Below, in pieces: positions 1 to 64,000 of a stretch of 64,000 bases of DNA (positions are counted from its first letter, which is position 1; every line of letters begins with the position of its first letter). This DNA comes from Sulfurimonas sp. (GTDB lineage: Bacteria > Campylobacterota > Campylobacteria > Campylobacterales > Sulfurimonadaceae), in contig JAQTZE010000003.1 in NCBI GenBank assembly GCA_028687935.1, positions 124,001 through 188,000 on the forward strand. The letters run 5' to 3'. The notes under the pieces were generated by a model, which ran no database searches, was not told the DNA's origin, and saw only the letters and a program-made list of their open reading frames with translations. Position numbers and translations under genes: made by a program.

Positions 1-2038
1 AGAAGCTTTCAAAGTAAACAGATTTACCTTCAAGAGCGATGATTGTTTCGCTATCACCTTTCTCTTGGTCTGGCACACCAGGATCACTTTCTGAGAGCCC
101 TTTTGTCTCTTCATATCCAAAAACTACTACTGTCTGACCTTCGGTTGTTTCGAGTAATTTAAGTGCTGATCTCGAAGCTCCCGTATCACCGTTAAGTATG
201 GCCGTAGTGTCTGTGAGCATATCTATATCGTAAGTATTACAGCGAGTGATATCGTCTGCTTTATTGTTATTTGTAGTAAATGTTTCATATCCATAAGTGT
301 TACATAAGCTTTTACAATATGCTTTTGTATCATCGTTAGAACAGCTTTGGTTATCTGTTATACGCATTGGATAGTGAAAGTTATATTTAGATTTAGGTTT
401 TGTGGTATCTAATTCATCTGTACTATTTGTCTCAGCAAACTGAGTCATTTTGATAGATGTGTACCAGATATCCGAGCCGTGGTTTGTCGTAGCACCACTC
501 CATCCATCTCCTGGGCCTTCACCTTTACCTGCACGAAGACCTTCTGTGTCCTCTTGCCATGTCATAGCAAAACCTGCTGCAGAACCCTCTATCCAAATAT
601 GGTTGGAGTCTCTTGTTCCTGTAGTGAGTTGCATAGGTGCGTGCCAAGTAACTTCTCCTGTAACTGGATCGAAAATACCTCTTGCAGTCCATACGCATGA
701 GAATGGTACTTCGTAAACTTCTTTGCCGTTAGGTGCAATCATTACAACACGAGAACCATCTTGTGCTTCAGCATAGTCGATAGAGTTTTGTTTGCCGTTT
801 ATAGCAAAAAAGTCTTCAGGATAACTTGTATTTGTATCCGTAGTCACGGCTGTAAGATTAAATGGATTACCACTTGGACAGTATTTATCATTCCATGCTA
901 CTAAGATATTATTTCCCTCAACTGCCATCGTCGGTTTTTGCGCATGACCTGGGTACTCTATTTTTGTAGCTGTTTTATCTAGATCCCAAACTACTTCCAT
1001 AGAAGATTTATCTGAAGTATCTGAGATAGTGTAGTTTTTCCATGTAGTACCTTTGTCTAAAGATACAGCCGTAAAGACACCATCAACATGTGTAGGATCA
1101 CCGATATCCGCACTACCATCTCCCATTTCATAACCACCAACAACTTGTTGTGTGTAGTTTACGAAAATCGGGTGAACACTTACGCCACTACCAGTTAAGT
1201 TACCATCTGACGTTCTTTCAGGAACAATCACATCAAGACGCTCTATAGTGTTATGTGAAGTCGGATTTTGTCTGTTTGCATCTTCTACAGATTTTGATGA
1301 AACATTTCTTTTTAGTGTTTGAGAAGCATTGAAATCTGCTGCAAAAGGAACTTCAGCAGGAGAAACACCGTCATTATCACACTTTAATGTACCACTAATA
1401 ACAGGTGATGGTGGTGGTTTAGGAAGAGAATCTTCTAAGTGCGCTACCGAATCATTTGCATCTACAACTTCATCAAGATTAGAATAGTTGCCATCAACAA
1501 CAACAGTAAGAATATCTGTTATGTTTTGGTCATCCAATACACTGATGTTGACATCAGTTAAACTTGGAAAATAAGTTGGAACCAAGGCTGCTTCAAGAGC
1601 AGCAATACCATCAGAAGTAATAGTAATACCGTTGCTTGTATTGCCGTCCGCGTCAAGTGATTGAAGTAATCTTAAGATATTGCTTACTCTTGTATCATCT
1701 GCGTCTACAGTACCGTCAAAGAAGTCTAGAGGCGATACAGGAGTAGTTTTTGGTACTAAGCTTCCAAGTACTAAACTTTGACCTAGTCCAAATGTGACCC
1801 TCTCGCTACCTTGAAAGTCATAATTTCCATCAATGTTTGTCGTTCCGCTTTTAACACCTTTGTAACTTAGTCCTTGAACACGAGCATCAACGAAAGTACC
1901 AACCTGTGTTGCCACAGCAGTTGTACCACCATCGACAGTACTATCAGTCGAGCCACCTGAGCTACTACAACCAGCTATTATCGCCACTCCTGAGAGCACG
2001 AGAGCGGTTATAATAGAGTATGTAAATTTTGTTTTCAT
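1..2038 (-). CDS. Large surface lipoprotein, partial (C-terminus beyond window); possibly choice-of-anchor O-like
   Basis: Continuous minus-strand frame from ATG at 2038 (MKTKFTYSIITALVLSGVAIIAGCSSSGGSTDS...) with lipobox AIIAGC; runs off the window start without a stop, so it is absent from the ORF track. Family name from memory only. Confidence 0.75.
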   Translation of the reverse strand, partial: MKTKFTYSIITALVLSGVAIIAGCSSSGGSTDSTVDGGTTAVATQVGTFVDARVQGLSYKGVKSGTTNIDGNYDFQGSERVTFGLGQSLVLGSLVPKTTPVSPLDFFDGTVDADDTRVSNILRLLQSLDADGNTSNGITITSDGIAALEAALVPTYFPSLTDVNISVLDDQNITDILTVVVDGNYSNLDEVVDANDSVAHLEDSLPKPPPSPVISGTLKCDNDGVSPAEVPFAADFNASQTLKRNVSSKSVEDANRQNPTSHNTIERLDVIVPERTSDGNLTGSGVSVHPIFVNYTQQVVGGYEMGDGSADIGDPTHVDGVFTAVSLDKGTTWKNYTISDTSDKSSMEVVWDLDKTATKIEYPGHAQKPTMAVEGNNILVAWNDKYCPSGNPFNLTAVTTDTNTSYPEDFFAINGKQNSIDYAEAQDGSRVVMIAPNGKEVYEVPFSCVWTARGIFDPVTGEVTWHAPMQLTTGTRDSNHIWIEGSAAGFAMTWQEDTEGLRAGKGEGPGDGWSGATTNHGSDIWYTSIKMTQFAETNSTDELDTTKPKSKYNFHYPMRITDNQSCSNDDTKAYCKSLCNTYGYETFTTNNNKADDITRCNTYDIDMLTDTTAILNGDTGASRSALKLLETTEGQTVVVFGYEETKGLSESDPGVPDQEKGDSETIIALEGKSVYFESF

Positions 2039-2228
2039 AATCTTGTCCCCCCTTTAGAGGCTTCTCTGTCTTTCGCAGAGAATATTTTGTGTTTTTATAC
2101 TCTCTCATTGTAGGAAAATAAAAAAATCTTTACATCACACTAATGGGTGAACTTGTTTATTATTCGTTAATAATTGGCTAAAAAAATATTTTGGCCGAAG
2201 AATTTAACTCCTTTTGCTACAATACAAG

Positions 2229-5018
2229 ATGGCAAAGAAAAATAAAAAAAATAGTAAAATAAACCAAAGAATAAGACAGTATTTTGATGATGAGCCCTTT
2301 GATATGGGGGTTGAACGAGTATCCACTGAGACGCTCAGCGAGCTTATGCATACGCTTGGTCTTTATGATGTGGAGTACTCTAAAGCAGCACTACTTAAGA
2401 GTGTACGAACGCTTTGGAGTGATGCAGATACAGAGCTTCGCGCAGAGATACTTAACTTTTTTGCGAGTGATGGCAAGGTCTACAAATCGACAACGCCAAA
2501 AGAGCCCAACCAAGATAGAAGCCAAAAGATAGAGTCTCTTTTGCAAGAGCTTGATGCTTCTGCTGAGGAGGCTGCGTTTTTGTTTGATGCGTTTATGGAT
2601 GTCAGAAGCAAGAAGATAACTATAGAAAAGATGGAGTCTAAACTCAAACATATCCGTTATGAACTCAAAAAAGAGAAACTCCAAAAAGCGCTCGATGGCG
2701 TTTTTGATATCGATGATGCGCTAGAGTTTAATGCCTCTATCAAGTATGTGATATTTGATGAGACTTTTCACAAGATACTCACGCTCACGACCAAGCCTTA
2801 TGAGTATGAGTACCTTCAAAACGCAACTCTTGAAGAGATCATTGCAAAGGTATCAGAAGATAAAGAAGTGCTTGTGGCTCAAAAACAAAAGCAAACAGAA
2901 CTCTTTCTCTCAAGTATCCAAAAACCTCATGCCTATCTCACAGACAAAGAGATAGTCGCATCCCTTCGCTCATCTCCGCCCAAAACCGCTACAAGTCATC
3001 CCTATATAAAGGCTGCGATACTCAAGAGTTTGATAGAGACAAAGCTTGATGTGATAGAGCTCACCATGCATGAGCAAGAGCTTATGGTAAAGATCAACGA
3101 GAGTGTGCGTTTACCCTATTCGGTGATAGATTTTCATTATCATCTGGATTTGCATATCGAACTAGAGTCACTTTTGGAGACTATCTGGAGTGCAAAGCCG
3201 CTTGATTTTGAGAAAGTTTTGTCAGAGGCGAAAAAAGAGCATGAAGAGCACTTTGCTGGGGCACTCAAAGAGATAGTAGATGAGTGTAGTTCGTATGCGA
3301 TGCTGCTGCACTTCTCGCAAGAAGAGCTGCACAAAAAGGTCTATCACTTTTTAGTAGATCTACTTCCAAAGTCTTTGAATATCTCCGCAAAGACTTCCCG
3401 CAAGATTCTTCGTGCTTTTGTGGCAGATGTTCATGATCTGCTTATTAAAAAGCAACGCCAAGCACTTCTTGCGCGCACAATTCGTGACTTTAAAAACCTT
3501 TTTCCTTTGGCACGTTCTATGCGCAGAAAGCTTATCTTGCATATTGGGCCGACCAACAGCGGAAAGACCTATCAGGCGATGCAAAAACTCCAAAACGCAG
3601 ATACAGGATATTATCTAGCTCCTCTGCGTTTACTTGCACTTGAGGGCTATGAGACACTGCGTGAAAATGGCATAGCCGCTTCGCTTATCACAGGCGAAGA
3701 GCAGCTGCTTGATGAAGATGCGACACATATCAGCTCAACGATAGAGATGCTCAACTTTGAAGTGGATGTGGATGTTTGTGTCATCGATGAGGTGCAGATG
3801 ATAGACGACCGTGACCGTGGCTGGGCATGGGCAAACGCAATCATTGGTGCACCTGCAAAAGAGATCATTATGACGGGTTCTATAAACGCAAAAGATGCTG
3901 TCATAGCACTCGCTGAGTATCTTGGAGAAGAACTTGAAATCATCGATTTTGAGAGAAAAACACCGCTGTCACTTTTAGAAGCCCCAACGGAGCCAGAAGA
4001 TGTAAAAAGTGGAACTGCTATCATTGCATTTAGTCGTAAAGATGTGCTCAAACTCAAGCAAAACTTCTCGAAGCAGTTTACAATCAGCGTCATCTACGGC
4101 AATCTCTCGCCAGAAGTCAGACGAGAAGAGGCGCGACGTTTTAGAGAAAAAGAGACGGAAATTCTTATCGCAACGGACGCCATCGCTATGGGTATGAACT
4201 TGCCGATAGAGACGATACTTTTTTCTAAAGCAGAGAAGTTTGATGGGGTTACTATTCGCGATCTTCAAGCCTCTGAAGTGCATCAAATCTCAGGTCGCGC
4301 TGGTAGATTTGGTTTGAAGGAAGCTGGATATGTCGGAGCTCTCTCTTTTGATGTGCTCAAAATTGTCAAAAAGAATTTCTACAAAGAAGCAAAAGCTATC
4401 ACAATGCCGTTTAAAGTGATGGCAAACCTTGAACACGTCAGGCTTGTAAGCACTATTCTTGAAGAAAATTCACTCGAAGAGATACTCAAGTTCTTTGTAG
4501 AAAATATGGAATTTGATGGACCATTTCGTGCGACAAACCTCGATGATATGCTTGAAGCGGCGAAGATAGTGGATAATTATGATCTTGATATCGCTATGAA
4601 ATATCACCTTGCCTGCGCTCCGCTTACTCTCAAATCTCCATATATTATCGCTACTTTTGAGAGTTATATTTCGTACTTGGAGACAAAGACACCGGTTCCT
4701 TATGCTCCACCTGCGCTTGTTGGTAGCTTTGCCCAGACCTCTGAGGAGCTCTTACGTGCGGAAGATATGGTCAAAGAGATATCGCTTTATCTGTGGCTCA
4801 GTTATAGGTTTAAGGAGTATTTTGGGGAAGTTGGCATTGTTCAAAAAGCCAGACATACGCTCAATAAGTTTATAGAAAACTCACTCCAACAGAGCCGCTT
4901 TGTCCAAAGATGCCGCATTTGTGAAGCGCCTTTACCACTCAACTCAAAGTACAGTATATGTCAAAGTTGTTTTAGAAAGAACTATACGGGGAAAAATGTA
5001 CGAAGAGGGCAGAGGTAA
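2229..5018 (+). CDS. SUV3-like DEAD/DEAH RNA helicase with C-terminal Cys4 motif
   Basis: Walker A HIGPTNSGKTYQAMQKL, VCVIDEVQMIDD (motif II), ATDAIAMGMNLPI, QISGRAGRFG; C-terminal CRICEAPLPLNSKYSICQSCF. Start placed at MAKKNKK. Confidence 0.85.
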   Translation: MAKKNKKNSKINQRIRQYFDDEPFDMGVERVSTETLSELMHTLGLYDVEYSKAALLKSVRTLWSDADTELRAEILNFFASDGKVYKSTTPKEPNQDRSQKIESLLQELDASAEEAAFLFDAFMDVRSKKITIEKMESKLKHIRYELKKEKLQKALDGVFDIDDALEFNASIKYVIFDETFHKILTLTTKPYEYEYLQNATLEEIIAKVSEDKEVLVAQKQKQTELFLSSIQKPHAYLTDKEIVASLRSSPPKTATSHPYIKAAILKSLIETKLDVIELTMHEQELMVKINESVRLPYSVIDFHYHLDLHIELESLLETIWSAKPLDFEKVLSEAKKEHEEHFAGALKEIVDECSSYAMLLHFSQEELHKKVYHFLVDLLPKSLNISAKTSRKILRAFVADVHDLLIKKQRQALLARTIRDFKNLFPLARSMRRKLILHIGPTNSGKTYQAMQKLQNADTGYYLAPLRLLALEGYETLRENGIAASLITGEEQLLDEDATHISSTIEMLNFEVDVDVCVIDEVQMIDDRDRGWAWANAIIGAPAKEIIMTGSINAKDAVIALAEYLGEELEIIDFERKTPLSLLEAPTEPEDVKSGTAIIAFSRKDVLKLKQNFSKQFTISVIYGNLSPEVRREEARRFREKETEILIATDAIAMGMNLPIETILFSKAEKFDGVTIRDLQASEVHQISGRAGRFGLKEAGYVGALSFDVLKIVKKNFYKEAKAITMPFKVMANLEHVRLVSTILEENSLEEILKFFVENMEFDGPFRATNLDDMLEAAKIVDNYDLDIAMKYHLACAPLTLKSPYIIATFESYISYLETKTPVPYAPPALVGSFAQTSEELLRAEDMVKEISLYLWLSYRFKEYFGEVGIVQKARHTLNKFIENSLQQSRFVQRCRICEAPLPLNSKYSICQSCFRKNYTGKNVRRGQR

Positions 5019-5030
5019 CAGCTGTTTTTT

Positions 5031-5094
5031 AGACTGCCACGCTGCGCTCGCAGTGACGAGAATTTCGTCTTTGCGAGGAGCGAAGTGGCAATCT
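5031..5094. repeat. Palindromic REP/MITE-like element, possibly also a bidirectional terminator
   Basis: AGACTGCCACGCTGCGCTCGCAGTGACGA...CGTCTTTGCGAGGAGCGAAGTGGCAATCT: imperfect inverted repeat between two convergent genes. Confidence 0.75.
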
Positions 5095-6682
5095 AGCTTT
5101 TGAACTCTTCTATAGATGTTTTGAGTGCTTTGGCTACTTGAACAAGTCGCTGTAGGTCTATCTCTATACTCTGAACACTTGTTCCGTTGGCAGTGGAGAG
5201 TGTCTCTATCTCAGCGATATCGTGTATGATCTCTTCGAGGTTTTGTGACATTTTGAGACTGTCTTCTTTTGAGTCGTTTGCTACTTTGCTTGAATGTGTT
5301 ATTGCACTCGAAGTCGCATTAATCTTATTTTGTACATCATAGGATACATTTGAGAGATTTTCTATATTTTTGGCGTTAACATGCATCTTGTCACTTACAT
5401 CATTGATAGACTGTACGATAGTGCTCACGCTGATATCTATCTCTGTAAGACTTTTTTGTGTTCGCTCTGCAAGTTTACGCACTTCATCCGCTACAACGGC
5501 AAATCCACGTCCATGCTCACCTGCACGTGCCGCTTCTATGGCTGCGTTTAGGGCGAGAAGATTTGTTTGCTCCGCAATATCTTTGATAACGCCAAGGACA
5601 CCTTTTACCTGATCTGCATTGCTTTTGAGACCTGCAAGTTCGTTGGAGAGCTCATTTTCTATTGCGACAAAAGAGACAACTTCTTCACTGAGCGAATTAA
5701 GCGCGATCATGGCTGTATTGAGCTCAATATTTGCATCTTCTACTGTTTTTTTCGTCTCTTCGGTTGCAGCGATTGTTTGGGATAGAAGTGACTTGATGGC
5801 ATTACTTTTGAGTGTTGTCTGGTGGACAATCTCACGTTCTTGCTGTGTCCCTTTGCGGATAACATGGCTGGAGAGTTCGATTTCAGAAGCGATAGCCGAG
5901 TTTTCATGACCGAGAGATTTTATCTCATTGACAGTGCCTTGAATCATCTGTATAAATTTATTTACCTCTTTTGCGGCATCTCCAAATTCGTTGCCATCTT
6001 TGTAAGTGAGACGTTTGGTGAGATCTTTATCCCCGCTGATAAGAGAAGATATACGTCTCTTGAGGTCGCCTAGAGGAGTGAAAATCTCTTTGATGAAAAA
6101 GATAGTCGCAACAACAGCAAACAAAAGACCGCCAATTGCTAGAGAGATAATAAGTGTCATATTTGTAGAAGATATCTCTGCATCGTTTTTATCCAAAGAC
6201 ATTGTAAGATCCATTGCACCAAGAGCATACCCAACTTCTGCGTTGTAGTGACAGCTGAGACAGCGATCTTCTGCAATCATAGGTTTGAGCATACGGATAG
6301 TATGATGGCTATTTTCATCTTTTTCTATAAGGTTGGTTGTTTTATTTTTAAGCACATCTATGATGAGCGGATCTGTGGTAAACTCTTCACCTTCTCCATA
6401 GACTTCAAGTACTGCTTGCGATTTTGTAATCTTTAAATCTTCTATTCCTTCGATACTTTTCGCACTTGTAAATGCATGCTTGACAACAGCTGCATCGCCC
6501 ATCATCATACTTGCAGTCATTGTCTGAAAGATGGATTCACTGAGCATTTTGAGTGATTGCTGATTGTTTTCGTTTGAGAGTTTATGAAGTGTTTGCGAAA
6601 GATAGTAGCTGATGCTTACGAGACCGATAACACTGAGTGCTAGAACGGAAGCTATAACTTTTGATTTTACTGACATGAACAT
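5093..6682 (-). CDS. Methyl-accepting chemotaxis protein with CXXCH in the periplasmic sensor domain
   Basis: Hallmark [40 protein letters not shown]-terminal TM; sensor contains [22 protein letters not shown]. Confidence 0.93.
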
Positions 6683-6768
6683 GACGATTCCTATTAACGC
6701 GATATATTTGATACAAAGGTTTTTATTGTACAGAATAAAATCTTGTTTTAGTATAAAAAGAGCTCTTT

Positions 6769-7575
6769 TTAAAGAGAGTAGAAAATATATTCCATCTCTT
6801 CGAGCAGTTTTTGTTCATCAAGAGCTGCGTTTTGTCCATATGCGAGTGCCGTATGTACTCCAAAATGCTGATCTAGATTGTGAGAACTCTGCATATCTTC
6901 AAAGTCACAATCACTCCAAACGCAGTGTGGAATATAGCTCAAAAGGGAGAACTCTTTGTACGCTTTGGGGGTGATAAGTGTGATATTTGCATCTTTGAGA
7001 CGCATCAGTACATCTTCTCTGAGCATATCTGCCAAGAGAAGAGCATTGAGCATCTGCACCTCTTGGGCTAAGACGATATGAAAACGTCTGCTTGCTTGCA
7101 TCAAAAAACCTGCACAAAAAATCTCTATGGCATTTTCTTTGGGAGATAGAAGCTCAAATCTTTTTGTTTTATCGGCGAGTGAGACGATTTTTTCTCTATT
7201 TTGATTGATGTAAGGAGCTGCATTTGCACAAAGAATGAGATAAGTTCCCTTCAAGTCATAGCTTTTTCCAAGCTCCATTCCCATACCAAAAATCTCTTTT
7301 GCATCTTTGGCACTGCGTTTTGGATCTATCTCGAGGAGTTCTAGCGCACTGAAGCCACAAAGTGTATGGACAGCGCGCGTTATGTTTAAGGGTGCATAGG
7401 GATTTGTGAGCGATGCAGGCTGCGTAGTAAAAGTTCCATGGAGTAAAAATTCACTTGCGTTTATTTGATCTTGTTGTGCACTCTCATCAGCAGAAGAAGA
7501 TGTGAGAAAAAGAAAATCTGCCTTACCTAAGGGAAGGGCATCGTCTTGATTTGTAAAAATATTATAGGTTTTCAT
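6769..7575 (-). CDS. Conserved protein, possibly CobT-like (nicotinate-nucleotide phosphoribosyltransferase family)
   Basis: 268 aa ORF; weak resemblance to the TIGR00303/CobT-like family ([49 protein letters not shown]). Confidence 0.45.
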
Positions 7576-7656
7576 GGAGTTTCTTTTTTTACGTAGTCTA
7601 CACTGTTTTTCGATTTTACGCCACCATAAAAGAAACGGTGGCGTTTTGTAGCGAGT

Positions 7657-8355
7657 TTATCTTTTTTGCGCTTGGTTACTTAGGCTCATCCCTTGGTCTT
7701 GCATGTAGAGTTCATGATACGGCCCGACAGGTAAAGAGGATATAAGTCTTTGGTTTGCTTGATGTGCGTATTTGACATAATCAGCAGAAGCAGTGCTAAT
7801 GGCAGTTACTATTGCGCTTGCAATAAGTCCTGCAACCCCACTGTTACTATTGTTGCCACCACTGAGATCGACTACGACACTTCCTCGATACGCCCATAAT
7901 GTTTCTGAACTTTTTGTAGAGACGATTTTGGACTCGATGGAGACAGTGAGGCTTGACGCGACAACAAGATAGGAAACATCCCATTTTTTGATGCGGGTGA
8001 AGAGTACGGCATCCGCTCCAAAATAGTCATAAAATTTATCAAGTGGCATACTGTAGAGGAGTTCTGTATCGTAAACGCCTTCTTGTTTCATGATGTCGCC
8101 CACCATTTCCACTGGAAAAGTATAGTAACCCATCATGGCATAAGGCATCTCAGCCGTCGTCATATAGTAGTCTTTTGCCTGAGCATCCGTACTCTCATTC
8201 ATAGGAGGAAGGATGAGCAAAGAACGAGGCTGCTCCTCATACATCTTAGGAAACGCATCTCCTTTTGTGAGAGGCTTTGGTGGGGTTACACAGCCTGAGA
8301 GGAGAAAACTTACAGCGGTGACAAGTAAAAGAGTTAGTCGTTTTTTATTGATCAT
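7657..8355 (-). CDS. DUF799 / GNA1162-like lipoprotein
   Basis: Lipobox LLSGC; RSLLILPPMNESTDAQAKDYYMTT...LWAYRGSVVVD typical of DUF799; 4-nt overlap with upstream lipoprotein gene. Confidence 0.8.
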   Translation of the reverse strand: MINKKRLTLLLVTAVSFLLSGCVTPPKPLTKGDAFPKMYEEQPRSLLILPPMNESTDAQAKDYYMTTAEMPYAMMGYYTFPVEMVGDIMKQEGVYDTELLYSMPLDKFYDYFGADAVLFTRIKKWDVSYLVVASSLTVSIESKIVSTKSSETLWAYRGSVVVDLSGGNNSNSGVAGLIASAIVTAISTASADYVKYAHQANQRLISSLPVGPYHELYMQDQGMSLSNQAQKR

Positions 8356-8732
8356 TTGCTCGCTCCTTGTGCGACTTGCACTTTTTTGATCATTCTGTCC
8401 ATAAAGTGTGCTGACTCAGGATAGAGTGCTTTTTCTTTCTCAAAACTCGCTATTGCCTCAGCGGGTTTATTCGCTTTGAGGTAGAGGTAGCCAAGGTTTG
8501 CATACATACCAGGGGCGACTCTTCCTGAACTACTTTGGTCACTTTTTTCTATAGCTTCTTGCATCGCTTTTTGGAGTTCGAGCATGGACTCTTCTGTAGG
8601 GCTTTTCTTTGAAGCATAGTACGCATCGTTGTACTCACCGTACTCATAGAGCGGTTTTGGTGTTGATGAACATGCGTTCATCATAAACGCAAGCGTGACA
8701 CTACAAAGAGCTAAAGAGATTTTTGTTCTCAT
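8352..8732 (-). CDS. DUF4810-like lipoprotein
   Basis: Lipobox FMMNAC; YEYGEYNDAYYASKKSPTEE, TPR-like C-term; operonic. Confidence 0.78.
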   Translation of the reverse strand: MRTKISLALCSVTLAFMMNACSSTPKPLYEYGEYNDAYYASKKSPTEESMLELQKAMQEAIEKSDQSSSGRVAPGMYANLGYLYLKANKPAEAIASFEKEKALYPESAHFMDRMIKKVQVAQGASK

Positions 8733-9031
8733 TATTTAACCTCTATCTCTTTGGCAACACCATCACTTATATATACATCTCGCGTAACTATAAGAGAATC
8801 CCCTCTATAAATTTTGATGATATGTTTGCCTGGAGTGATTGCGTATTGGTGCTTTTCACCTGCGCTCACATTGAACTCTACGGCATCATCTATAGAGACT
8901 CTGATGTCAGAGACGTTGCCGTTAAAGTAAAGATAAGATTTTGGAGCTTCCGTTTTGACTCCCTCTTTGTAGCCACATCCTGATGTCATAAGAAGCAAGA
9001 ACAAACTTGCTATTGATAAAACTGTTTTCAT
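8732..9031 (-). CDS. Small lipoprotein, PEGA-like fold suspected
   Basis: Lipobox LLMTSGC; overlaps neighbouring ORFs by 1 nt in the operon. Confidence 0.65.
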   Translation of the reverse strand: MKTVLSIASLFLLLMTSGCGYKEGVKTEAPKSYLYFNGNVSDIRVSIDDAVEFNVSAGEKHQYAITPGKHIIKIYRGDSLIVTRDVYISDGVAKEIEVK

Positions 9032-10017
9032 TATTTAGCTCCTGCTTGGATATAAAGATCAGAGAAGTTTTTCTCTTGAATCTGTGAAGTGATATCTCCG
9101 CTTTTTATCTCTGCCAAAGAGACTTCCGTCTCAGCTGTGTCACCCATAGTAGCTGTGATTTGGAGTTGAGCTACTTTTTTACCAGGAAGCGTTATCATCA
9201 TATTATTTTGAGGATTTTTAGTCTGCGTCCCTTTTTTGTAGACATCAAAAATATCGCCGACTTTGATGTTTTGGCTCTTGCCACCTGAAGTGATAAGTGA
9301 GCCATCTTCATATCCAAGGATATAGCCTCTCCAAGGTTTATCAAGCATATTTTCCATGATGTTTGATGTGAGATCTGAGATAGCTGCATCAATCGCTTTA
9401 TCGTTCAGTTGACCGTCATAACTCGCAGTAGCACCTACGCCCATAACAGTTCCAGCTTCACTAAACGCAGAGCCTTTTCCCTCTTCAGAGTAGATAATCT
9501 GACCTGTACTCACATCTACGATACGGATATGTACCTTGGCAAAAGTCTCTTGTTTTTTGACACGGCTAAAGAGCCCCACATCACTTGACTCTTTACGTCC
9601 GAATTCTGTAATTGATCCTACGATGAGAAAGTCAGCAGAATTGTTTAGTTGAGGTGCATTTCCGATTTGAAGCTCTTGCTCTATTTTGGAGAGATCTGCA
9701 CGCTCTAGCATGATAAATCTGCCTGATTGGAAAAGTTTTGCTGAGAGGATATCCATCGCTTGCTTGCCGATTTTGTCATTATCTTTGTCGATGAAAAAGC
9801 TCTGACCATATTTTGTCTCGTTGCTAAATCTGCCGATAGCGACCTTGCGTTTGAGCCCTAAAGGTTCATCTTCTTGGAGCGCTGCGATAGTCTGGCTTGT
9901 TTGTATTGCACTGGGTGTTTCGTGCGTCTCAGTTTTTTGCATTGTGGCACAGCCGCCGACCATAAAGGAGAGACCTGCTACGAGAGAGATAGTTTTAAAA
10001 ATCATGGGAAACCTCAT
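9031..10017 (-). CDS. CsgG/HfaB family lipoprotein
   Basis: Lipobox FMVGGC; RKVAIGRFSNETKYGQSFF...DILSAKLFQSGRFIMLERADLSKIEQEL; IRIVDVSTGQIIYSEEGKGSA. Confidence 0.88.
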   Translation of the reverse strand: MRFPMIFKTISLVAGLSFMVGGCATMQKTETHETPSAIQTSQTIAALQEDEPLGLKRKVAIGRFSNETKYGQSFFIDKDNDKIGKQAMDILSAKLFQSGRFIMLERADLSKIEQELQIGNAPQLNNSADFLIVGSITEFGRKESSDVGLFSRVKKQETFAKVHIRIVDVSTGQIIYSEEGKGSAFSEAGTVMGVGATASYDGQLNDKAIDAAISDLTSNIMENMLDKPWRGYILGYEDGSLITSGGKSQNIKVGDIFDVYKKGTQTKNPQNNMMITLPGKKVAQLQITATMGDTAETEVSLAEIKSGDITSQIQEKNFSDLYIQAGAK

Positions 10018-10075
10018 ATATTGGATTTTGCTAAGTATACGTTATTTTTCTTAAATATAATTAATTCTAACCAAA

Positions 10076-10639
10076 TTAATTTAAATCACCATCAGCCCAA
10101 TATTTTGTACCTTGGATAGTCGCTTGAATAGCCAAACCATTTTGAGTGAGCTTATAGATCCTCATACCTGGAGCAACAGTCACGGCTGCGTTTAGAGCAC
10201 CTCCATCACTTCCTACTTTAGCAGCTGCATCAGCTTGAGCGTTTGCTTCCCAGCCATGTTCTACAAAGGAGTCAAAAGCTTTTTTGTCTTCAAAAAGAAA
10301 GATGATACGAAAATCTTTTACACCAAGACCAAGGCCAAGTCCACCTGAAGCCATATTCATATAGACAGTTTTGCCACCGTCGTTGACTTTTGCAAGACCT
10401 TTACCGCCTTCTGCTGAGACAAAGAAAAGATTGAGACCGAGGTTGCTAAATGTCGCATAGCCATAAGAGTTCGCAATCATCTCTTTTGCCTCTGGAGCAT
10501 ATTTATATAGCAGCCAAAGTGTCTCCTGACTCGCCTCTACACGTTCTTTTTTAAGAGTTGCATGACTCTCTCCTGACCAAAATCCAGAAAACATAAGTAG
10601 AGCAAACAGTAGCGCGGTAATTATCTTAAGTTGTTTCAT
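10076..10639 (-). CDS. SYLF/YSC84-domain lipid-binding protein
   Basis: ANSYGYATFSNLGLNLFFVSAEGGKGLAKV...MNMASGGLGLGLGVKDFRIIFLFEDKKAFDSFVEHGWE. Confidence 0.85.
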   Translation of the reverse strand: MKQLKIITALLFALLMFSGFWSGESHATLKKERVEASQETLWLLYKYAPEAKEMIANSYGYATFSNLGLNLFFVSAEGGKGLAKVNDGGKTVYMNMASGGLGLGLGVKDFRIIFLFEDKKAFDSFVEHGWEANAQADAAAKVGSDGGALNAAVTVAPGMRIYKLTQNGLAIQATIQGTKYWADGDLN

Positions 10640-12018
10640 TGTAACTCCTTTTCTATAACGTCAATAGTAACACTTTTTTCTATATGTGAAGCAAACTCGT
10701 CGATGATCTTTTGCTTGTACGCTTGAAAATCATATCCCTTATAGGCTTTGTTTATATCTTCGAAGAGTTTTGTCCGAAATCTGTTGTTATCAAAAATCCC
10801 GTGGACAAGTGTTGCATGAAGATTTTTCTTCTTTATCGCAAGCTCTTTTGTGATGGCATTATGGAGTTCATAACCCTCTATTTTACATCCAAATATGGCA
10901 TAAAGCCCTTTTTTAGAGATTGTTTTTTTCCCAAAGCGTACTTCTCCCTCGATACGCCCAAGGCCTTGCGTTTTTTTCTGCTTGGATTCTATATTGTTTG
11001 GATCGAGAATGAGCGTGTGCAGCATCTCGTAGCCACCACTGATGGCTACGAGTTTTTGCTCTTTGGAGGTGAGAATATTTTTAAAGCCATTTTCGATAAG
11101 CCAATCAAGATCTTCCACGACCATTTTGCTCCCTGGCAGGATAAGCAGATCACATAAAGAAGCTTCGTGAAGTGATGTGATGAAACGCAGCTCTATCTCT
11201 TTATCTGCCAAAAGTGGTTCAAAATCGGTGATATTACTTATATTTGGCAGTTGGATAACGCCAACAGTGATGATACTCTCTTTTGTATCTTGAGGCGAGG
11301 CGAGCATAGATTCGATCGCATCAAAACCCAGAGTGAGTTCTTTGTGCGGGACAACTCCAAGCACACGCATACCAAAGAGCTGTTCGATTATCTGCACACC
11401 CTCGTCAAATTCGGCTATATCACTTTGAAATTTATCTACGATGACGCCGATGACATTGTCTCTAAGTTTTTTTGGAAGGAGTTTGTAAACGCCATAAACG
11501 GAAGAAAAGAGCGTTCCATCCTCTACACTGGTGACAAGAATAATTTTTGTTTTAAACTCCTCAGCGATGTAGATATTGGAGAGGTCGCGTTTCATAAAGC
11601 TCTGCTCAACAGGATTGCCCGCACCTTCTGCGACGATACACTCATACTTTTTTGAGAGCTTGACAAAGGCTTCTTTGACGAAAGGTTTGAGCATCTGCGT
11701 GTCTTTGTAACAGCTCCAGATATCTTTTTTGCCACTGCTTTTCCCATGGATGATAAGGTCGGTTTTTGTAGGCGATTCTACCTTCAGTAGAACAGGGTTC
11801 ATAAGATAAGAACTCTTGATACCTATTGCCTCTGCCGCAAAAAACTGAGGTATAGCCATCTCTCCTCCATCATCACTGACTTGTGAGTTTTTAGAGGTGC
11901 TTTGTGCTTTAAAAGGAGCGACGTTATAGCCGCGTTTGTGTAGGATATAGGCAAGTGCGAAGGCAATACTTGATTTTCCCTCATCATTGCTTGTCCCAAA
12001 AATACTAAGTGATTTCAA
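10636..12018 (-). CDS. cobQ: Cobyric acid synthase-like protein
   Basis: MKSLSIFGTSNDEGKSSIAFALAYILHKRGYNVAPFKAQSTSKNS and glutamine amidotransferase-like half (ISGGYEMLHT). Confidence 0.8.
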   Translation of the reverse strand: MKSLSIFGTSNDEGKSSIAFALAYILHKRGYNVAPFKAQSTSKNSQVSDDGGEMAIPQFFAAEAIGIKSSYLMNPVLLKVESPTKTDLIIHGKSSGKKDIWSCYKDTQMLKPFVKEAFVKLSKKYECIVAEGAGNPVEQSFMKRDLSNIYIAEEFKTKIILVTSVEDGTLFSSVYGVYKLLPKKLRDNVIGVIVDKFQSDIAEFDEGVQIIEQLFGMRVLGVVPHKELTLGFDAIESMLASPQDTKESIITVGVIQLPNISNITDFEPLLADKEIELRFITSLHEASLCDLLILPGSKMVVEDLDWLIENGFKNILTSKEQKLVAISGGYEMLHTLILDPNNIESKQKKTQGLGRIEGEVRFGKKTISKKGLYAIFGCKIEGYELHNAITKELAIKKKNLHATLVHGIFDNNRFRTKLFEDINKAYKGYDFQAYKQKIIDEFASHIEKSVTIDVIEKELQ

Positions 12019-12194
12019 ATCTATAATTCCTCATTGTAAACGCAGTGATAGTTTACTTTACTCTGTTCAAGCAAAAAGTGTACTACTATTGGAATGCTAT
12101 TATTATTCGTAATCTTTAGATTTATCCCTAAGAGTGTGATACAAGAGAATAAATTAAGCTAAAATACTTGATATTAAAATTAATGGGCTTCTAC

Positions 12195-13040
12195 ATGGAT
12201 ATTTTTACGCACTTCTTTATTCACAATCTTGATATTGTCGCTACGCTTATTCTTATTGCTACGCTCTTTCCTGTAGTAAAACTGATCCGGGAACTTCCAA
12301 CTGGACTTTTGCAAAAACGATGGAGGATACTTATCGGTTTTATCTCATTTTTTATTCTTGCATACATCTTCTTATCGCTGCAATTTCGTTTAGAACTCAA
12401 TTCACTCAACAGGGAACTGATATGTTTAGTGCTGTTCTTTGGTGCAATATTTGTTTATATGGTGAGTATCATGTCTCTAAAAACTGCGCTAGATGTGAAG
12501 CGAATATATACACTTGAGATTGAAAGTATGACAGATCCTCTTATGGGTATCAGCAATAGACGCCATTTGGACGAAAAACTAGCTAATGAATTTTCAAAGG
12601 CAACTCGATATGATCTTCCACTCTCTGCGTTTATGATAGATATCGACCACTTTAAAGATGTCAATGATACTTATGGACATGATGTCGGGGATGTGGTTTT
12701 AAAAAATATTGCCGCTCTTATCAAACAAACTATTCGCGAAACAGATTTCGTCGCTCGTTATGGAGGGGAGGAGATAGTTGTTCTGCTTCCTCTTGCTAAT
12801 AGCCAAAATGCCATGTTCTTGGCTGAAAGATTACGCAATAAAATTCAAGACTTTGTTATATCTGTAAAGAGTGTACAAGAAAATAGTTTAGAGTTATCTA
12901 TCACCGTGAGCATAGGTGTCGCCACGCGTACAGTGAAAACAACTAAAGCAGAAGAGTTGATCAAAGATGCGGATGAAGCAATGTATCAAGCGAAAAATAG
13001 TGGACGAAACAGAGTTATGTTAAGTGAGAAGTTAGTGTAA
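12195..13040 (+). CDS. Membrane-anchored GGDEF diguanylate cyclase
   Basis: TM helices; DPLMGISNRRHLDEKL, DIDHFKDVNDTYGHDVGD, ARYGGEEIVVLLP. Confidence 0.92.
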   Translation: MDIFTHFFIHNLDIVATLILIATLFPVVKLIRELPTGLLQKRWRILIGFISFFILAYIFLSLQFRLELNSLNRELICLVLFFGAIFVYMVSIMSLKTALDVKRIYTLEIESMTDPLMGISNRRHLDEKLANEFSKATRYDLPLSAFMIDIDHFKDVNDTYGHDVGDVVLKNIAALIKQTIRETDFVARYGGEEIVVLLPLANSQNAMFLAERLRNKIQDFVISVKSVQENSLELSITVSIGVATRTVKTTKAEELIKDADEAMYQAKNSGRNRVMLSEKLV

Positions 13041-13064
13041 ATAAAGTGCTGAGAGTAGTTGCGT

Positions 13065-13493
13065 TTAGAGCGCACACTTACGCATAATTTTCTTCCAGTC
13101 CGTATCAAAATTCTTTTTGATAAACTCTTTACTGTGGGGGACCAGACAAGCGGTACAGTCTTGGTGGATGGCGTTTTGCGAGATAAACTTTTTGCCCTCT
13201 TTTGCTTCGATGGCGCAAAAGCTGTACTCTATTTTTTCGTCTACTTTTGTCGTGGAGTTGTCGTTAAATCTAAAATGTGGACAGGCGCAGAGGTAGCAGT
13301 TGAGCTTTGTGACTTCGTGGCATTTTTTCTCTTCTTCATAGAGCAAGCAAAAATCACGCTCTTGCGTTTTCATGTTTTCAAAGTCAAAATATTCGATAAT
13401 CTGCTCTTTATCATAGCCTTGTGCGAGGAGTTTATCCACAATTGCTTTATGCTTCGCACTGTGAGAGTTAAACCATGCCTGATAGGTCATCAT
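13065..13493 (-). CDS. Cys-rich conserved hypothetical protein
   Basis: 142 aa; CHEVTKLNCYLCACPHFRF...CTACLVPHS; 4-nt overlap with upstream ORF. Confidence 0.75.
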   Translation of the reverse strand: MMTYQAWFNSHSAKHKAIVDKLLAQGYDKEQIIEYFDFENMKTQERDFCLLYEEEKKCHEVTKLNCYLCACPHFRFNDNSTTKVDEKIEYSFCAIEAKEGKKFISQNAIHQDCTACLVPHSKEFIKKNFDTDWKKIMRKCAL

Positions 13494-14068
13494 GAGCGCC
13501 GTTGAAAAGATTTGAAAAGGTAGAAGATGATGAGAAGTTCGAGAAAAAGAAGGAAATGGTGAATCTCATAGACCTGCATCTGTTTGTCCGAGATACCGAT
13601 AAACTCTTCGAGTATTTTGTAAAATCCCCAAGAGAGAAACATTCCCACAAGATAGCCCTTTTGTTTGATGACATCGACAAAGGCTATAGGCTGCGTTTTG
13701 CGTAAAAAAAGTGTTTCAGCACGCACAAGATACGAACCAAAGGCAAAGGAGAGTTGATAGCCTGCGTAGAGGATAAGAGCGCTTGTGTAGCTGTAAGAGA
13801 AGAGCAGAAAATAGGCGATTATAGCGAGTAAAACAAGCTCTACCAAGAGCGATATCTTAAAAAAATATTCGATATTCATAATCTTGTAATAGAGTTTTGC
13901 AATGAGTATCATCCCAAATGCAAGAGCGATACCGCCAAGGCTGTAGATGCTCGGCTCAAGTGGAGCGTAAAGTACGAAAATACTGCCAACACTGATACCT
14001 AAAAAGAGTGAGTTATAAAACTTATACTTGAGAAATTCACGAATGTTGAGCTTGAGCTTTGATTTCAA
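13490..14068 (-). CDS. Integral membrane protein
   Basis: 192 aa with multiple hydrophobic helices; 4-nt overlaps on both sides. Confidence 0.75.
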   Translation of the reverse strand: MKSKLKLNIREFLKYKFYNSLFLGISVGSIFVLYAPLEPSIYSLGGIALAFGMILIAKLYYKIMNIEYFFKISLLVELVLLAIIAYFLLFSYSYTSALILYAGYQLSFAFGSYLVRAETLFLRKTQPIAFVDVIKQKGYLVGMFLSWGFYKILEEFIGISDKQMQVYEIHHFLLFLELLIIFYLFKSFQRRS

Positions 14069-15681
14069 ATAACACTCTTTTTTATCTCAAGTCTGTCATA
14101 CATTACGAGCATATTTATATATTCTTGATGCGGTGTGACATCGATGAGAAACGCTTCACCGTCGATGACTGCGAGGGCTTTTTGCACCATTTCTTCTGTA
14201 AAGAGTGCGTTTAGCCCCGCTTCAAAATCTTCAAAAAGCAGGTCTGCTTCGTCCATACGCATGAGCTCAAGTACAACATGAGCAAGAGGATGGTTTGTAA
14301 ATTCGAGCAGTTCACGGGCTTCTGCTTCATTGCCACAGAGCAGTTGTATCTGCGCTTTGAACTCTAGCATTGTGAAGTTATTTGCAAAAATTACTCCGAG
14401 ATATTTTTCCATATTGAGCGAATCTTCGAGGGTTTCTATCTCTGTGAGGATATCTTCAGGGTCATATTGTGTAAAATTTAAGACCATATCACGGATGCGT
14501 TTGGGCGTGTTTTTGTTGTTATAAATAAGGTCTTCTACGGGGTATATTTCACTAATACTTGGCACAATCATCTGGCAGGAGTAGAAGCCGAGATAGTCAT
14601 ATTCGCGCAAGTAAATCTCTTTGCCCATTTTCTTTGCAATCTCAAATAAGAACAGATGTTCATCCGTTGTACTCGTGCCTGCGTAGCTCCAAGATGCGAG
14701 CTCAAAGCTCTTTTTTGCGCTTAAAAAATGAAATCCAAGCTTGCCGTTGGAGTCGATAAAGTGCGATTCGAGATTGAAATTATCAGCCACAAGTGAGAGA
14801 TCAAAAGTCGGCGTCTCAAAACTCTCTAAGTTTTCAAGTCCGCGTCCTTGCATAAGCTCTGTCATCGTTCGCTCTAAAGAGACTTCCAAAATAGGATGCG
14901 CACCGAATGAGACAAAAAGGGTTGCGTTTTTCGGGTTGATGAGAGAGATGGCTGTGACGGGAAATTTGCCACCCAAAGAGGCATCGAGTACTTCGATAAT
15001 GTAGCCAAGAGAGCGAAGTGCTGCTATATCGCTGGAGAGTTTTGTAAATGAAGCGATGAGCGTATCATCAAACGCAGGAAGCGCGTAACCGTTTTTGATA
15101 ATCTGTATCTTTGCATAGCGCTCATAAATCTCACTCAGAGCTTGCACCTGTGCTTCTTGGGGCGTGTTTCCCGTTGCAAGACCGTTACTGACATAGAGGT
15201 TGGAGAGGATATTTAGCGGGATATAGTGCTGCGTTTTGTCGGATTGTCTGATAAAAGGCAGAGCGACTATTTTATCTTCATAATCGCTGTTAAAGTCCAC
15301 AAAATCCTCATCCATCAGCTCTGCGTTTGGGTCATAAAAAGTGCGGAGTTCTTTGGAAATATAGCTCTCATCAAATCCAAATGCAACTTCATCAGGATAG
15401 TATTTTCTCTTTGGAAGGTGAAAATCTATAAAGAAGTTGTTGGTTTGAAGTCGCTCGATATACTCACCCAAAGCGCTTGCTTTTGAGGATGCAGAGAGCG
15501 TCCCTTTGCCATTTGAGTAGATATGTCTTGGTGCTTCTTTGGAGGCAAGATTGACAGAAAAACAGTTTGTAAGAGGGTGCTTTTCCTCTGCAAAAGTGAC
15601 TTCGCAGCCTACTGCTTCGAGTGCTGTGTGCATTTTTGCGAGAGAGACTTCGAGAGGGGCATCTTTGGATAATATCTGCAT
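14065..15681 (-). CDS. ycaO: YcaO-like cyclodehydratase family protein
   Basis: KEAPRHIYSNGKGTLSASSKASALGEYIERLQTNNFF...NGLATGNTPQEAQVQALSEIYERYAKIQII; E. coli YcaO-type C-terminal domain. Confidence 0.88.
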   Translation of the reverse strand: MQILSKDAPLEVSLAKMHTALEAVGCEVTFAEEKHPLTNCFSVNLASKEAPRHIYSNGKGTLSASSKASALGEYIERLQTNNFFIDFHLPKRKYYPDEVAFGFDESYISKELRTFYDPNAELMDEDFVDFNSDYEDKIVALPFIRQSDKTQHYIPLNILSNLYVSNGLATGNTPQEAQVQALSEIYERYAKIQIIKNGYALPAFDDTLIASFTKLSSDIAALRSLGYIIEVLDASLGGKFPVTAISLINPKNATLFVSFGAHPILEVSLERTMTELMQGRGLENLESFETPTFDLSLVADNFNLESHFIDSNGKLGFHFLSAKKSFELASWSYAGTSTTDEHLFLFEIAKKMGKEIYLREYDYLGFYSCQMIVPSISEIYPVEDLIYNNKNTPKRIRDMVLNFTQYDPEDILTEIETLEDSLNMEKYLGVIFANNFTMLEFKAQIQLLCGNEAEARELLEFTNHPLAHVVLELMRMDEADLLFEDFEAGLNALFTEEMVQKALAVIDGEAFLIDVTPHQEYINMLVMYDRLEIKKSVI

Positions 15682-15807
15682 TGCGTTTCACTTTATAGTT
15701 TTTCGTAGCATAACATAAAAGTAGAGGGAACTTAGCCTAAATTAAAAGAGAAAGAGGTAGAATTGGCGACTATAACTGTATTTAAACAATTATAAAAAGG
15801 TGCAGGC

Positions 15808-18126
15808 TTGCTTAGAATTTTTACTCTATTTTTGTTTTTGTTGGGCACACTTTTTAGTGATGAAAAAGTTGTCTTACAGCTAAAGTGGCTCCATCAGTTT
15901 CAGTTTGCTGGCTATTATGCTGCCTTAGAGAAGGGCTTTTATAAAGATGCTGGGCTTGATGTTGAGATACGAGAAAGAGATTTGAAAAAAAATAATATCT
16001 TGCAGGTTATTAGGGGTGAAGTAGAATATAGCATTGCGGATTCTATTTTGCTCTTGTATAAGGCAAAAAATGAACCTATAGTCATTGTCGCACCGATTTT
16101 CCAACACTCAGGAAATGTGCTCCTGACACTTAAAAGCAGTGGTCTTGATAGTCCGTATAAGTTAGCAAATAGAGATGTAATTTTTTATAAGAAAGATGTT
16201 GATGGCTTTGGTATCCTCGGCATGTTCAAAAATCTCAAAATCGAACCAGTCTTATCGCGCACCAAAGAAGAGGCAAACTATACTATTTTGGCAGAGAAGA
16301 AAGCAGATGCTTATGCGTGTTATGTCAGTAATGAACCCTATTACTTTCAAAAGATGGGAGTAGATATCAATATTATCAATCCTGCGAACTATGGGTTTGA
16401 CCTCTATGGTGATATGCTCTTTACAAGCACAACAGAGGCACAAGAACACCCTCAACGAGTGCAAAAGTTTAAAGAAGCAACACTCAAGGGATGGCAATAT
16501 GCTCTTGATAATAAAGAAGAGATAATTGCGCTTATAAAGAAGAAATATGCGAAGGATAAATCCCTTGAGCATCTTCGCTACGAAGCAAACGCTATCGAAC
16601 AGATCATACAACATAAAGCTATCCCTCTTGGAACACTCGATCTTGGAAGAGTGCAGTACACTCTGGATATGTACTCCAAGTATAAACTTATTGAGAGTGC
16701 TGTCCCCATAGAAGAGTATATTTTCAATCCTATTAAAAAAAGTCAAGAGAAGAAAAATTTTTTAAGCCAAGAAGAAAAAGTCTATTTAAGAAGTAAAAAA
16801 GTTCTCAAGATGTGTATCGACCCTGACTGGATGCCATTTGAGCGTATTTTAGATGGCAAGCACATTGGCATGAGTGCTGATTATATAGATATTATACAGA
16901 AAATGATTCAGATACCTATAGAGATTGTTCCTGCGCAAACGTGGAGTGAGTCTCTGGCACTTGGAAAAGAGAAAAAATGTGACTTTTTCTCGTTGGTGAT
17001 GCCAACGGATGAGCGAAGAGAATATCTAGACTTTACGCAGCCGTATCTGAGATTTCCTCTGGTCGTCGCTACAAACCTTAACGAGCTTTTTATAGAGGAT
17101 ATTTCAAAGCTCAAAGGTAAAAAAGTAGGGATAGTCAAAAATTACGCATATGCTGAGCTACTTGCGCAAAAGTATCCTGATATAGATATAGTAACGGTAA
17201 AAAATATCAAAGATGGACTTGACAAGGTCTACAACAAAGAGCTATTCGGTTTTATAGATACCTTGGCTACGACGGGCTACCACATCCAGCGAGAGTATAT
17301 CGGACAGCTGAAGATAGCAGGTAAATTTGATGAGACTTGGAACCTTGGTATAGGAGCACGTAACGATGAACCGCTTTTAAAAGATATTTTTGACAAAGCA
17401 ATTGCAGCTATCTCTCAAGAACAAAAGCAGGAGATATTGAATCAGTGGATATCTGTAAACTATGATGAACAAGCCGATTATACGCTTATTTTAAGATGGT
17501 TTGTAGGAATATTTCTTGTTTTTAGTATTGTTTTACTTATTGTAATTTTTGTAAATAGAAGACTTGCACAAGAGGTACAAAGTCGTAAAATCATAGAAAA
17601 AAAACTCGAAGAGATGAGCATCACGGATGAGTTGACATCACTGAATAATAGACGTTACTTCAATGAGATATTTCCAAAAGTATTTAACAGTGCCAAGAGA
17701 GAAAACAGCACCGTATGTTTTGCGATTTTGGATATTGATTATTTTAAACAATATAATGATACCTATGGTCACGTCGCTGGAGATGAGGCGCTGCAAAGTG
17801 TTGCAAAAGTGATGCGCAACGCTATGCAAAGAGCGGATGATTACTGTTTTAGACTTGGCGGTGAGGAGTTTGGCGTCTTATTTAAAGGATTGGAAGGAAA
17901 GAATGCACAAGCTTTTATAGAGGGGATGCGACGCGATATTGAGAGCTTGCAAATAGAGCATAAAAGTTCTAAATGTGGCACATATCTCACTGCATCTTTC
18001 GGTCTTGTCGTAAAAGATACGCAGAGTGCACACAAGTGTGACGATATTTATAAAGAAGCAGATGAGCTTCTTTATAAGGCTAAAGAGAGTGGCAGAAATA
18101 GGATTGTGGCTAATTTAGAGTTTTAA
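15808..18126 (+). CDS. NMT1/THI5-like + SBP_bac_3 + GGDEF sensor diguanylate cyclase
   Basis: VVLQLKWLHQFQFAGYYAALEKGFYKDAGLDVEI; LKMCIDPDWMPFERILDGKHIGMSADY; DELTSLNNRRYFNEIFP...RLGGEEFGVLF. Confidence 0.92.
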   Translation: MLRIFTLFLFLLGTLFSDEKVVLQLKWLHQFQFAGYYAALEKGFYKDAGLDVEIRERDLKKNNILQVIRGEVEYSIADSILLLYKAKNEPIVIVAPIFQHSGNVLLTLKSSGLDSPYKLANRDVIFYKKDVDGFGILGMFKNLKIEPVLSRTKEEANYTILAEKKADAYACYVSNEPYYFQKMGVDINIINPANYGFDLYGDMLFTSTTEAQEHPQRVQKFKEATLKGWQYALDNKEEIIALIKKKYAKDKSLEHLRYEANAIEQIIQHKAIPLGTLDLGRVQYTLDMYSKYKLIESAVPIEEYIFNPIKKSQEKKNFLSQEEKVYLRSKKVLKMCIDPDWMPFERILDGKHIGMSADYIDIIQKMIQIPIEIVPAQTWSESLALGKEKKCDFFSLVMPTDERREYLDFTQPYLRFPLVVATNLNELFIEDISKLKGKKVGIVKNYAYAELLAQKYPDIDIVTVKNIKDGLDKVYNKELFGFIDTLATTGYHIQREYIGQLKIAGKFDETWNLGIGARNDEPLLKDIFDKAIAAISQEQKQEILNQWISVNYDEQADYTLILRWFVGIFLVFSIVLLIVIFVNRRLAQEVQSRKIIEKKLEEMSITDELTSLNNRRYFNEIFPKVFNSAKRENSTVCFAILDIDYFKQYNDTYGHVAGDEALQSVAKVMRNAMQRADDYCFRLGGEEFGVLFKGLEGKNAQAFIEGMRRDIESLQIEHKSSKCGTYLTASFGLVVKDTQSAHKCDDIYKEADELLYKAKESGRNRIVANLEF

Positions 18127-18246
18127 TCTTAAAATCCACTCAATACTTTCTTTTCATAGTAGAGCTAAAGATAGCAATTTTTGGATTGATAAATATTTGT
18201 ACTTGCGTTATGATTGTAAAAATAAAATAACAGCGGAGCTACTACA

Positions 18247-19509
18247 ATGAGTTTTATATCAAGTAAAAGTTTAGAACAAGCGGACAATGAGGTATTTTCT
18301 ATTATAGAGGGTGAGCTAAAAAGACAAACGAGCCATCTGGAGATGATTGCAAGTGAGAACTTTACGAGTCCAGCGGTCATGGAAGCTATGGGTTCAGTTT
18401 TTACAAACAAATATGCTGAGGGGTATCCATATAAACGCTATTACGGTGGATGTGAGTACGCAGATGCTGTTGAGCAGTTGGCTATAGATAGAGCGTGTGA
18501 AATCTTTGGCTGTAAGTTTGCAAATGTCCAACCACACTCAGGAAGCCAAGCAAACGCAGCTGTGTATGCGGCACTTTTAAAAGCGGGTGATAAACTTTTA
18601 GGTATGGATTTAAGCCACGGTGGACACTTGACGCACGGTAGCAAGCCGAGCTTTTCAGGGCAAAATTACTCAAGCTTTACGTATGGTGTTGAAGCTGATG
18701 GTAGAATGGACTATGACAAAATCATGGATATCGCAAAGGCTGTGCAGCCAAAAATCATAGTTTGTGGAGCATCGGCTTATGCAAGAGAGATAGACTTTAA
18801 AAAGTTTAGAGAGATTGCTGATGCTGTTGGAGCTATTATGTTTGCAGATATTGCTCATGTCGCAGGTCTTGTTGCGGCGAACGAGCACATGAGCCCTTTC
18901 CCTCACGCTCATGTTGTCACAACTACTACGCATAAGACTCTAAGAGGTCCAAGAGGCGGTATGATAATGACGAATGATGAAGAGATTGCAAAGAAGATAA
19001 ACTCTGCAATTTTTCCAGGTATTCAGGGTGGTCCACTTGTCCATGTCATCGCTGCAAAAGCCGTTGCGTTTAAAGAGATACTCGACCCATCTTGGAAAAC
19101 ATACGCAAAACAAGTAAAAGCAAATGCAAAAGTGCTTGAAGTCGTGCTGACACAAAGAGGATATGATTTGGTCTCTGGCGGAACGGATAATCACTTAGTT
19201 TTAGTGTCGTTTTTAAACAAAGATTTCTCAGGTAAAGATGCAGACGCAGCCTTAGAGAGAGCGGGAATCACGGTAAATAAAAACGGTGTTCCAAATGATA
19301 CAAGAAGCCCTTTTGTCACAAGCGGTGTCCGTATAGGAAGCCCAGCACTCACAGCTAGAGGTATGAGGGAAAAAGAATTTGAACTCATTGCAAACAAAAT
19401 CTGTGATGTTTTAGATAACATTACTGATACAGAGCTTCACGCTAAGATAAACAAAGAGTTAGAAGAGTTAGCAAAAGGTTTTGTGATTTACAATAAATCA
19501 ACTTTTTAA
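18247..19509 (+). CDS. glyA: Serine hydroxymethyltransferase
   Basis: [57 protein letters not shown]. Confidence 0.98.
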
Positions 19510-19520
19510 CGAGCAAAAAA

Positions 19521-20372
19521 ATGGATGAAATTTCACTCCTACACGATAACTATAAACAGATTGAAAAAGCCATCAAGTATATTGATGAAAATTTCAAAGA
19601 GCATCCCTCAATTGATGAGGTTGCTAAAAATATCGGTATGAGTAAATTTCATTTTATACGCGTTTTTAAAGAGTATGTCGGCGTTACCCCAAAACAGTTT
19701 TTGCACTCTGTGACGCTCAACTACGCAAAAGAGCATATAAAAGAGTCCAAATCCATTCTCGATAGTAGTTTGGATATCGGACTCTCAAGCAGTAGCAGGC
19801 TTCATGAGCTTTTTGTAAATCTTATTGGTGTAACACCCAAAGAGTGGAGAGAAAAAGGAAAAGATGTCCTGATCACGTATGGTTATGGAGAGACTCCTTT
19901 TGGTGAAGCACTTATAGGTTTTACTGATAAGGGTGTCTGTTATCTAGGATTTATCGATGAGAATAAAGAGGAGATTTTCAAAAGGTTTAATGAACTTTGG
20001 GAAAACGCAAACCTCTGTTTTGATGCAAACGCAGCGAATGAATATCTCAAAAATATCTTTATAAAAAACAAAAAATACTCCCTTCTTGTCAAGGGAACAA
20101 ACCTTCAAGTCAATGTCTGGAAAGCGCTTTTAAACCTCCCAAATGGCATGGTCGCCACTTACCAAGATATAGCAAACTACCTTGAAAAACCAAAAGCCAC
20201 CAGAGCGATAGCCTCCGCCATCGGCAAAAATCATATCGGTTATCTCATCCCCTGTCACAGAGTCATCGCAAAAAGTGGAGCGATGAGCGGCTACAGATGG
20301 GGCATAGAGAGAAAAAAGATACTTCTCGCATGCGAGTCCTTAACTCATAAAGTGTGTAGCATCAGTTCGTAA
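19521..20372 (+). CDS. AraC-HTH / methylated-DNA-[protein]-cysteine methyltransferase fusion (Ada-like)
   Basis: AraC HTH plus MGMT active site IPCHRVIAKSGAMSGYRWGIERK; no N-terminal Ada Zn-Cys domain. Confidence 0.9.
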   Translation: MDEISLLHDNYKQIEKAIKYIDENFKEHPSIDEVAKNIGMSKFHFIRVFKEYVGVTPKQFLHSVTLNYAKEHIKESKSILDSSLDIGLSSSSRLHELFVNLIGVTPKEWREKGKDVLITYGYGETPFGEALIGFTDKGVCYLGFIDENKEEIFKRFNELWENANLCFDANAANEYLKNIFIKNKKYSLLVKGTNLQVNVWKALLNLPNGMVATYQDIANYLEKPKATRAIASAIGKNHIGYLIPCHRVIAKSGAMSGYRWGIERKKILLACESLTHKVCSISS

Positions 20373-20486
20373 TACCTTCTAAAACTCTCAAAAAGTTTAC
20401 TTTTTGTAGCTTTAGGGGATTGCAAAGGACTTTAGTCCTTGCCACTTTGTGGGCTTTGCTCATAAAGTGCGTAGCATCAGTTAGTA
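20344..20486. repeat. 28-nt direct repeat pair flanking two perfect hairpins
   Basis: CTCATAAAGTGTGTAGCATCAGTTCGTA (20344-20371) and CTCATAAAGTGCGTAGCATCAGTTAGTA (20459-20486), 26/28 identical; hairpins CAAAAAGT-TT-ACTTTTTG (20389-20406) and AAGGACT-TT-AGTCCTT (20425-20440). Confidence 0.85.
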
Positions 20487-22349
20487 CTTCGCATTCATCC
20501 CGATAAAGAGTGAGCGTCCTGCTGTGGCATACCCATCAACTGTTTGATAATATTTGTCGCCTAAGTTGTTGACTTTCCCGTAGAAGGTGATAAAGTTGTT
20601 CGCTTTAAGGTTCGCTACAAAATCAGCAGTCGTGTATTCGCCTGTTTGGGCACCGCCATCATTTGCACCATCATAACGTGTGCCTATATACTGTGCAGAT
20701 ACTCCGAGATCAAAAGTATCTGATAGATAGTATGTTGCTTTTGCGTCAAGCTGCGTTTTAGGGCGACGTGCCAGAGTCTCTCCCTCAGCATCTTGCGTTT
20801 TGACATAAGTATACATTGCGTTTACGCCCAGAGCATCGAAGAAATAATCCTGATAACCAAGCTCTAAACCTTCAAATTTTGATTTTCCTTCTGCTTGAAC
20901 ATAGGCCCATGTGCTCATGTCATAGTCTATAAAGTCTGTGATTTCATTTGCAAACGCAGTAATCCAAAGCATATCATTTCCAAAAGTAATATCGCTTGTG
21001 AGTGACTTTTCAGGTTTGAGATTTGGATTCGCTCCATATTGTCCATAAAGTTGAGAGAGTGTCGGAGTATTGTATCCAGTACCTAGGTTTGCACTGATAT
21101 ACAAATCATCTTTTATAAATTGTTTCAGACCGATTTTTCCGCTTAAAGCATCATTGAAATTATCGTATCTGTCAAAACGAACAGACTCTGTGAGAATCGT
21201 GTTTTGGTCTGTAAAGATGGAGAATTTGTTATAGTTTGTAGCAAACGCGGAAGTAGCAGCGAAACTTTTATCTGTATCTGTTGTGATATCTTCTTGTTCA
21301 AATTTCTGGTAGGATGCTCCGACTCTTACAAAGCTGTTTTGCATATAGACGATTTTATCGTCAAGTTTAAATTCATTTACAGAGCCTTTATATGCATAGC
21401 TGTCGATTCCGACACCGCTCCAGTTTAAAAACTCTGATGTTCTATCAAAAGTAGATAGATTATACTGAAGTGTTAAGTCATGAAGAGCGTCTGTATGTTT
21501 GTAAGCTACTATGTAAAAACGGTTTTGAAGTTTCGTGTTTTCAACTTCCGAATCAGCTTGCCAGCCATCAAAATCTACTAGAGTATTGATAGTCTGCACA
21601 GAAGCTTCGACTTTGTCTTGCTCGGTAATATTGACGCCTAGTTTAGCGTTAAGTGATTTGTTGCTATATGCATCTTTTTCCAAGCCTAAAGTATCGTATC
21701 TTTTGCCATAGTCTGCACTCTCTTTGAACGGTTCAAAGGCAGAAATACCGTCTGTAGTATATTGAAGGGCACCTATGGAGAGGTTATATTGTTCAGTTGC
21801 GTACGATGTCTGTGCAGATACTTTGAGCGTGTTAAATGAGCCATACTCCACATTACCGACTGCGTGTACCCCTGTTTTTGCTTTTGAAGTGATGATATTG
21901 ATGACACCCGCACTCGCATCGGCTCCCCATACGCCTGACTGTGCACCTTTGATGATCTCTATCTGTTCTACATTATAAAGCATAATCTGGTCAAATTCCG
22001 CAGCAGCCCCAGGTGTTGTCGGATTGTTATAGCGTACACCGTCGATGAGGATGAGAACTCTTTTTGCATCCATCCCTCTTACAAATAGAGATGATTGTTG
22101 ACCTACGCCGCCGGATTGGGTTGTTGCGAGATTACCAAGTTTGCTCAGTGCTTCTGCTAGTGTCGTCACACGAGACTCTTCTATTGCCTCTTTTGTGATG
22201 ATTGTCACACTGTCTGTGACATCTTTTTTACTCAGTGTCGTGCCTTGGGCAGATGTAACATTGATGGTCTCTAGTGTGTACTGATTGTCTGCATGCAATG
22301 AGCTCAAAAGAGCCACAGAGATAAGAGAGAGTTGTATTGTTTTTTTCAT
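20481..22349 (-). CDS. TonB-dependent receptor, BtuB-like
   Basis: Signal peptide; plug SSLFVRGMDAKRVLILIDGVRYNNPTTPGAAAEFDQIMLYNVEQIEIIKG; long beta-barrel. Confidence 0.88.
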   Translation of the reverse strand: MKKTIQLSLISVALLSSLHADNQYTLETINVTSAQGTTLSKKDVTDSVTIITKEAIEESRVTTLAEALSKLGNLATTQSGGVGQQSSLFVRGMDAKRVLILIDGVRYNNPTTPGAAAEFDQIMLYNVEQIEIIKGAQSGVWGADASAGVINIITSKAKTGVHAVGNVEYGSFNTLKVSAQTSYATEQYNLSIGALQYTTDGISAFEPFKESADYGKRYDTLGLEKDAYSNKSLNAKLGVNITEQDKVEASVQTINTLVDFDGWQADSEVENTKLQNRFYIVAYKHTDALHDLTLQYNLSTFDRTSEFLNWSGVGIDSYAYKGSVNEFKLDDKIVYMQNSFVRVGASYQKFEQEDITTDTDKSFAATSAFATNYNKFSIFTDQNTILTESVRFDRYDNFNDALSGKIGLKQFIKDDLYISANLGTGYNTPTLSQLYGQYGANPNLKPEKSLTSDITFGNDMLWITAFANEITDFIDYDMSTWAYVQAEGKSKFEGLELGYQDYFFDALGVNAMYTYVKTQDAEGETLARRPKTQLDAKATYYLSDTFDLGVSAQYIGTRYDGANDGGAQTGEYTTADFVANLKANNFITFYGKVNNLGDKYYQTVDGYATAGRSLFIGMNAKY

Positions 22350-22373
22350 ATTTTATTTTCCTGTATTTTATTT

Positions 22374-22733
22374 TTAGTTATAAATTTGCTTGGCTGCGTT
22401 TAGAAAAATTGGCGGAGATATGGCATTGTTGAGAGTTTTGAAGTAGTTGAAAAAAAGTTTTTGGGTGAAAAAGAGTTTGAGGGTTTTGCGTGTTTTTTTA
22501 AAGAAATAACAGTTGCAATGGCAAGGTTTTACAAAGAGTTGCAGCGGGCAAAGTATGGTGAGTTCTTCTATCTCTTCCTCTGCTTCTAGCTCTTCAGATT
22601 TATAGGTGAGTGTATGAAAACTTTCCACACGTGTAGCTGTTGCGTGGAGACTTACTTGGGCAACTGTTGCGGTGATTGCGTTGAGTGTAAAATAATTTTT
22701 ACCAAAACCTTTAGGCAGTTTCATTGTTCTCAT
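22374..22733 (-). CDS. Small hypothetical protein
   Basis: 119 aa ORF upstream of the TonB receptor; no family recognised. Confidence 0.4.
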   Translation of the reverse strand: MRTMKLPKGFGKNYFTLNAITATVAQVSLHATATRVESFHTLTYKSEELEAEEEIEELTILCPLQLFVKPCHCNCYFFKKTRKTLKLFFTQKLFFNYFKTLNNAISPPIFLNAAKQIYN

Positions 22734-22763
22734 TTTTAATAATTTTGCGAAGTATAGCGAAAT

Positions 22764-23546
22764 TTAAAAGAGATCCGCATGACCGAAAAATATATTTTGA
22801 CTTGGGTCTTTACGCATTGTTTCGAGTATTTCTTTGGCTTTGAGTTTTGTCTCTTTGTCAAAATAGATAAGCATATTTCTTGAAAAGATAAAGTCAAACT
22901 TTCCAATGCTCGTAAATGAAGCATCAAAAATATTGGCAAGATTGAAACTTACAAGCGACTTGACACGGTTATTAAGAGCGTACAATTCACCCTCTTTGTC
23001 GAAATATGTATGAATAATATTCTCAGAAAGATTTCTGACATTTCGTGCTCGATAGAGTGCTTTTTGTGCTTTTTCCAATGCTCCCGCATTGATGTCAATG
23101 CCGAGTATTTTAAATTTACTTGAGGGTACACCTGCTTCAAGAAGAGCGATGGCTATGCTGTAAGGTTCTTCTCCCGTCGCTGAGGGTGCACAGAGAATTT
23201 CAATAAAAGAGGGCCGATTTTTTACAAGAGCTACAAGCTCTTCTACCTGTTGAAACTCTCTGTAAAAAAAGGTCTCATTTGTTGTGAGATAATCAATCAG
23301 CTCCTGTTTTGTCAGAGGCTCTGAATCGACTAGCTTTAGAAGTTTTGAGAATGAGGAAATGTTTCTTTGTTTACAAAATGTCATGACCTTATTTTGAAGA
23401 ACACTCTCCTGTTTGTCAAAGGTAACACCTGTTTCATTTTTAAAATATGCTGCAACTTTGCTTATATTGCTGTAGTCTGTAGGTTCTTCATAACTTCTTT
23501 CCTGGCTTACTTCTTCTACTTTTTTTTTCTTAAAAAAACTAAACAT
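22764..23546 (-). CDS. cheR: CheR chemotaxis protein methyltransferase
   Basis: NETFFYREFQQ...ILCAPSATGEEPYSIAIALLEAG...FIFSRNMLIYFDKETK. Confidence 0.93.
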   Translation of the reverse strand: MFSFFKKKKVEEVSQERSYEEPTDYSNISKVAAYFKNETGVTFDKQESVLQNKVMTFCKQRNISSFSKLLKLVDSEPLTKQELIDYLTTNETFFYREFQQVEELVALVKNRPSFIEILCAPSATGEEPYSIAIALLEAGVPSSKFKILGIDINAGALEKAQKALYRARNVRNLSENIIHTYFDKEGELYALNNRVKSLVSFNLANIFDASFTSIGKFDFIFSRNMLIYFDKETKLKAKEILETMRKDPSQNIFFGHADLF

Positions 23547-24124
23547 TAGTTACAAAACTCCTTTATAGTGATGATGATTTCGTTCATGTTTTGAACTTTT
23601 ATATTTGGCACTTCAGCCCTTGCTCTACCTGGCATACCATCGACTATGGCACTTTGCTGAGTCTCTGTGAGACATTGGCAACCTTTTGCCTCGAGCGCCT
23701 TGCATCCATCAACGCCATCGCTTCCAATACCGGTCAAAATAACACTGAGTATTTCAAAGTTTTGCGTAAAAGGAGTGACTGAGTTGAAAAGAAGATTAAT
23801 ATCCGGATTAAAACTATTTTCGAGAAGATCTTCTTTGGAGAAGAAAAATCCTGAGCTATTAACCATGAGAGAAGTTCTTGCCTCACAGATATAGATATTG
23901 CCGCTTTCCATAGGGGAGTTATTGTTTGCGAGACTCAATCTGTTTTGGCTATGGTCATGTAATCTTTTTGTGAAACTTTCTATAAAGCCAACAGCCATAT
24001 GTTGAGCTATAATGATAGTTGTGTCAAAGAGTCTGGGGAGTAAGTTGATAATTTTTTCTATTTGTCCCGGTCCTCCAGTGGAGGCACCGATGAGGACAAG
24101 TTTCTTAGGTACGGAATGTTTCAA
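23546..24124 (-). CDS. cheB: CheB methylesterase (catalytic domain only)
   Basis: [52 protein letters not shown]; no receiver domain. Confidence 0.93.
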
Positions 24125-26150
24125 GTTTTGAGTGCAGGTCGTCAGTCATTGCGTTTAGGTGGTCTGCTGCTGCGGCAATCTCTTCAACATTTCTTGCGTT
24201 TTGAGAAGAGATGTCATTTATTTGTGTAATCTGAGTCACAATAGACTCAACGTCTCTACCTGTTTTTGTAAAGTCATTGACAGTTCTGTCACTTGCTTTT
24301 ACCGCTGCATCAACTATCTGTACAGTGAGATTGATTTTTGCTTCAACTTCGGAGGCTGTACTTGCCAAGGTCTGAATATCTTCAGAGTTGCTTGTCATTT
24401 GTCCGCTTACATCGCCGATAGACTGAACGATGACATTGATAGTTGCGTTTATCTCGGTCAAAGATTTTTGTGTTCTCTCTGCTAGTTTACGTACTTCGTC
24501 AGCAACAACGGCAAATCCGCGTCCATGCTCTCCGGCACGTGCCGCTTCAATAGCTGCATTGAGTGCAAGAAGATTTGTTTGGTCTGCAATGTCGGAGATA
24601 ACTTCTAAGACATTTTTAACTTCGCTTGCATCATAAGAAAGAGTATTCATTCTATGGGCAAGTTCAACTTCTAGTTCAGCACTTTGCTGTACTCTAGAAG
24701 TAAGAGAAATAACATCTTGACGCGCTGCGATAAGGTTTGTATTTGCTTTAATAATATCTTGCTTACTCTCTTGAGCATCACTAATGGCACTGTTAATTTC
24801 ACTTTGAATACCAACAGCTTTTTTTGTAGCTTCATTAACAACTAAAACAGACTTTTCAACATTCGTCCCAACACCCATGGCTGTAGTTGAGAGCTCATGA
24901 GAGATAGAAGCGTTTTCTGAAGAGCTGAGTTTTGAGGTTTCTATGAGTTCTCTGAGTGAACGCATGAGCCCATTGAAACTTGATGCCATTTGAGAGAGCT
25001 CTTGAGGAGCATTTTCGTCTACTGCAATAGTGAGATTTTTAGTGCCTCCAATTTGCAAAAGAGTCTCTTTAAATTTATTCATAGGCTCTATCAGGCTGAA
25101 TTTGATTATCATGATGGATACAATAACGATGATAACGAGCACAACAAAAGACCATAGTATCATAGAGTTGCGTATGCTCTGCGGTACAATGAGAACTTCA
25201 GCTTCATCCATTTCAGAGAGAATAGCCCATTTGAAATCTTCACCTACGTGTATAGTGGAGTAAGAAGAGAGGACAGGATTTCCATTGTAATCTATGATAA
25301 CTTTCGTGTCTGTTTTACCTGCCAGTACTTCTTGGGATGCTTCTGTGTTTACAGAGCCGCTAGCAGGATTCGCAAATGATGCCTGGAGTGAATGGTTTTT
25401 AGGGTCAAGGAAACTGTCACTTCTCATAAGTTTGTCAGAACCAACTAGGTAGTCCTCTTGCGTAGCCCCGTAACCACCTCTGTACTGCATGATTTTATTG
25501 ATAGAAGTTTCACTTATTTGAAGTGCTACAACAGCTTGTACTTCACCGTCTATAGTCACAGGGGTAGCCAAAAACATTGCCGGAGCATTTTTGCTTGGGG
25601 TATAGGGTTCCATATCTATAAAAGTAGGACGGCCATTTGCTAAGGCTTGATTATATGCTCGTGCTAAACCGCTTTCTTGGAGTGAGCCGCTTGAGAGATT
25701 TGCTCCATAGTCAGACTCTTTTGTAGCAGAATATAAAACATGTCCATGTTTTGCACAGATAATAAAAATATCATAGTATCCATAATCTTTCATATAGCTT
25801 TGAAAGAAGGCTTCATGCGAAGCCTTCTTTTGTATAACTAAAGGATTTTCTACTGGATAAGGCTCAGTAGCACCTACTCTCAATTCTGTATGAACATGTA
25901 GAAGATCGTGTATCAGTTCTCTTACATCTTCTGAACGCGCGAGTACATTTATGTCACTCACGCTTCCATTGAAAAAATCTTGTATCTGATTTTTTTTCAT
26001 ATCCCTGACCGTTGTCAACTGCGAGTAAGTATCGTGTACCAGCGCCTCTTCAGCCTCTGTAACCGAAATTGTCGTTGTGATAAATGCTAGCAGCAAGAGA
26101 GATAATACTGTTAGAGATATTATCTGTATTTTAATAGAAAGTTTTTGCAT
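24105..26150 (-). CDS. Methyl-accepting chemotaxis protein, Cache-type sensor
   Basis: Long periplasmic domain, HAMP, MCP hallmark [39 protein letters not shown]. Confidence 0.95.
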
Positions 26151-26220
26151 TCTGTCCCTTTTTTGTATAAGTTAATCAAATATTCTAACATATCAATGTT
26201 TAAAATATTAATTAATTCTT

Positions 26221-27156
26221 TTAAAAAATACTCAGTCCGGTTTTGCTTGTAAAAAGCTCAAGCGCTTTTGTTCCTACGAGAGAATTTCCCTGTGCGTTAA
26301 GTCCGGGTGAGAAGACGGCGATGCCCATGAGTTTTGGGATGAGGGCTACGATACCACCTCCAACACCACTTTTTCCGGGAAGTCCTACATGAAACGCAAA
26401 GTCTCCTGAAGCATCATAATGGCCACAGGTAAGCATCACTGCGTTTATGCGTTTTGCCTGATTTGGCGAGATAAACTGCTTTGCGCAGAGAGGATCGATA
26501 CCGTGATTTGCGAGATAGAGCATGGAACGTGAGAGAGTTTTTGTATTCATCTCTAGTGCGCAGTGTCTGAAATAGGTGTTTACTACGTCATACACTTCGT
26601 TGTCAAGATTGCCAAAACTCTTCATCAGATTTGCCAAAGCTAAGTTTCTATGTCCGTGTTGCATCTCAGAATTTGCAACTACTGAATCAGAAGTGATGGA
26701 AGCATCACACGCGACTTCACGGATAAAATTGACGACCTCTTCGTAAGTCTCTTCCACGCCCTTATAATGGTTGATAAGTGCGTCTGTGATGACTATTGCC
26801 CCTGCGTTAATGAAAGGATTTCTTGGTTTGCCGTGTTCGTACTCGAGTTGAACAAGAGAGTTGAAAGGATTGCCCGAAGGCTCATGTCCTATGCGTTTGT
26901 AGAGAGATTTGGAGTAAAACTTGAGTGCGAGGGTAAAGGTGAAAACTTTTGAGATACTCTGGATAGAAAAAAGTTTCTCGGCAAGACCCACACTGTACTG
27001 CGTTCCGTTGAAGAGGGTGATTGTCATGGCAAACTGTCTTTGCGGCACAGAGGCAAGGGCGGGGATATAATCAGCGACTTTCCCCTCATCAAGATAGGGC
27101 TGTATCTCCGCTTCGATCTCATCTAAAATAGCCTGATAATCCATCTGCGACCTCAC
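26221..27156 (-). CDS. glsA: Glutaminase
   Basis: GKVADYIPALASVP, FSIQSISKVFTF, EPSGNPFNSLVQLEYEHGKPRNPFINAGAI. Confidence 0.97.
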   Translation of the reverse strand: MRSQMDYQAILDEIEAEIQPYLDEGKVADYIPALASVPQRQFAMTITLFNGTQYSVGLAEKLFSIQSISKVFTFTLALKFYSKSLYKRIGHEPSGNPFNSLVQLEYEHGKPRNPFINAGAIVITDALINHYKGVEETYEEVVNFIREVACDASITSDSVVANSEMQHGHRNLALANLMKSFGNLDNEVYDVVNTYFRHCALEMNTKTLSRSMLYLANHGIDPLCAKQFISPNQAKRINAVMLTCGHYDASGDFAFHVGLPGKSGVGGGIVALIPKLMGIAVFSPGLNAQGNSLVGTKALELFTSKTGLSIF

Positions 27157-27170
27157 TATATTTTTTAAAA

Positions 27171-29153
27171 CTATAGCATCTTTTGGATTCTAACAGCAGA
27201 GTGGTTGTAGTCTGGCTCAAGAGACTCTTTATCAAGTAGGTCGTTTGTGAGGTAGTTTACCTCACGGTTGCTTATAGGAATGAAGATGTTTTTTTCGTTG
27301 ATACTCTCCGTGATAAGTGCCTTGCTCATGAGAGTGCCGCGGATGGAACTTATGCGTATTGCATCACCCTCTTGGATATCTAATGCTTGTGCATCATTTG
27401 GATGTATTTCGCAGAAGTTTAACTCTTTGAATTTCAAAAGTGTAGCAGGAAGGTTCGTCTTTGTCCCTGAGTGCCATTGGTCGCGTGTGCGCCCCGTGAG
27501 AAGGATAAAGGGATACTCTAGGCTTGTTTTTTCACTAAGTAATTTGTTTTCTACAAAAAAGAGATTCCCTTTTTTATCAGGTGTCAAAAAGTGTTTGATA
27601 TTTTCACCCCAGATAAAAGGCTGTTTACGCAGTGCTTCATAAGAGGTTTTGTGGATATCCATATAGCCATTTAGCTTCGTCATCTCCTGATACTCTTCAA
27701 ATATCTCTTGCGGATTTTTATAGTCAAAGGCCTCTTTGTAGCCAAGCTTTTGGGCGATGAGTTGAAATATCTCCCAATCAGGTTTGCACTCTATGGAAGT
27801 GCGTGTGAGTTTCTCCTGTTTGGTGATAGTGCGATCAAGATTTGTCTGCGTTCCCTCTTTTTCTCCCCATGGAGCTGCGGGAAGTTTTATGTGTGCAAAT
27901 TTGGAAGTCTCCGAGTTCTCATAGGCGTTTATCTCTACGACCATCGGGATTTTCTTCATGAGCGCTTCGACTTTGTTGCGATTTGGCAGATGGTAGATTG
28001 GGTCTGTATGGCAGATTATGAGCAGATCAAGTTTGGCTTCGAGCATCTGTGTCGCTGTGAGACCGGGTTTGTCGTCTATCTTGTCCGTTTTCCAAAACTT
28101 TGAGACAAGCTCTATACTTTTTTTATCAAAGCCTAAATGCACAGCAAGCATAGTAGAGAGGCCTCCGACTTCGCGTCCGCCCATTGCGTTTGGCTGACCT
28201 GTGAGACTGAGCGGTCCGTTGCCATCTTTAAATATTTTACCGCTAAGCAGGTGGGTGTTGATAAGTGCGAGGTTTTTATCCACGCCTTGCACGGATTGGT
28301 TGAGCCCCATCGTCCAGGCGGTAATGATATTTTGGCTCTCTTTGTAGAGTGTGAAAAACTCTTCAAATAGCTCTGCAGAGAGCCCTGTACGTTTGAGCAT
28401 CTTTGTTACAGCCACTCTTTTAAATTTGTTTTTGAGCAGCTCAAAGTTATTGATATGTTCTGCAACAAACTCTTTATCATAAAGCTCTTCATCGATAAGG
28501 CGTTTGGAGATGAGGTTAAAAAAGTCAATATCGCTCCCGACTCTCAGAGGCAGATATAAGTCTGCTGATTTGGCTGTGTCAGTAAAACGCGGGTCGATGA
28601 CTACGACTTTAAGCCCCTGTTTTTTGGCTCTTTTTATCTGGTTGTGAAAGACGACATGTGCTTCGGCTGTATTTGCTCCTGCGAGGATAAGGAGGTCAGA
28701 CTTGAAGATATCGCTCATGCGAAGTGGTACGAAGTCAGCACCGAGAGATTTTTTGTAGGCTACTACGGCGCTAGACATACAAGTACGGCTGTTTGTGTCG
28801 ACATTGTTCGTACCTATAAAACCTTTACCGAGCTTGTTTGCTATATAGTAGTCTTCTGTAAGTAGCTGTCCTGAGAGATAAAATCCTATCTTCTCTTTTG
28901 GTGTTTGTTCTATCTTCTCTGCGATAGCATTTATACTCTCTTCCCACGTGCTTATACTAAAAGATTCTTCGAGAGTGTTTCTGACTTTGGGACGCAAGAG
29001 TCTTAAACTTGTATCTATACTTATGAGTTCAGATACACCTTTAGAACAAAGCTTTCCTTCATTGGATGGGTAAGTGATCTCTCCAATGAGTTTATCTTTA
29101 TCAAACTCAAGCCCGCAACCAACACCACAATAGCCACATACAGACCTAATCAT
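27171..29153 (-). CDS. nasA: Molybdopterin oxidoreductase, assimilatory nitrate reductase catalytic subunit (NasA/NarB-like)
   Basis: CGYCGVGCGLEF...KLCSKGVSEL 4Fe4S motif; QLLTEDYYIANKLGKGFIGTNNVDTNSRTCMSSAV; LTGRTRDQWHSGTKT; neighbours NarK/CysG/NirA. Confidence 0.9.
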   Translation of the reverse strand: MIRSVCGYCGVGCGLEFDKDKLIGEITYPSNEGKLCSKGVSELISIDTSLRLLRPKVRNTLEESFSISTWEESINAIAEKIEQTPKEKIGFYLSGQLLTEDYYIANKLGKGFIGTNNVDTNSRTCMSSAVVAYKKSLGADFVPLRMSDIFKSDLLILAGANTAEAHVVFHNQIKRAKKQGLKVVVIDPRFTDTAKSADLYLPLRVGSDIDFFNLISKRLIDEELYDKEFVAEHINNFELLKNKFKRVAVTKMLKRTGLSAELFEEFFTLYKESQNIITAWTMGLNQSVQGVDKNLALINTHLLSGKIFKDGNGPLSLTGQPNAMGGREVGGLSTMLAVHLGFDKKSIELVSKFWKTDKIDDKPGLTATQMLEAKLDLLIICHTDPIYHLPNRNKVEALMKKIPMVVEINAYENSETSKFAHIKLPAAPWGEKEGTQTNLDRTITKQEKLTRTSIECKPDWEIFQLIAQKLGYKEAFDYKNPQEIFEEYQEMTKLNGYMDIHKTSYEALRKQPFIWGENIKHFLTPDKKGNLFFVENKLLSEKTSLEYPFILLTGRTRDQWHSGTKTNLPATLLKFKELNFCEIHPNDAQALDIQEGDAIRISSIRGTLMSKALITESINEKNIFIPISNREVNYLTNDLLDKESLEPDYNHSAVRIQKML

Positions 29154-29193
29154 AATATACTCCATCTTTTCTTTTTATAATTATATATTAAAA

Positions 29194-29210
29194 TTTAATG
29201 TAAAAATAAG
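29194..29210. promoter_or_regulatory. Candidate operator TTAAT-N5-(A)TTAA copy 1 (one mismatch)
   Basis: T-TTAAT-GTAAA-AATAA-G; nearly identical 17-mers at 31012-31028 and 31108-31124. Confidence 0.45.
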
Positions 29211-29314
29211 TATTTCATGGTTAATTATTAGCCAATTAAGTGATTGATAAATTATCGATGTCTTGATATAATGTTTTATTAAGTAATAAAAAAAGAATCT
29301 CCTATAAAATAAAT

Positions 29315-30979
29315 ATGATAAAAAGAGTAAATATGGCCTCCAACAGTATACGATTTTCAGGTTTTTCTCTTGCAAAAGGCAGAGAACTCACTGGCGATGA
29401 TTTTTATGAAGTAAAAACTATCAACGATTTGAGCATAGCCATCGTCTGCGATGGAGTCGGCAGTGCTCAAGAGGGTGCTGAGGCTGCAAAAAGAGTCACA
29501 GCATATCTCATCAATAACTTTAAAATACGCCCAAAAAGCTGGAGTATTGAAAAATCCATACATACTTTTATCAAATCTATTAATGCGATACTCTATCAAG
29601 AATCACAAATCAATTATGAGCGCTCTGAACTTGTCACAACACTCACGCTAGTCGTCATCCAAGGCAATAGGCTTTATGGGGCAAATGTTGGCGACAGTCG
29701 CGTTTATCTCTTTCGAGACAATCGCATGAACCAGCTCTCGCAAGATCATGTGATGCAAGAAGCGGGATATGAAAATGTACTGACTCAGGCCATCGGAATA
29801 GATAAAGAGGTTGAGCCTTACTATTTTGAAAATATAGTGCAAAAAGGAGATAAAATCCTTCTTTGTAGTGATGGACTCTATACCCTCATGAGCGAAGATA
29901 GACTTACTCAAGGAATCGATCTTGGTGCAAATGCTCTGGTAAAAAAAGCGAGTACGCTCATGGAGGATAATCTTCCAGATGATACCACAGCGGTAGTGCT
30001 TGAAATCCTCGAAGCTGACACACTTGAAGAGCTTAAACGTCAAAGACTTCTGATTCCTGAGCGCCTAAGTGAAGGAGAAGTAATAGACGGATACAAACTT
30101 GAAAAATCTCTTATTCAAAATGAGAGAACTTGGCTTGCTTCAAAAAAGACAAAAAGATATGTGCTCAAGTTTGCCCCCTATGAGAGTATAGAAGATGAAA
30201 CAATCCTTGATCTTTTTGTCAAAGAAGCTTGGAATGCCAAGCGACTCAAAGCAGACTTTTTCCCCAAAGCTGTTATCCCGAAAATACGCTCGCAACGATA
30301 CTATGTCATGCAATTTTTTACAGGGGAGGATCTAAATAGTTATCTTAAACACAAGCAGATGCGTATCGATGATGGTGTAGAGCTCGCGCGTACACTCTTG
30401 CAAATGTCACAGTTTCTACTCAAATACGATCTTGTTCACGGAGATATTAAACCTCAAAATATCATAATTGCCAAAGATGAAAACGAAAATCTTCTCTTTA
30501 AAATTATAGATTTTGGAAGTATCACAGAAATCTTCTCCACACACTCTAAAGCAGGAACTCCGAGTTTTCTCTCTCCAGAGCGTTTTGTCGGGGAAGCTAT
30601 CAGCGAAACGAGCGAGATATTTGCGATAGGTGTCACACTCTATCTCTCTCTTACGGATAGATATCCTTTTGGGGAGATAGAACCCTTTCAAACCCCCTCT
30701 TTTAAAGAGGCAAAAAAGCCGAGCCTTTATAACAAAAATATTCCACCTTGGCTTGATAGCGTCATACTGCGTGCTATCACTATAGATAAAGAAATGCGTT
30801 ATGCCCATTATTCGGAAATGGCATATGAACTGCAAAATCCGCTTAAAGTCAAACCATTTTTTCCCAAAAACGCAACGCTCATAGAACGCTCTCCCCTGAC
30901 TTTTTACAGAGTAGGCTTTATCCTTATGGCTGTGCTGAACATGGTGCTCCTCCTTCTCCTAGGCTATCAAAACAGTTAG
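29315..30979 (+). CDS. Bifunctional PP2C phosphatase / Ser-Thr protein kinase with C-terminal TM
   Basis: PP2C: VCDGVGSAQEGAEAAK, VGDSRVYLFRD, CSDGLYTLMSED; kinase: LVHGDIKPQNIII, IIDFGS, GTPSFLSPERF. Confidence 0.93.
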   Translation: MIKRVNMASNSIRFSGFSLAKGRELTGDDFYEVKTINDLSIAIVCDGVGSAQEGAEAAKRVTAYLINNFKIRPKSWSIEKSIHTFIKSINAILYQESQINYERSELVTTLTLVVIQGNRLYGANVGDSRVYLFRDNRMNQLSQDHVMQEAGYENVLTQAIGIDKEVEPYYFENIVQKGDKILLCSDGLYTLMSEDRLTQGIDLGANALVKKASTLMEDNLPDDTTAVVLEILEADTLEELKRQRLLIPERLSEGEVIDGYKLEKSLIQNERTWLASKKTKRYVLKFAPYESIEDETILDLFVKEAWNAKRLKADFFPKAVIPKIRSQRYYVMQFFTGEDLNSYLKHKQMRIDDGVELARTLLQMSQFLLKYDLVHGDIKPQNIIIAKDENENLLFKIIDFGSITEIFSTHSKAGTPSFLSPERFVGEAISETSEIFAIGVTLYLSLTDRYPFGEIEPFQTPSFKEAKKPSLYNKNIPPWLDSVILRAITIDKEMRYAHYSEMAYELQNPLKVKPFFPKNATLIERSPLTFYRVGFILMAVLNMVLLLLLGYQNS

Positions 30980-31011
30980 CTTATTCTCTTCTGCACGCCC
31001 ATTGTGCATAA

Positions 31012-31028
31012 TTTAATGTAAAATTAAG
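31012..31028. promoter_or_regulatory. Candidate operator copy 2
   Basis: T-TTAAT-GTAAA-ATTAA-G, inverted repeat upstream of the NarK-like gene. Confidence 0.5.
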
Positions 31029-31104
31029 ATTTATCTGTATAAATATTATACAAGTTAGTGCCTTTTTTCAGAACATAAAAGCGATACAATTTTCCAAACA
31101 AATA

Positions 31105-31127
31105 CAACTTAATGAAAAATTAAGTTG
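31105..31127. promoter_or_regulatory. Candidate operator copy 3 / 9-bp leader hairpin
   Basis: CAACTTAAT-GAAAA-ATTAAGTTG, perfect 9-bp inverted repeat directly upstream of the NarK-like gene. Confidence 0.55.
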
Positions 31128-31142
31128 ACAAAGGAAAAGAAG

Positions 31143-32423
31143 ATGGCAGGTTTTAAAGCATTAAAAGGACAAGGTCACTGGCCTACACTTTTAGCGGCGT
31201 TTTTGTATTTTGATTTTAGTTTTATGGTGTGGACGATGCTCGGCCCCCTCGCTACAGAGATAGGCGAATCACTAGCAATCGGCGGATTTGTGATGGATGC
31301 AGGACAAAAAGCAACACTGCTTTCTATTCCTATCCTTGCAGGCGCACTCTTACGTATCGTACTTGGTTTTGGTGTAGATAAGTTTGGAGCTAAGAAAACA
31401 GCGCTCATGGCACAGTCGGTCGTTATAGCAGTTCTCTTTTATGCCTACTTTAGAGGGGCAGGTATCACTTATGATGAGCTTCTTTATGTTGCGTTTGGTC
31501 TTGGTTTTGCAGGTGCTTCTTTTGCGGTAGCGCTTCCTCAGGCAGGTCAGTGGTATCCGCCAAAACTTCAGGGTGTTGTGCTTGGGATTGCCGGAGCTGG
31601 AAATATTGGTGTCGTCATCGACTTTTTGTTTGCTCCGAAAATTGCAGAGATTTGGGGCTGGGAATCAGTATTTTTAGTTGGTGCTGTGCTCTCAAGTGTC
31701 ATCTTCGTGACCTATATGTTTATGGCAAAAGATGCTCCCGCAGAAGTCTATACAGCGCGTCCTAAAAAACTTAAAGACTACGGCAAGCTTCTTAAAGACA
31801 AAGATACATGGTGGTTTAACCTCTTTTATGCGGTAAGTTTCGGTGGCTTTGTTGGCTTTGCAGGGTATATGAAAGTCTATCTTATGAACACCTACCAAGC
31901 GGACATGAGCGTTTTTGGCGCAGAGGTGTTCAATGAGGAAAATGTCAAAGTAACTGCTGGTTATTTTGGAGCTTTATGTATTTTTGCAGGTGCTATTTTA
32001 CGCCCTGTAGGCGGTGCTATAGCAGATAAGCTCGGCGGCATCAAATCTCTATATATCTTTTTTGGTTCGGTTGTTTTACTTGCAGTTATAAACGCAACGA
32101 TGCCTCTTCCTTTTGGCGTGGCAATTTTAGTGCTGTTTTTAATCATGGCTAACCTTGGTATGGCTAACGGTGCGGTCTTTCAACTCGTCCCTCAGAGATT
32201 TGGTAAAGACATTGGAATTATGACTGGAATCATCGGTGCGGCTGGTGGACTTGGCGGAACGGCACTTATTAAAACTCTTGGATGGAGTAAAGGCGCGTTT
32301 GATGGCTACGCGGCAGGTTTTATGATCTTTGCAGCGGTTGTTATGGTGGCGCTTATTGGTATTTCTTTTGTCAAAACAAGATGGAGAACAACTTGGGGCG
32401 TACAAGCCGGCGGAAGAATTTAA
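31143..32423 (+). CDS. narK: MFS nitrate/nitrite transporter, NarK/NasA family
   Basis: GHWPTLLAAFLYFDFSFMVWTMLGPL; AGAGNIGVV; FQLVPQRFGKDIGIMTGIIGAAGGLGG. Confidence 0.93.
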   Translation: MAGFKALKGQGHWPTLLAAFLYFDFSFMVWTMLGPLATEIGESLAIGGFVMDAGQKATLLSIPILAGALLRIVLGFGVDKFGAKKTALMAQSVVIAVLFYAYFRGAGITYDELLYVAFGLGFAGASFAVALPQAGQWYPPKLQGVVLGIAGAGNIGVVIDFLFAPKIAEIWGWESVFLVGAVLSSVIFVTYMFMAKDAPAEVYTARPKKLKDYGKLLKDKDTWWFNLFYAVSFGGFVGFAGYMKVYLMNTYQADMSVFGAEVFNEENVKVTAGYFGALCIFAGAILRPVGGAIADKLGGIKSLYIFFGSVVLLAVINATMPLPFGVAILVLFLIMANLGMANGAVFQLVPQRFGKDIGIMTGIIGAAGGLGGTALIKTLGWSKGAFDGYAAGFMIFAAVVMVALIGISFVKTRWRTTWGVQAGGRI

Positions 32424-32460
32424 AAAAACAATAGAAAAATAGGAGATAAAGGAGCCAACA

Positions 32461-33750
32461 ATGCAATATAAAACCCTACCAATCGTGCTTAAAGATATGA
32501 AAATCCTTCTCATTGGAGGGGGCAAAGTTGCGCTTCAAAAAGCAGAAGTTATGGAGAGAAACGCAGTTGATTTTGAATGTATTTCTGCTGCGTTTATAGA
32601 AGAATTTACAGATATAAACGCAAGACAAACGCAGAAATATTTTGAGATAAAAGATTTGCAGAACTACGCAGTGGTCGTAGATGCAACAGGTTCAAAAGAT
32701 GTAATGAATGCACTTTTAGAACATAAACGCCATAAGAACTTTTTGTACAACTGTGTAGATGTTCCAGAAGTATGTGACTTCTTTTTTGCGGCACTTTTAG
32801 AATACGGCTCACTTAAAATTGCTGTTTCATCCTCGGGTGCAAGTCCAACGCTTGCGCAGAGTGTACGCGAAAAGATACGCAGGGTGCTTCCAAATACACT
32901 TGCGAGTTTCAATGAAGAGCTTCAGACAAAACGCAGCCTTGGTATTATCGATGTCAAACATGCAAAACAAGCAGCCAAAAAAATGCTCGGACGAGTCACG
33001 CTTGTGGGCTGTGGAACGGGTGATGTAGACCTTTTGACACTCAAAGCGTACAAGAGTATTAAAGAGGCGGATGTCGTTTTTATCGATCATCTTATCAGTG
33101 ATGAGATCATTGATATCATCCCAAAAGAGACGATGAAGATATCTGTGGGCAAACAAAAAGGTGCGCATAGCGTCAAACAGGAAAAAATCAATGAAATGCT
33201 CATTGAATATGCTTCAAAAGGCTTAGAGGTTGCACGTCTTAAAGCGGGTGATCCTTATATCTTCGGAAGAGGCGCGGAAGAGGCGCAAGCACTTATGGAC
33301 GAGGGGATACGCGTAGATGTCATTCCCGGTATCTCTTCTGCAATTGCTGGACCGCTGAGTGCAGGAATTGCGCCTACAGCCAGAGGGTATGCAACCAATC
33401 TCTCCATTGTCTCGGCACACTTGGCAGGTAATTCGATTAACACGCAGTGGATAGATTTGCTAAAGATGAAAAACCATACGACAATTGTTTTAATGGGACT
33501 CTCTCGCGCAGACGAGATTGTAAAGGCTGCGCTTGAAGCAGGAGCGGATGCAAATATGCCGACAGCTATTATTTCAAACGCTTCAAGAGCAAACCAAACA
33601 CGAATTATTACGACATTAAGTGAATTGCCAAGTCTGGCAAAAGATGCTCCAAGACCTGGAATCATCGTCTTTGGAGATGTCGTGAATTTAGCAAAAGTAC
33701 TTCCAAGTTGTGAGATGAAAGAGGAGAGAGAAGATGCAAAGATTGCATGA
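32461..33750 (+). CDS. cysG: Siroheme synthase (precorrin-2 dehydrogenase / uroporphyrinogen-III methyltransferase)
   Basis: LLIGGGKVALQKAEVM; VTLVGCGTGDVDLLTLKAYKSIKEADVVFIDHLIS; RLKAGDPYIFGRGAEEAQAL. Confidence 0.95.
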   Translation: MQYKTLPIVLKDMKILLIGGGKVALQKAEVMERNAVDFECISAAFIEEFTDINARQTQKYFEIKDLQNYAVVVDATGSKDVMNALLEHKRHKNFLYNCVDVPEVCDFFFAALLEYGSLKIAVSSSGASPTLAQSVREKIRRVLPNTLASFNEELQTKRSLGIIDVKHAKQAAKKMLGRVTLVGCGTGDVDLLTLKAYKSIKEADVVFIDHLISDEIIDIIPKETMKISVGKQKGAHSVKQEKINEMLIEYASKGLEVARLKAGDPYIFGRGAEEAQALMDEGIRVDVIPGISSAIAGPLSAGIAPTARGYATNLSIVSAHLAGNSINTQWIDLLKMKNHTTIVLMGLSRADEIVKAALEAGADANMPTAIISNASRANQTRIITTLSELPSLAKDAPRPGIIVFGDVVNLAKVLPSCEMKEEREDAKIA

Positions 33751-35326
33751 GGTGTACACTGCGCACAGTAAAAAAGTTAATAAAATTGAGCAGATAAAGG
33801 AGTTAAATACTCCGATGTCTGTTTATGCAAATCTAAAAATTCTTTGTGAAAACGGGTATGAAAACCTCAAAGATGAAGAGAGTAAATATTTTCTAAAATG
33901 TTTTGGATTGTTTGACAAAGGCGAGGGCGAATTTATGATTCGTGTTCGTATTCCTGCCGGGCAACTAAGCATAGAACAAGCTCTGAGCATTGGAAGAATT
34001 TCTAAAGAGTTTGGCAATGACTATATAGATATTACGACAAGACAGCAAATAGAGCTGCGTTTTATTAAGTTTGAAAATCTTTATGAGGTGATAACAAGTT
34101 TGGATTTGGCAGGGCTAACAAGCTTTCAGACGGGGATTGATAACTTTAGAAATATAGTTACTTCTTCATACGACGGTCTGAGTGAAGATAGTTTGATTGA
34201 ATGTATGCCGATTATTGAAGAGCTTCAAGAAATATTTTTGAAAAAAGAGGAGTGGATCGGAGTCTTGCCTCGAAAATTTAATGCGGCAATTCTGGGTACA
34301 CAGACTAACGATTGTAATATTTTCGGACATGATTGTTGTTTTATTCTTGCAAAGAAAGGTGAGACTTTGGGTTTTAACCTTTATCTTGGAGGCAGGGTCG
34401 GTATGCAAGCCGAAGATAGCGGTCTTTTTGTGAAGCCTGAAGATGTGAAAGAAGTGTTTTTATCTGTCATCTCTTTGTTTAAAGAGTTTGGCTTCCGTGA
34501 CAACCGCAACAAAAACCGCCTGCATTTTCTCATAGAAGCAGTCGGTATGGATGCGTTTCGTGAGGCTATTATACAGACATGTAAAGCAAAGTTACAAAGT
34601 TCGGGAGAACTGCTACTCGCGCATGAACATAAGATACCCTCAGATGGTATAGCAAAACTCAAGGGAGATAAATCTGCTCTTATATTTAATATCCCTTCAG
34701 GAATATTTTGCGGAAGTGATTTGCTCGAAGCGGCAAAGACAGCTTTAGCATACAATGCAGAGCTGCGTTTATCTATAGAGCAGAGTTTTTATATTGTTGC
34801 TCATGATGCAGACATGGCTAAGATAAAACAAAGTGGCATCTATCAAAAGTATGCGAAGTTCCAAAACCCATATTTTGTGCACCAGATAGCTTGTGCAGGA
34901 ACGGCAACATGTGCGTTTGGAGTGATATTTAGCAAGCCTGATGCTATAGAGATGGCGGAGTTTTTACAGCAGGAAGTTCCTCTAGAGGATGCAAAGGTAC
35001 GTATGTACTGGTCAGCTTGTCCTAAAGGTTGTGGCATACATGGCATAGCTGATATCGGTTTTGAAGGATGTAAGGCAAAAGATGTAAATGGAGAGACCTA
35101 TTTAGGTGTGCATATACTTCTTGGCGGTAAAGCCTCAAAAGAGGCGCAGGAAGCCAGAGTAATCTACAAAGCAGTTCCTCTGAGTGAGGCTAGATATACA
35201 GTTAAAAAGATTATGCTGATGTATAAGTATGAGCGAGAAGTGGGTGAGAGTTTTGAGTGTTTTGAATCACGCGTACTCAGCAATCTTGACAATGAAGCGC
35301 TTGTAGAAAAAATAGAGATGTATTAA
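33734..35326 (+). CDS. nirA: Ferredoxin-type nitrite/sulfite reductase (NirA-like)
   Basis: FMIRVRIPAGQLSIEQALSIG; TTRQQIELRF; CPKGCGIHGIADIGFEG; follows cysG in the nitrate-assimilation cluster. Confidence 0.88.
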   Translation: MQRLHEVYTAHSKKVNKIEQIKELNTPMSVYANLKILCENGYENLKDEESKYFLKCFGLFDKGEGEFMIRVRIPAGQLSIEQALSIGRISKEFGNDYIDITTRQQIELRFIKFENLYEVITSLDLAGLTSFQTGIDNFRNIVTSSYDGLSEDSLIECMPIIEELQEIFLKKEEWIGVLPRKFNAAILGTQTNDCNIFGHDCCFILAKKGETLGFNLYLGGRVGMQAEDSGLFVKPEDVKEVFLSVISLFKEFGFRDNRNKNRLHFLIEAVGMDAFREAIIQTCKAKLQSSGELLLAHEHKIPSDGIAKLKGDKSALIFNIPSGIFCGSDLLEAAKTALAYNAELRLSIEQSFYIVAHDADMAKIKQSGIYQKYAKFQNPYFVHQIACAGTATCAFGVIFSKPDAIEMAEFLQQEVPLEDAKVRMYWSACPKGCGIHGIADIGFEGCKAKDVNGETYLGVHILLGGKASKEAQEARVIYKAVPLSEARYTVKKIMLMYKYEREVGESFECFESRVLSNLDNEALVEKIEMY

Positions 35327-35387
35327 AGCCTAAAATTGGGGGCAATACAAAGCCCCGTAGTTGTTCTAACTGTGCTACAATCACGGC

Positions 35388-36713
35388 ATGAAACTATCAC
35401 ATTTAAAGCAAATAACCAGCTACTTACAAAAATTTACAAAAATTTCCGCAATATTTAGAGTCTCAGATACCATCCTCAAAGTCGTTTTTGACAAAGACGA
35501 CGATATCTATTTTGAGATGCAACGCTCAAACGCAAATATCTTCAAAACGCAGAGTTATCCGCGTTCCAAAGTCTATAATGCCCCATTTGATGTTGTTTTG
35601 GCAAAACGTTTTAACCGTGCAAATATCCTTGAAATAGGACTTTTGAATGATGATAAAGTGCTGCGTTTGAAGAGTTCTGTAGCTTCGGCATACAAAGAAG
35701 AGATAACGTATCTCCAGATAGAGATGACTGGAAAATATACAAATATTATCATTCTTGATGAGCAAAATATCGTCCTTGAAGCGCTTCGCCATGTTGATCT
35801 TTTTTCCTCATTTCGTGAAGTGCGAGTCGGACAAAAACTGCTCGATATCCCTGTTGCACCTTTTGAAGCAAAAGAGTTTCCGCTTGAAGATGTCGAGGCT
35901 TTTTTGTATGCGCAACATGCCCACGAACAGCTCCAAAAGCTTGCCTCAGCGAAGAAGCAAAAGATAACTTTTTTACAAAAAAAATTGAAAAAACTTGAAA
36001 AACTTCTCTATGGTCTTGATGATGAAGAAGCGCTTTTAAAAGAGGCAGAACTCTCTCAACATCAAGGCAATCTTGTCCTTGCAAACATGCACAATATTAA
36101 GCCTTATTCACGCGTTTTGGAGCTTCAGGATTATGAGGGAGCTGCAATAAAAATAGAACTTGACAAATCATACTCAAGCGTCTCACAAATTGCAAACGCA
36201 CTCTTTAGTAAAAGTAAAAAAGCAAAACAAAAAGCCTCACATATGCATATAGAAAAAGGCTCACTTGAAGCGAAGATAGAGCATATAAAACTCTTTATCC
36301 ATGCTGTGCAAGAGGCCAAAGACGTGGCAAAAATAGAGCTTTTATTTCCAAAAAAAGTACAAAACAAGAAGATAAAACAAAATGACTCGATTGAGAGTTT
36401 TTTGATAGAAGGGTACAAAGTACAGCTTGGTAAAAATGAAAATGGAAACGTGCAACTCCTGCAAAACGCAAAGGCAAAAGATGTCTGGTTGCATCTCAAA
36501 GAACGTCCTTCAACTCACGTTCTCATCACAACAGACAAGCAAAATATCCCAATGAGCGTCATAGAAGCGGCTGCGAGACTCTGTGTGGAGTTTACGACCA
36601 TTCAAAAAGACAGATTTTTGGTCGATTATACTCCGAGACGCGAAGTGAGCATCCAAAGTGGTGCCAATGTGCTTTATAATAAATATAAGACGATAGAGAT
36701 AGATAATAGATAG
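35388..36713 (+). CDS. NFACT family protein (RqcH/Fbp-like)
   Basis: N-terminal NFACT-like; coiled coil; KAKDVWLHLKERPSTHVLITT (NFACT-R-like). Confidence 0.8.
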   Translation: MKLSHLKQITSYLQKFTKISAIFRVSDTILKVVFDKDDDIYFEMQRSNANIFKTQSYPRSKVYNAPFDVVLAKRFNRANILEIGLLNDDKVLRLKSSVASAYKEEITYLQIEMTGKYTNIIILDEQNIVLEALRHVDLFSSFREVRVGQKLLDIPVAPFEAKEFPLEDVEAFLYAQHAHEQLQKLASAKKQKITFLQKKLKKLEKLLYGLDDEEALLKEAELSQHQGNLVLANMHNIKPYSRVLELQDYEGAAIKIELDKSYSSVSQIANALFSKSKKAKQKASHMHIEKGSLEAKIEHIKLFIHAVQEAKDVAKIELLFPKKVQNKKIKQNDSIESFLIEGYKVQLGKNENGNVQLLQNAKAKDVWLHLKERPSTHVLITTDKQNIPMSVIEAAARLCVEFTTIQKDRFLVDYTPRREVSIQSGANVLYNKYKTIEIDNR

Positions 36714-36728
36714 ATTAAGGAGCAGGTT

Positions 36729-37034
36729 ATGGCAATCGGATCGATTGGAAACGCAGTATTTGTAAATCAGATGACTGCTAATGCTACAGCTTTACAAAAT
36801 GCTCACAATAATCGTATAGAGTTTCAAAATATGGTGGCTCAGGCTGCTGCAAATGAAAAAGATGAAAAAGTGATGGAAGTACGTCCAGCAGAGGAAAATC
36901 AGGAGGTAGATCCTGACCGTGAACATCAAAAAGATGAAGCAGATGCGCAGAACAAAAGAAACCCTAAAAAAGATGAAGATGAGAGTGAAAAAGAAGCTGA
37001 AAAGACGCATCATATATTAGATATTAAAGTATGA
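36729..37034 (+). CDS. Conserved small hypothetical protein with charged C-terminus
   Basis: 101 aa; preceded by AAGGAG RBS; between NFACT and cdsA. Confidence 0.7.
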   Translation: MAIGSIGNAVFVNQMTANATALQNAHNNRIEFQNMVAQAAANEKDEKVMEVRPAEENQEVDPDREHQKDEADAQNKRNPKKDEDESEKEAEKTHHILDIKV

Positions 37035-37086
37035 TTAGATATAATCACGTTTTATACTATGTACCTAAAGTCTGAAGGAATTTTTT

Positions 37087-37842
37087 GTGAGTATTTTTAA
37101 TGATCATAGAGAGAGAATTATCACTGGCCTAGCACTTTTAGCCATCGTTTTGGTTGTCGGATTTATCAATAACTTTTATGTGATGTGGCTCGTATTTGGC
37201 GCTATTTATCTCGTTGCGTTTAAAGAAGCGATGATGCTTTTTGATGTCAAAAATGACAGAGCTTTTGTCTATGCAGTAGGGCTTTGGCTGCTTGCTGGTA
37301 TCTATCCGTATGGGGATGATCTCTTTGTCCTTGCAGGTATCGCGTATGCAAGTGCGATAGCGTATAACAAAGATCTAGAGTGGAAAAACTTTTTTCCCTT
37401 TGTCTACCCGACAGCCGGTATGCTCTTTATCTTCACGATGTACCAAGAGTACACTATTATCTCCCTTTTATGGCTTTTAGTCATCGTAGCGCTCACAGAT
37501 GTTGGTGCATACGTTGTTGGTAAAAGTATAGGTAAAACAAAATTCTCAGAAACGAGTCCAAATAAAACTCTCGAAGGTGTTATAGGTGGCGTCGTTGTGG
37601 CTACTTTTGGTGGAATGCTTGTCGGACTTTACAGTGTGAGTTTCAGCTCTGCACTTATTATCTCTTTTGTGGTCGCTATTGCCTCTATTTTTGGGGACTT
37701 ATTTGAGAGTTCGCTCAAACGCAATGCTAATGTAAAAGACAGCGGGACAATCTTTCCAGGTCATGGCGGTATGCTAGACCGTATTGATGGCTATCTTTTT
37801 GCAGGCGTTGTGATGCTTGTGCTTCTTCGAGGCTTAGTATAG
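37087..37842 (+). CDS. cdsA: Phosphatidate cytidylyltransferase
   Basis: GKTKFSETSPNKTLEGVIGGVV...SIFGDLFESSLKRNANVKDSGTIFPGHGGMLDRIDGYLF; GTG start. Confidence 0.95.
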   Translation: MSIFNDHRERIITGLALLAIVLVVGFINNFYVMWLVFGAIYLVAFKEAMMLFDVKNDRAFVYAVGLWLLAGIYPYGDDLFVLAGIAYASAIAYNKDLEWKNFFPFVYPTAGMLFIFTMYQEYTIISLLWLLVIVALTDVGAYVVGKSIGKTKFSETSPNKTLEGVIGGVVVATFGGMLVGLYSVSFSSALIISFVVAIASIFGDLFESSLKRNANVKDSGTIFPGHGGMLDRIDGYLFAGVVMLVLLRGLV

Positions 37843-37843
37843 T

Positions 37844-38917
37844 TTGATACTTCTTGGTTCTACTGGCTCTATAGGTGTTAATACTTTAGCCGTTGCCAAA
37901 AAGTTCGGCATGAATGTCGAGGTGCTTGTCTGTGGAAAAAATATAGAGCTTCTCAATCAACAAATAGCAGAGCACGCTCCAAGTATCGTCATCGTCTCTG
38001 ATGAAGAAGATAGAGCAAAAGTAAATCATCCTCGCGTTTATGCGGGTGAAGATGCTATCGTCGATGTTATCAAAGACTCTTCAAGTGAATTAGTCGTCAA
38101 TGCACTTGTAGGCTTTTTGGGTCTGCGCCCAACCTTGGCAGCACTTGAGAGCGGCAAAAGAGTCGCCCTTGCAAACAAAGAGTCTCTAGTTGCATGCGGC
38201 GCTTTTATAGACACTTCAAAAATCCAGCCTATAGATAGTGAACACTTCGGGCTTTGGTATCTTCTGCAAGAGAGACCGATCAGCAAGATGATTATCACAG
38301 CCAGTGGCGGAGCTTTCCGTGATTGGGATATCAACAGACTTCAAAACGCAACACTTGGAGATACACAAAAACATCCAAACTGGTCAATGGGACAAAAGAT
38401 AACGATAGACTCGGCTACGATGGTCAATAAAATGTTTGAACTCCTCGAAGCCAGATGGCTCTTTGGAGAGGGCGAATACGACGCAATCATCGAGACAAAA
38501 TCCCTTATACACGCACTCATAGATTTCAAAGACGGCTCCACTACAGCGCACTTTGCTCATGCAAGTATGCAGCTTCCTATCGCCTATGCACTCAATCATA
38601 CAATGCAAGAGAATATTCTTGCGCATGTGGATCTACTAAAAGTAGGTTCATTAGAGTTTCGCGAAATAACAACAGAGAGATATCCTGTATGGCAGATAAA
38701 AAATGAACTTTTGAAATATCCTACACGAGGAGCTGTTATAAACGCAGCAAATGAAGCTGCAATCGAGCTCTTTATCGAGAAAAAAATCGGCTTTATGGAT
38801 ATTAGTAAAAAAATCATCACAGCTTATGAGAAGTTTCAAACACCTCCAAACAGTGTTGCAGATGTTTTCGCAATAGACAAAGAAGTCCGCCGATTTGTCA
38901 AAAATTTTAAGGAATAA
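37844..38917 (+). CDS. dxr: 1-deoxy-D-xylulose 5-phosphate reductoisomerase
   Basis: ILLGSTGSIGVNTLAVA; ALANKESLVACG; PIDSEHFGLWYLLQ; ITASGGAFRDW; TTG start. Confidence 0.96.
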   Translation: MILLGSTGSIGVNTLAVAKKFGMNVEVLVCGKNIELLNQQIAEHAPSIVIVSDEEDRAKVNHPRVYAGEDAIVDVIKDSSSELVVNALVGFLGLRPTLAALESGKRVALANKESLVACGAFIDTSKIQPIDSEHFGLWYLLQERPISKMIITASGGAFRDWDINRLQNATLGDTQKHPNWSMGQKITIDSATMVNKMFELLEARWLFGEGEYDAIIETKSLIHALIDFKDGSTTAHFAHASMQLPIAYALNHTMQENILAHVDLLKVGSLEFREITTERYPVWQIKNELLKYPTRGAVINAANEAAIELFIEKKIGFMDISKKIITAYEKFQTPPNSVADVFAIDKEVRRFVKNFKE

Positions 38918-38920
38918 AAG

Positions 38921-40393
38921 ATGAAAATACTTGCACTGCTTTTACCGTTTTCTCTACTCTTTGCAGGCTCTATAGATATAGAAAAAGCCTCTCTTCGAAC
39001 TACTTATGAAAATCTTTCGATATCTCCAGATGAAGATATGGGTCTTATGGGTATAAATTATCTTTTAGAACCAAACGACTATTTTTATTATGGACTTGGC
39101 TTATATGGGGCGATGAGTGGAGAGAGAGGTGGCTTTTTTGTCGGTGGGTTTACTGCTGGAGCTAAATATCCTATAGTAGACAATCTCTATCTTGATGGCG
39201 GTGTCTATGTTGGTGGGGGAGGCGGTGCTTCTGCGGGCCAAGGCGGCGGACTTATGCTCAAAACTTATGGAGGAGTTCTTTATAGATTTGATGACTATTC
39301 TGTAGGTATCAATTATTCAAAGATAAAGTTTCCAAATGGAGATATAGACGCAGATCAGATTGCACTAGTAGCTGATATGAGATTTGATACAATATTTGTC
39401 GATACACCATTAAACGCAGAGACTTTGAAACAGTATCATTTTACGAGTAGTCAAGATTATATTGTGGCTACATATCAAGTCTATTTTCCAAAAAGCGGCA
39501 CATTGACTAGAAATGGGGCTGAGCTCAATAAAAACATAAATCTTGCCGGCATAGAGTATGGCAAGAATATTTCAGAACATACCATTGCATATATAGAAAG
39601 TGCAGGTGCTACAGGTGGGGCAACGGGCTATATGGAAGTGCTCGGAGGTCTTGGGTATAAGCAAGATATTACAGAGAGTACAAATCTTATAGCAAAACTC
39701 TCTCTTGGCGGAGCTGGCGGTGGTGAGGTTGATACAGGTGGCGGTACGGTCACAAAAGCTTCTCTAAATCTGAACTACTCCCCGACTAAAAAAATAACTA
39801 CAGGCATTGGCGCAGGATATTATCATGCGTTTGATGGCAATTTTGATGCGGCATTTGCCAAAGTAAATCTAGGTATAAACGCAAACTTTTTATCTTTGGG
39901 CAGCGCAGAAAAGAGTGTTGATTGGAGTGCTATAGAGAGTCAAAAAATACATATTCGACTTGCAAACCAAAGCTATCTTTATTCCGATACACTCAGTACA
40001 AATCCCAATAATAAGGATGCGGTACAAAACCTTGGCATAAAGCTAGACTGGTTTGCTACCGAGAACTTCTATATCTCAGGTCAAGCCTTGGGTGCTTATG
40101 AAGGCGGTGCAGGCGGCTACGCTGTAGGAATGTTCGGTGTTGGTTATATACAAACACTCGCATATGATTTTTCGCTTGTTGGTGAGATCAGTATCGGTGC
40201 TGCAGGTGGTGGAAGTATCAACTCTGGTGATGGAAGCATAGTTCAGCCAATGGCAGGATTGATGTATGATATAAATGATAAAGTTTCCCTCGAAGTTATG
40301 TACGGAAGAGTGATTGCCCTTGATGGAAAACTTGATACAGACGTGATTGATTTTAGTATCGTATATAAATTTAATAAACTTATTATGAAGTAG
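38921..40393 (+). CDS. Secreted/outer-membrane beta-rich protein with three internal glycine-rich repeats
   Basis: Signal peptide MKILALLLPFSLLFAGS; repeats YVGGGGGASAGQGGGLML / LGGAGGGEVDTGGGTVTK / IGAAGGGSINSGDGSIVQ; C-terminal YKF. Confidence 0.75.
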   Translation: MKILALLLPFSLLFAGSIDIEKASLRTTYENLSISPDEDMGLMGINYLLEPNDYFYYGLGLYGAMSGERGGFFVGGFTAGAKYPIVDNLYLDGGVYVGGGGGASAGQGGGLMLKTYGGVLYRFDDYSVGINYSKIKFPNGDIDADQIALVADMRFDTIFVDTPLNAETLKQYHFTSSQDYIVATYQVYFPKSGTLTRNGAELNKNINLAGIEYGKNISEHTIAYIESAGATGGATGYMEVLGGLGYKQDITESTNLIAKLSLGGAGGGEVDTGGGTVTKASLNLNYSPTKKITTGIGAGYYHAFDGNFDAAFAKVNLGINANFLSLGSAEKSVDWSAIESQKIHIRLANQSYLYSDTLSTNPNNKDAVQNLGIKLDWFATENFYISGQALGAYEGGAGGYAVGMFGVGYIQTLAYDFSLVGEISIGAAGGGSINSGDGSIVQPMAGLMYDINDKVSLEVMYGRVIALDGKLDTDVIDFSIVYKFNKLIMK

Positions 40394-40400
40394 TAAAAGC

Positions 40401-41450
40401 ATGGATAAGAGCAGTCTCATCAATCTTTTAATGGATAAACTAATATCCTTGATTGCCTCTTCCAAAGCCGTATGGATTGTTGCATATATAACTTTTTTTG
40501 TTCTCGTGTTTTCCATTCCATTAGTCTATTTGATGACGATGTTAATGGGAGAAGTATACACACAGTTCTCTTTTCTCTTGTCTGTTGTTTTACCTCTTTT
40601 ACTCACACCGCCAATTATTAGCTTCTTGCTTCGAATTACAAAGCATCTGAAATATTATAGAAAGCATTTAGATGAAGAGATAGCAGCGTGTAGAGAAAAA
40701 GATATGATGCTTTTTGAACAGGCTCGTTTTGCTTTGATGGGTGAGATGATGGCAAATATTTCACATCAATGGAAACAGCCACTCAATACGATAAGTCTAG
40801 CAATTGTCTCGGTGAGAACATCTCCAGATCCTTCTATCGAGAGTTTAAACAGACACTATGACATCATAGAAGACAATGTCTCGCATCTTGCAACAACAAT
40901 CAATGATTTTATGTCATTTTTTGATAAAAAAACGCATCTTGAGATTAGAAATCTTGAAGATATCATACAAGAGATAAAGAGCATTGTTGCGGTGCATATA
41001 ACAAACAGTAAAATAGATTTAGAGATCGAGATAGATAAGCGAGCGGGTAACATAGCTCTTGCTTCTTCTATTTCACAAGTGGTCATCAATCTTCTCAATA
41101 ATGCGAAAGATTCATTCGCACAAGATGCTACCGATAGATTGATTCATTTGAAATTCCTCGCAATGGAAGATGGTTTGAAGATTAGCTGCTGTGATAATGG
41201 AAGGGGAATTGATCCTGAAATTAGAGATAAAATATTCAATCCCTACTTTACCACAAAGCATAAAACGCAGGGAACAGGGATAGGTTTGTATATGTCTAAG
41301 CAAATTATTCAAAAAGTTTTTGGTGGCGTAATTGAGATGAGTGCTGCGAGTGAAACAGTTCCTCGGACAAGTGTTTCAAAAACTTGTTTTAATATAAAGA
41401 TTCCATTTTCGCAACAATGCATAGTAAAAAAGGAAGAAGATGATTCTTAG
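40401..41450 (+). CDS. Sensor histidine kinase
   Basis: [63 protein letters not shown]. Confidence 0.92.
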
Positions 41451-42417
41451 TATAGAAAGTTCCTGCGATGACAGTGCGATAGCAATAACTGAGATAGCGA
41501 CAAACAAGCTTTTATTTCACAAGAAAATATCGCAAGAACTTGAGCATAGCGTTTATGGCGGGGTTGTTCCTGAACTTGCCGCAAGACTTCACGCAGAAGC
41601 ACTTCCTCGCATACTTGAAGAGTGTGAACTATATTTCAAAGAGCTCAAAGCAGTTGCGGTGACTTCAACTCCCGGTCTTGCTGTGACTTTGATAGAGGGT
41701 GTTACGATGGCAAAAGCTATTGCCGTTGCCCTTAACATACCTCTCATAGGAGTAAATCATCTTATTGGACATATATATTCACTGTTTATAGAAAAAGAGA
41801 CGACTTTTCCTCTCACTGTTTTGTTGGTCTCAGGCGGGCATACGCAGGTGATGGAAGTAAAAGGTCTGAGCGATATACAAACAGTCGCAAAAAGTATGGA
41901 TGATAGTTTTGGTGAGAGTTTTGATAAAGTTGCTAAGATGATGGGGCTTGGATATCCTGGTGGACCGCTTATTCAAGAGCTTGCAAAAAATGGAGATAGA
42001 AAAAGATATAACTTCACTATTCCTCTTTTGCACTCACCAAAGCTTGCGTTTTCCTATTCAGGGCTCAAAAACGCAGTGCGTTTGGCAGTAGAAGAGACAA
42101 ACACAGAAGATTATAAAGATATTGCCGCATCGTTTGAGCACATAGCCACAGCACATCTTATCCACAAACTCAAAAAGTATTTTAAAGATGTGCAGCCCAA
42201 GAGTTTTGCTATCGTCGGTGGTGCAAGTGCAAATTTATATCTACGTGGACAAATCGAAGAACTACTCAAACCCCATGGAGCGAAACTTCTTCTGAGCGAA
42301 CTGAAATATTGCTCTGATAATGCTGCGATGATAGGACGAGTGGCGGTAGAGATGTATCAAAAGGAAATGTTTTCTTCTTTTGAGACCCTCGATGTTGCTC
42401 CAAGAAGTAACATATAA
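41440..42417 (+). CDS. tsaD: tRNA N6-adenosine threonylcarbamoyltransferase
   Basis: [43 protein letters not shown]. Confidence 0.97.
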
Positions 42418-42526
42418 TCTTAAATATTGCTTAAGAGCGAACACTCTTTTTATAAATAAGACAATAATTATCCGATTTCAAATATACTTCCTCCATAAAT
42501 AAATCAAATCAAAACAAGGAGCCAAA

Positions 42527-43030
42527 ATGGCAACTACAAAATTCAAAGGTACAGACGTAGAATTATTAGGAAATCAAGTAAATGTTGGCGATAAAGCTCC
42601 ATCAGTTACTGTTGTAAACTCAGATGGTTTAGGTGACGTAGTAGTTGGTGGCGCTCAAGGTCACAAACAACTTATAATTGTTGTTCCTTCTTTAGATACA
42701 GGTGTATGTGCTACTGAAACTCGTAACTTCAATGCAAAAGCTTCTTCTTTAAGTGGTGTTAAGCCAGTTATCGTTTCTCTTGACTTACCATTTGCTGCTG
42801 GACGTTTTTGTTCAACTGAAGGTATTACTAACCTTACAGTAACTTCTGACTTCAGAAACAAAGATTTTGCAAACGCTTACGGTGTATTGCTTGGTGGTTC
42901 TGTTCTTGCAGGTGTAACTTGTAGAGCAATCTTCGCAATCAATGAAGAAGGAATCGTAACTTACAAAGAAATCGTTCCTGAAATCACTGAAGAACCAAAC
43001 TACGACGCAGCACTTAACGCTGTTAAATAA
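42527..43030 (+). CDS. tpx: Thiol peroxidase
   Basis: FKGTDVELLGNQVNVGDKAPSVTVVNSDG; VVPSLDTGVCATETRNFN; SLDLPFAAGRFC. Confidence 0.97.
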   Translation: MATTKFKGTDVELLGNQVNVGDKAPSVTVVNSDGLGDVVVGGAQGHKQLIIVVPSLDTGVCATETRNFNAKASSLSGVKPVIVSLDLPFAAGRFCSTEGITNLTVTSDFRNKDFANAYGVLLGGSVLAGVTCRAIFAINEEGIVTYKEIVPEITEEPNYDAALNAVK

Positions 43031-43053
43031 TTCTACTTCAAAAGTTTCATGCC

Positions 43054-43146
43054 TTTAAGTGTTACCCCCTTAGCACTTAAATCCTTCTAAGCTTTTAGAG
43101 CTTAGATATTTTTCCTTTTTCTCCATTTTAGGGCTTTTGCCCTAAA
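43054..43146. terminator. Array of three hairpins between convergent tpx and murB
   Basis: TTTAAGTG-N12-CACTTAAA (43054-43081); CTAAGCT-TTTAG-AGCTTAG (43087-43105) then T-rich; TTTAGGGC-TTTT-GCCCTAAA (43127-43146). Confidence 0.75.
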
Positions 43147-43206
43147 TATTCATCAGGTTTTTTATATTTAATTATATGTACACAAAGATTTAGAATTGAA
43201 GTAGCA

Positions 43207-44046
43207 TTAATGCTGCGTTTTTAGAAAATTTACCTCTAGTAAAGGCGAATTATTCCCCATATATCTCTCATCTAAAACAGCGATTTCACACTCAAGCCAG
43301 ATATGAAAATTCTTAAAAACTCTCTTTTGTGCCTCTTGTATAAGATAAATAGCATCCTCAAAAGTGCCGTTTTTATGGTTTACAAGGAAATTCGCATGCT
43401 CTGTGCTAAACTCCATATCTCCAATACGAAGCCCCTTAAGCCCGACAGCTTCAATAAGCCTACCGGCATAATCACCTAGAGGATTTTTAAAACAGCTGCC
43501 TGCGCTTGGAGTTGACGGCTGATTGGCGCGCATTTTTTTAAACATGGCCACTTTTTCTTCATCAAAACCATACTCAAGCATGAGTGTTACTTCTAAAATA
43601 GGCTCGTTAATATTTGTATATCTGTAGCCAAACGCAATCTCTTCCTTGCGTTTAACTCCCGAGCAAGTTTTGATAGAGATGAGTTGATTGAATATCTCAT
43701 ACTCTTTAAGTCCTGCATTCATAAAGACAAGACCGCCTATCTTCCCTGGTAGATGTGAGAGAAACTCTAGGTTGGCGATATTATTTTTTTTACAAAAAGA
43801 GGCGACTTTGCCTGAGGGAGTTGCAGCTCCAATAATAAGGAGATTGTTCTCGATTTTTATAGAGTCATAATTTTTACTCAGTGTCATAAGTTTTGGTGCT
43901 TGCGTGCCTATGAGAACGTTGTTGCACGCACCGATAAGATAGTGATGTGAATAGTCTGCTTTGCAATCTTCTAAAATTGAGACCTCTAAAGTCTCTCCAA
44001 CTTTTATAGAAGAGTATTTTGAAAAATTTATCTCTTTTGTTTGCAT
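43207..44046 (-). CDS. murB: UDP-N-acetylenolpyruvoylglucosamine reductase
   Basis: YSSIKVGETLEV; LSHLPGKIGGLVFMNAG; PSAGSCFKNP; AGRLIEAVGLKG. Confidence 0.93.
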   Translation of the reverse strand: MQTKEINFSKYSSIKVGETLEVSILEDCKADYSHHYLIGACNNVLIGTQAPKLMTLSKNYDSIKIENNLLIIGAATPSGKVASFCKKNNIANLEFLSHLPGKIGGLVFMNAGLKEYEIFNQLISIKTCSGVKRKEEIAFGYRYTNINEPILEVTLMLEYGFDEEKVAMFKKMRANQPSTPSAGSCFKNPLGDYAGRLIEAVGLKGLRIGDMEFSTEHANFLVNHKNGTFEDAIYLIQEAQKRVFKNFHIWLECEIAVLDERYMGNNSPLLEVNFLKTQH

Positions 44047-44312
44047 TACTCTACAAATGTCGGGATAAGGTTAAAGACGTTGAGAGAAAAATCGATCATG
44101 GAGTTGAGCATCCACGGCATAGTGAGGACGATTACGATGACTACACCGATGATTTTTGGGATAAAAGAGAGGGTCATTTCATTGATCTGTGTAGTAGCTT
44201 GAAAAATACTTACAGCCAGACCGATAAACATCCCTGTTAAAAGACCTGGAAGTGCTAATATCAAGGCAATTTTAAATGTTTCAACACCAAGGGCTATGAG
44301 TTTTGCTTCCAT
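44046..44312 (-). CDS. fliQ: Flagellar export protein FliQ
   Basis: LIALGVETFKIALILALPGLLTGMFIGLAVSIFQATTQINEMTLSFIPKIIGV. Confidence 0.96.
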   Translation of the reverse strand: MEAKLIALGVETFKIALILALPGLLTGMFIGLAVSIFQATTQINEMTLSFIPKIIGVVIVIVLTMPWMLNSMIDFSLNVFNLIPTFVE

Positions 44313-45176
44313 CTATGAGTTCCTGAGTTCTTTATATTCTGTAGGAATAAGAAAATCTTCTATTTGTGTCATAGTATCATAAAATCCGTGTGCATAACCA
44401 ATTTCAAAGAGCTTGTTGATTGCTTTGTATTGTATATCACTCAAAGAGATCGAGTCGTCATTTGCATAAAGTTCGAGATATTTATCCAAAGTAGGCGCAT
44501 CTATACGCACAAGTTCACGCTCAAGCAACATCTTTGAGAGTCTCTCTTTGTGTTCTCTTGCAACTGATACCGCTTTTGTGAGCGTTGCTTCATATTGTAT
44601 AGCTTTATTGAGTGGCAAAGAGCGACGGATAGCCATACCGCCAAGAGGCAGGGGAAGTTCATTCCCTGCCAACTCCTGCCAGATATCCCACATTTCACGC
44701 TCAACTTCAAGCGCATCAGCATAAGTCAAAATACTTTCATGAATCAAAACACCAGCATCAACTACGCCATCAAGTACAGCTTGCTCTATCTCCAAAAAGT
44801 TCATATAGGTCACACGTGCATCAGGATATGCGATACGAAAGAGCATTGCGTTTGTAGTATGTTTTCCGCTGAGTGCCACTTTGAAGTTGCGTTTGAGTGT
44901 AGCCCCTTTTTTCTTGATAACTTTTGGACCATAACCCTCTCCAAAACTCACAGCAGTACGAAGCAAAGCATACTCCTCTTTGATGTGCGGATAGAGCGCG
45001 AAACTGATGGCGACAATGTCGTAAATGCCGTTAAGAGCATCTTCATTCAGTGTCTGTATATCTTTAGCAATGTTGTCAAATTGTGTGTTTTTCATATCAA
45101 CCCAGCCAAATTTTATGGCGTAATACATAAATATATCATCAGCATCTGGGGAGTGGGCAATAAGTGTTTTTTTCAA
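44313..45176 (-). CDS. mqnD: 1,4-dihydroxy-6-naphthoate synthase (futalosine menaquinone pathway)
   Basis: MKKTLIAHSPDADDIFMYYAIKFGW; VDAGVLIHESILTYA; ELPLPLGGMAIRRSL. Confidence 0.88.
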   Translation of the reverse strand: MKKTLIAHSPDADDIFMYYAIKFGWVDMKNTQFDNIAKDIQTLNEDALNGIYDIVAISFALYPHIKEEYALLRTAVSFGEGYGPKVIKKKGATLKRNFKVALSGKHTTNAMLFRIAYPDARVTYMNFLEIEQAVLDGVVDAGVLIHESILTYADALEVEREMWDIWQELAGNELPLPLGGMAIRRSLPLNKAIQYEATLTKAVSVAREHKERLSKMLLERELVRIDAPTLDKYLELYANDDSISLSDIQYKAINKLFEIGYAHGFYDTMTQIEDFLIPTEYKELRNS

Positions 45177-45364
45177 TTTCTATCCATTATAAAATCATTT
45201 GTATATTCTAAAGTTGATTTTAACCAAATAAGGATAAAATTTCACTCAATTTACGCAGATACTTGGGTGTAAAAAAGAAATAAATATGACAAATTGAAAT
45301 ATTTTTTTGAAACTATTTAAAATTGCCATACAATGAGTCTAAATTAAAAAGAAGTGAGCTCACA

Positions 45365-46402
45365 ATGGATGCAAACAAACAAAAATCATTAGACTTAGCA
45401 ATGAAACAAATCGATAAAGCGTTTGGAAAAGGCGCTTTAATGAGACTGGGCGATAAAGAATTTGAGCCTATAAAAGCGATAAGTACAGGTTCTCTCGGAC
45501 TCGATCTCGCACTTGGGATAGGTGGCGTGCCTCAAGGACGTGTTGTAGAGATTTATGGACCTGAGAGTTCTGGTAAAACAACATTAGCACTTCAAATTAC
45601 TGCAGAATGCCAAAAAGCAGGCGGTGTTTGTGCATTTATAGATGCTGAGCACGCTTTGGACGTAGTGTATGCTAAAAATCTTGGTGTCGATATCGACAAT
45701 CTTTTAGTATCTCAACCTGATTACGGTGAACAAGCACTTGATATTGTAGAAACAATAGCAAGAAGTGGGGCAATAGACCTAATCGTTATCGACTCAGTTG
45801 CGGCTCTTACTCCAAAGTCTGAGATAGAGGGCGAGATGTCTGATCAAAATGTCGGTGTTCAAGCACGTTTGATGTCTAAAGCACTCCGTAAACTTACAGG
45901 TGTTTTACATAAAATGAACTGTACAGTTATCTTTATCAACCAGATTCGTATGAAGATCGGTATGATGGGATATGGCTCTCCAGAGACTACAACAGGCGGG
46001 AATGCACTCAAATTTTACGCTTCTGTACGCATAGATGTCCGTCGTATTGCTGCACTAAAACAAGGTGAAAGCAATATAGGAAACCGCGTAAAAGCAAAAG
46101 TTATAAAAAATAAAGTTGCTCCACCATTTCGTCAGGCTGAGTTTGATATAATGTTTGGAGAGGGTATCTCTAAAGAGGGTGAGCTAGTCGATTACGGTGT
46201 CAAACTTGATATCATTGACAAAAGTGGGGCATGGTTCTCTTATGGAGAGACAAAACTCGGACAAGGGCGTGAAAATGTCAAAGCGAAGTTCAAAGAAGAA
46301 CCTGAGCTTGCACGTGAAATAGAAGAAAAAATAAAAGAAGCCATGGGCATGAGTACACTTATGACAATGGAAACTTCAGATATAGAAGAGTTCGACGAAT
46401 AA
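45365..46402 (+). CDS. recA: Recombinase RecA
   Basis: [46 protein letters not shown]; start moved to the conserved MDANKQ. Confidence 0.98.
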
Positions 46403-46422
46403 CTTAAAAAAGAGGTAAATAT

Positions 46423-47691
46423 ATGTTTATAGATAATGTTAGTGCGATAGAAGTAATGGATTCACGTGGAAATCCAACAGTAAAAGCAACAGTAGTACTC
46501 AGTGATGGAACAGTAGCAAGTGCAATCGTGCCTTCAGGTGCGAGTACAGGAAAGCGTGAGGCGCTTGAACTACGTGATGGCGGAAGTCGTTATATGGGCA
46601 AAGGCGTATTACAAGCAGTTGAAAATGTTAACTCTCAAATCTCTGACGCACTTATCGGTATGTCTCCATTTAATCAAGCGGTTATTGATGCAGAAATGAA
46701 GCAACTAGATGGAACTGAGAATTATGGAAACCTTGGTGCAAACGCAGTACTTGGTGTTTCTATGGCTGTTGCACGTGCTGCAGCACAAAGTCTTGGTGTG
46801 CCACTATACCGTTATTTAGGTGGAGCAAACGCAATGGTTATGCCTACGCCTATGCTTAACATTATCAATGGTGGAAGCCATGCAGATAACTCTGTAGACT
46901 TTCAGGAATATATGATTATGCCTATCGGTTTTGAAGATTTTGCTACATCTCTTCAAGCATCTGCTGAAGTTTATCATAACCTCAAAGCGATTTTAAAAGC
47001 AAAAAAACACAATACTGCTCTTGGGGATGAGGGTGGTTTTGCACCAGATTTAGGTTCAAATGAAGAGCCTATTCAGATCATCATGGAAGCAATTGAAAAA
47101 GCTGGTTATAAAGCTGGAGAGCAAATGGCTATCGCACTTGACGTTGCTGCTTCTGAGCTTGTGTGTGAAGGCGGTTATAGACTTGATTCTGAGAACAGAA
47201 CTGTAAGTTCAGCAGAATTAGTTGACTACTACGTTGACCTTTGTTCAAAATATCCAATTGTATCTATCGAAGATGGTCTCAGTGAAGATGACTGGGCTGG
47301 CTGGAAAATCCTTACTGAAAAACTAGGAAACAAAGTACAACTTGTTGGAGATGACCTTTTTGTTACAAACGCAAGCATCTTAAATGAAGGTATCCAAAAA
47401 GGTATCGCTAACTCTATCCTTATCAAACCAAACCAAATCGGTTCAGTTTCTGAGACGATGCAAACAGTGCGTTTAGCACAGAGAAACGGTTACAAATGTG
47501 TTATGAGTCACCGTTCAGGCGAGAGTGAAGATGCGTTTATCGCTGATTTTGCAGTTGCACTAAACTGTGGAGAGATCAAAACTGGCTCAACTGCACGTGG
47601 CGAGAGAACAGCTAAATACAACCGTCTTTTGGAGATTGAAAATGAAGTTGCGTATGGCGAATATTTAGGTTCGACACTTTTTAAACACTAA
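46423..47691 (+). CDS. eno: Enolase
   Basis: [54 protein letters not shown]. Confidence 0.98.
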
Positions 47692-47701
47692 GCACAACTG
47701 T

Positions 47702-47980
47702 ATGCAAAATGAAGAGCTTTATGACACAATAGATAACTCGCAGGGTCTGACGCAACGTTATCTCGGTGTACCGCTTGCGAAATTTTTGCTTATGTTTTTT
47801 ATAGTCACTGGCTTTGGCGTTTACTTAGGTATGTTGCTCTATGGAACAAACTCACTTGAAGTTCTCTTCGGGCTTCAAGATTACGAAACGTATCTTCAAA
47901 GTGAAGTCGACAGACTCAAAAATGAAAACGCAGAACTGCAGCGGGAGTATTTTGAGCTTAAAGAGATTTCTGCTCAATAA
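47702..47980 (+). CDS. FtsB/DivIC-like septum formation initiator
   Basis: One TM then coiled-coil (YLQSEVDRLKNENAELQREYFELKEI), downstream of eno. Confidence 0.7.
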   Translation: MQNEELYDTIDNSQGLTQRYLGVPLAKFLLMFFIVTGFGVYLGMLLYGTNSLEVLFGLQDYETYLQSEVDRLKNENAELQREYFELKEISAQ

Positions 47981-48021
47981 CTTGCTATAATACCCGCTAA
48001 CTAAAATGCCCAAGGAGCAAA

Positions 48022-48687
48022 GTGATGAAGGTTTTGATAGCAATATTTTTACTTTTATCTCTTCTTAATGCTAGAGAAAATCCCTTTTTTCCATCTGAAG
48101 GAGAAAAGGAACTCTCCTATACATCCAATGATGTAAAAAAACTTCCCTCACTCCAACGTGCAACAATCTCTCTCCCTTCAAAAGCAAGAGTACTTGAGAG
48201 TGTTACTATAAAATATAAAAATCTTGATGGTTCAATAGAGAGTAAGACGGTCGAAGTTGAAAATAGAGTCGATTGGCATTTACCGCTTTTTATTACACAG
48301 AGTTATCCATCTTCAGATGCTGCTGAGAATAAAAGTGAAAAAAAAGAGAAAGTAACATCATCTAAAGCGAATATAAATACAGAAAGAAATGAAAAAATTG
48401 CTTCTATAACAAACGCTGACTTTTATGCATCAGGGAAAACTCTACAAATAAAGACAAAAGATGAATTGATACGAAACTTTTTACTCTCAAATCCACATAG
48501 AATTGTTCTTGATTTTAAGAAAGATGCAGTAGTTAAAGCCTCTTCACAAGAGATCTCACAGAGCATATTTTCGAAAATTAGAGTAGGAAATCACTCTGGC
48601 TATTACCGTATAGTTATCGAACTAGACGGACACTACAGATATAAATTATCAAATACGAACAACGGGTACAAAATCACACTTCAATAG
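48022..48687 (+). CDS. AMIN domain-containing secreted protein
   Basis: Signal peptide; LRNFLLSNPHRIVLDFKKDAV...KIRVGNHSGYYRIVIELDGHYRYKLS. Confidence 0.78.
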   Translation: MMKVLIAIFLLLSLLNARENPFFPSEGEKELSYTSNDVKKLPSLQRATISLPSKARVLESVTIKYKNLDGSIESKTVEVENRVDWHLPLFITQSYPSSDAAENKSEKKEKVTSSKANINTERNEKIASITNADFYASGKTLQIKTKDELIRNFLLSNPHRIVLDFKKDAVVKASSQEISQSIFSKIRVGNHSGYYRIVIELDGHYRYKLSNTNNGYKITLQ

Positions 48688-48688
48688 T

Positions 48689-48874
48689 CTATGAGCGAAA
48701 AAAAGAGTGTAAAAACTTTAACAATCCTCTCTCTTTTTTCTCTTCTTCAAGTTTATAGGCCTTGGGTTTATTCTTTTTGCGCTCTTCTTGTAGCTTCTCT
48801 TCGAGATATCTAGATGCGAGTTTCAAAAACGTAGGTTCAAAGTTACTCAAAATCAAGTATCCTCTCAATCTCAT
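48689..48874 (-). CDS. Small hypothetical protein
   Basis: 61 aa, overlaps the 3' end of the OmpA/MotB-like gene; Lys/Glu-rich. Confidence 0.5.
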   Translation of the reverse strand: MRLRGYLILSNFEPTFLKLASRYLEEKLQEERKKNKPKAYKLEEEKKERGLLKFLHSFFRS

Positions 48875-49958
48875 TCATTGCATCATCATTTTTAAGTGTA
48901 AATTTTATCTCTATTCTTCGTGAGAGATCTTTATCCTCTTTTCCATTAGCCCCTGTGATTGCGTCTTGATCCGATCTTCCGCTTGAGAGTAGCAGTGGTT
49001 TGAGATTATTTTTTTGCGTAAAGTCCAAAGTTAGCAGATAGTTCATAACAGCAAAGGCTCTTTTTTGAGAGAGATTGAGGTTATAGAGATACTCTCCATC
49101 GCTGTCTGTGTGTCCTTCAATGATAATCTTATCGAGTTGCTTTTTGATGGTTTTATTGGATGTGAGGGCACCGACATAGTTGATAAATACTTTTTTAAGC
49201 TCCTGCTTGGATGATTCCTTAAGTTCAGCACTTCCTTTGTCAAATAAAATGCTCGAAGAGAGTCTCAAAGAACCATTTTTAGAATCAATTTGTACATTTT
49301 TACCCAAGCTTTTTTTGAGTTCAGCGATAACTTTTATCTTGATGCCTGTGAGACTTTTTATCTTGGCTTTTTGCTCTTGAAGTTTTGTAATTAAGATATC
49401 ATATTTGCTCTGTTTTTGCTCTAGTGCCTGAAGCATCTTTAAGAGCTCATCATCTTTGAGTTTGAGTGCATCTTCTTTACTTGTCAATTCGCTCGATAAA
49501 ATCAAGACTTTATTCTCATAATCCTCTAAGCTTTTGTTTTGTGCGCTAATATTGGACTCTGCTTCATCAAAAAGATTTTGCATGATGATGATTTTAGAGT
49601 TGAAATCATCTATTTGCATGGTCTGAGAGAGAAGAATATTGTTGAGATTTGTAATCTCTTGCGTTTTAAGTTCAAGGAGATTTTTGGATATAAGCAACTC
49701 TTTTTCTTTATCGCTGAGTTCGCTTGATCTATGAGCAAGAAGAGCTTGCAGTTTTTGCACTTCTGAATCACGCAACAACAGTAGTTGCAATGAACTCTCA
49801 AGCGAACTCTCTTTACTCTCTAAGTTAGATTTGAGAACGATGGATTTTACAACGATAGCGCCGATAAGTAAGATAAAAACAAAGAGCAAACCTGCCATAA
49901 GGTCCGCATAAGAGAGCCAGAAGTTTGTCTCTTCGTCTTTTTTATTCTTTCTAAACAT
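48843..49958 (-). CDS. OmpA/MotB-like protein with long coiled coil
   Basis: NFWLSYADLMAGLLFVFILLIGAIVV (TM with Asp), long coil, IIIEGHTDSDGEYLYNLNLSQKRAFAVMNYLL...LSRRIEIKF. Confidence 0.88.
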   Translation of the reverse strand: MFRKNKKDEETNFWLSYADLMAGLLFVFILLIGAIVVKSIVLKSNLESKESSLESSLQLLLLRDSEVQKLQALLAHRSSELSDKEKELLISKNLLELKTQEITNLNNILLSQTMQIDDFNSKIIIMQNLFDEAESNISAQNKSLEDYENKVLILSSELTSKEDALKLKDDELLKMLQALEQKQSKYDILITKLQEQKAKIKSLTGIKIKVIAELKKSLGKNVQIDSKNGSLRLSSSILFDKGSAELKESSKQELKKVFINYVGALTSNKTIKKQLDKIIIEGHTDSDGEYLYNLNLSQKRAFAVMNYLLTLDFTQKNNLKPLLLSSGRSDQDAITGANGKEDKDLSRRIEIKFTLKNDDAMNEIERILDFE

Positions 49959-51089
49959 CTATCTGTCTCTTACCTGATTTGCTACCATTTGATGATACTT
50001 TCTGATGCTCTCTTGGACTTCTTGACTCTCTTGTGAGACATGCGCTGCAAAATCAGCAAGCTTGATGACGATATTTCCGACTTCGCTGTCTATTTTTGTA
50101 AAAGTAAGGCTCAGTGAGCTATTGAGTTCTGCGCTGAAGAGTTTTGTCGTTTTTTCAAAACTTCTTGTCGCTACTGTAAAGTCGACAAGCGCTTTATCGA
50201 TATGGTTTCTCGCACCAACAGCACTTTGTGACTTGTCAACTTCGCCAAGTACATCTTTAAGGTCGTCTGATGCTTTATAGAGATGCGTTGCAAGAACTGT
50301 AAAATTTTGGTTGCTCTCATGCATGATCTTCTCAAAACTTTCAAGATGTTGGGTGTTGAGTGTTTTGATAAAGTCCAGATCAAAAGTCTCTTTAAGAGCC
50401 AAGATGAGTCTTTGCTCTTTTTTATTGTTTTGCTCTTCTCTTTGGATAAGTAGCTCTTCTTTTGTCCACAAAGATTCGGCAAAACTATTTTTAATCAGTG
50501 CAAAATAGGCATCTACTTTACTCAGACCTCTTTTTTCAAAATAAGTCCAGATAAGTGAGAGTAAGATACCGTAGATAGAAGCGAAAAACGCAGAGCCTAC
50601 GCCGCTAAGGAGCATGGAAATTTCATTATCAAGGGCTGCTGTTTCTTTGACAGAGAAGTTAGGCATGGAGATAGCGATAGCGATAAAAGTCCCTAAAATA
50701 CCGAGCATTGGGAAGATGGAAGAGGCGACAGAGACAAAGTTATTGTTTCTGATATCGGAGTAGTGTGTGTGAAGATAATTCTCAAGATCCAAAACAGACT
50801 TGTTTTTATCTCCTAAACGCAGCATAGTTGCGTTTATCTTCGTTTGTATCTCTTCTTCTAAGTCTGCGTAAGAGTTACGCATTTTACAGATACTATAGTT
50901 TGCATTGTGGCTTATGAAGAGTAAAAAGATAAAAAGTATAAAAGCTAAAATGGCTAAGGTGTGTAAAGATATATTTAAAGGGATGATACCAATAAAGCCT
51001 AGAGATACGAAGAGAAAAAAAAGAACAGGTATAGTAGAGATGACGACAAAGTTTGCAGAACATCCTTTTTTTGTTTGAAGAACTTGCAT
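49959..51089 (-). CDS. MotA/TolQ/ExbB-like proton channel protein
   Basis: Four TM-like segments; SIFPMLGILGTFIAIAISMP...LLSGVGSAFFASIYGILLSLIWTYFEKRG. Confidence 0.85.
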   Translation of the reverse strand: MQVLQTKKGCSANFVVISTIPVLFFLFVSLGFIGIIPLNISLHTLAILAFILFIFLLFISHNANYSICKMRNSYADLEEEIQTKINATMLRLGDKNKSVLDLENYLHTHYSDIRNNNFVSVASSIFPMLGILGTFIAIAISMPNFSVKETAALDNEISMLLSGVGSAFFASIYGILLSLIWTYFEKRGLSKVDAYFALIKNSFAESLWTKEELLIQREEQNNKKEQRLILALKETFDLDFIKTLNTQHLESFEKIMHESNQNFTVLATHLYKASDDLKDVLGEVDKSQSAVGARNHIDKALVDFTVATRSFEKTTKLFSAELNSSLSLTFTKIDSEVGNIVIKLADFAAHVSQESQEVQESIRKYHQMVANQVRDR

Positions 51090-51281
51090 TGCGTTTCCTA
51101 TAAATAAATGAGTATTGAATTATATACTAATTCTTATTCAATAAAATGGCACTTTATTAATAGAAAATGTGACAAATAGAGTCTGCGTTTAGTCTAATAG
51201 AGTATAATAAACCTTCTTGTTTTACCATCGTCCGCAACGTGGCGATGATTTTATATACTATTTAAAGGGTTTTATTTTTTA

Positions 51282-52331
51282 ATGGACTTATTGTTACTTT
51301 TCTTTCTTTTATCCGTTAGTGTGTCGTTTTTGTGTTCTATTTTAGAAGCCGTTTTGTTATCCGTCAACAGATCTTATATCGCAGTATTGGAAAAAGAGAA
51401 CCCTAACGCAGGGAAACTTTTGAGAATGCACAAGCAAAATATCAATAAATCAATAGCCTCTATTTTAATTTTAAATACTATTGCAAATACTTTAGGTGCA
51501 GCAGCTGTCGGTGCGCAGGCATCTATCCTCTTTGGGAATGATGCAGTTGTGTACGTCTCTATTATTTTGACATTTGCTATTTTATTCTTTTCAGAGATTA
51601 TTCCAAAGACTATTGGAGCACTCTACTGGAAGCAACTTGCGCCTATGGCAGCACAATTTATTCGTGTTTTTATATGGTTGACATATCCTCTTATTCTTAC
51701 CACTCTTTTTGTTACAAACAGGATATCAAAAGGCAAAACTGACATGCACATCCTCACAAAAGATGAGCTTTTGGAAAGTATGCTTCTTAGTGAAGATGAT
51801 GGTGTTATCGATGAGAAAGAGTCAGATTTTATAGAAAACATTTTAAAGCTCAACTCCATCCGTGTGAGTGAAATTCTCACACCTCGCAGCGTTGTTTTTG
51901 CACTCAATGAAGAGATGAGTATTAAAGAAGTTATTGCCACAAAAGGTGCAATTTTTAAATTTTCACGTATTCCTGTCTATAAAAACTCGATAGAAGAGGT
52001 AAGTGGAATTGTTTTAACGAAGAAGATATTTAAGCAAGCACTGATAGATGACAGCGTGAGTGTTGCAAGTATCAAAAAAGATATCTACTCTATCAATGAA
52101 AAGATACCTGTTTCAAAAGCGCTTGACCTTTTTATAGCCAAAAAAGAGCATATGTTTTTGGTACGTGATAATTATGATCAAACAGAAGGTATCTTAACGC
52201 TTGAAGATTGTGTAGAGACTATCTTGGGTGTAGAGATCATGGATGAGAGTGATACGACTGCCGATATGCGTGAGCTTGCAAAAAGAAAGATGAAGCAAAA
52301 ACGCAAGGCTGTCCATCAAGCACAACACTAA
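51282..52331 (+). CDS. CNNM/CorC-HlyC family transporter with CBS domains
   Basis: DUF21-like N-term; ILTPRSVVFALNEEMSIKEVI; SRIPVYKNSIEEVSGIVLTKKIF. Confidence 0.92.
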   Translation: MDLLLLFFLLSVSVSFLCSILEAVLLSVNRSYIAVLEKENPNAGKLLRMHKQNINKSIASILILNTIANTLGAAAVGAQASILFGNDAVVYVSIILTFAILFFSEIIPKTIGALYWKQLAPMAAQFIRVFIWLTYPLILTTLFVTNRISKGKTDMHILTKDELLESMLLSEDDGVIDEKESDFIENILKLNSIRVSEILTPRSVVFALNEEMSIKEVIATKGAIFKFSRIPVYKNSIEEVSGIVLTKKIFKQALIDDSVSVASIKKDIYSINEKIPVSKALDLFIAKKEHMFLVRDNYDQTEGILTLEDCVETILGVEIMDESDTTADMRELAKRKMKQKRKAVHQAQH

Positions 52332-52335
52332 GTAC

Positions 52336-53232
52336 TTACAACACTTCTTCTTTTTTTCTCAAAGCGCTTTTATTGATAAACAAAAGCGCTAAAACACTAA
52401 TCGCTCCACCAACTACAATATGCAACTCTATCGCTTCATCTAAGACAAACCAAGCGATGATGAGGGCAAAAACGGGAACCAAGAACATAAAAGAGCTTGT
52501 CTTTTCGCTTCCAAGTTTTCCTGCTGCTATAAAAAATATCGTTGTCGCAACACTTTGACCTAAGACCGAGATATACAAAAGTGCTATCCAAAATCTGCTT
52601 CCCTGCGCAAAGACTAGACTAAGATCTGAATTATAAGCATAGAAAAATGACGCTACAGCTGCTGTAATCGAGATAAAAAAGCTGTAATGCACGGGATGGA
52701 TATGTACCTGTGAGTGTTGTGAGAGCATCGTGACGCCTGCCCAAATCATAGCAGAGAGTAAAAAATAGATGTTGGAGCTGTTAAAAAAGAGAGAAAGATC
52801 ACTCAGCTCAAGCATCACAACTCCTCCAATTATCCCTAAAGCCAATCCAAAATATTGAATATTTGCCAATCTTCTTCGAAAGATAAGTGCGACAAGCAAG
52901 AAGGTCATCACTGGACTCAGCGTCGTGATGATGACACTCCCTGAGCCTGCGAGGCCGTATTTGATACCTAAAAAAGAGGAGACCATAAAAGAGATATTGA
53001 GCAGAGAACTTCCAAAGATAAACTTTAGACTTGAAACATTCAGGCTCAGAGGTTTTTTGAGAAAATATAAAATAGGTAAAAAAGAGAGGCTGACGATAAA
53101 AAAACGCCAAAAGACGATGACATCGACAGGAAGTTCTGCTGTGAGGATCTTTAACGCACTCCAGCCGCCGCCCCATAAAAACATTGAAAGTATAAGAAGG
53201 TAGGTAAAATGTGCTTGTTTCATGAAACGCAA
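52336..53232 (-). CDS. EamA/DMT family transporter
   Basis: Ten-TM pattern; FLWGGGWSALKIL; ISVLGQSVATTIFFIAAGKLGSEKTSSFMFLVPVFALIIAWFVLDE. Confidence 0.92.
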   Translation of the reverse strand: MRFMKQAHFTYLLILSMFLWGGGWSALKILTAELPVDVIVFWRFFIVSLSFLPILYFLKKPLSLNVSSLKFIFGSSLLNISFMVSSFLGIKYGLAGSGSVIITTLSPVMTFLLVALIFRRRLANIQYFGLALGIIGGVVMLELSDLSLFFNSSNIYFLLSAMIWAGVTMLSQHSQVHIHPVHYSFFISITAAVASFFYAYNSDLSLVFAQGSRFWIALLYISVLGQSVATTIFFIAAGKLGSEKTSSFMFLVPVFALIIAWFVLDEAIELHIVVGGAISVLALLFINKSALRKKEEVL

Positions 53233-53274
53233 GAATAGCTGACTTTCTTACATTGTGTGCTTAAAAATGATGTA

Positions 53275-53298
53275 AAACTTCTGCAAACGCAGAAGTTT
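53275..53298. terminator. Hairpin whose 3' arm derives from an AAACGCAG motif copy
   Basis: AAACTTCTGC-AAAC-GCAGAAGTTT: perfect 10-bp stem, 4-nt loop. Confidence 0.7.
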
Positions 53299-53301
53299 AG
53301 A

Positions 53302-53718
53302 TTATTGCCACGCCTTTGCTCGAATACGAGAGTGGCAAGAGGTACATTCACTCAAAATACGGGAGTAGTTGTCCATTGCATCTTCGATATTGCCTTCGTC
53401 AATAGAGATGATAAGGTCCTCTGCATAGAGTTTTAACATCTGTTCGCGTTTTTTGGCGAATTTACCTGCGTTTGCTTTATCATCTGGCAGATAAGAAGTA
53501 GGATCTGTTGTCAGAAGTGAGTCGAGACTTTCGATAAGTCTTGTTGCTCCCTCTTTAACACCTTCTTTATTGTTATAAAAACCTGCTCTTTGAATATCGA
53601 CTGTAGCATCAAGCATACTTCTCATATCCAAAACAAGTTTTGACTCTTGTGTGTTGCTCTGCGCATACAAAGATGAAGCGAGAACAAGACAAAGGAAACT
53701 GAGTGCTAATTTTTTCAT
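53302..53718 (-). CDS. Monoheme cytochrome c, cytochrome c'-like (C-terminal CXXCH)
   Basis: Signal peptide MKKLALSFLCLVLASSLYAQ; C-terminal ECTSCHSRIRAKAWQ. Confidence 0.8.
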   Translation of the reverse strand: MKKLALSFLCLVLASSLYAQSNTQESKLVLDMRSMLDATVDIQRAGFYNNKEGVKEGATRLIESLDSLLTTDPTSYLPDDKANAGKFAKKREQMLKLYAEDLIISIDEGNIEDAMDNYSRILSECTSCHSRIRAKAWQ

Positions 53719-53728
53719 ATTTCTCCTT

Positions 53729-54457
53729 TTAGTATTGGATGATTTCTTTTGTATATTCTGTGAGAGGAACCATTTTTGCATTTGCTGTTACAAGGTTTTT
53801 TGCTTCTCTCTTTCCGCCGTAATATTTTTTAAACTCCGGTTTGAAAGCTTTGAAATACTCATGAAATTTATCTGGCCCTAAAACTGCAACTGCCCATAAA
53901 GTATCATCCTCCGCCACTTCAATGATGATAGAAGCAAGTGGTTGTGCCGCAGGACCTGCCAATCTTTTACATCCTTGGCTTACATCAAACGCAGAGAGGT
54001 GTGAAGAACATACCATCACGCCGCCATGCTCGTAGGCCATCGTTTTTTTATCTTTTGTACAGTATTGCAAAAAGCTGTCATCAGGAGTTGGGTGTGCGAG
54101 TTGGTGTGAACATATAGCGCTATATGCGACTATCGTTTTTTTCGAGCCAACACCACCCTTCCAGATATACTCTTGTCCATCTTCAGATTTGAGACTGACA
54201 TCCTGCGCTGTAGGGCTATCAAGATCGAGTAAGATTGAAGGAGTCGAAGTAAAAGGATAATTGAAGACATAATTTGTCTCTTTTACGAGACTACTTGCTT
54301 TTATAGCTGCCCCATTGGCATCAAGAAGTTGTACTTTTTCGTATGTTTGAAACATGATATTTGCATCGGCGTAGAGTCTGCCCGTAATTGTAGATGGAGA
54401 TATGGCAACCAATGCACCTGTTGCGGCGGTTACTTTGAGAAAATTTCTTCTATCCAT
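53729..54457 (-). CDS. Tat-exported Rieske-type [2Fe-2S] protein
   Basis: MDRRNFLKVTAATGALVAIS; AICSHQLAHP...VMVCSSHLSAFD. Confidence 0.82.
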   Translation of the reverse strand: MDRRNFLKVTAATGALVAISPSTITGRLYADANIMFQTYEKVQLLDANGAAIKASSLVKETNYVFNYPFTSTPSILLDLDSPTAQDVSLKSEDGQEYIWKGGVGSKKTIVAYSAICSHQLAHPTPDDSFLQYCTKDKKTMAYEHGGVMVCSSHLSAFDVSQGCKRLAGPAAQPLASIIIEVAEDDTLWAVAVLGPDKFHEYFKAFKPEFKKYYGGKREAKNLVTANAKMVPLTEYTKEIIQY

Positions 54458-54512
54458 GAGGATCCTTATGATATATCTTTAAAACGCGAGGAGGCAAAAT
54501 GCCTCTCGTTCG

Positions 54513-55922
54513 CTAACTAAATAAGTCAGCCATAATCCCACGGTACCAGTCACGTGTAGCTTTTGCTGTCGCTGTTGAGCGGAATTTACCATCTGGACCT
54601 TTTGGAACATTGCCTTTACCGTTGATAACAGTACCTGTCCAGCTAAAGTCATGTGTTACCATGATCGCTTCTTCAGGTTTATCGCCAACCATTGAGTAAC
54701 AAACATTTCCTGCGTTTACAGTTGTTGTTTTTACTGGAAGTTCATATGTTTTTCCTTGGAGCTGGTGGATGATCTCTTCAACACACTGATGTCCTGCCCA
54801 TACCGCTGTTTGACCACTTGGTGGGATACCGTGACCTACAACATCGCCTACTGCGTAGACATTTTTATCAGTTTTTGTTTGGAATGAACAACCGTTCATA
54901 AGTACTTTTCCAAATGAATCTGAAGTAGTTTCAACACCTGACATCTTGATAACACTGTTTGATTTGTTATTTGGGATAAGATTAAGCACTGCATATTTAT
55001 GAGACTTTTTCTCTTCTTTCATGATATCAAAACCATCAGCATCTTTTTTACCTGTTGAGATTTTTTGTGTGAAAGAGATTGTTTTGCCTGCTGTATCAAC
55101 ATCATCGATAGTACAGAAATCCATGTGTACTACATTGTCGCCGTAAAGTTCTTTCCAAGCCTCTTTAAACGCAGCACCTTTTGCTATCTCTGCCGTTGGG
55201 TTGAGGATGATAACTTTTCCTGAGATATCTTCTTTTTTCATAAACGCAGCGATCATACTAGCTCTCTCAAATGGAGCTGGAGGACAACGGAATTTTCCTT
55301 TAGGAACAGTGATAACAACATCACCATCATCCATACCTTTGAGCATTCTATCAAGAGCTACGTGCTCAGAACCAGGGATAAGTGCACCAGGAGCATTTCT
55401 TTGAAGATCAGCAATTTTTTCTTTTGAGAATGTAGGAAATTGGTTTTCATAATCATAGTCAATTCCAGGAGCAAGAACAAGAATATCGTACTCTACGATG
55501 CCCGCTGCAGTGTGAACCTCTTTGGCTTCTCTGTTGATACCGATAACTTCTGATTTGAGCATGCCGTAACCATGCGCGCTTACAGGCTGTGCATAGTCAA
55601 ATACGAATGTTCCAAGGTTAAGACCTTCAAGTTTTCCGAGGTATGAGTTAGAGAAAGGACAAGACATAAATGTATCATTTTTTTCTATCACAAGTACGTC
55701 AAGTTTACTATCTTTTTTCTTTAAGCCTTTTGCTACAGTAAGACCACCAAAACCTCCACCAATTACTACGATTTGATGTTTTGCGAGAACTCTTTTCTCA
55801 CATGCTGGAGCAGCTACAGCTACCGGTGCGGCTGCTGGTGCAGCATTTGCTACTGTTGATACAGCAACAGCTGCTACGCTGATTGCTCCGAGTTTGATTG
55901 CATCGCGACGATTCATATTCAT
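54513..55922 (-). CDS. FCSD-type flavoprotein (flavocytochrome c sulfide dehydrogenase-like)
   Basis: MNRRDAIKLGAISVAAVAVS; IVVIGGGFGGLTVAKGLKK; CPFSNSYLGKLEGL; VYAVGDVVGHGIPPSGQTAVWAGHQ. Confidence 0.87.
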   Translation of the reverse strand: MNMNRRDAIKLGAISVAAVAVSTVANAAPAAAPVAVAAPACEKRVLAKHQIVVIGGGFGGLTVAKGLKKKDSKLDVLVIEKNDTFMSCPFSNSYLGKLEGLNLGTFVFDYAQPVSAHGYGMLKSEVIGINREAKEVHTAAGIVEYDILVLAPGIDYDYENQFPTFSKEKIADLQRNAPGALIPGSEHVALDRMLKGMDDGDVVITVPKGKFRCPPAPFERASMIAAFMKKEDISGKVIILNPTAEIAKGAAFKEAWKELYGDNVVHMDFCTIDDVDTAGKTISFTQKISTGKKDADGFDIMKEEKKSHKYAVLNLIPNNKSNSVIKMSGVETTSDSFGKVLMNGCSFQTKTDKNVYAVGDVVGHGIPPSGQTAVWAGHQCVEEIIHQLQGKTYELPVKTTTVNAGNVCYSMVGDKPEEAIMVTHDFSWTGTVINGKGNVPKGPDGKFRSTATAKATRDWYRGIMADLFS

Positions 55923-56263
55923 TGTTTCCCCTTGAATGTTATGTTTCAAAAATCATGCTAGATTTTCGGACCGGAGTAATATTATAAATTATTATATAAA
56001 TAAAAACTTAATCATTATAATTAATTATACTATTATTTTTGAAGTCATTATGTATAAAATAAGAATTATTTATGTTGTTACTATTTTTAATATCATATTT
56101 TTGAGATAAATTTCCCCTGTTCCCATGATATAGGTGTTTCATATTTTCTGAGTTTTGCTAAGCTTATATTAGTTATTAGAAAGATTTTAGGTGAATTTTT
56201 TTTTACAAAATGACGTAAAAATAGACAAAAGTTACATCCGAGCTATATTGACGTTATAAACAA

Positions 56264-58066
56264 TTATAAAAAATGTTTTTTTATCCAATGTGAAAGAACA
56301 TAAAGACCCCAAAGATGCTGTTTGAAACTTCCTTTTGCAGCAGTTTGGATATATTTTTGTAACTCTTGGGCATGAAAAAGCCCTGTTTGCTCATTCACTT
56401 CTTCTATCAAAGAGAGTTTTCCTGAAGCGATGAGATACTCCATATAAGGATTTGCAAAACCTTTTTTCTTGCGTTTGAGGATACTTTCATCGAGCTGCGT
56501 TTTCATGATCTCTTTGAGCAGAGACTTTGTCACTTTATCTTCGTAGCGAAGATGTGGTGCGATGGAAAAAACGCAAGAGGCAAGCTCATGATCCAAAAAA
56601 GGCGTACGTGATTCGATAGAGTGCGCCATGCTCACACGGTCAAGCTTAGTCAAAAAATGCTCCGCTTGAAAAAGATTGAGATCGATATAGCTGTACCAAA
56701 TGCTTTCATCTTTGTGCCCCGAAGCTTCAAAACGATCACGATAACTTTGAAGATATTTCAGCGATTCATTATCACGGACGTTGCGTTTGAGCAGAAGATT
56801 TTTTTGTAAGTCAGTGAACTTTTCGCCTGAAGAGCGAAAGAGAAGCGTCTCATCAAAAACTCTTTTGTACCACTCCCATTCTCTATTCATAGAAAAATTT
56901 GCACGAAAATATTTTTTGAGCCAGTTTTTGTGGGCGAGGTTGGAAGCGCCTTCGATATCGAGATACTCAAAATATTGTCGATAGCCCAAAAAGAGCTCAT
57001 CACTTCCCTCGCCACTGAGGACCACTTTGAAGCCGTCTTTTTGTATCTGCTCAAATAAAAGATACAGAGGAATCGCCGCAGGGTCGTTGAGCGGCTCATC
57101 GAGCGCCTCAAAGACTTTCTCACTTGCGTTTATAAAATCATCTTGAGAAATCTCCACCGCCTTATTTTCAAGCCCTAAAAACGCAGCACTCGCCTTTGCA
57201 TTTTGTCTCTCATCGTACTTTGCAAACTCTTTATATCCCAATGAATAGGTTTGAAGTTTCGCTCCTTGTTTGAGCGCATAGGCATTGAGTGAAGCGCTGT
57301 CGATGCCTCCAGAGAGTAGTGATGCCATCGGTACATCGGCGTCTAAACGCAGAGTAATCGACTCTTGAAGGAGTTTGGAGAGTTTCTCAATTGCTTCATC
57401 TTTGGAAGTGATTTGGTTTGGCGTTGCGTTTAGGAGGTCAAAATAGCGTTCTACTTTCACGGTTGCGTTTTGATAGACAAGATACTCCCCGGCTGCGAGT
57501 TTATGGATATTTTTGAAAAAAGTATGCGGAGGCGTAGGTGCTAAAAAGCTGAGATACGACATGAGCGCATCATCACTCATCTCTTTTTTTCGTACAAGTG
57601 GCAAGAGAGCTTTTATTTCCGAAGCAAAGGCAAACGCAGTGGGAGTGTGCAGATAAAAGAGCGGTTTTTTGCCAAGTCTATCACGAAAAAGATAGAGCGT
57701 TTCGCCGTCCATAAGCGCGATGGCAAACATGCCGCGAAGGTGTTGGACAAAATCCACGCCCCATTTGAGATACGCAGCGATGATGACCTCGCTATCACCT
57801 TGCGTTTTGAACTCAAAATCAAGTTCGGCTTTGAGCTCTTTGAAGTTGTATATTTCACCATTAAAAGAGAGAAGGATATTCTTGTGCTTGAGTGGCTGAT
57901 GTGAGCGCTCGTTAGTGTCTAAGATACTGAGTCTCTGATGGGCAAAAAAGAGACCTTCTCTCTCTTCTATCCCGCAATAATCAGGTCCTCTATGCGTAAG
58001 TTTTGAAAGGGCAAACCGTGCAACACCACTATCAAATTCTCCTAAAACTCCAAAAATTGCACACAT
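56264..58066 (-). CDS. asnB: Asparagine synthase (glutamine-hydrolysing)
   Basis: MCAIFGVLGEFDSGVARFALSKLTHRGPDYCGI; MASLLSGGIDSASL; VVLSGEGSDELFLGYRQYF. Confidence 0.96.
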   Translation of the reverse strand: MCAIFGVLGEFDSGVARFALSKLTHRGPDYCGIEEREGLFFAHQRLSILDTNERSHQPLKHKNILLSFNGEIYNFKELKAELDFEFKTQGDSEVIIAAYLKWGVDFVQHLRGMFAIALMDGETLYLFRDRLGKKPLFYLHTPTAFAFASEIKALLPLVRKKEMSDDALMSYLSFLAPTPPHTFFKNIHKLAAGEYLVYQNATVKVERYFDLLNATPNQITSKDEAIEKLSKLLQESITLRLDADVPMASLLSGGIDSASLNAYALKQGAKLQTYSLGYKEFAKYDERQNAKASAAFLGLENKAVEISQDDFINASEKVFEALDEPLNDPAAIPLYLLFEQIQKDGFKVVLSGEGSDELFLGYRQYFEYLDIEGASNLAHKNWLKKYFRANFSMNREWEWYKRVFDETLLFRSSGEKFTDLQKNLLLKRNVRDNESLKYLQSYRDRFEASGHKDESIWYSYIDLNLFQAEHFLTKLDRVSMAHSIESRTPFLDHELASCVFSIAPHLRYEDKVTKSLLKEIMKTQLDESILKRKKKGFANPYMEYLIASGKLSLIEEVNEQTGLFHAQELQKYIQTAAKGSFKQHLWGLYVLSHWIKKHFL

Positions 58067-59379
58067 TAAAAATCCTTTTTGATAAACGCAACAGTGATAT
58101 CGTCTTTGAGATAGCCATCTTTAAAAAGCACTTTTGTGACGCCTAAAGTTTCTGCGATGGCATGGATATTCTCTTTTGTGAGGTAGTTATAGGTCTCGCT
58201 TTGTTTCTTGCCATACAAAATGTTGAAGACAAAAGCGTACTCGCATGAGTTGTAGCAGTTTTGCATAAACGCAACTGTCTCTGCGGGTTCTAAAATATTC
58301 ATGGCTCCGCTGCAGAGGTAGATATCTGTGTGGGGAAGTTGCTCTTGGCAGATGTCGAGGATATAAATTTCGCAGGCTGTTTGGATAGAGGCGATTTCGT
58401 ACATATCACTTAGAGAGTCTATACCGATATATTTTTTCGGGAGACGTTTTTTGCGTTGCATATAGAGATAAAGATCTCCAAAACCGCATCCAGCGTCCGC
58501 GAGAGTATAGGGGCAAAGATTTTTGGGGAGCATCGACAACAGCATCTCAAAACGCAACTCCTGATACTCTTTTGAGTGCCAGTTGAGACCTCTTGCATCC
58601 AAACCATACATCTCGATTGCCGATATGTAAAACTCTTCATTGTCTATGCGTGCCATAGTTCCCCTTTTTTTGTGAGTGCTATTATATAATACTAAGATAT
58701 AAAGGTGGTTGTGATGAGAATAGCAGTGGTAGGATTAGGCGGTGTTGGTGGATATATTTGTGCACATTTGGCGAAAACGCAGCATGAAATTGTAGGTTTT
58801 GCGCGTGGGGAGCATCTTCGTGCTATACAAACGCAGGGTTTGGAGATAGTCGAAGATGAGCTTTCTTGGAATGTGAAGTTCGATGCAAGAGAGCTTGAAG
58901 AGGCGGATGGCATATTTGACTGCGTTTTGTTTTGTGTGAAGAGTTATGACCTCGAAGAGGCGTATGAAAAAATAGCGCCTTGTATCAATAAAAAAACTAT
59001 TTTGCTGAGCTTTGCAAATGGCGTTTCCAATGGAGATACTCTGCGCAGACTTAGTGGTTCTATCGTTCTTGATGGCTGCGTTTATATCCTCTCGCATCAA
59101 GAAAAAGCAGGTCTTATCCGTAAAAAAGGAAAAGTCTTTGCAACTATCTTTGGCGGAGAAACAAACGCAGCCGCAAAGCTCAAAGAGCTTTTTGACGCGG
59201 CAGGATTACGCAATAAAGTACCAGAAGATATCAAAAAAGAGATCTGGAAAAAGTATATCTTTATCTCTGCATTTGCTACGATGACGAGCTATTATGACGC
59301 GAGTATCCGTTGCGTTTATGAGCAATATACAGACGAGGCAAAAGCGCTTTTACTAGAGATAGCTTCTGTTGCAAACGCA
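56470..59379. repeat. Densest tract of AAACGCA/TGCGTTT interspersed motif (21 copies)
   Basis: Starts at 56470, 56496, 56569, 56782, 57125, 57179, 57345, 57425, 57464, 57632, 57801, 58084, 58267, 58550, 58775, 58829, 58921, 59077, 59163, 59311, 59373. Confidence 0.9.
58066..58656 (-). CDS. Class I SAM-dependent methyltransferase
   Basis: LADAGCGFGDLYLYMQRKKRLPKKYIGIDSL; 1-nt overlap with asnB. Confidence 0.85.
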   Translation of the reverse strand: MARIDNEEFYISAIEMYGLDARGLNWHSKEYQELRFEMLLSMLPKNLCPYTLADAGCGFGDLYLYMQRKKRLPKKYIGIDSLSDMYEIASIQTACEIYILDICQEQLPHTDIYLCSGAMNILEPAETVAFMQNCYNSCEYAFVFNILYGKKQSETYNYLTKENIHAIAETLGVTKVLFKDGYLKDDITVAFIKKDF

Positions 59380-59601
59380 GTGGGTGTGGATATTTTTGAT
59401 GAGGTCCAAAAAGCACTGGAGATTGCAAGCGCTTTACCGCAAGATGCTTCGACGTCGATGCATCTGGATTTCCAAAATCACAAACGCGATGAGCTGGAGA
59501 GTTTGAGCGGCTATATTGTAAACAAAGGGAAAGAAAATGGGGTACAAACGCCTCTTATGCAAAAGATGTATGAGGCACTTTTGCCAAGACACGTAGTCTA
59601 A
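58714..59601 (+). CDS. panE: 2-dehydropantoate 2-reductase family
   Basis: MRIAVVGLGGVGGYICAHLAK; FANGVSNGDTLRRL; EIWKKYIFISAFATMTSYYDASI. Confidence 0.9.
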   Translation: MRIAVVGLGGVGGYICAHLAKTQHEIVGFARGEHLRAIQTQGLEIVEDELSWNVKFDARELEEADGIFDCVLFCVKSYDLEEAYEKIAPCINKKTILLSFANGVSNGDTLRRLSGSIVLDGCVYILSHQEKAGLIRKKGKVFATIFGGETNAAAKLKELFDAAGLRNKVPEDIKKEIWKKYIFISAFATMTSYYDASIRCVYEQYTDEAKALLLEIASVANAVGVDIFDEVQKALEIASALPQDASTSMHLDFQNHKRDELESLSGYIVNKGKENGVQTPLMQKMYEALLPRHVV

Positions 59602-59605
59602 GAAC

Positions 59606-60214
59606 TTAGAGGATTATCTCGACTTCTGTGCGATTGTTCTCTTCGCGTCCCTCAGGAGTTGCATTATCAGCGTGTGGATTTTCATCGCCTCTGCCTATGG
59701 CTGTGAGTTTTGTTGAACTGACTCCATTGCGCATGAGCGCCTCTTTGATTGCGTTTGCTCTTTTTTGAGAGAGCGTTCTATTTACTACTGCATCGCCCTG
59801 ATCGTTCGTATAGTTGTAGATGATGATTTGGTACTCTTTGTGTTGTTTAACAAACTCCGCAAACTCTTTGACGCCTTGGATATGTGCAGTGGTGAGTGCA
59901 ACTGAGTCAGAGGCAAAATGCACCGGCAGAACTGCCTGCTGGGGACAACCTGCCCCATCAACACGAAAGTACTTCGGAGTCTCTGCGCACTGATCGATAT
60001 CATCTGATATACCGTCTGCATCACTATCTTTTGTCTGCAATGGTGCAATGACAGCGACTTCACTGGGCTGCGTTTGCTCCTCTTGCGTTTTAAGGGCTTG
60101 GGAGTTATGTTGCTCTGAGGCTTTTTCTACGGAGACAGGTATGATATAAGGATAAGTATCTTGCGCGTGAGCAAGAGACACAAAGCCAAAAAATAGGAAT
60201 AGATAGTAGTTCAA
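59606..60214 (-). CDS. OmpA family protein with TSP3-type calcium repeat
   Basis: DSDADGISDDIDQCAETPKYFRVDGAGCPQ; YNYTNDQGDAVVNRTLSQKRANAIKEAL. Confidence 0.9.
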   Translation of the reverse strand: MNYYLFLFFGFVSLAHAQDTYPYIIPVSVEKASEQHNSQALKTQEEQTQPSEVAVIAPLQTKDSDADGISDDIDQCAETPKYFRVDGAGCPQQAVLPVHFASDSVALTTAHIQGVKEFAEFVKQHKEYQIIIYNYTNDQGDAVVNRTLSQKRANAIKEALMRNGVSSTKLTAIGRGDENPHADNATPEGREENNRTEVEIIL

Positions 60215-60343
60215 TCTGCGCTCCTAGGAATATTTGTTTTTCATTATAGTATAAAAAATACTTAACAAATGAGTATAAAGAGATTTTTGCAAAGAACTCC
60301 AAGAGTGTTGTGTAATAATTTTACAATTTAAATAGAGGGGATA

Positions 60344-60874
60344 ATGATGAAAAAAGAGAGATTGGTTCTAGGCGGAGGCTGTTTTTGGTGTGTTGAGGCA
60401 GTCTATTCTAATGTCATAGGAGTACTCAGTGCTATCAGCGGCTACACAGGTGGCAAACGTCCAAATCCGAGTTATGAAAATGTCTGCACAGGTGCGACAG
60501 GACACGCTGAGATCGTTGATATAAGCTATGACGCTGATGTTATCTCTTTGGCAGATATTTTGAAAATATTTTTTGTAGTGCATAATCCTACAACGCTCAA
60601 CCAACAAGGTGCCGACAGAGGCACACAGTATCGCTCCGTCATCTACTATGCAAACGCAGAAGAAAAAGCAGAGATTGACAGAGCAATCGCTTTGGCGCAA
60701 AAAGATTTCTCTGAGAAAATAGTAACAGAAGTAAGTCCGCTTGGAGATGTCTATCCAGCTGAGGGGTATCATCAAAACTACTATGCACAAAACGCAGCGC
60801 AGGGGTATTGTCAGGTCGTAATCGCCCCAAAACTTCAAAAATTTATGCTCACCTTCCCAGATAAAGTTGGCTAA
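60344..60874 (+). CDS. msrA: Peptide methionine sulfoxide reductase A
   Basis: LGGGCFWCVEAVYSNVIGVLSAISGYTGGKRPNPSYENVCTGATGHAE. Confidence 0.97.
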   Translation: MMKKERLVLGGGCFWCVEAVYSNVIGVLSAISGYTGGKRPNPSYENVCTGATGHAEIVDISYDADVISLADILKIFFVVHNPTTLNQQGADRGTQYRSVIYYANAEEKAEIDRAIALAQKDFSEKIVTEVSPLGDVYPAEGYHQNYYAQNAAQGYCQVVIAPKLQKFMLTFPDKVG

Positions 60875-60938
60875 AGAGTAAAGTATGATAAAATCTTTGC
60901 TATTTACAAAATCAGAGATTTTAACAAGAGGAACCACT

Positions 60939-61904
60939 ATGAATCATATGTATAATCTAGCCATTATCGGCGCGGGCCCTGCGGGAATTGCAACTGCTGT
61001 AGAGAGCTATATGCTCGGTATTCGCGACATCGTTTTACTCGAAAAAGATGTCAACCACAACTCTACTATTAGAAAATATTACAAAGAGAACAAACGTGTT
61101 GACAAAGACTGGAAAGGTCAAAAAGTCGAACTCGATGGCAGAATATATTTTGTAGATGGTACAAAAGAGAGTACGCTGGATTTTTTTGATGAGATCATAG
61201 ATAACCACTCCGTAGAACTCCAAACGCACTCAGAAGTACAAAGTATCACTAAAAAAACAGACGTGCATGAACAAGAGTATTTTGAAGTGGCAGTAGGTGA
61301 GAGAGTTATAAATGCAAGATATGTCGTAGTGACTATCGGGCGTATGGGAAAACCAAACAAACCTGAGTATAAAATTCCTCCTTCACTAAAGAAAAAAGTG
61401 GGCTATACACTCGAAGGCTGCGAGGGCAATGAGAGTGTTCTTGTTGTAGGCGGTGGAGACAGCGCTATTGAATACGCTGTGGATTTGGCCGCACTCAATG
61501 AAGTCTCAATCTGTTATAGAAGAGAGACTTTCAGACGTGCAAATCCTACAAACCAGAGAAATATTGCAAACGCAATCATGCATAAAGAGCTTCAGGCTAT
61601 TTTGGGTGTGGATATCGATGGTATCGAAGATGATGCAGGACGTGTCAAAGTGCTTTTCAATGAAAAAGAGCCTATGAGTTTTGATAGAGTTATCTATGCG
61701 ATTGGCGGGACGACTCCAAGCGCATTTTTGGCCTCTTCAGGTATTAGTGAAGAAGATGGCAGACCGGTGCATGATGATAATTATGAGACAAATGTCCCTG
61801 GGCTTTTTGTCGCTGGAGATATCACGCAAGAGAGTGGTGGCAGTATCGCGCTTGGACTCAACCATGGCTATGCTATAGCTTGTTTTATACAGGCTAAAGT
61901 ATAG
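60939..61904 (+). CDS. Thioredoxin reductase-like NAD(P)/FAD oxidoreductase
   Basis: LAIIGAGPAGIATAVESYMLGI; VLVVGGGDSAIEYAVDLA; GLFVAGDITQESGGSIALGLNHGY. Confidence 0.9.
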   Translation: MNHMYNLAIIGAGPAGIATAVESYMLGIRDIVLLEKDVNHNSTIRKYYKENKRVDKDWKGQKVELDGRIYFVDGTKESTLDFFDEIIDNHSVELQTHSEVQSITKKTDVHEQEYFEVAVGERVINARYVVVTIGRMGKPNKPEYKIPPSLKKKVGYTLEGCEGNESVLVVGGGDSAIEYAVDLAALNEVSICYRRETFRRANPTNQRNIANAIMHKELQAILGVDIDGIEDDAGRVKVLFNEKEPMSFDRVIYAIGGTTPSAFLASSGISEEDGRPVHDDNYETNVPGLFVAGDITQESGGSIALGLNHGYAIACFIQAKV

Positions 61905-62241
61905 AAGGGTCTCTTTGACTGATCACGCCATCGGGCGTTTCAAGGATGATTTCTACTTCACACTCAAGATATTCTGAGGTGGAGAGTGGCTTGAAGTTTT
62001 TGTCTTCAAACGCAGCTCTTTTTGCGTTTTTGATAATATCTTCGAGGAGAGTGGCTGCGTTTATATCTGCTGAGGCTGAGCCTCTGAGTTTATGCTCAAG
62101 ATAGATATTGACACTTGAGGGTATCTGCTGCGCCAAAAGTGGATGCGCTTCTAAAAGAGAAGCTCTATCAATAGTACGCTGTGCTTCAAGTACTTCAGCG
62201 ATGGAGTCGCGAGCCAATTGAAGTAAAATAGAACGACCCAT
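61894..62241 (-). CDS. Short AMMECR1-like protein
   Basis: LLQLARDSIAEVL...SVNIYLEHKLRGS...IIKNAKRAAFEDKNFKPLSTSEYLECEVEIILE resembles the AMMECR1 pattern but is only 115 aa. Confidence 0.6.
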   Translation of the reverse strand: MGRSILLQLARDSIAEVLEAQRTIDRASLLEAHPLLAQQIPSSVNIYLEHKLRGSASADINAATLLEDIIKNAKRAAFEDKNFKPLSTSEYLECEVEIILETPDGVISQRDPSIL

Positions 62242-62283
62242 AAAAACCTACCTCACTTTAAAATTTACGTTCTAAATTATATC

Positions 62284-63447
62284 CTATTTTGCAAGTTCTG
62301 CTTTTTTGAGTTTGTAATTGTTAAGCAGTTTGATGATAATCATAACGCTGATAACTTGAAAAAGTGCAGCGAGGATAAGTGCATAATAGTGCATCGTATC
62401 TATAGAGTGCGCGTTAAACGCAAGGGTTGCCATCGCGATAAGCAGTGTGAGGGGCATAGAGTGTGAAAGCCCCATGAGCAGGGCATCGATAACTCCAAGT
62501 TCTTTGATAAAGACCAAAGATGCGACAACACGCATGACAGTCATGATACCTGTTATCATGAGCGCCATAGCGATAAGTCCATCCATCATGAGTGCTTCAA
62601 GGTTAAATGAGGCACCGATATGGATGAAAAATATAGGGATCAAAAATCCAAAACCATAGGAAGAGAGTTTGTCTGGAAGGTCTTGTTTATGCTCAAAAAA
62701 CGTGGGGATAAAAATCCCTGCCAAGAACGCACCAAAGGCAAGTTCAAGACCCAGATAGAGCATTGCACCGACAAGTAAAAAGAAGATTCCCATAGAGAGG
62801 CGCATATCTTGTTCTTTGTTGTCGTTGTGCGGCATAAGGGCTGTTGAGACCTCTGGATACCACCAAAACAGAAGCTGCATCGCGCGAAATAGAAGAAACA
62901 TAAAGACGATAAACAAAGTCAGGGCTAAGAGTGTCTGTAAAAGTCCAAAGCCTATGCCTGAGTGCAGAGTCGCTGAGGTAATCGTCAAAAAGCCGATACT
63001 CACAACTTCCCCGATACCTCCAGCAGTCATTGAGAGTGCTAGCCATGGAGTTTTGCCATACTCTTTTGAGAGTGTTGCAATAAGACCGACGGAGATCAGA
63101 GGCAAAAGCACCATAAAGATATTTCCAAGCTCAAAGTAGAGAGAAAAACCGATAGAAAAAGCGTACAGAAGCACGAGATAAAAGATTACCCGTTTCATAA
63201 CACTCGGTGACATTTTGAGAACTTTTTTGAGGTTGATCTCTGTTCCTGCGATAAACATCAGGTACAAAAATCCAAACTCAGCAACGATATCAAAAAGGTG
63301 CTCTGAGTGAAGAAAGCCGACATAGGCCAAAACAGAACCAAGAATGATCTCAATAGGTGTCGTAGGAAGTTTGAGCGCCTTAGCAAAAAATGGAGAAAAT
63401 ATTATAATCAAAGAGATTGTAAATATCAGTACGACGTTCGCGCTCAT
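62284..63447 (-). CDS. Cation:proton antiporter, CPA2/KefB-like
   Basis: KLPTTPIEIILGSVLAYVGFLHSEHLFDIVAEFGFLYLMFIAGTEINLKKVL; multi-TM. Confidence 0.9.
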   Translation of the reverse strand: MSANVVLIFTISLIIIFSPFFAKALKLPTTPIEIILGSVLAYVGFLHSEHLFDIVAEFGFLYLMFIAGTEINLKKVLKMSPSVMKRVIFYLVLLYAFSIGFSLYFELGNIFMVLLPLISVGLIATLSKEYGKTPWLALSMTAGGIGEVVSIGFLTITSATLHSGIGFGLLQTLLALTLFIVFMFLLFRAMQLLFWWYPEVSTALMPHNDNKEQDMRLSMGIFFLLVGAMLYLGLELAFGAFLAGIFIPTFFEHKQDLPDKLSSYGFGFLIPIFFIHIGASFNLEALMMDGLIAMALMITGIMTVMRVVASLVFIKELGVIDALLMGLSHSMPLTLLIAMATLAFNAHSIDTMHYYALILAALFQVISVMIIIKLLNNYKLKKAELAK

Positions 63448-63453
63448 AATAGC

Positions 63454-64000
63454 CTATTTCACTTTTTTTGCGACATCAAGTTGGAGAGATGCGAGCATTT
63501 CAAGGTCTTTACTCATCACACGACCAGCAGTTGTGAGGTAGTTTCCTATGACGATAGAGTTCGCTCCATAGGCAAAAATCTCCTCTTGTCTTGCGCCAAA
63601 CATAAGCTCACGCCCACCTGCAACCATGATACGTTGTGCCTCAGGAAGTGTGTTGCGTGTGAGCTTGATGAGTTCGAGCGCTTCATCTATAGTCAGTGGA
63701 TTTGGCTGCAATTCTAGGGCTTCATTGTGATGATAGAAGTTTACAGGAACTGAAGTCGGATTGAGAGAGTTGAGAGATGCTAACATCGAGACTCTATCCT
63801 CTTGCGTTTCACCAAGACCAAAAATACCTCCACTGATAAGTACCATGCCCGCATTATTTACATTTTGGCAGGTTTCATAGCGCTCACTCCAAGGATGGGT
63901 TGTACAGATTTGCGGATAAAAAGCTTCGGAAGTCTCAAGGTTGTGGTTGTAGGCTTTGATACCTGCTTCTTTTAAAACCAAGAGTTGCTCGAGTGTCGCA
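63454..64000 (-). CDS. bioB: Biotin synthase, partial (N-terminus beyond window)
   Basis: YNHNLETSEAFYPQICTTHPWSERYETCQNVNNAGMVLISGGIFGLGETQEDR; open to the window end. Confidence 0.95.
   Translation of the reverse strand, partial: ATLEQLLVLKEAGIKAYNHNLETSEAFYPQICTTHPWSERYETCQNVNNAGMVLISGGIFGLGETQEDRVSMLASLNSLNPTSVPVNFYHHNEALELQPNPLTIDEALELIKLTRNTLPEAQRIMVAGGRELMFGARQEEIFAYGANSIVIGNYLTTAGRVMSKDLEMLASLQLDVAKKVK

Follow-up and report, generated by a model that had tools for sequence, protein, structure and literature searches.

DNA uptake words have so far been described for two families, and whether drive or selection spreads them is an old question. In Neisseria, the copies of the DNA uptake sequence (DUS) are conserved and are sited where shared genes tolerate them (Treangen et al. 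2008, PMC2397512), and related species of the Neisseriaceae carry different words, or dialects (Frye et al. 2013, PMC3630211). In addition, the words of both Neisseria and the Pasteurellaceae are enriched in genome-maintenance genes (PMC2397512; PMC2346458). Here, we describe a short word, AAACGCAR, that fills a Sulfurimonas genome. Judged from sequence, it is most likely the DNA uptake sequence by which a naturally transformable, Sulfurimonas-like bacterium recognises its own DNA. We addressed its properties starting from three neighbouring genes in which it is particularly dense.

Density of AAACGCA in the asnB-panE tract and in the genome

The window analysed, a stretch of 64,000 nucleotides, contains 21 copies of AAACGCA/TGCGTTT between positions 56470 and 59379 (2,910 bp). 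By word count, 11 of these (6.1 per kb) fall in asnB (56264-58066, minus strand), which encodes a glutamine-hydrolysing asparagine synthase of 600 aa (TIGR01536, 422.7 bits above the cut-off); they lie on the minus strand at 56470-56476, 56496-56502, 56782-56788, 57125-57131, 57425-57431, 57464-57470, and 57801-57807, and on the plus strand at 56569-56575, 57179-57185, 57345-57351, and 57632-57638. The small class-I SAM methyltransferase-like gene that follows (58066-58656, minus strand; 196 aa, weak UbiE similarity) carries three copies, at 58084-58090, 58267-58273, and 58550-58556 on the plus strand, and a profile search gave its product no DNA methyltransferase identity. The remaining seven (7.8 per kb) are in panE/apbA (58705-59601, plus strand), encoding a 2-dehydropantoate 2-reductase of 298 aa (TIGR00745, 198.3 bits above the cut-off), at 58775-58781, 58829-58835, 59163-59169, and 59373-59379 on the plus strand and at 58921-58927, 59077-59083, and 59311-59317 on the minus strand. 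This recount reproduced exactly the figures of an earlier note on this DNA (11, 3, and 7 copies, about one per 140 bp). The note had also placed the tract well above a window mean of about one copy per 500 bp, and we measured mean spacings of 139 bp in the tract, 467 bp across the window, and 542 bp across the 2.58-Mb genome. The window as a whole holds 137 copies, compared with a mean of 10.9 expected (maximum of 18 in 100 shuffles). In a close relative (L015, 6423-9984), the gap between panE and asnB is approximately 3.5 kb compared with 0.6 kb here (window 58081-58714), and no alignment to the methyltransferase gene was found between the two.

Genome-wide, AAACGCA occurs 4,758 times, 2407 and 2351 times on the two strands, compared with 740 times for the reversed-word control, and its density is 11.9 times that in relatives with other words. 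The word is sharply delimited: single changes at positions 1-6 were near background (0.6 to 1.9 times the relatives), and at position 7, tolerance was clear for G (5.1 times) and weak for C (2.9 times). The flanks showed a purine at +8, a preference for C at +9, and otherwise little signal, giving AAACGCAR. Coding copies were present in each of the six combinations of frame and strand, with Asn-Ala and Ala-Phe as the commonest readings; the constraint sits on the DNA word, not on codons. A mobile element as the carrier of the word was ruled out, as the copies are without similarity past approximately three flanking bases. Terminator hairpins were also ruled out, as inverted pairs closer than 30 bp showed no excess (+- 27, -+ 20, ++ 26, -- 24); such inverted-repeat terminator pairing is a secondary habit of the Neisseria and Haemophilus words. 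The copies showed no bias to gene ends (P = 0.24 and 0.50).

A word this numerous, spread over the whole genome, and sharply defined could in principle serve chromosome organisation, as the binding site of a segregation, nucleoid, or recombination factor of the KOPS, matS, or Chi kind. However, copies showed no strand polarity by local GC skew (344 vs. 365, P = 0.45), unlike KOPS and Chi, and with this strand bias relative to replication direction absent, a polar site of the Chi or KOPS type was ruled out. The switching of words within one genus, described below, would also be unexpected for such factors, and, to our knowledge, one copy per 500 bp together with amino-acid replacement exceeds the known cases of chromosome-organisation sites. 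We thus regard this explanation as very unlikely.

To address the distribution among genes, per-gene statistics were obtained from 748 kb of the genome in stretches, comprising 1,549 copies and 677 genes, alongside the whole-genome word counts; the genes were called as simple longest open frames, which added some noise. Per-gene counts were overdispersed relative to a Poisson model (chi2/df 1.44, P = 2.7e-13; simulated maximum 1.24). The earlier note had considered the copies to be unevenly spaced, with some loci preferentially filled, and had named per-gene densities fitting a Poisson model at the genome mean as the outcome that would refute it; the Poisson fit being rejected over the 677 genes, the observation of uneven density stands. 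Under a homogeneous Poisson model, the densest 2,910-bp stretch reached at least 21 copies in only 0.25% of simulations (P = 0.0025). Taken singly, asnB (P = 0.002, rank 5 of 677) and panE (P = 0.003, rank 6 of 677) are not extreme once the number of genes is allowed for, and the methyltransferase gene gave P = 0.13 for its copy count. The tract is also not unique, since the 748-kb sample contains one stretch with 24 copies (contig C39, approximately 197 kb) and one with 23 (contig C30). The 24-copy tract extends over 2.9 kb (L087:7184 onward) and covers a transporter gene of the N-acetylglucosamine type together with the gene after it.

These two further tracts of similar density, as well as a variance-to-mean ratio that climbed with bin size from 1.4 (1 kb) to 2.3 (10 kb), would fit a regional hot spot, either a word-rich import or an interval in which recombination is locally high. 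Against this, the densities of neighbouring genes were uncorrelated at lags 1, 2, 3, and 5 (rho 0.03; 677 genes), and when the gene order was shuffled with the copies kept per gene, a stretch of at least 21 copies arose in 24% of trials. Moreover, a dense asnB recurs in three close relatives, with 11, 10, and 10 copies that mostly occupy identical sites. A regional cause is therefore improbable; given the uncorrelated neighbours and the outcome of the shuffling, the tract consists mainly of hot genes lying side by side. It is an extreme of per-gene variation and no functional unit, and the idea of a special multi-gene tract was not borne out.

The densest of the 677 genes was a rad50/sbcC-like gene with 17 copies (contig C30, L252:8839-12334), adjoining mre11/sbcD with 8, and comEC (L243:6401-7678), with 9 copies, was near the top of the density ranking. 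The cold genes include GGDEF/EAL signalling genes, flagellin, and FtsH. The density of rad50, mre11, and comEC is reminiscent of the genome-maintenance enrichment of known uptake words, with three genes amounting to an anecdote.

Saturation of permitted positions and protein rewriting

We analysed the coding positions at which the encoded protein permits the word by synonymous choice. The word was present at 710 of 1,300 such positions (55%), compared with 5-6% in other-word species and 7% for permuted words. Positions of this kind were themselves commoner here than in other-word species (3.8 vs. 2.65 per kb), which indicated that amino acids were changed too, although they were scored on present-day proteins, so that the word itself has contributed to their number. 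In asnB, 8 of the 12 word sites of the clade differ in amino acid from the sister species, with changes such as Gly-Ile to Cys-Val and Lys-Asp-Lys to Lys-Thr-Gln. Thus, a process at the DNA level rewrites proteins, here a metabolic enzyme, asparagine synthase.

Copies were also conserved. Compared with L015, a Sulfurimonas MAG of 80% DNA identity, 24 of 40 copies were intact, as against 63 of 224 (28%) for permuted words; over the L015 comparison as a whole, intactness was 60-77% for the word and 28-30% for permuted words. Within asnB, the copies lie on less conserved columns (commonest-residue frequency 0.71 vs. 0.85), and word density fell with protein identity in most comparisons (rho -0.20 to -0.29), so that the densest genes tend toward lower conservation. 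Both observations agree with the earlier suggestion that dense genes are more tolerant of substitution.

These data also bear on the possibility that the word is a by-product of composition or codon usage, with the pairs Asn-Ala (AAC GCA) and Ala-Phe (GCG TTT) favoured and dense genes rich in them. Two of the six frame and strand settings indeed account for 68% of coding copies (558 + 443 of 1,474), and genes with more permitted positions are denser in the word (rho 0.72). However, copies are present in all six settings, the use of permitted positions far exceeds both that of permuted words and that in species of the same genus, and the gains in asnB occurred in several frames by amino-acid change. 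A codon artefact was ruled out by the frame and permuted-word tests, and we consider such an origin scarcely credible.

One stretch of 31% GC (C25, L095:500-8500) contains 4 copies in 8 kb compared with approximately 16 expected, the low GC content also lowering the expectation. It encodes mostly orphan proteins together with a CAP12/Pycsar TIR effector and is perhaps a recently acquired defence island.

Word switching in the genus and word-independent density of genes

Among 249 genomes sampled from the order, a strong excess of AAACGCA was observed only in this genome and one congener. In the whole genus sample, AAACGCAR was enriched at least fourfold in 28 of 135 species. Further words emerged from 20-kb samples of the remaining genus genomes: of the 135 species, another 28 were enriched for TACATGTAR and a further 8 for TCACGCAR, and 71 were enriched for none of the three. 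No species belonged to two word sets, compared with 5.8 expected to be shared by the two large sets, a figure to be read with the species not being independent. Saturation was not limited to AAACGCAR: in TACATGTA species, 59 of 67 permitted positions carried TACATGTA. On an asnB tree, AAACGCAR needed more than one origin or change and TACATGTA one or more; as a single gene tree, this is weak evidence on word switching, above all if asnB itself was transferred.

Other over-represented words were seen in relatives, namely CTCACGCAR (G016), CACATGCC (L010), AGCGCGCT (L008), AACGCCA (G249), and ACGACC (G255); these were detected in stretches L133, L010, L008, L124, and L126, with a genome-wide count for CTCACGCAR only. 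In genus g50 of another family (G086, G099, G167, G228, and others), AAACGCA was approximately twofold over the reversed word, far below the level here. AAACGCAR, TCACGCAR, and TACATGTAR share the terminal pattern A-Y-G-Y-A-R; related receptors might recognise this pattern as a common core.

The distribution among species is informative on a further explanation, in which the word is the site of a resident DNA methyltransferase, either kept because the methylated site has a use, as proposed for HIP1, or marking DNA for uptake by its methylation, in the manner of RAATTY. There are precedents for both: HIP1 represents a genome filled with a methyltransferase-linked word (PMC4390886), and Campylobacter jejuni, also a member of this phylum, restricts uptake to DNA methylated at RAATTY (PMC10046745). 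However, AAACGCAR is not a palindrome, and the PF01555 methyltransferase family, taken alone, was missing in 9 of 28 AAACGCAR, 9 of 28 TACATGTAR, and 6 of 8 TCACGCAR species; with this patchy occurrence among enriched species, a PF01555 methyltransferase as the writer of the word was ruled out. A methylated uptake mark would, moreover, remain an uptake word. An epigenetic mark thus appears unlikely, and an uptake sequence is the reading that we prefer.

Of the competence machinery, the genome encodes ComEC (on C24) and DprA (on C41), nine prepilin-like proteins, two pilin-like genes beside priA, and a type II secretion or pilus-like cluster with a secretin and an ATPase (C39, 217-227 kb); T2SSE/F and pseudopilins are among the components present. 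ComEC was present in 123 of 135 genus genomes, including most of the 71 enriched for none of the three words; with ComEC near-universal in the genus, the machinery is thus no predictor of the word.

The same genes were dense in different words. The asnB gene carries 10-11 copies of AAACGCA in the closest relatives, 5 of TCACGCA in each of two species, and 2-3 of TACATGTA in five, in comparison with means of 0.25-0.7 copies per kb of their own word in larger samples of the other-word genomes. Summed over other-word species, the methyltransferase gene, panE, and asnB reached 4.5, 4.4, and 2.4 times expectation, respectively. Between two species other than this one, G126 (TACATGTA) and G016 (TCACGCA), the densities of 243 orthologues were correlated (rho 0.31, P = 1e-6), and this correlation was retained after correction for identity, GC, and length (rho 0.23, P = 4e-4); in 300 permuted-word pools put to the same G126-G016 test, rho was at most 0.24. 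For this genome and G016 (71 genes), the correlation was significant uncorrected and lost after all corrections, and with G126 the cross-word correlation was weak. These results demonstrated a per-gene density effect that is independent of the word. Since the cross-word correlation survives correction for identity, measured tolerance is not the whole explanation, and the three neighbouring genes are dense because they are members of a gene set that fills with whichever word the species uses.

We proposed that an uptake receptor would favour DNA bearing AAACGCAR and that the imported fragments would recombine into the chromosome, so that copies born by mutation would spread and be retained by molecular drive and selection. 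Copies have indeed piled up far in excess of chance expectation, with amino-acid changes as the price and with a density particular to each gene, and asnB, the methyltransferase gene, and panE are three high-density genes that lie together. The receptor, the uptake bias, and the drive are the parts of this scheme that we infer; the abundance, the dialects, the conservation, the rewriting of proteins, and the per-gene effect are what we observed. On balance, the DNA uptake sequences of this genus may well form a third family that evolved independently, comprising at least three words switched repeatedly among close species, together with a gene-specific, word-independent capacity by which asnB, panE, and others are hot. 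Several words switching between close species provide replicate experiments in which the same genes were filled independently, and a multi-word genus thereby makes gene-level limits on copy number measurable. In addition, word switches matched to protein changes offer a route to the receptor, and such knowledge would help to direct genetic studies of these sulfur oxidisers.

Comparison with known uptake words and iterated motifs

Judged by title, the available papers on uptake sequences in Sulfurimonas, Sulfurovum, epsilonproteobacteria, or Campylobacterota, or on AAACGCA itself, gave no earlier description. As in cyanobacteria with HIP1 (PMC4390886), a short word is iterated through the genome; however, HIP1 is a palindrome linked to orphan methyltransferases, and AAACGCAR is non-palindromic. 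With the RAATTY mark of C. jejuni (PMC10046745), the word shares its phylum and, putatively, a role in the discrimination of self-DNA at uptake, but RAATTY is degenerate and depends on methylation, whereas the word in this genome is specific and 6-12 times over-represented.

The uptake signal sequence (USS) of the Pasteurellaceae and AAACGCAR are both abundant short words with less conserved surroundings. The USS are of two types within one family and are tied to competence; they share, in AAGTGCGGT and ACAAGCGGT, a GCGG core that is absent here (PMC12616744), and they are biased to gene ends (PMC2346458), whereas AAACGCAR is not.

In comparison with the DUS of the Neisseriaceae, AAACGCAR is an unrelated word in an unrelated phylum, shorter, denser (2 per kb), mostly intragenic, and not paired as terminators, and its role in uptake is putative. 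The DUS dialects share a CTG core; AAACGCAR and TCACGCAR share ACGCAR, and TACATGTAR, which unlike known uptake words has a palindromic core, shares it only loosely (AYGYAR). Nevertheless, as in the Neisseriaceae, the copies number in the thousands on both strands, are conserved and sited in permissive parts of genes, and are, anecdotally, dense in genome-maintenance genes, and the words differ between related species.
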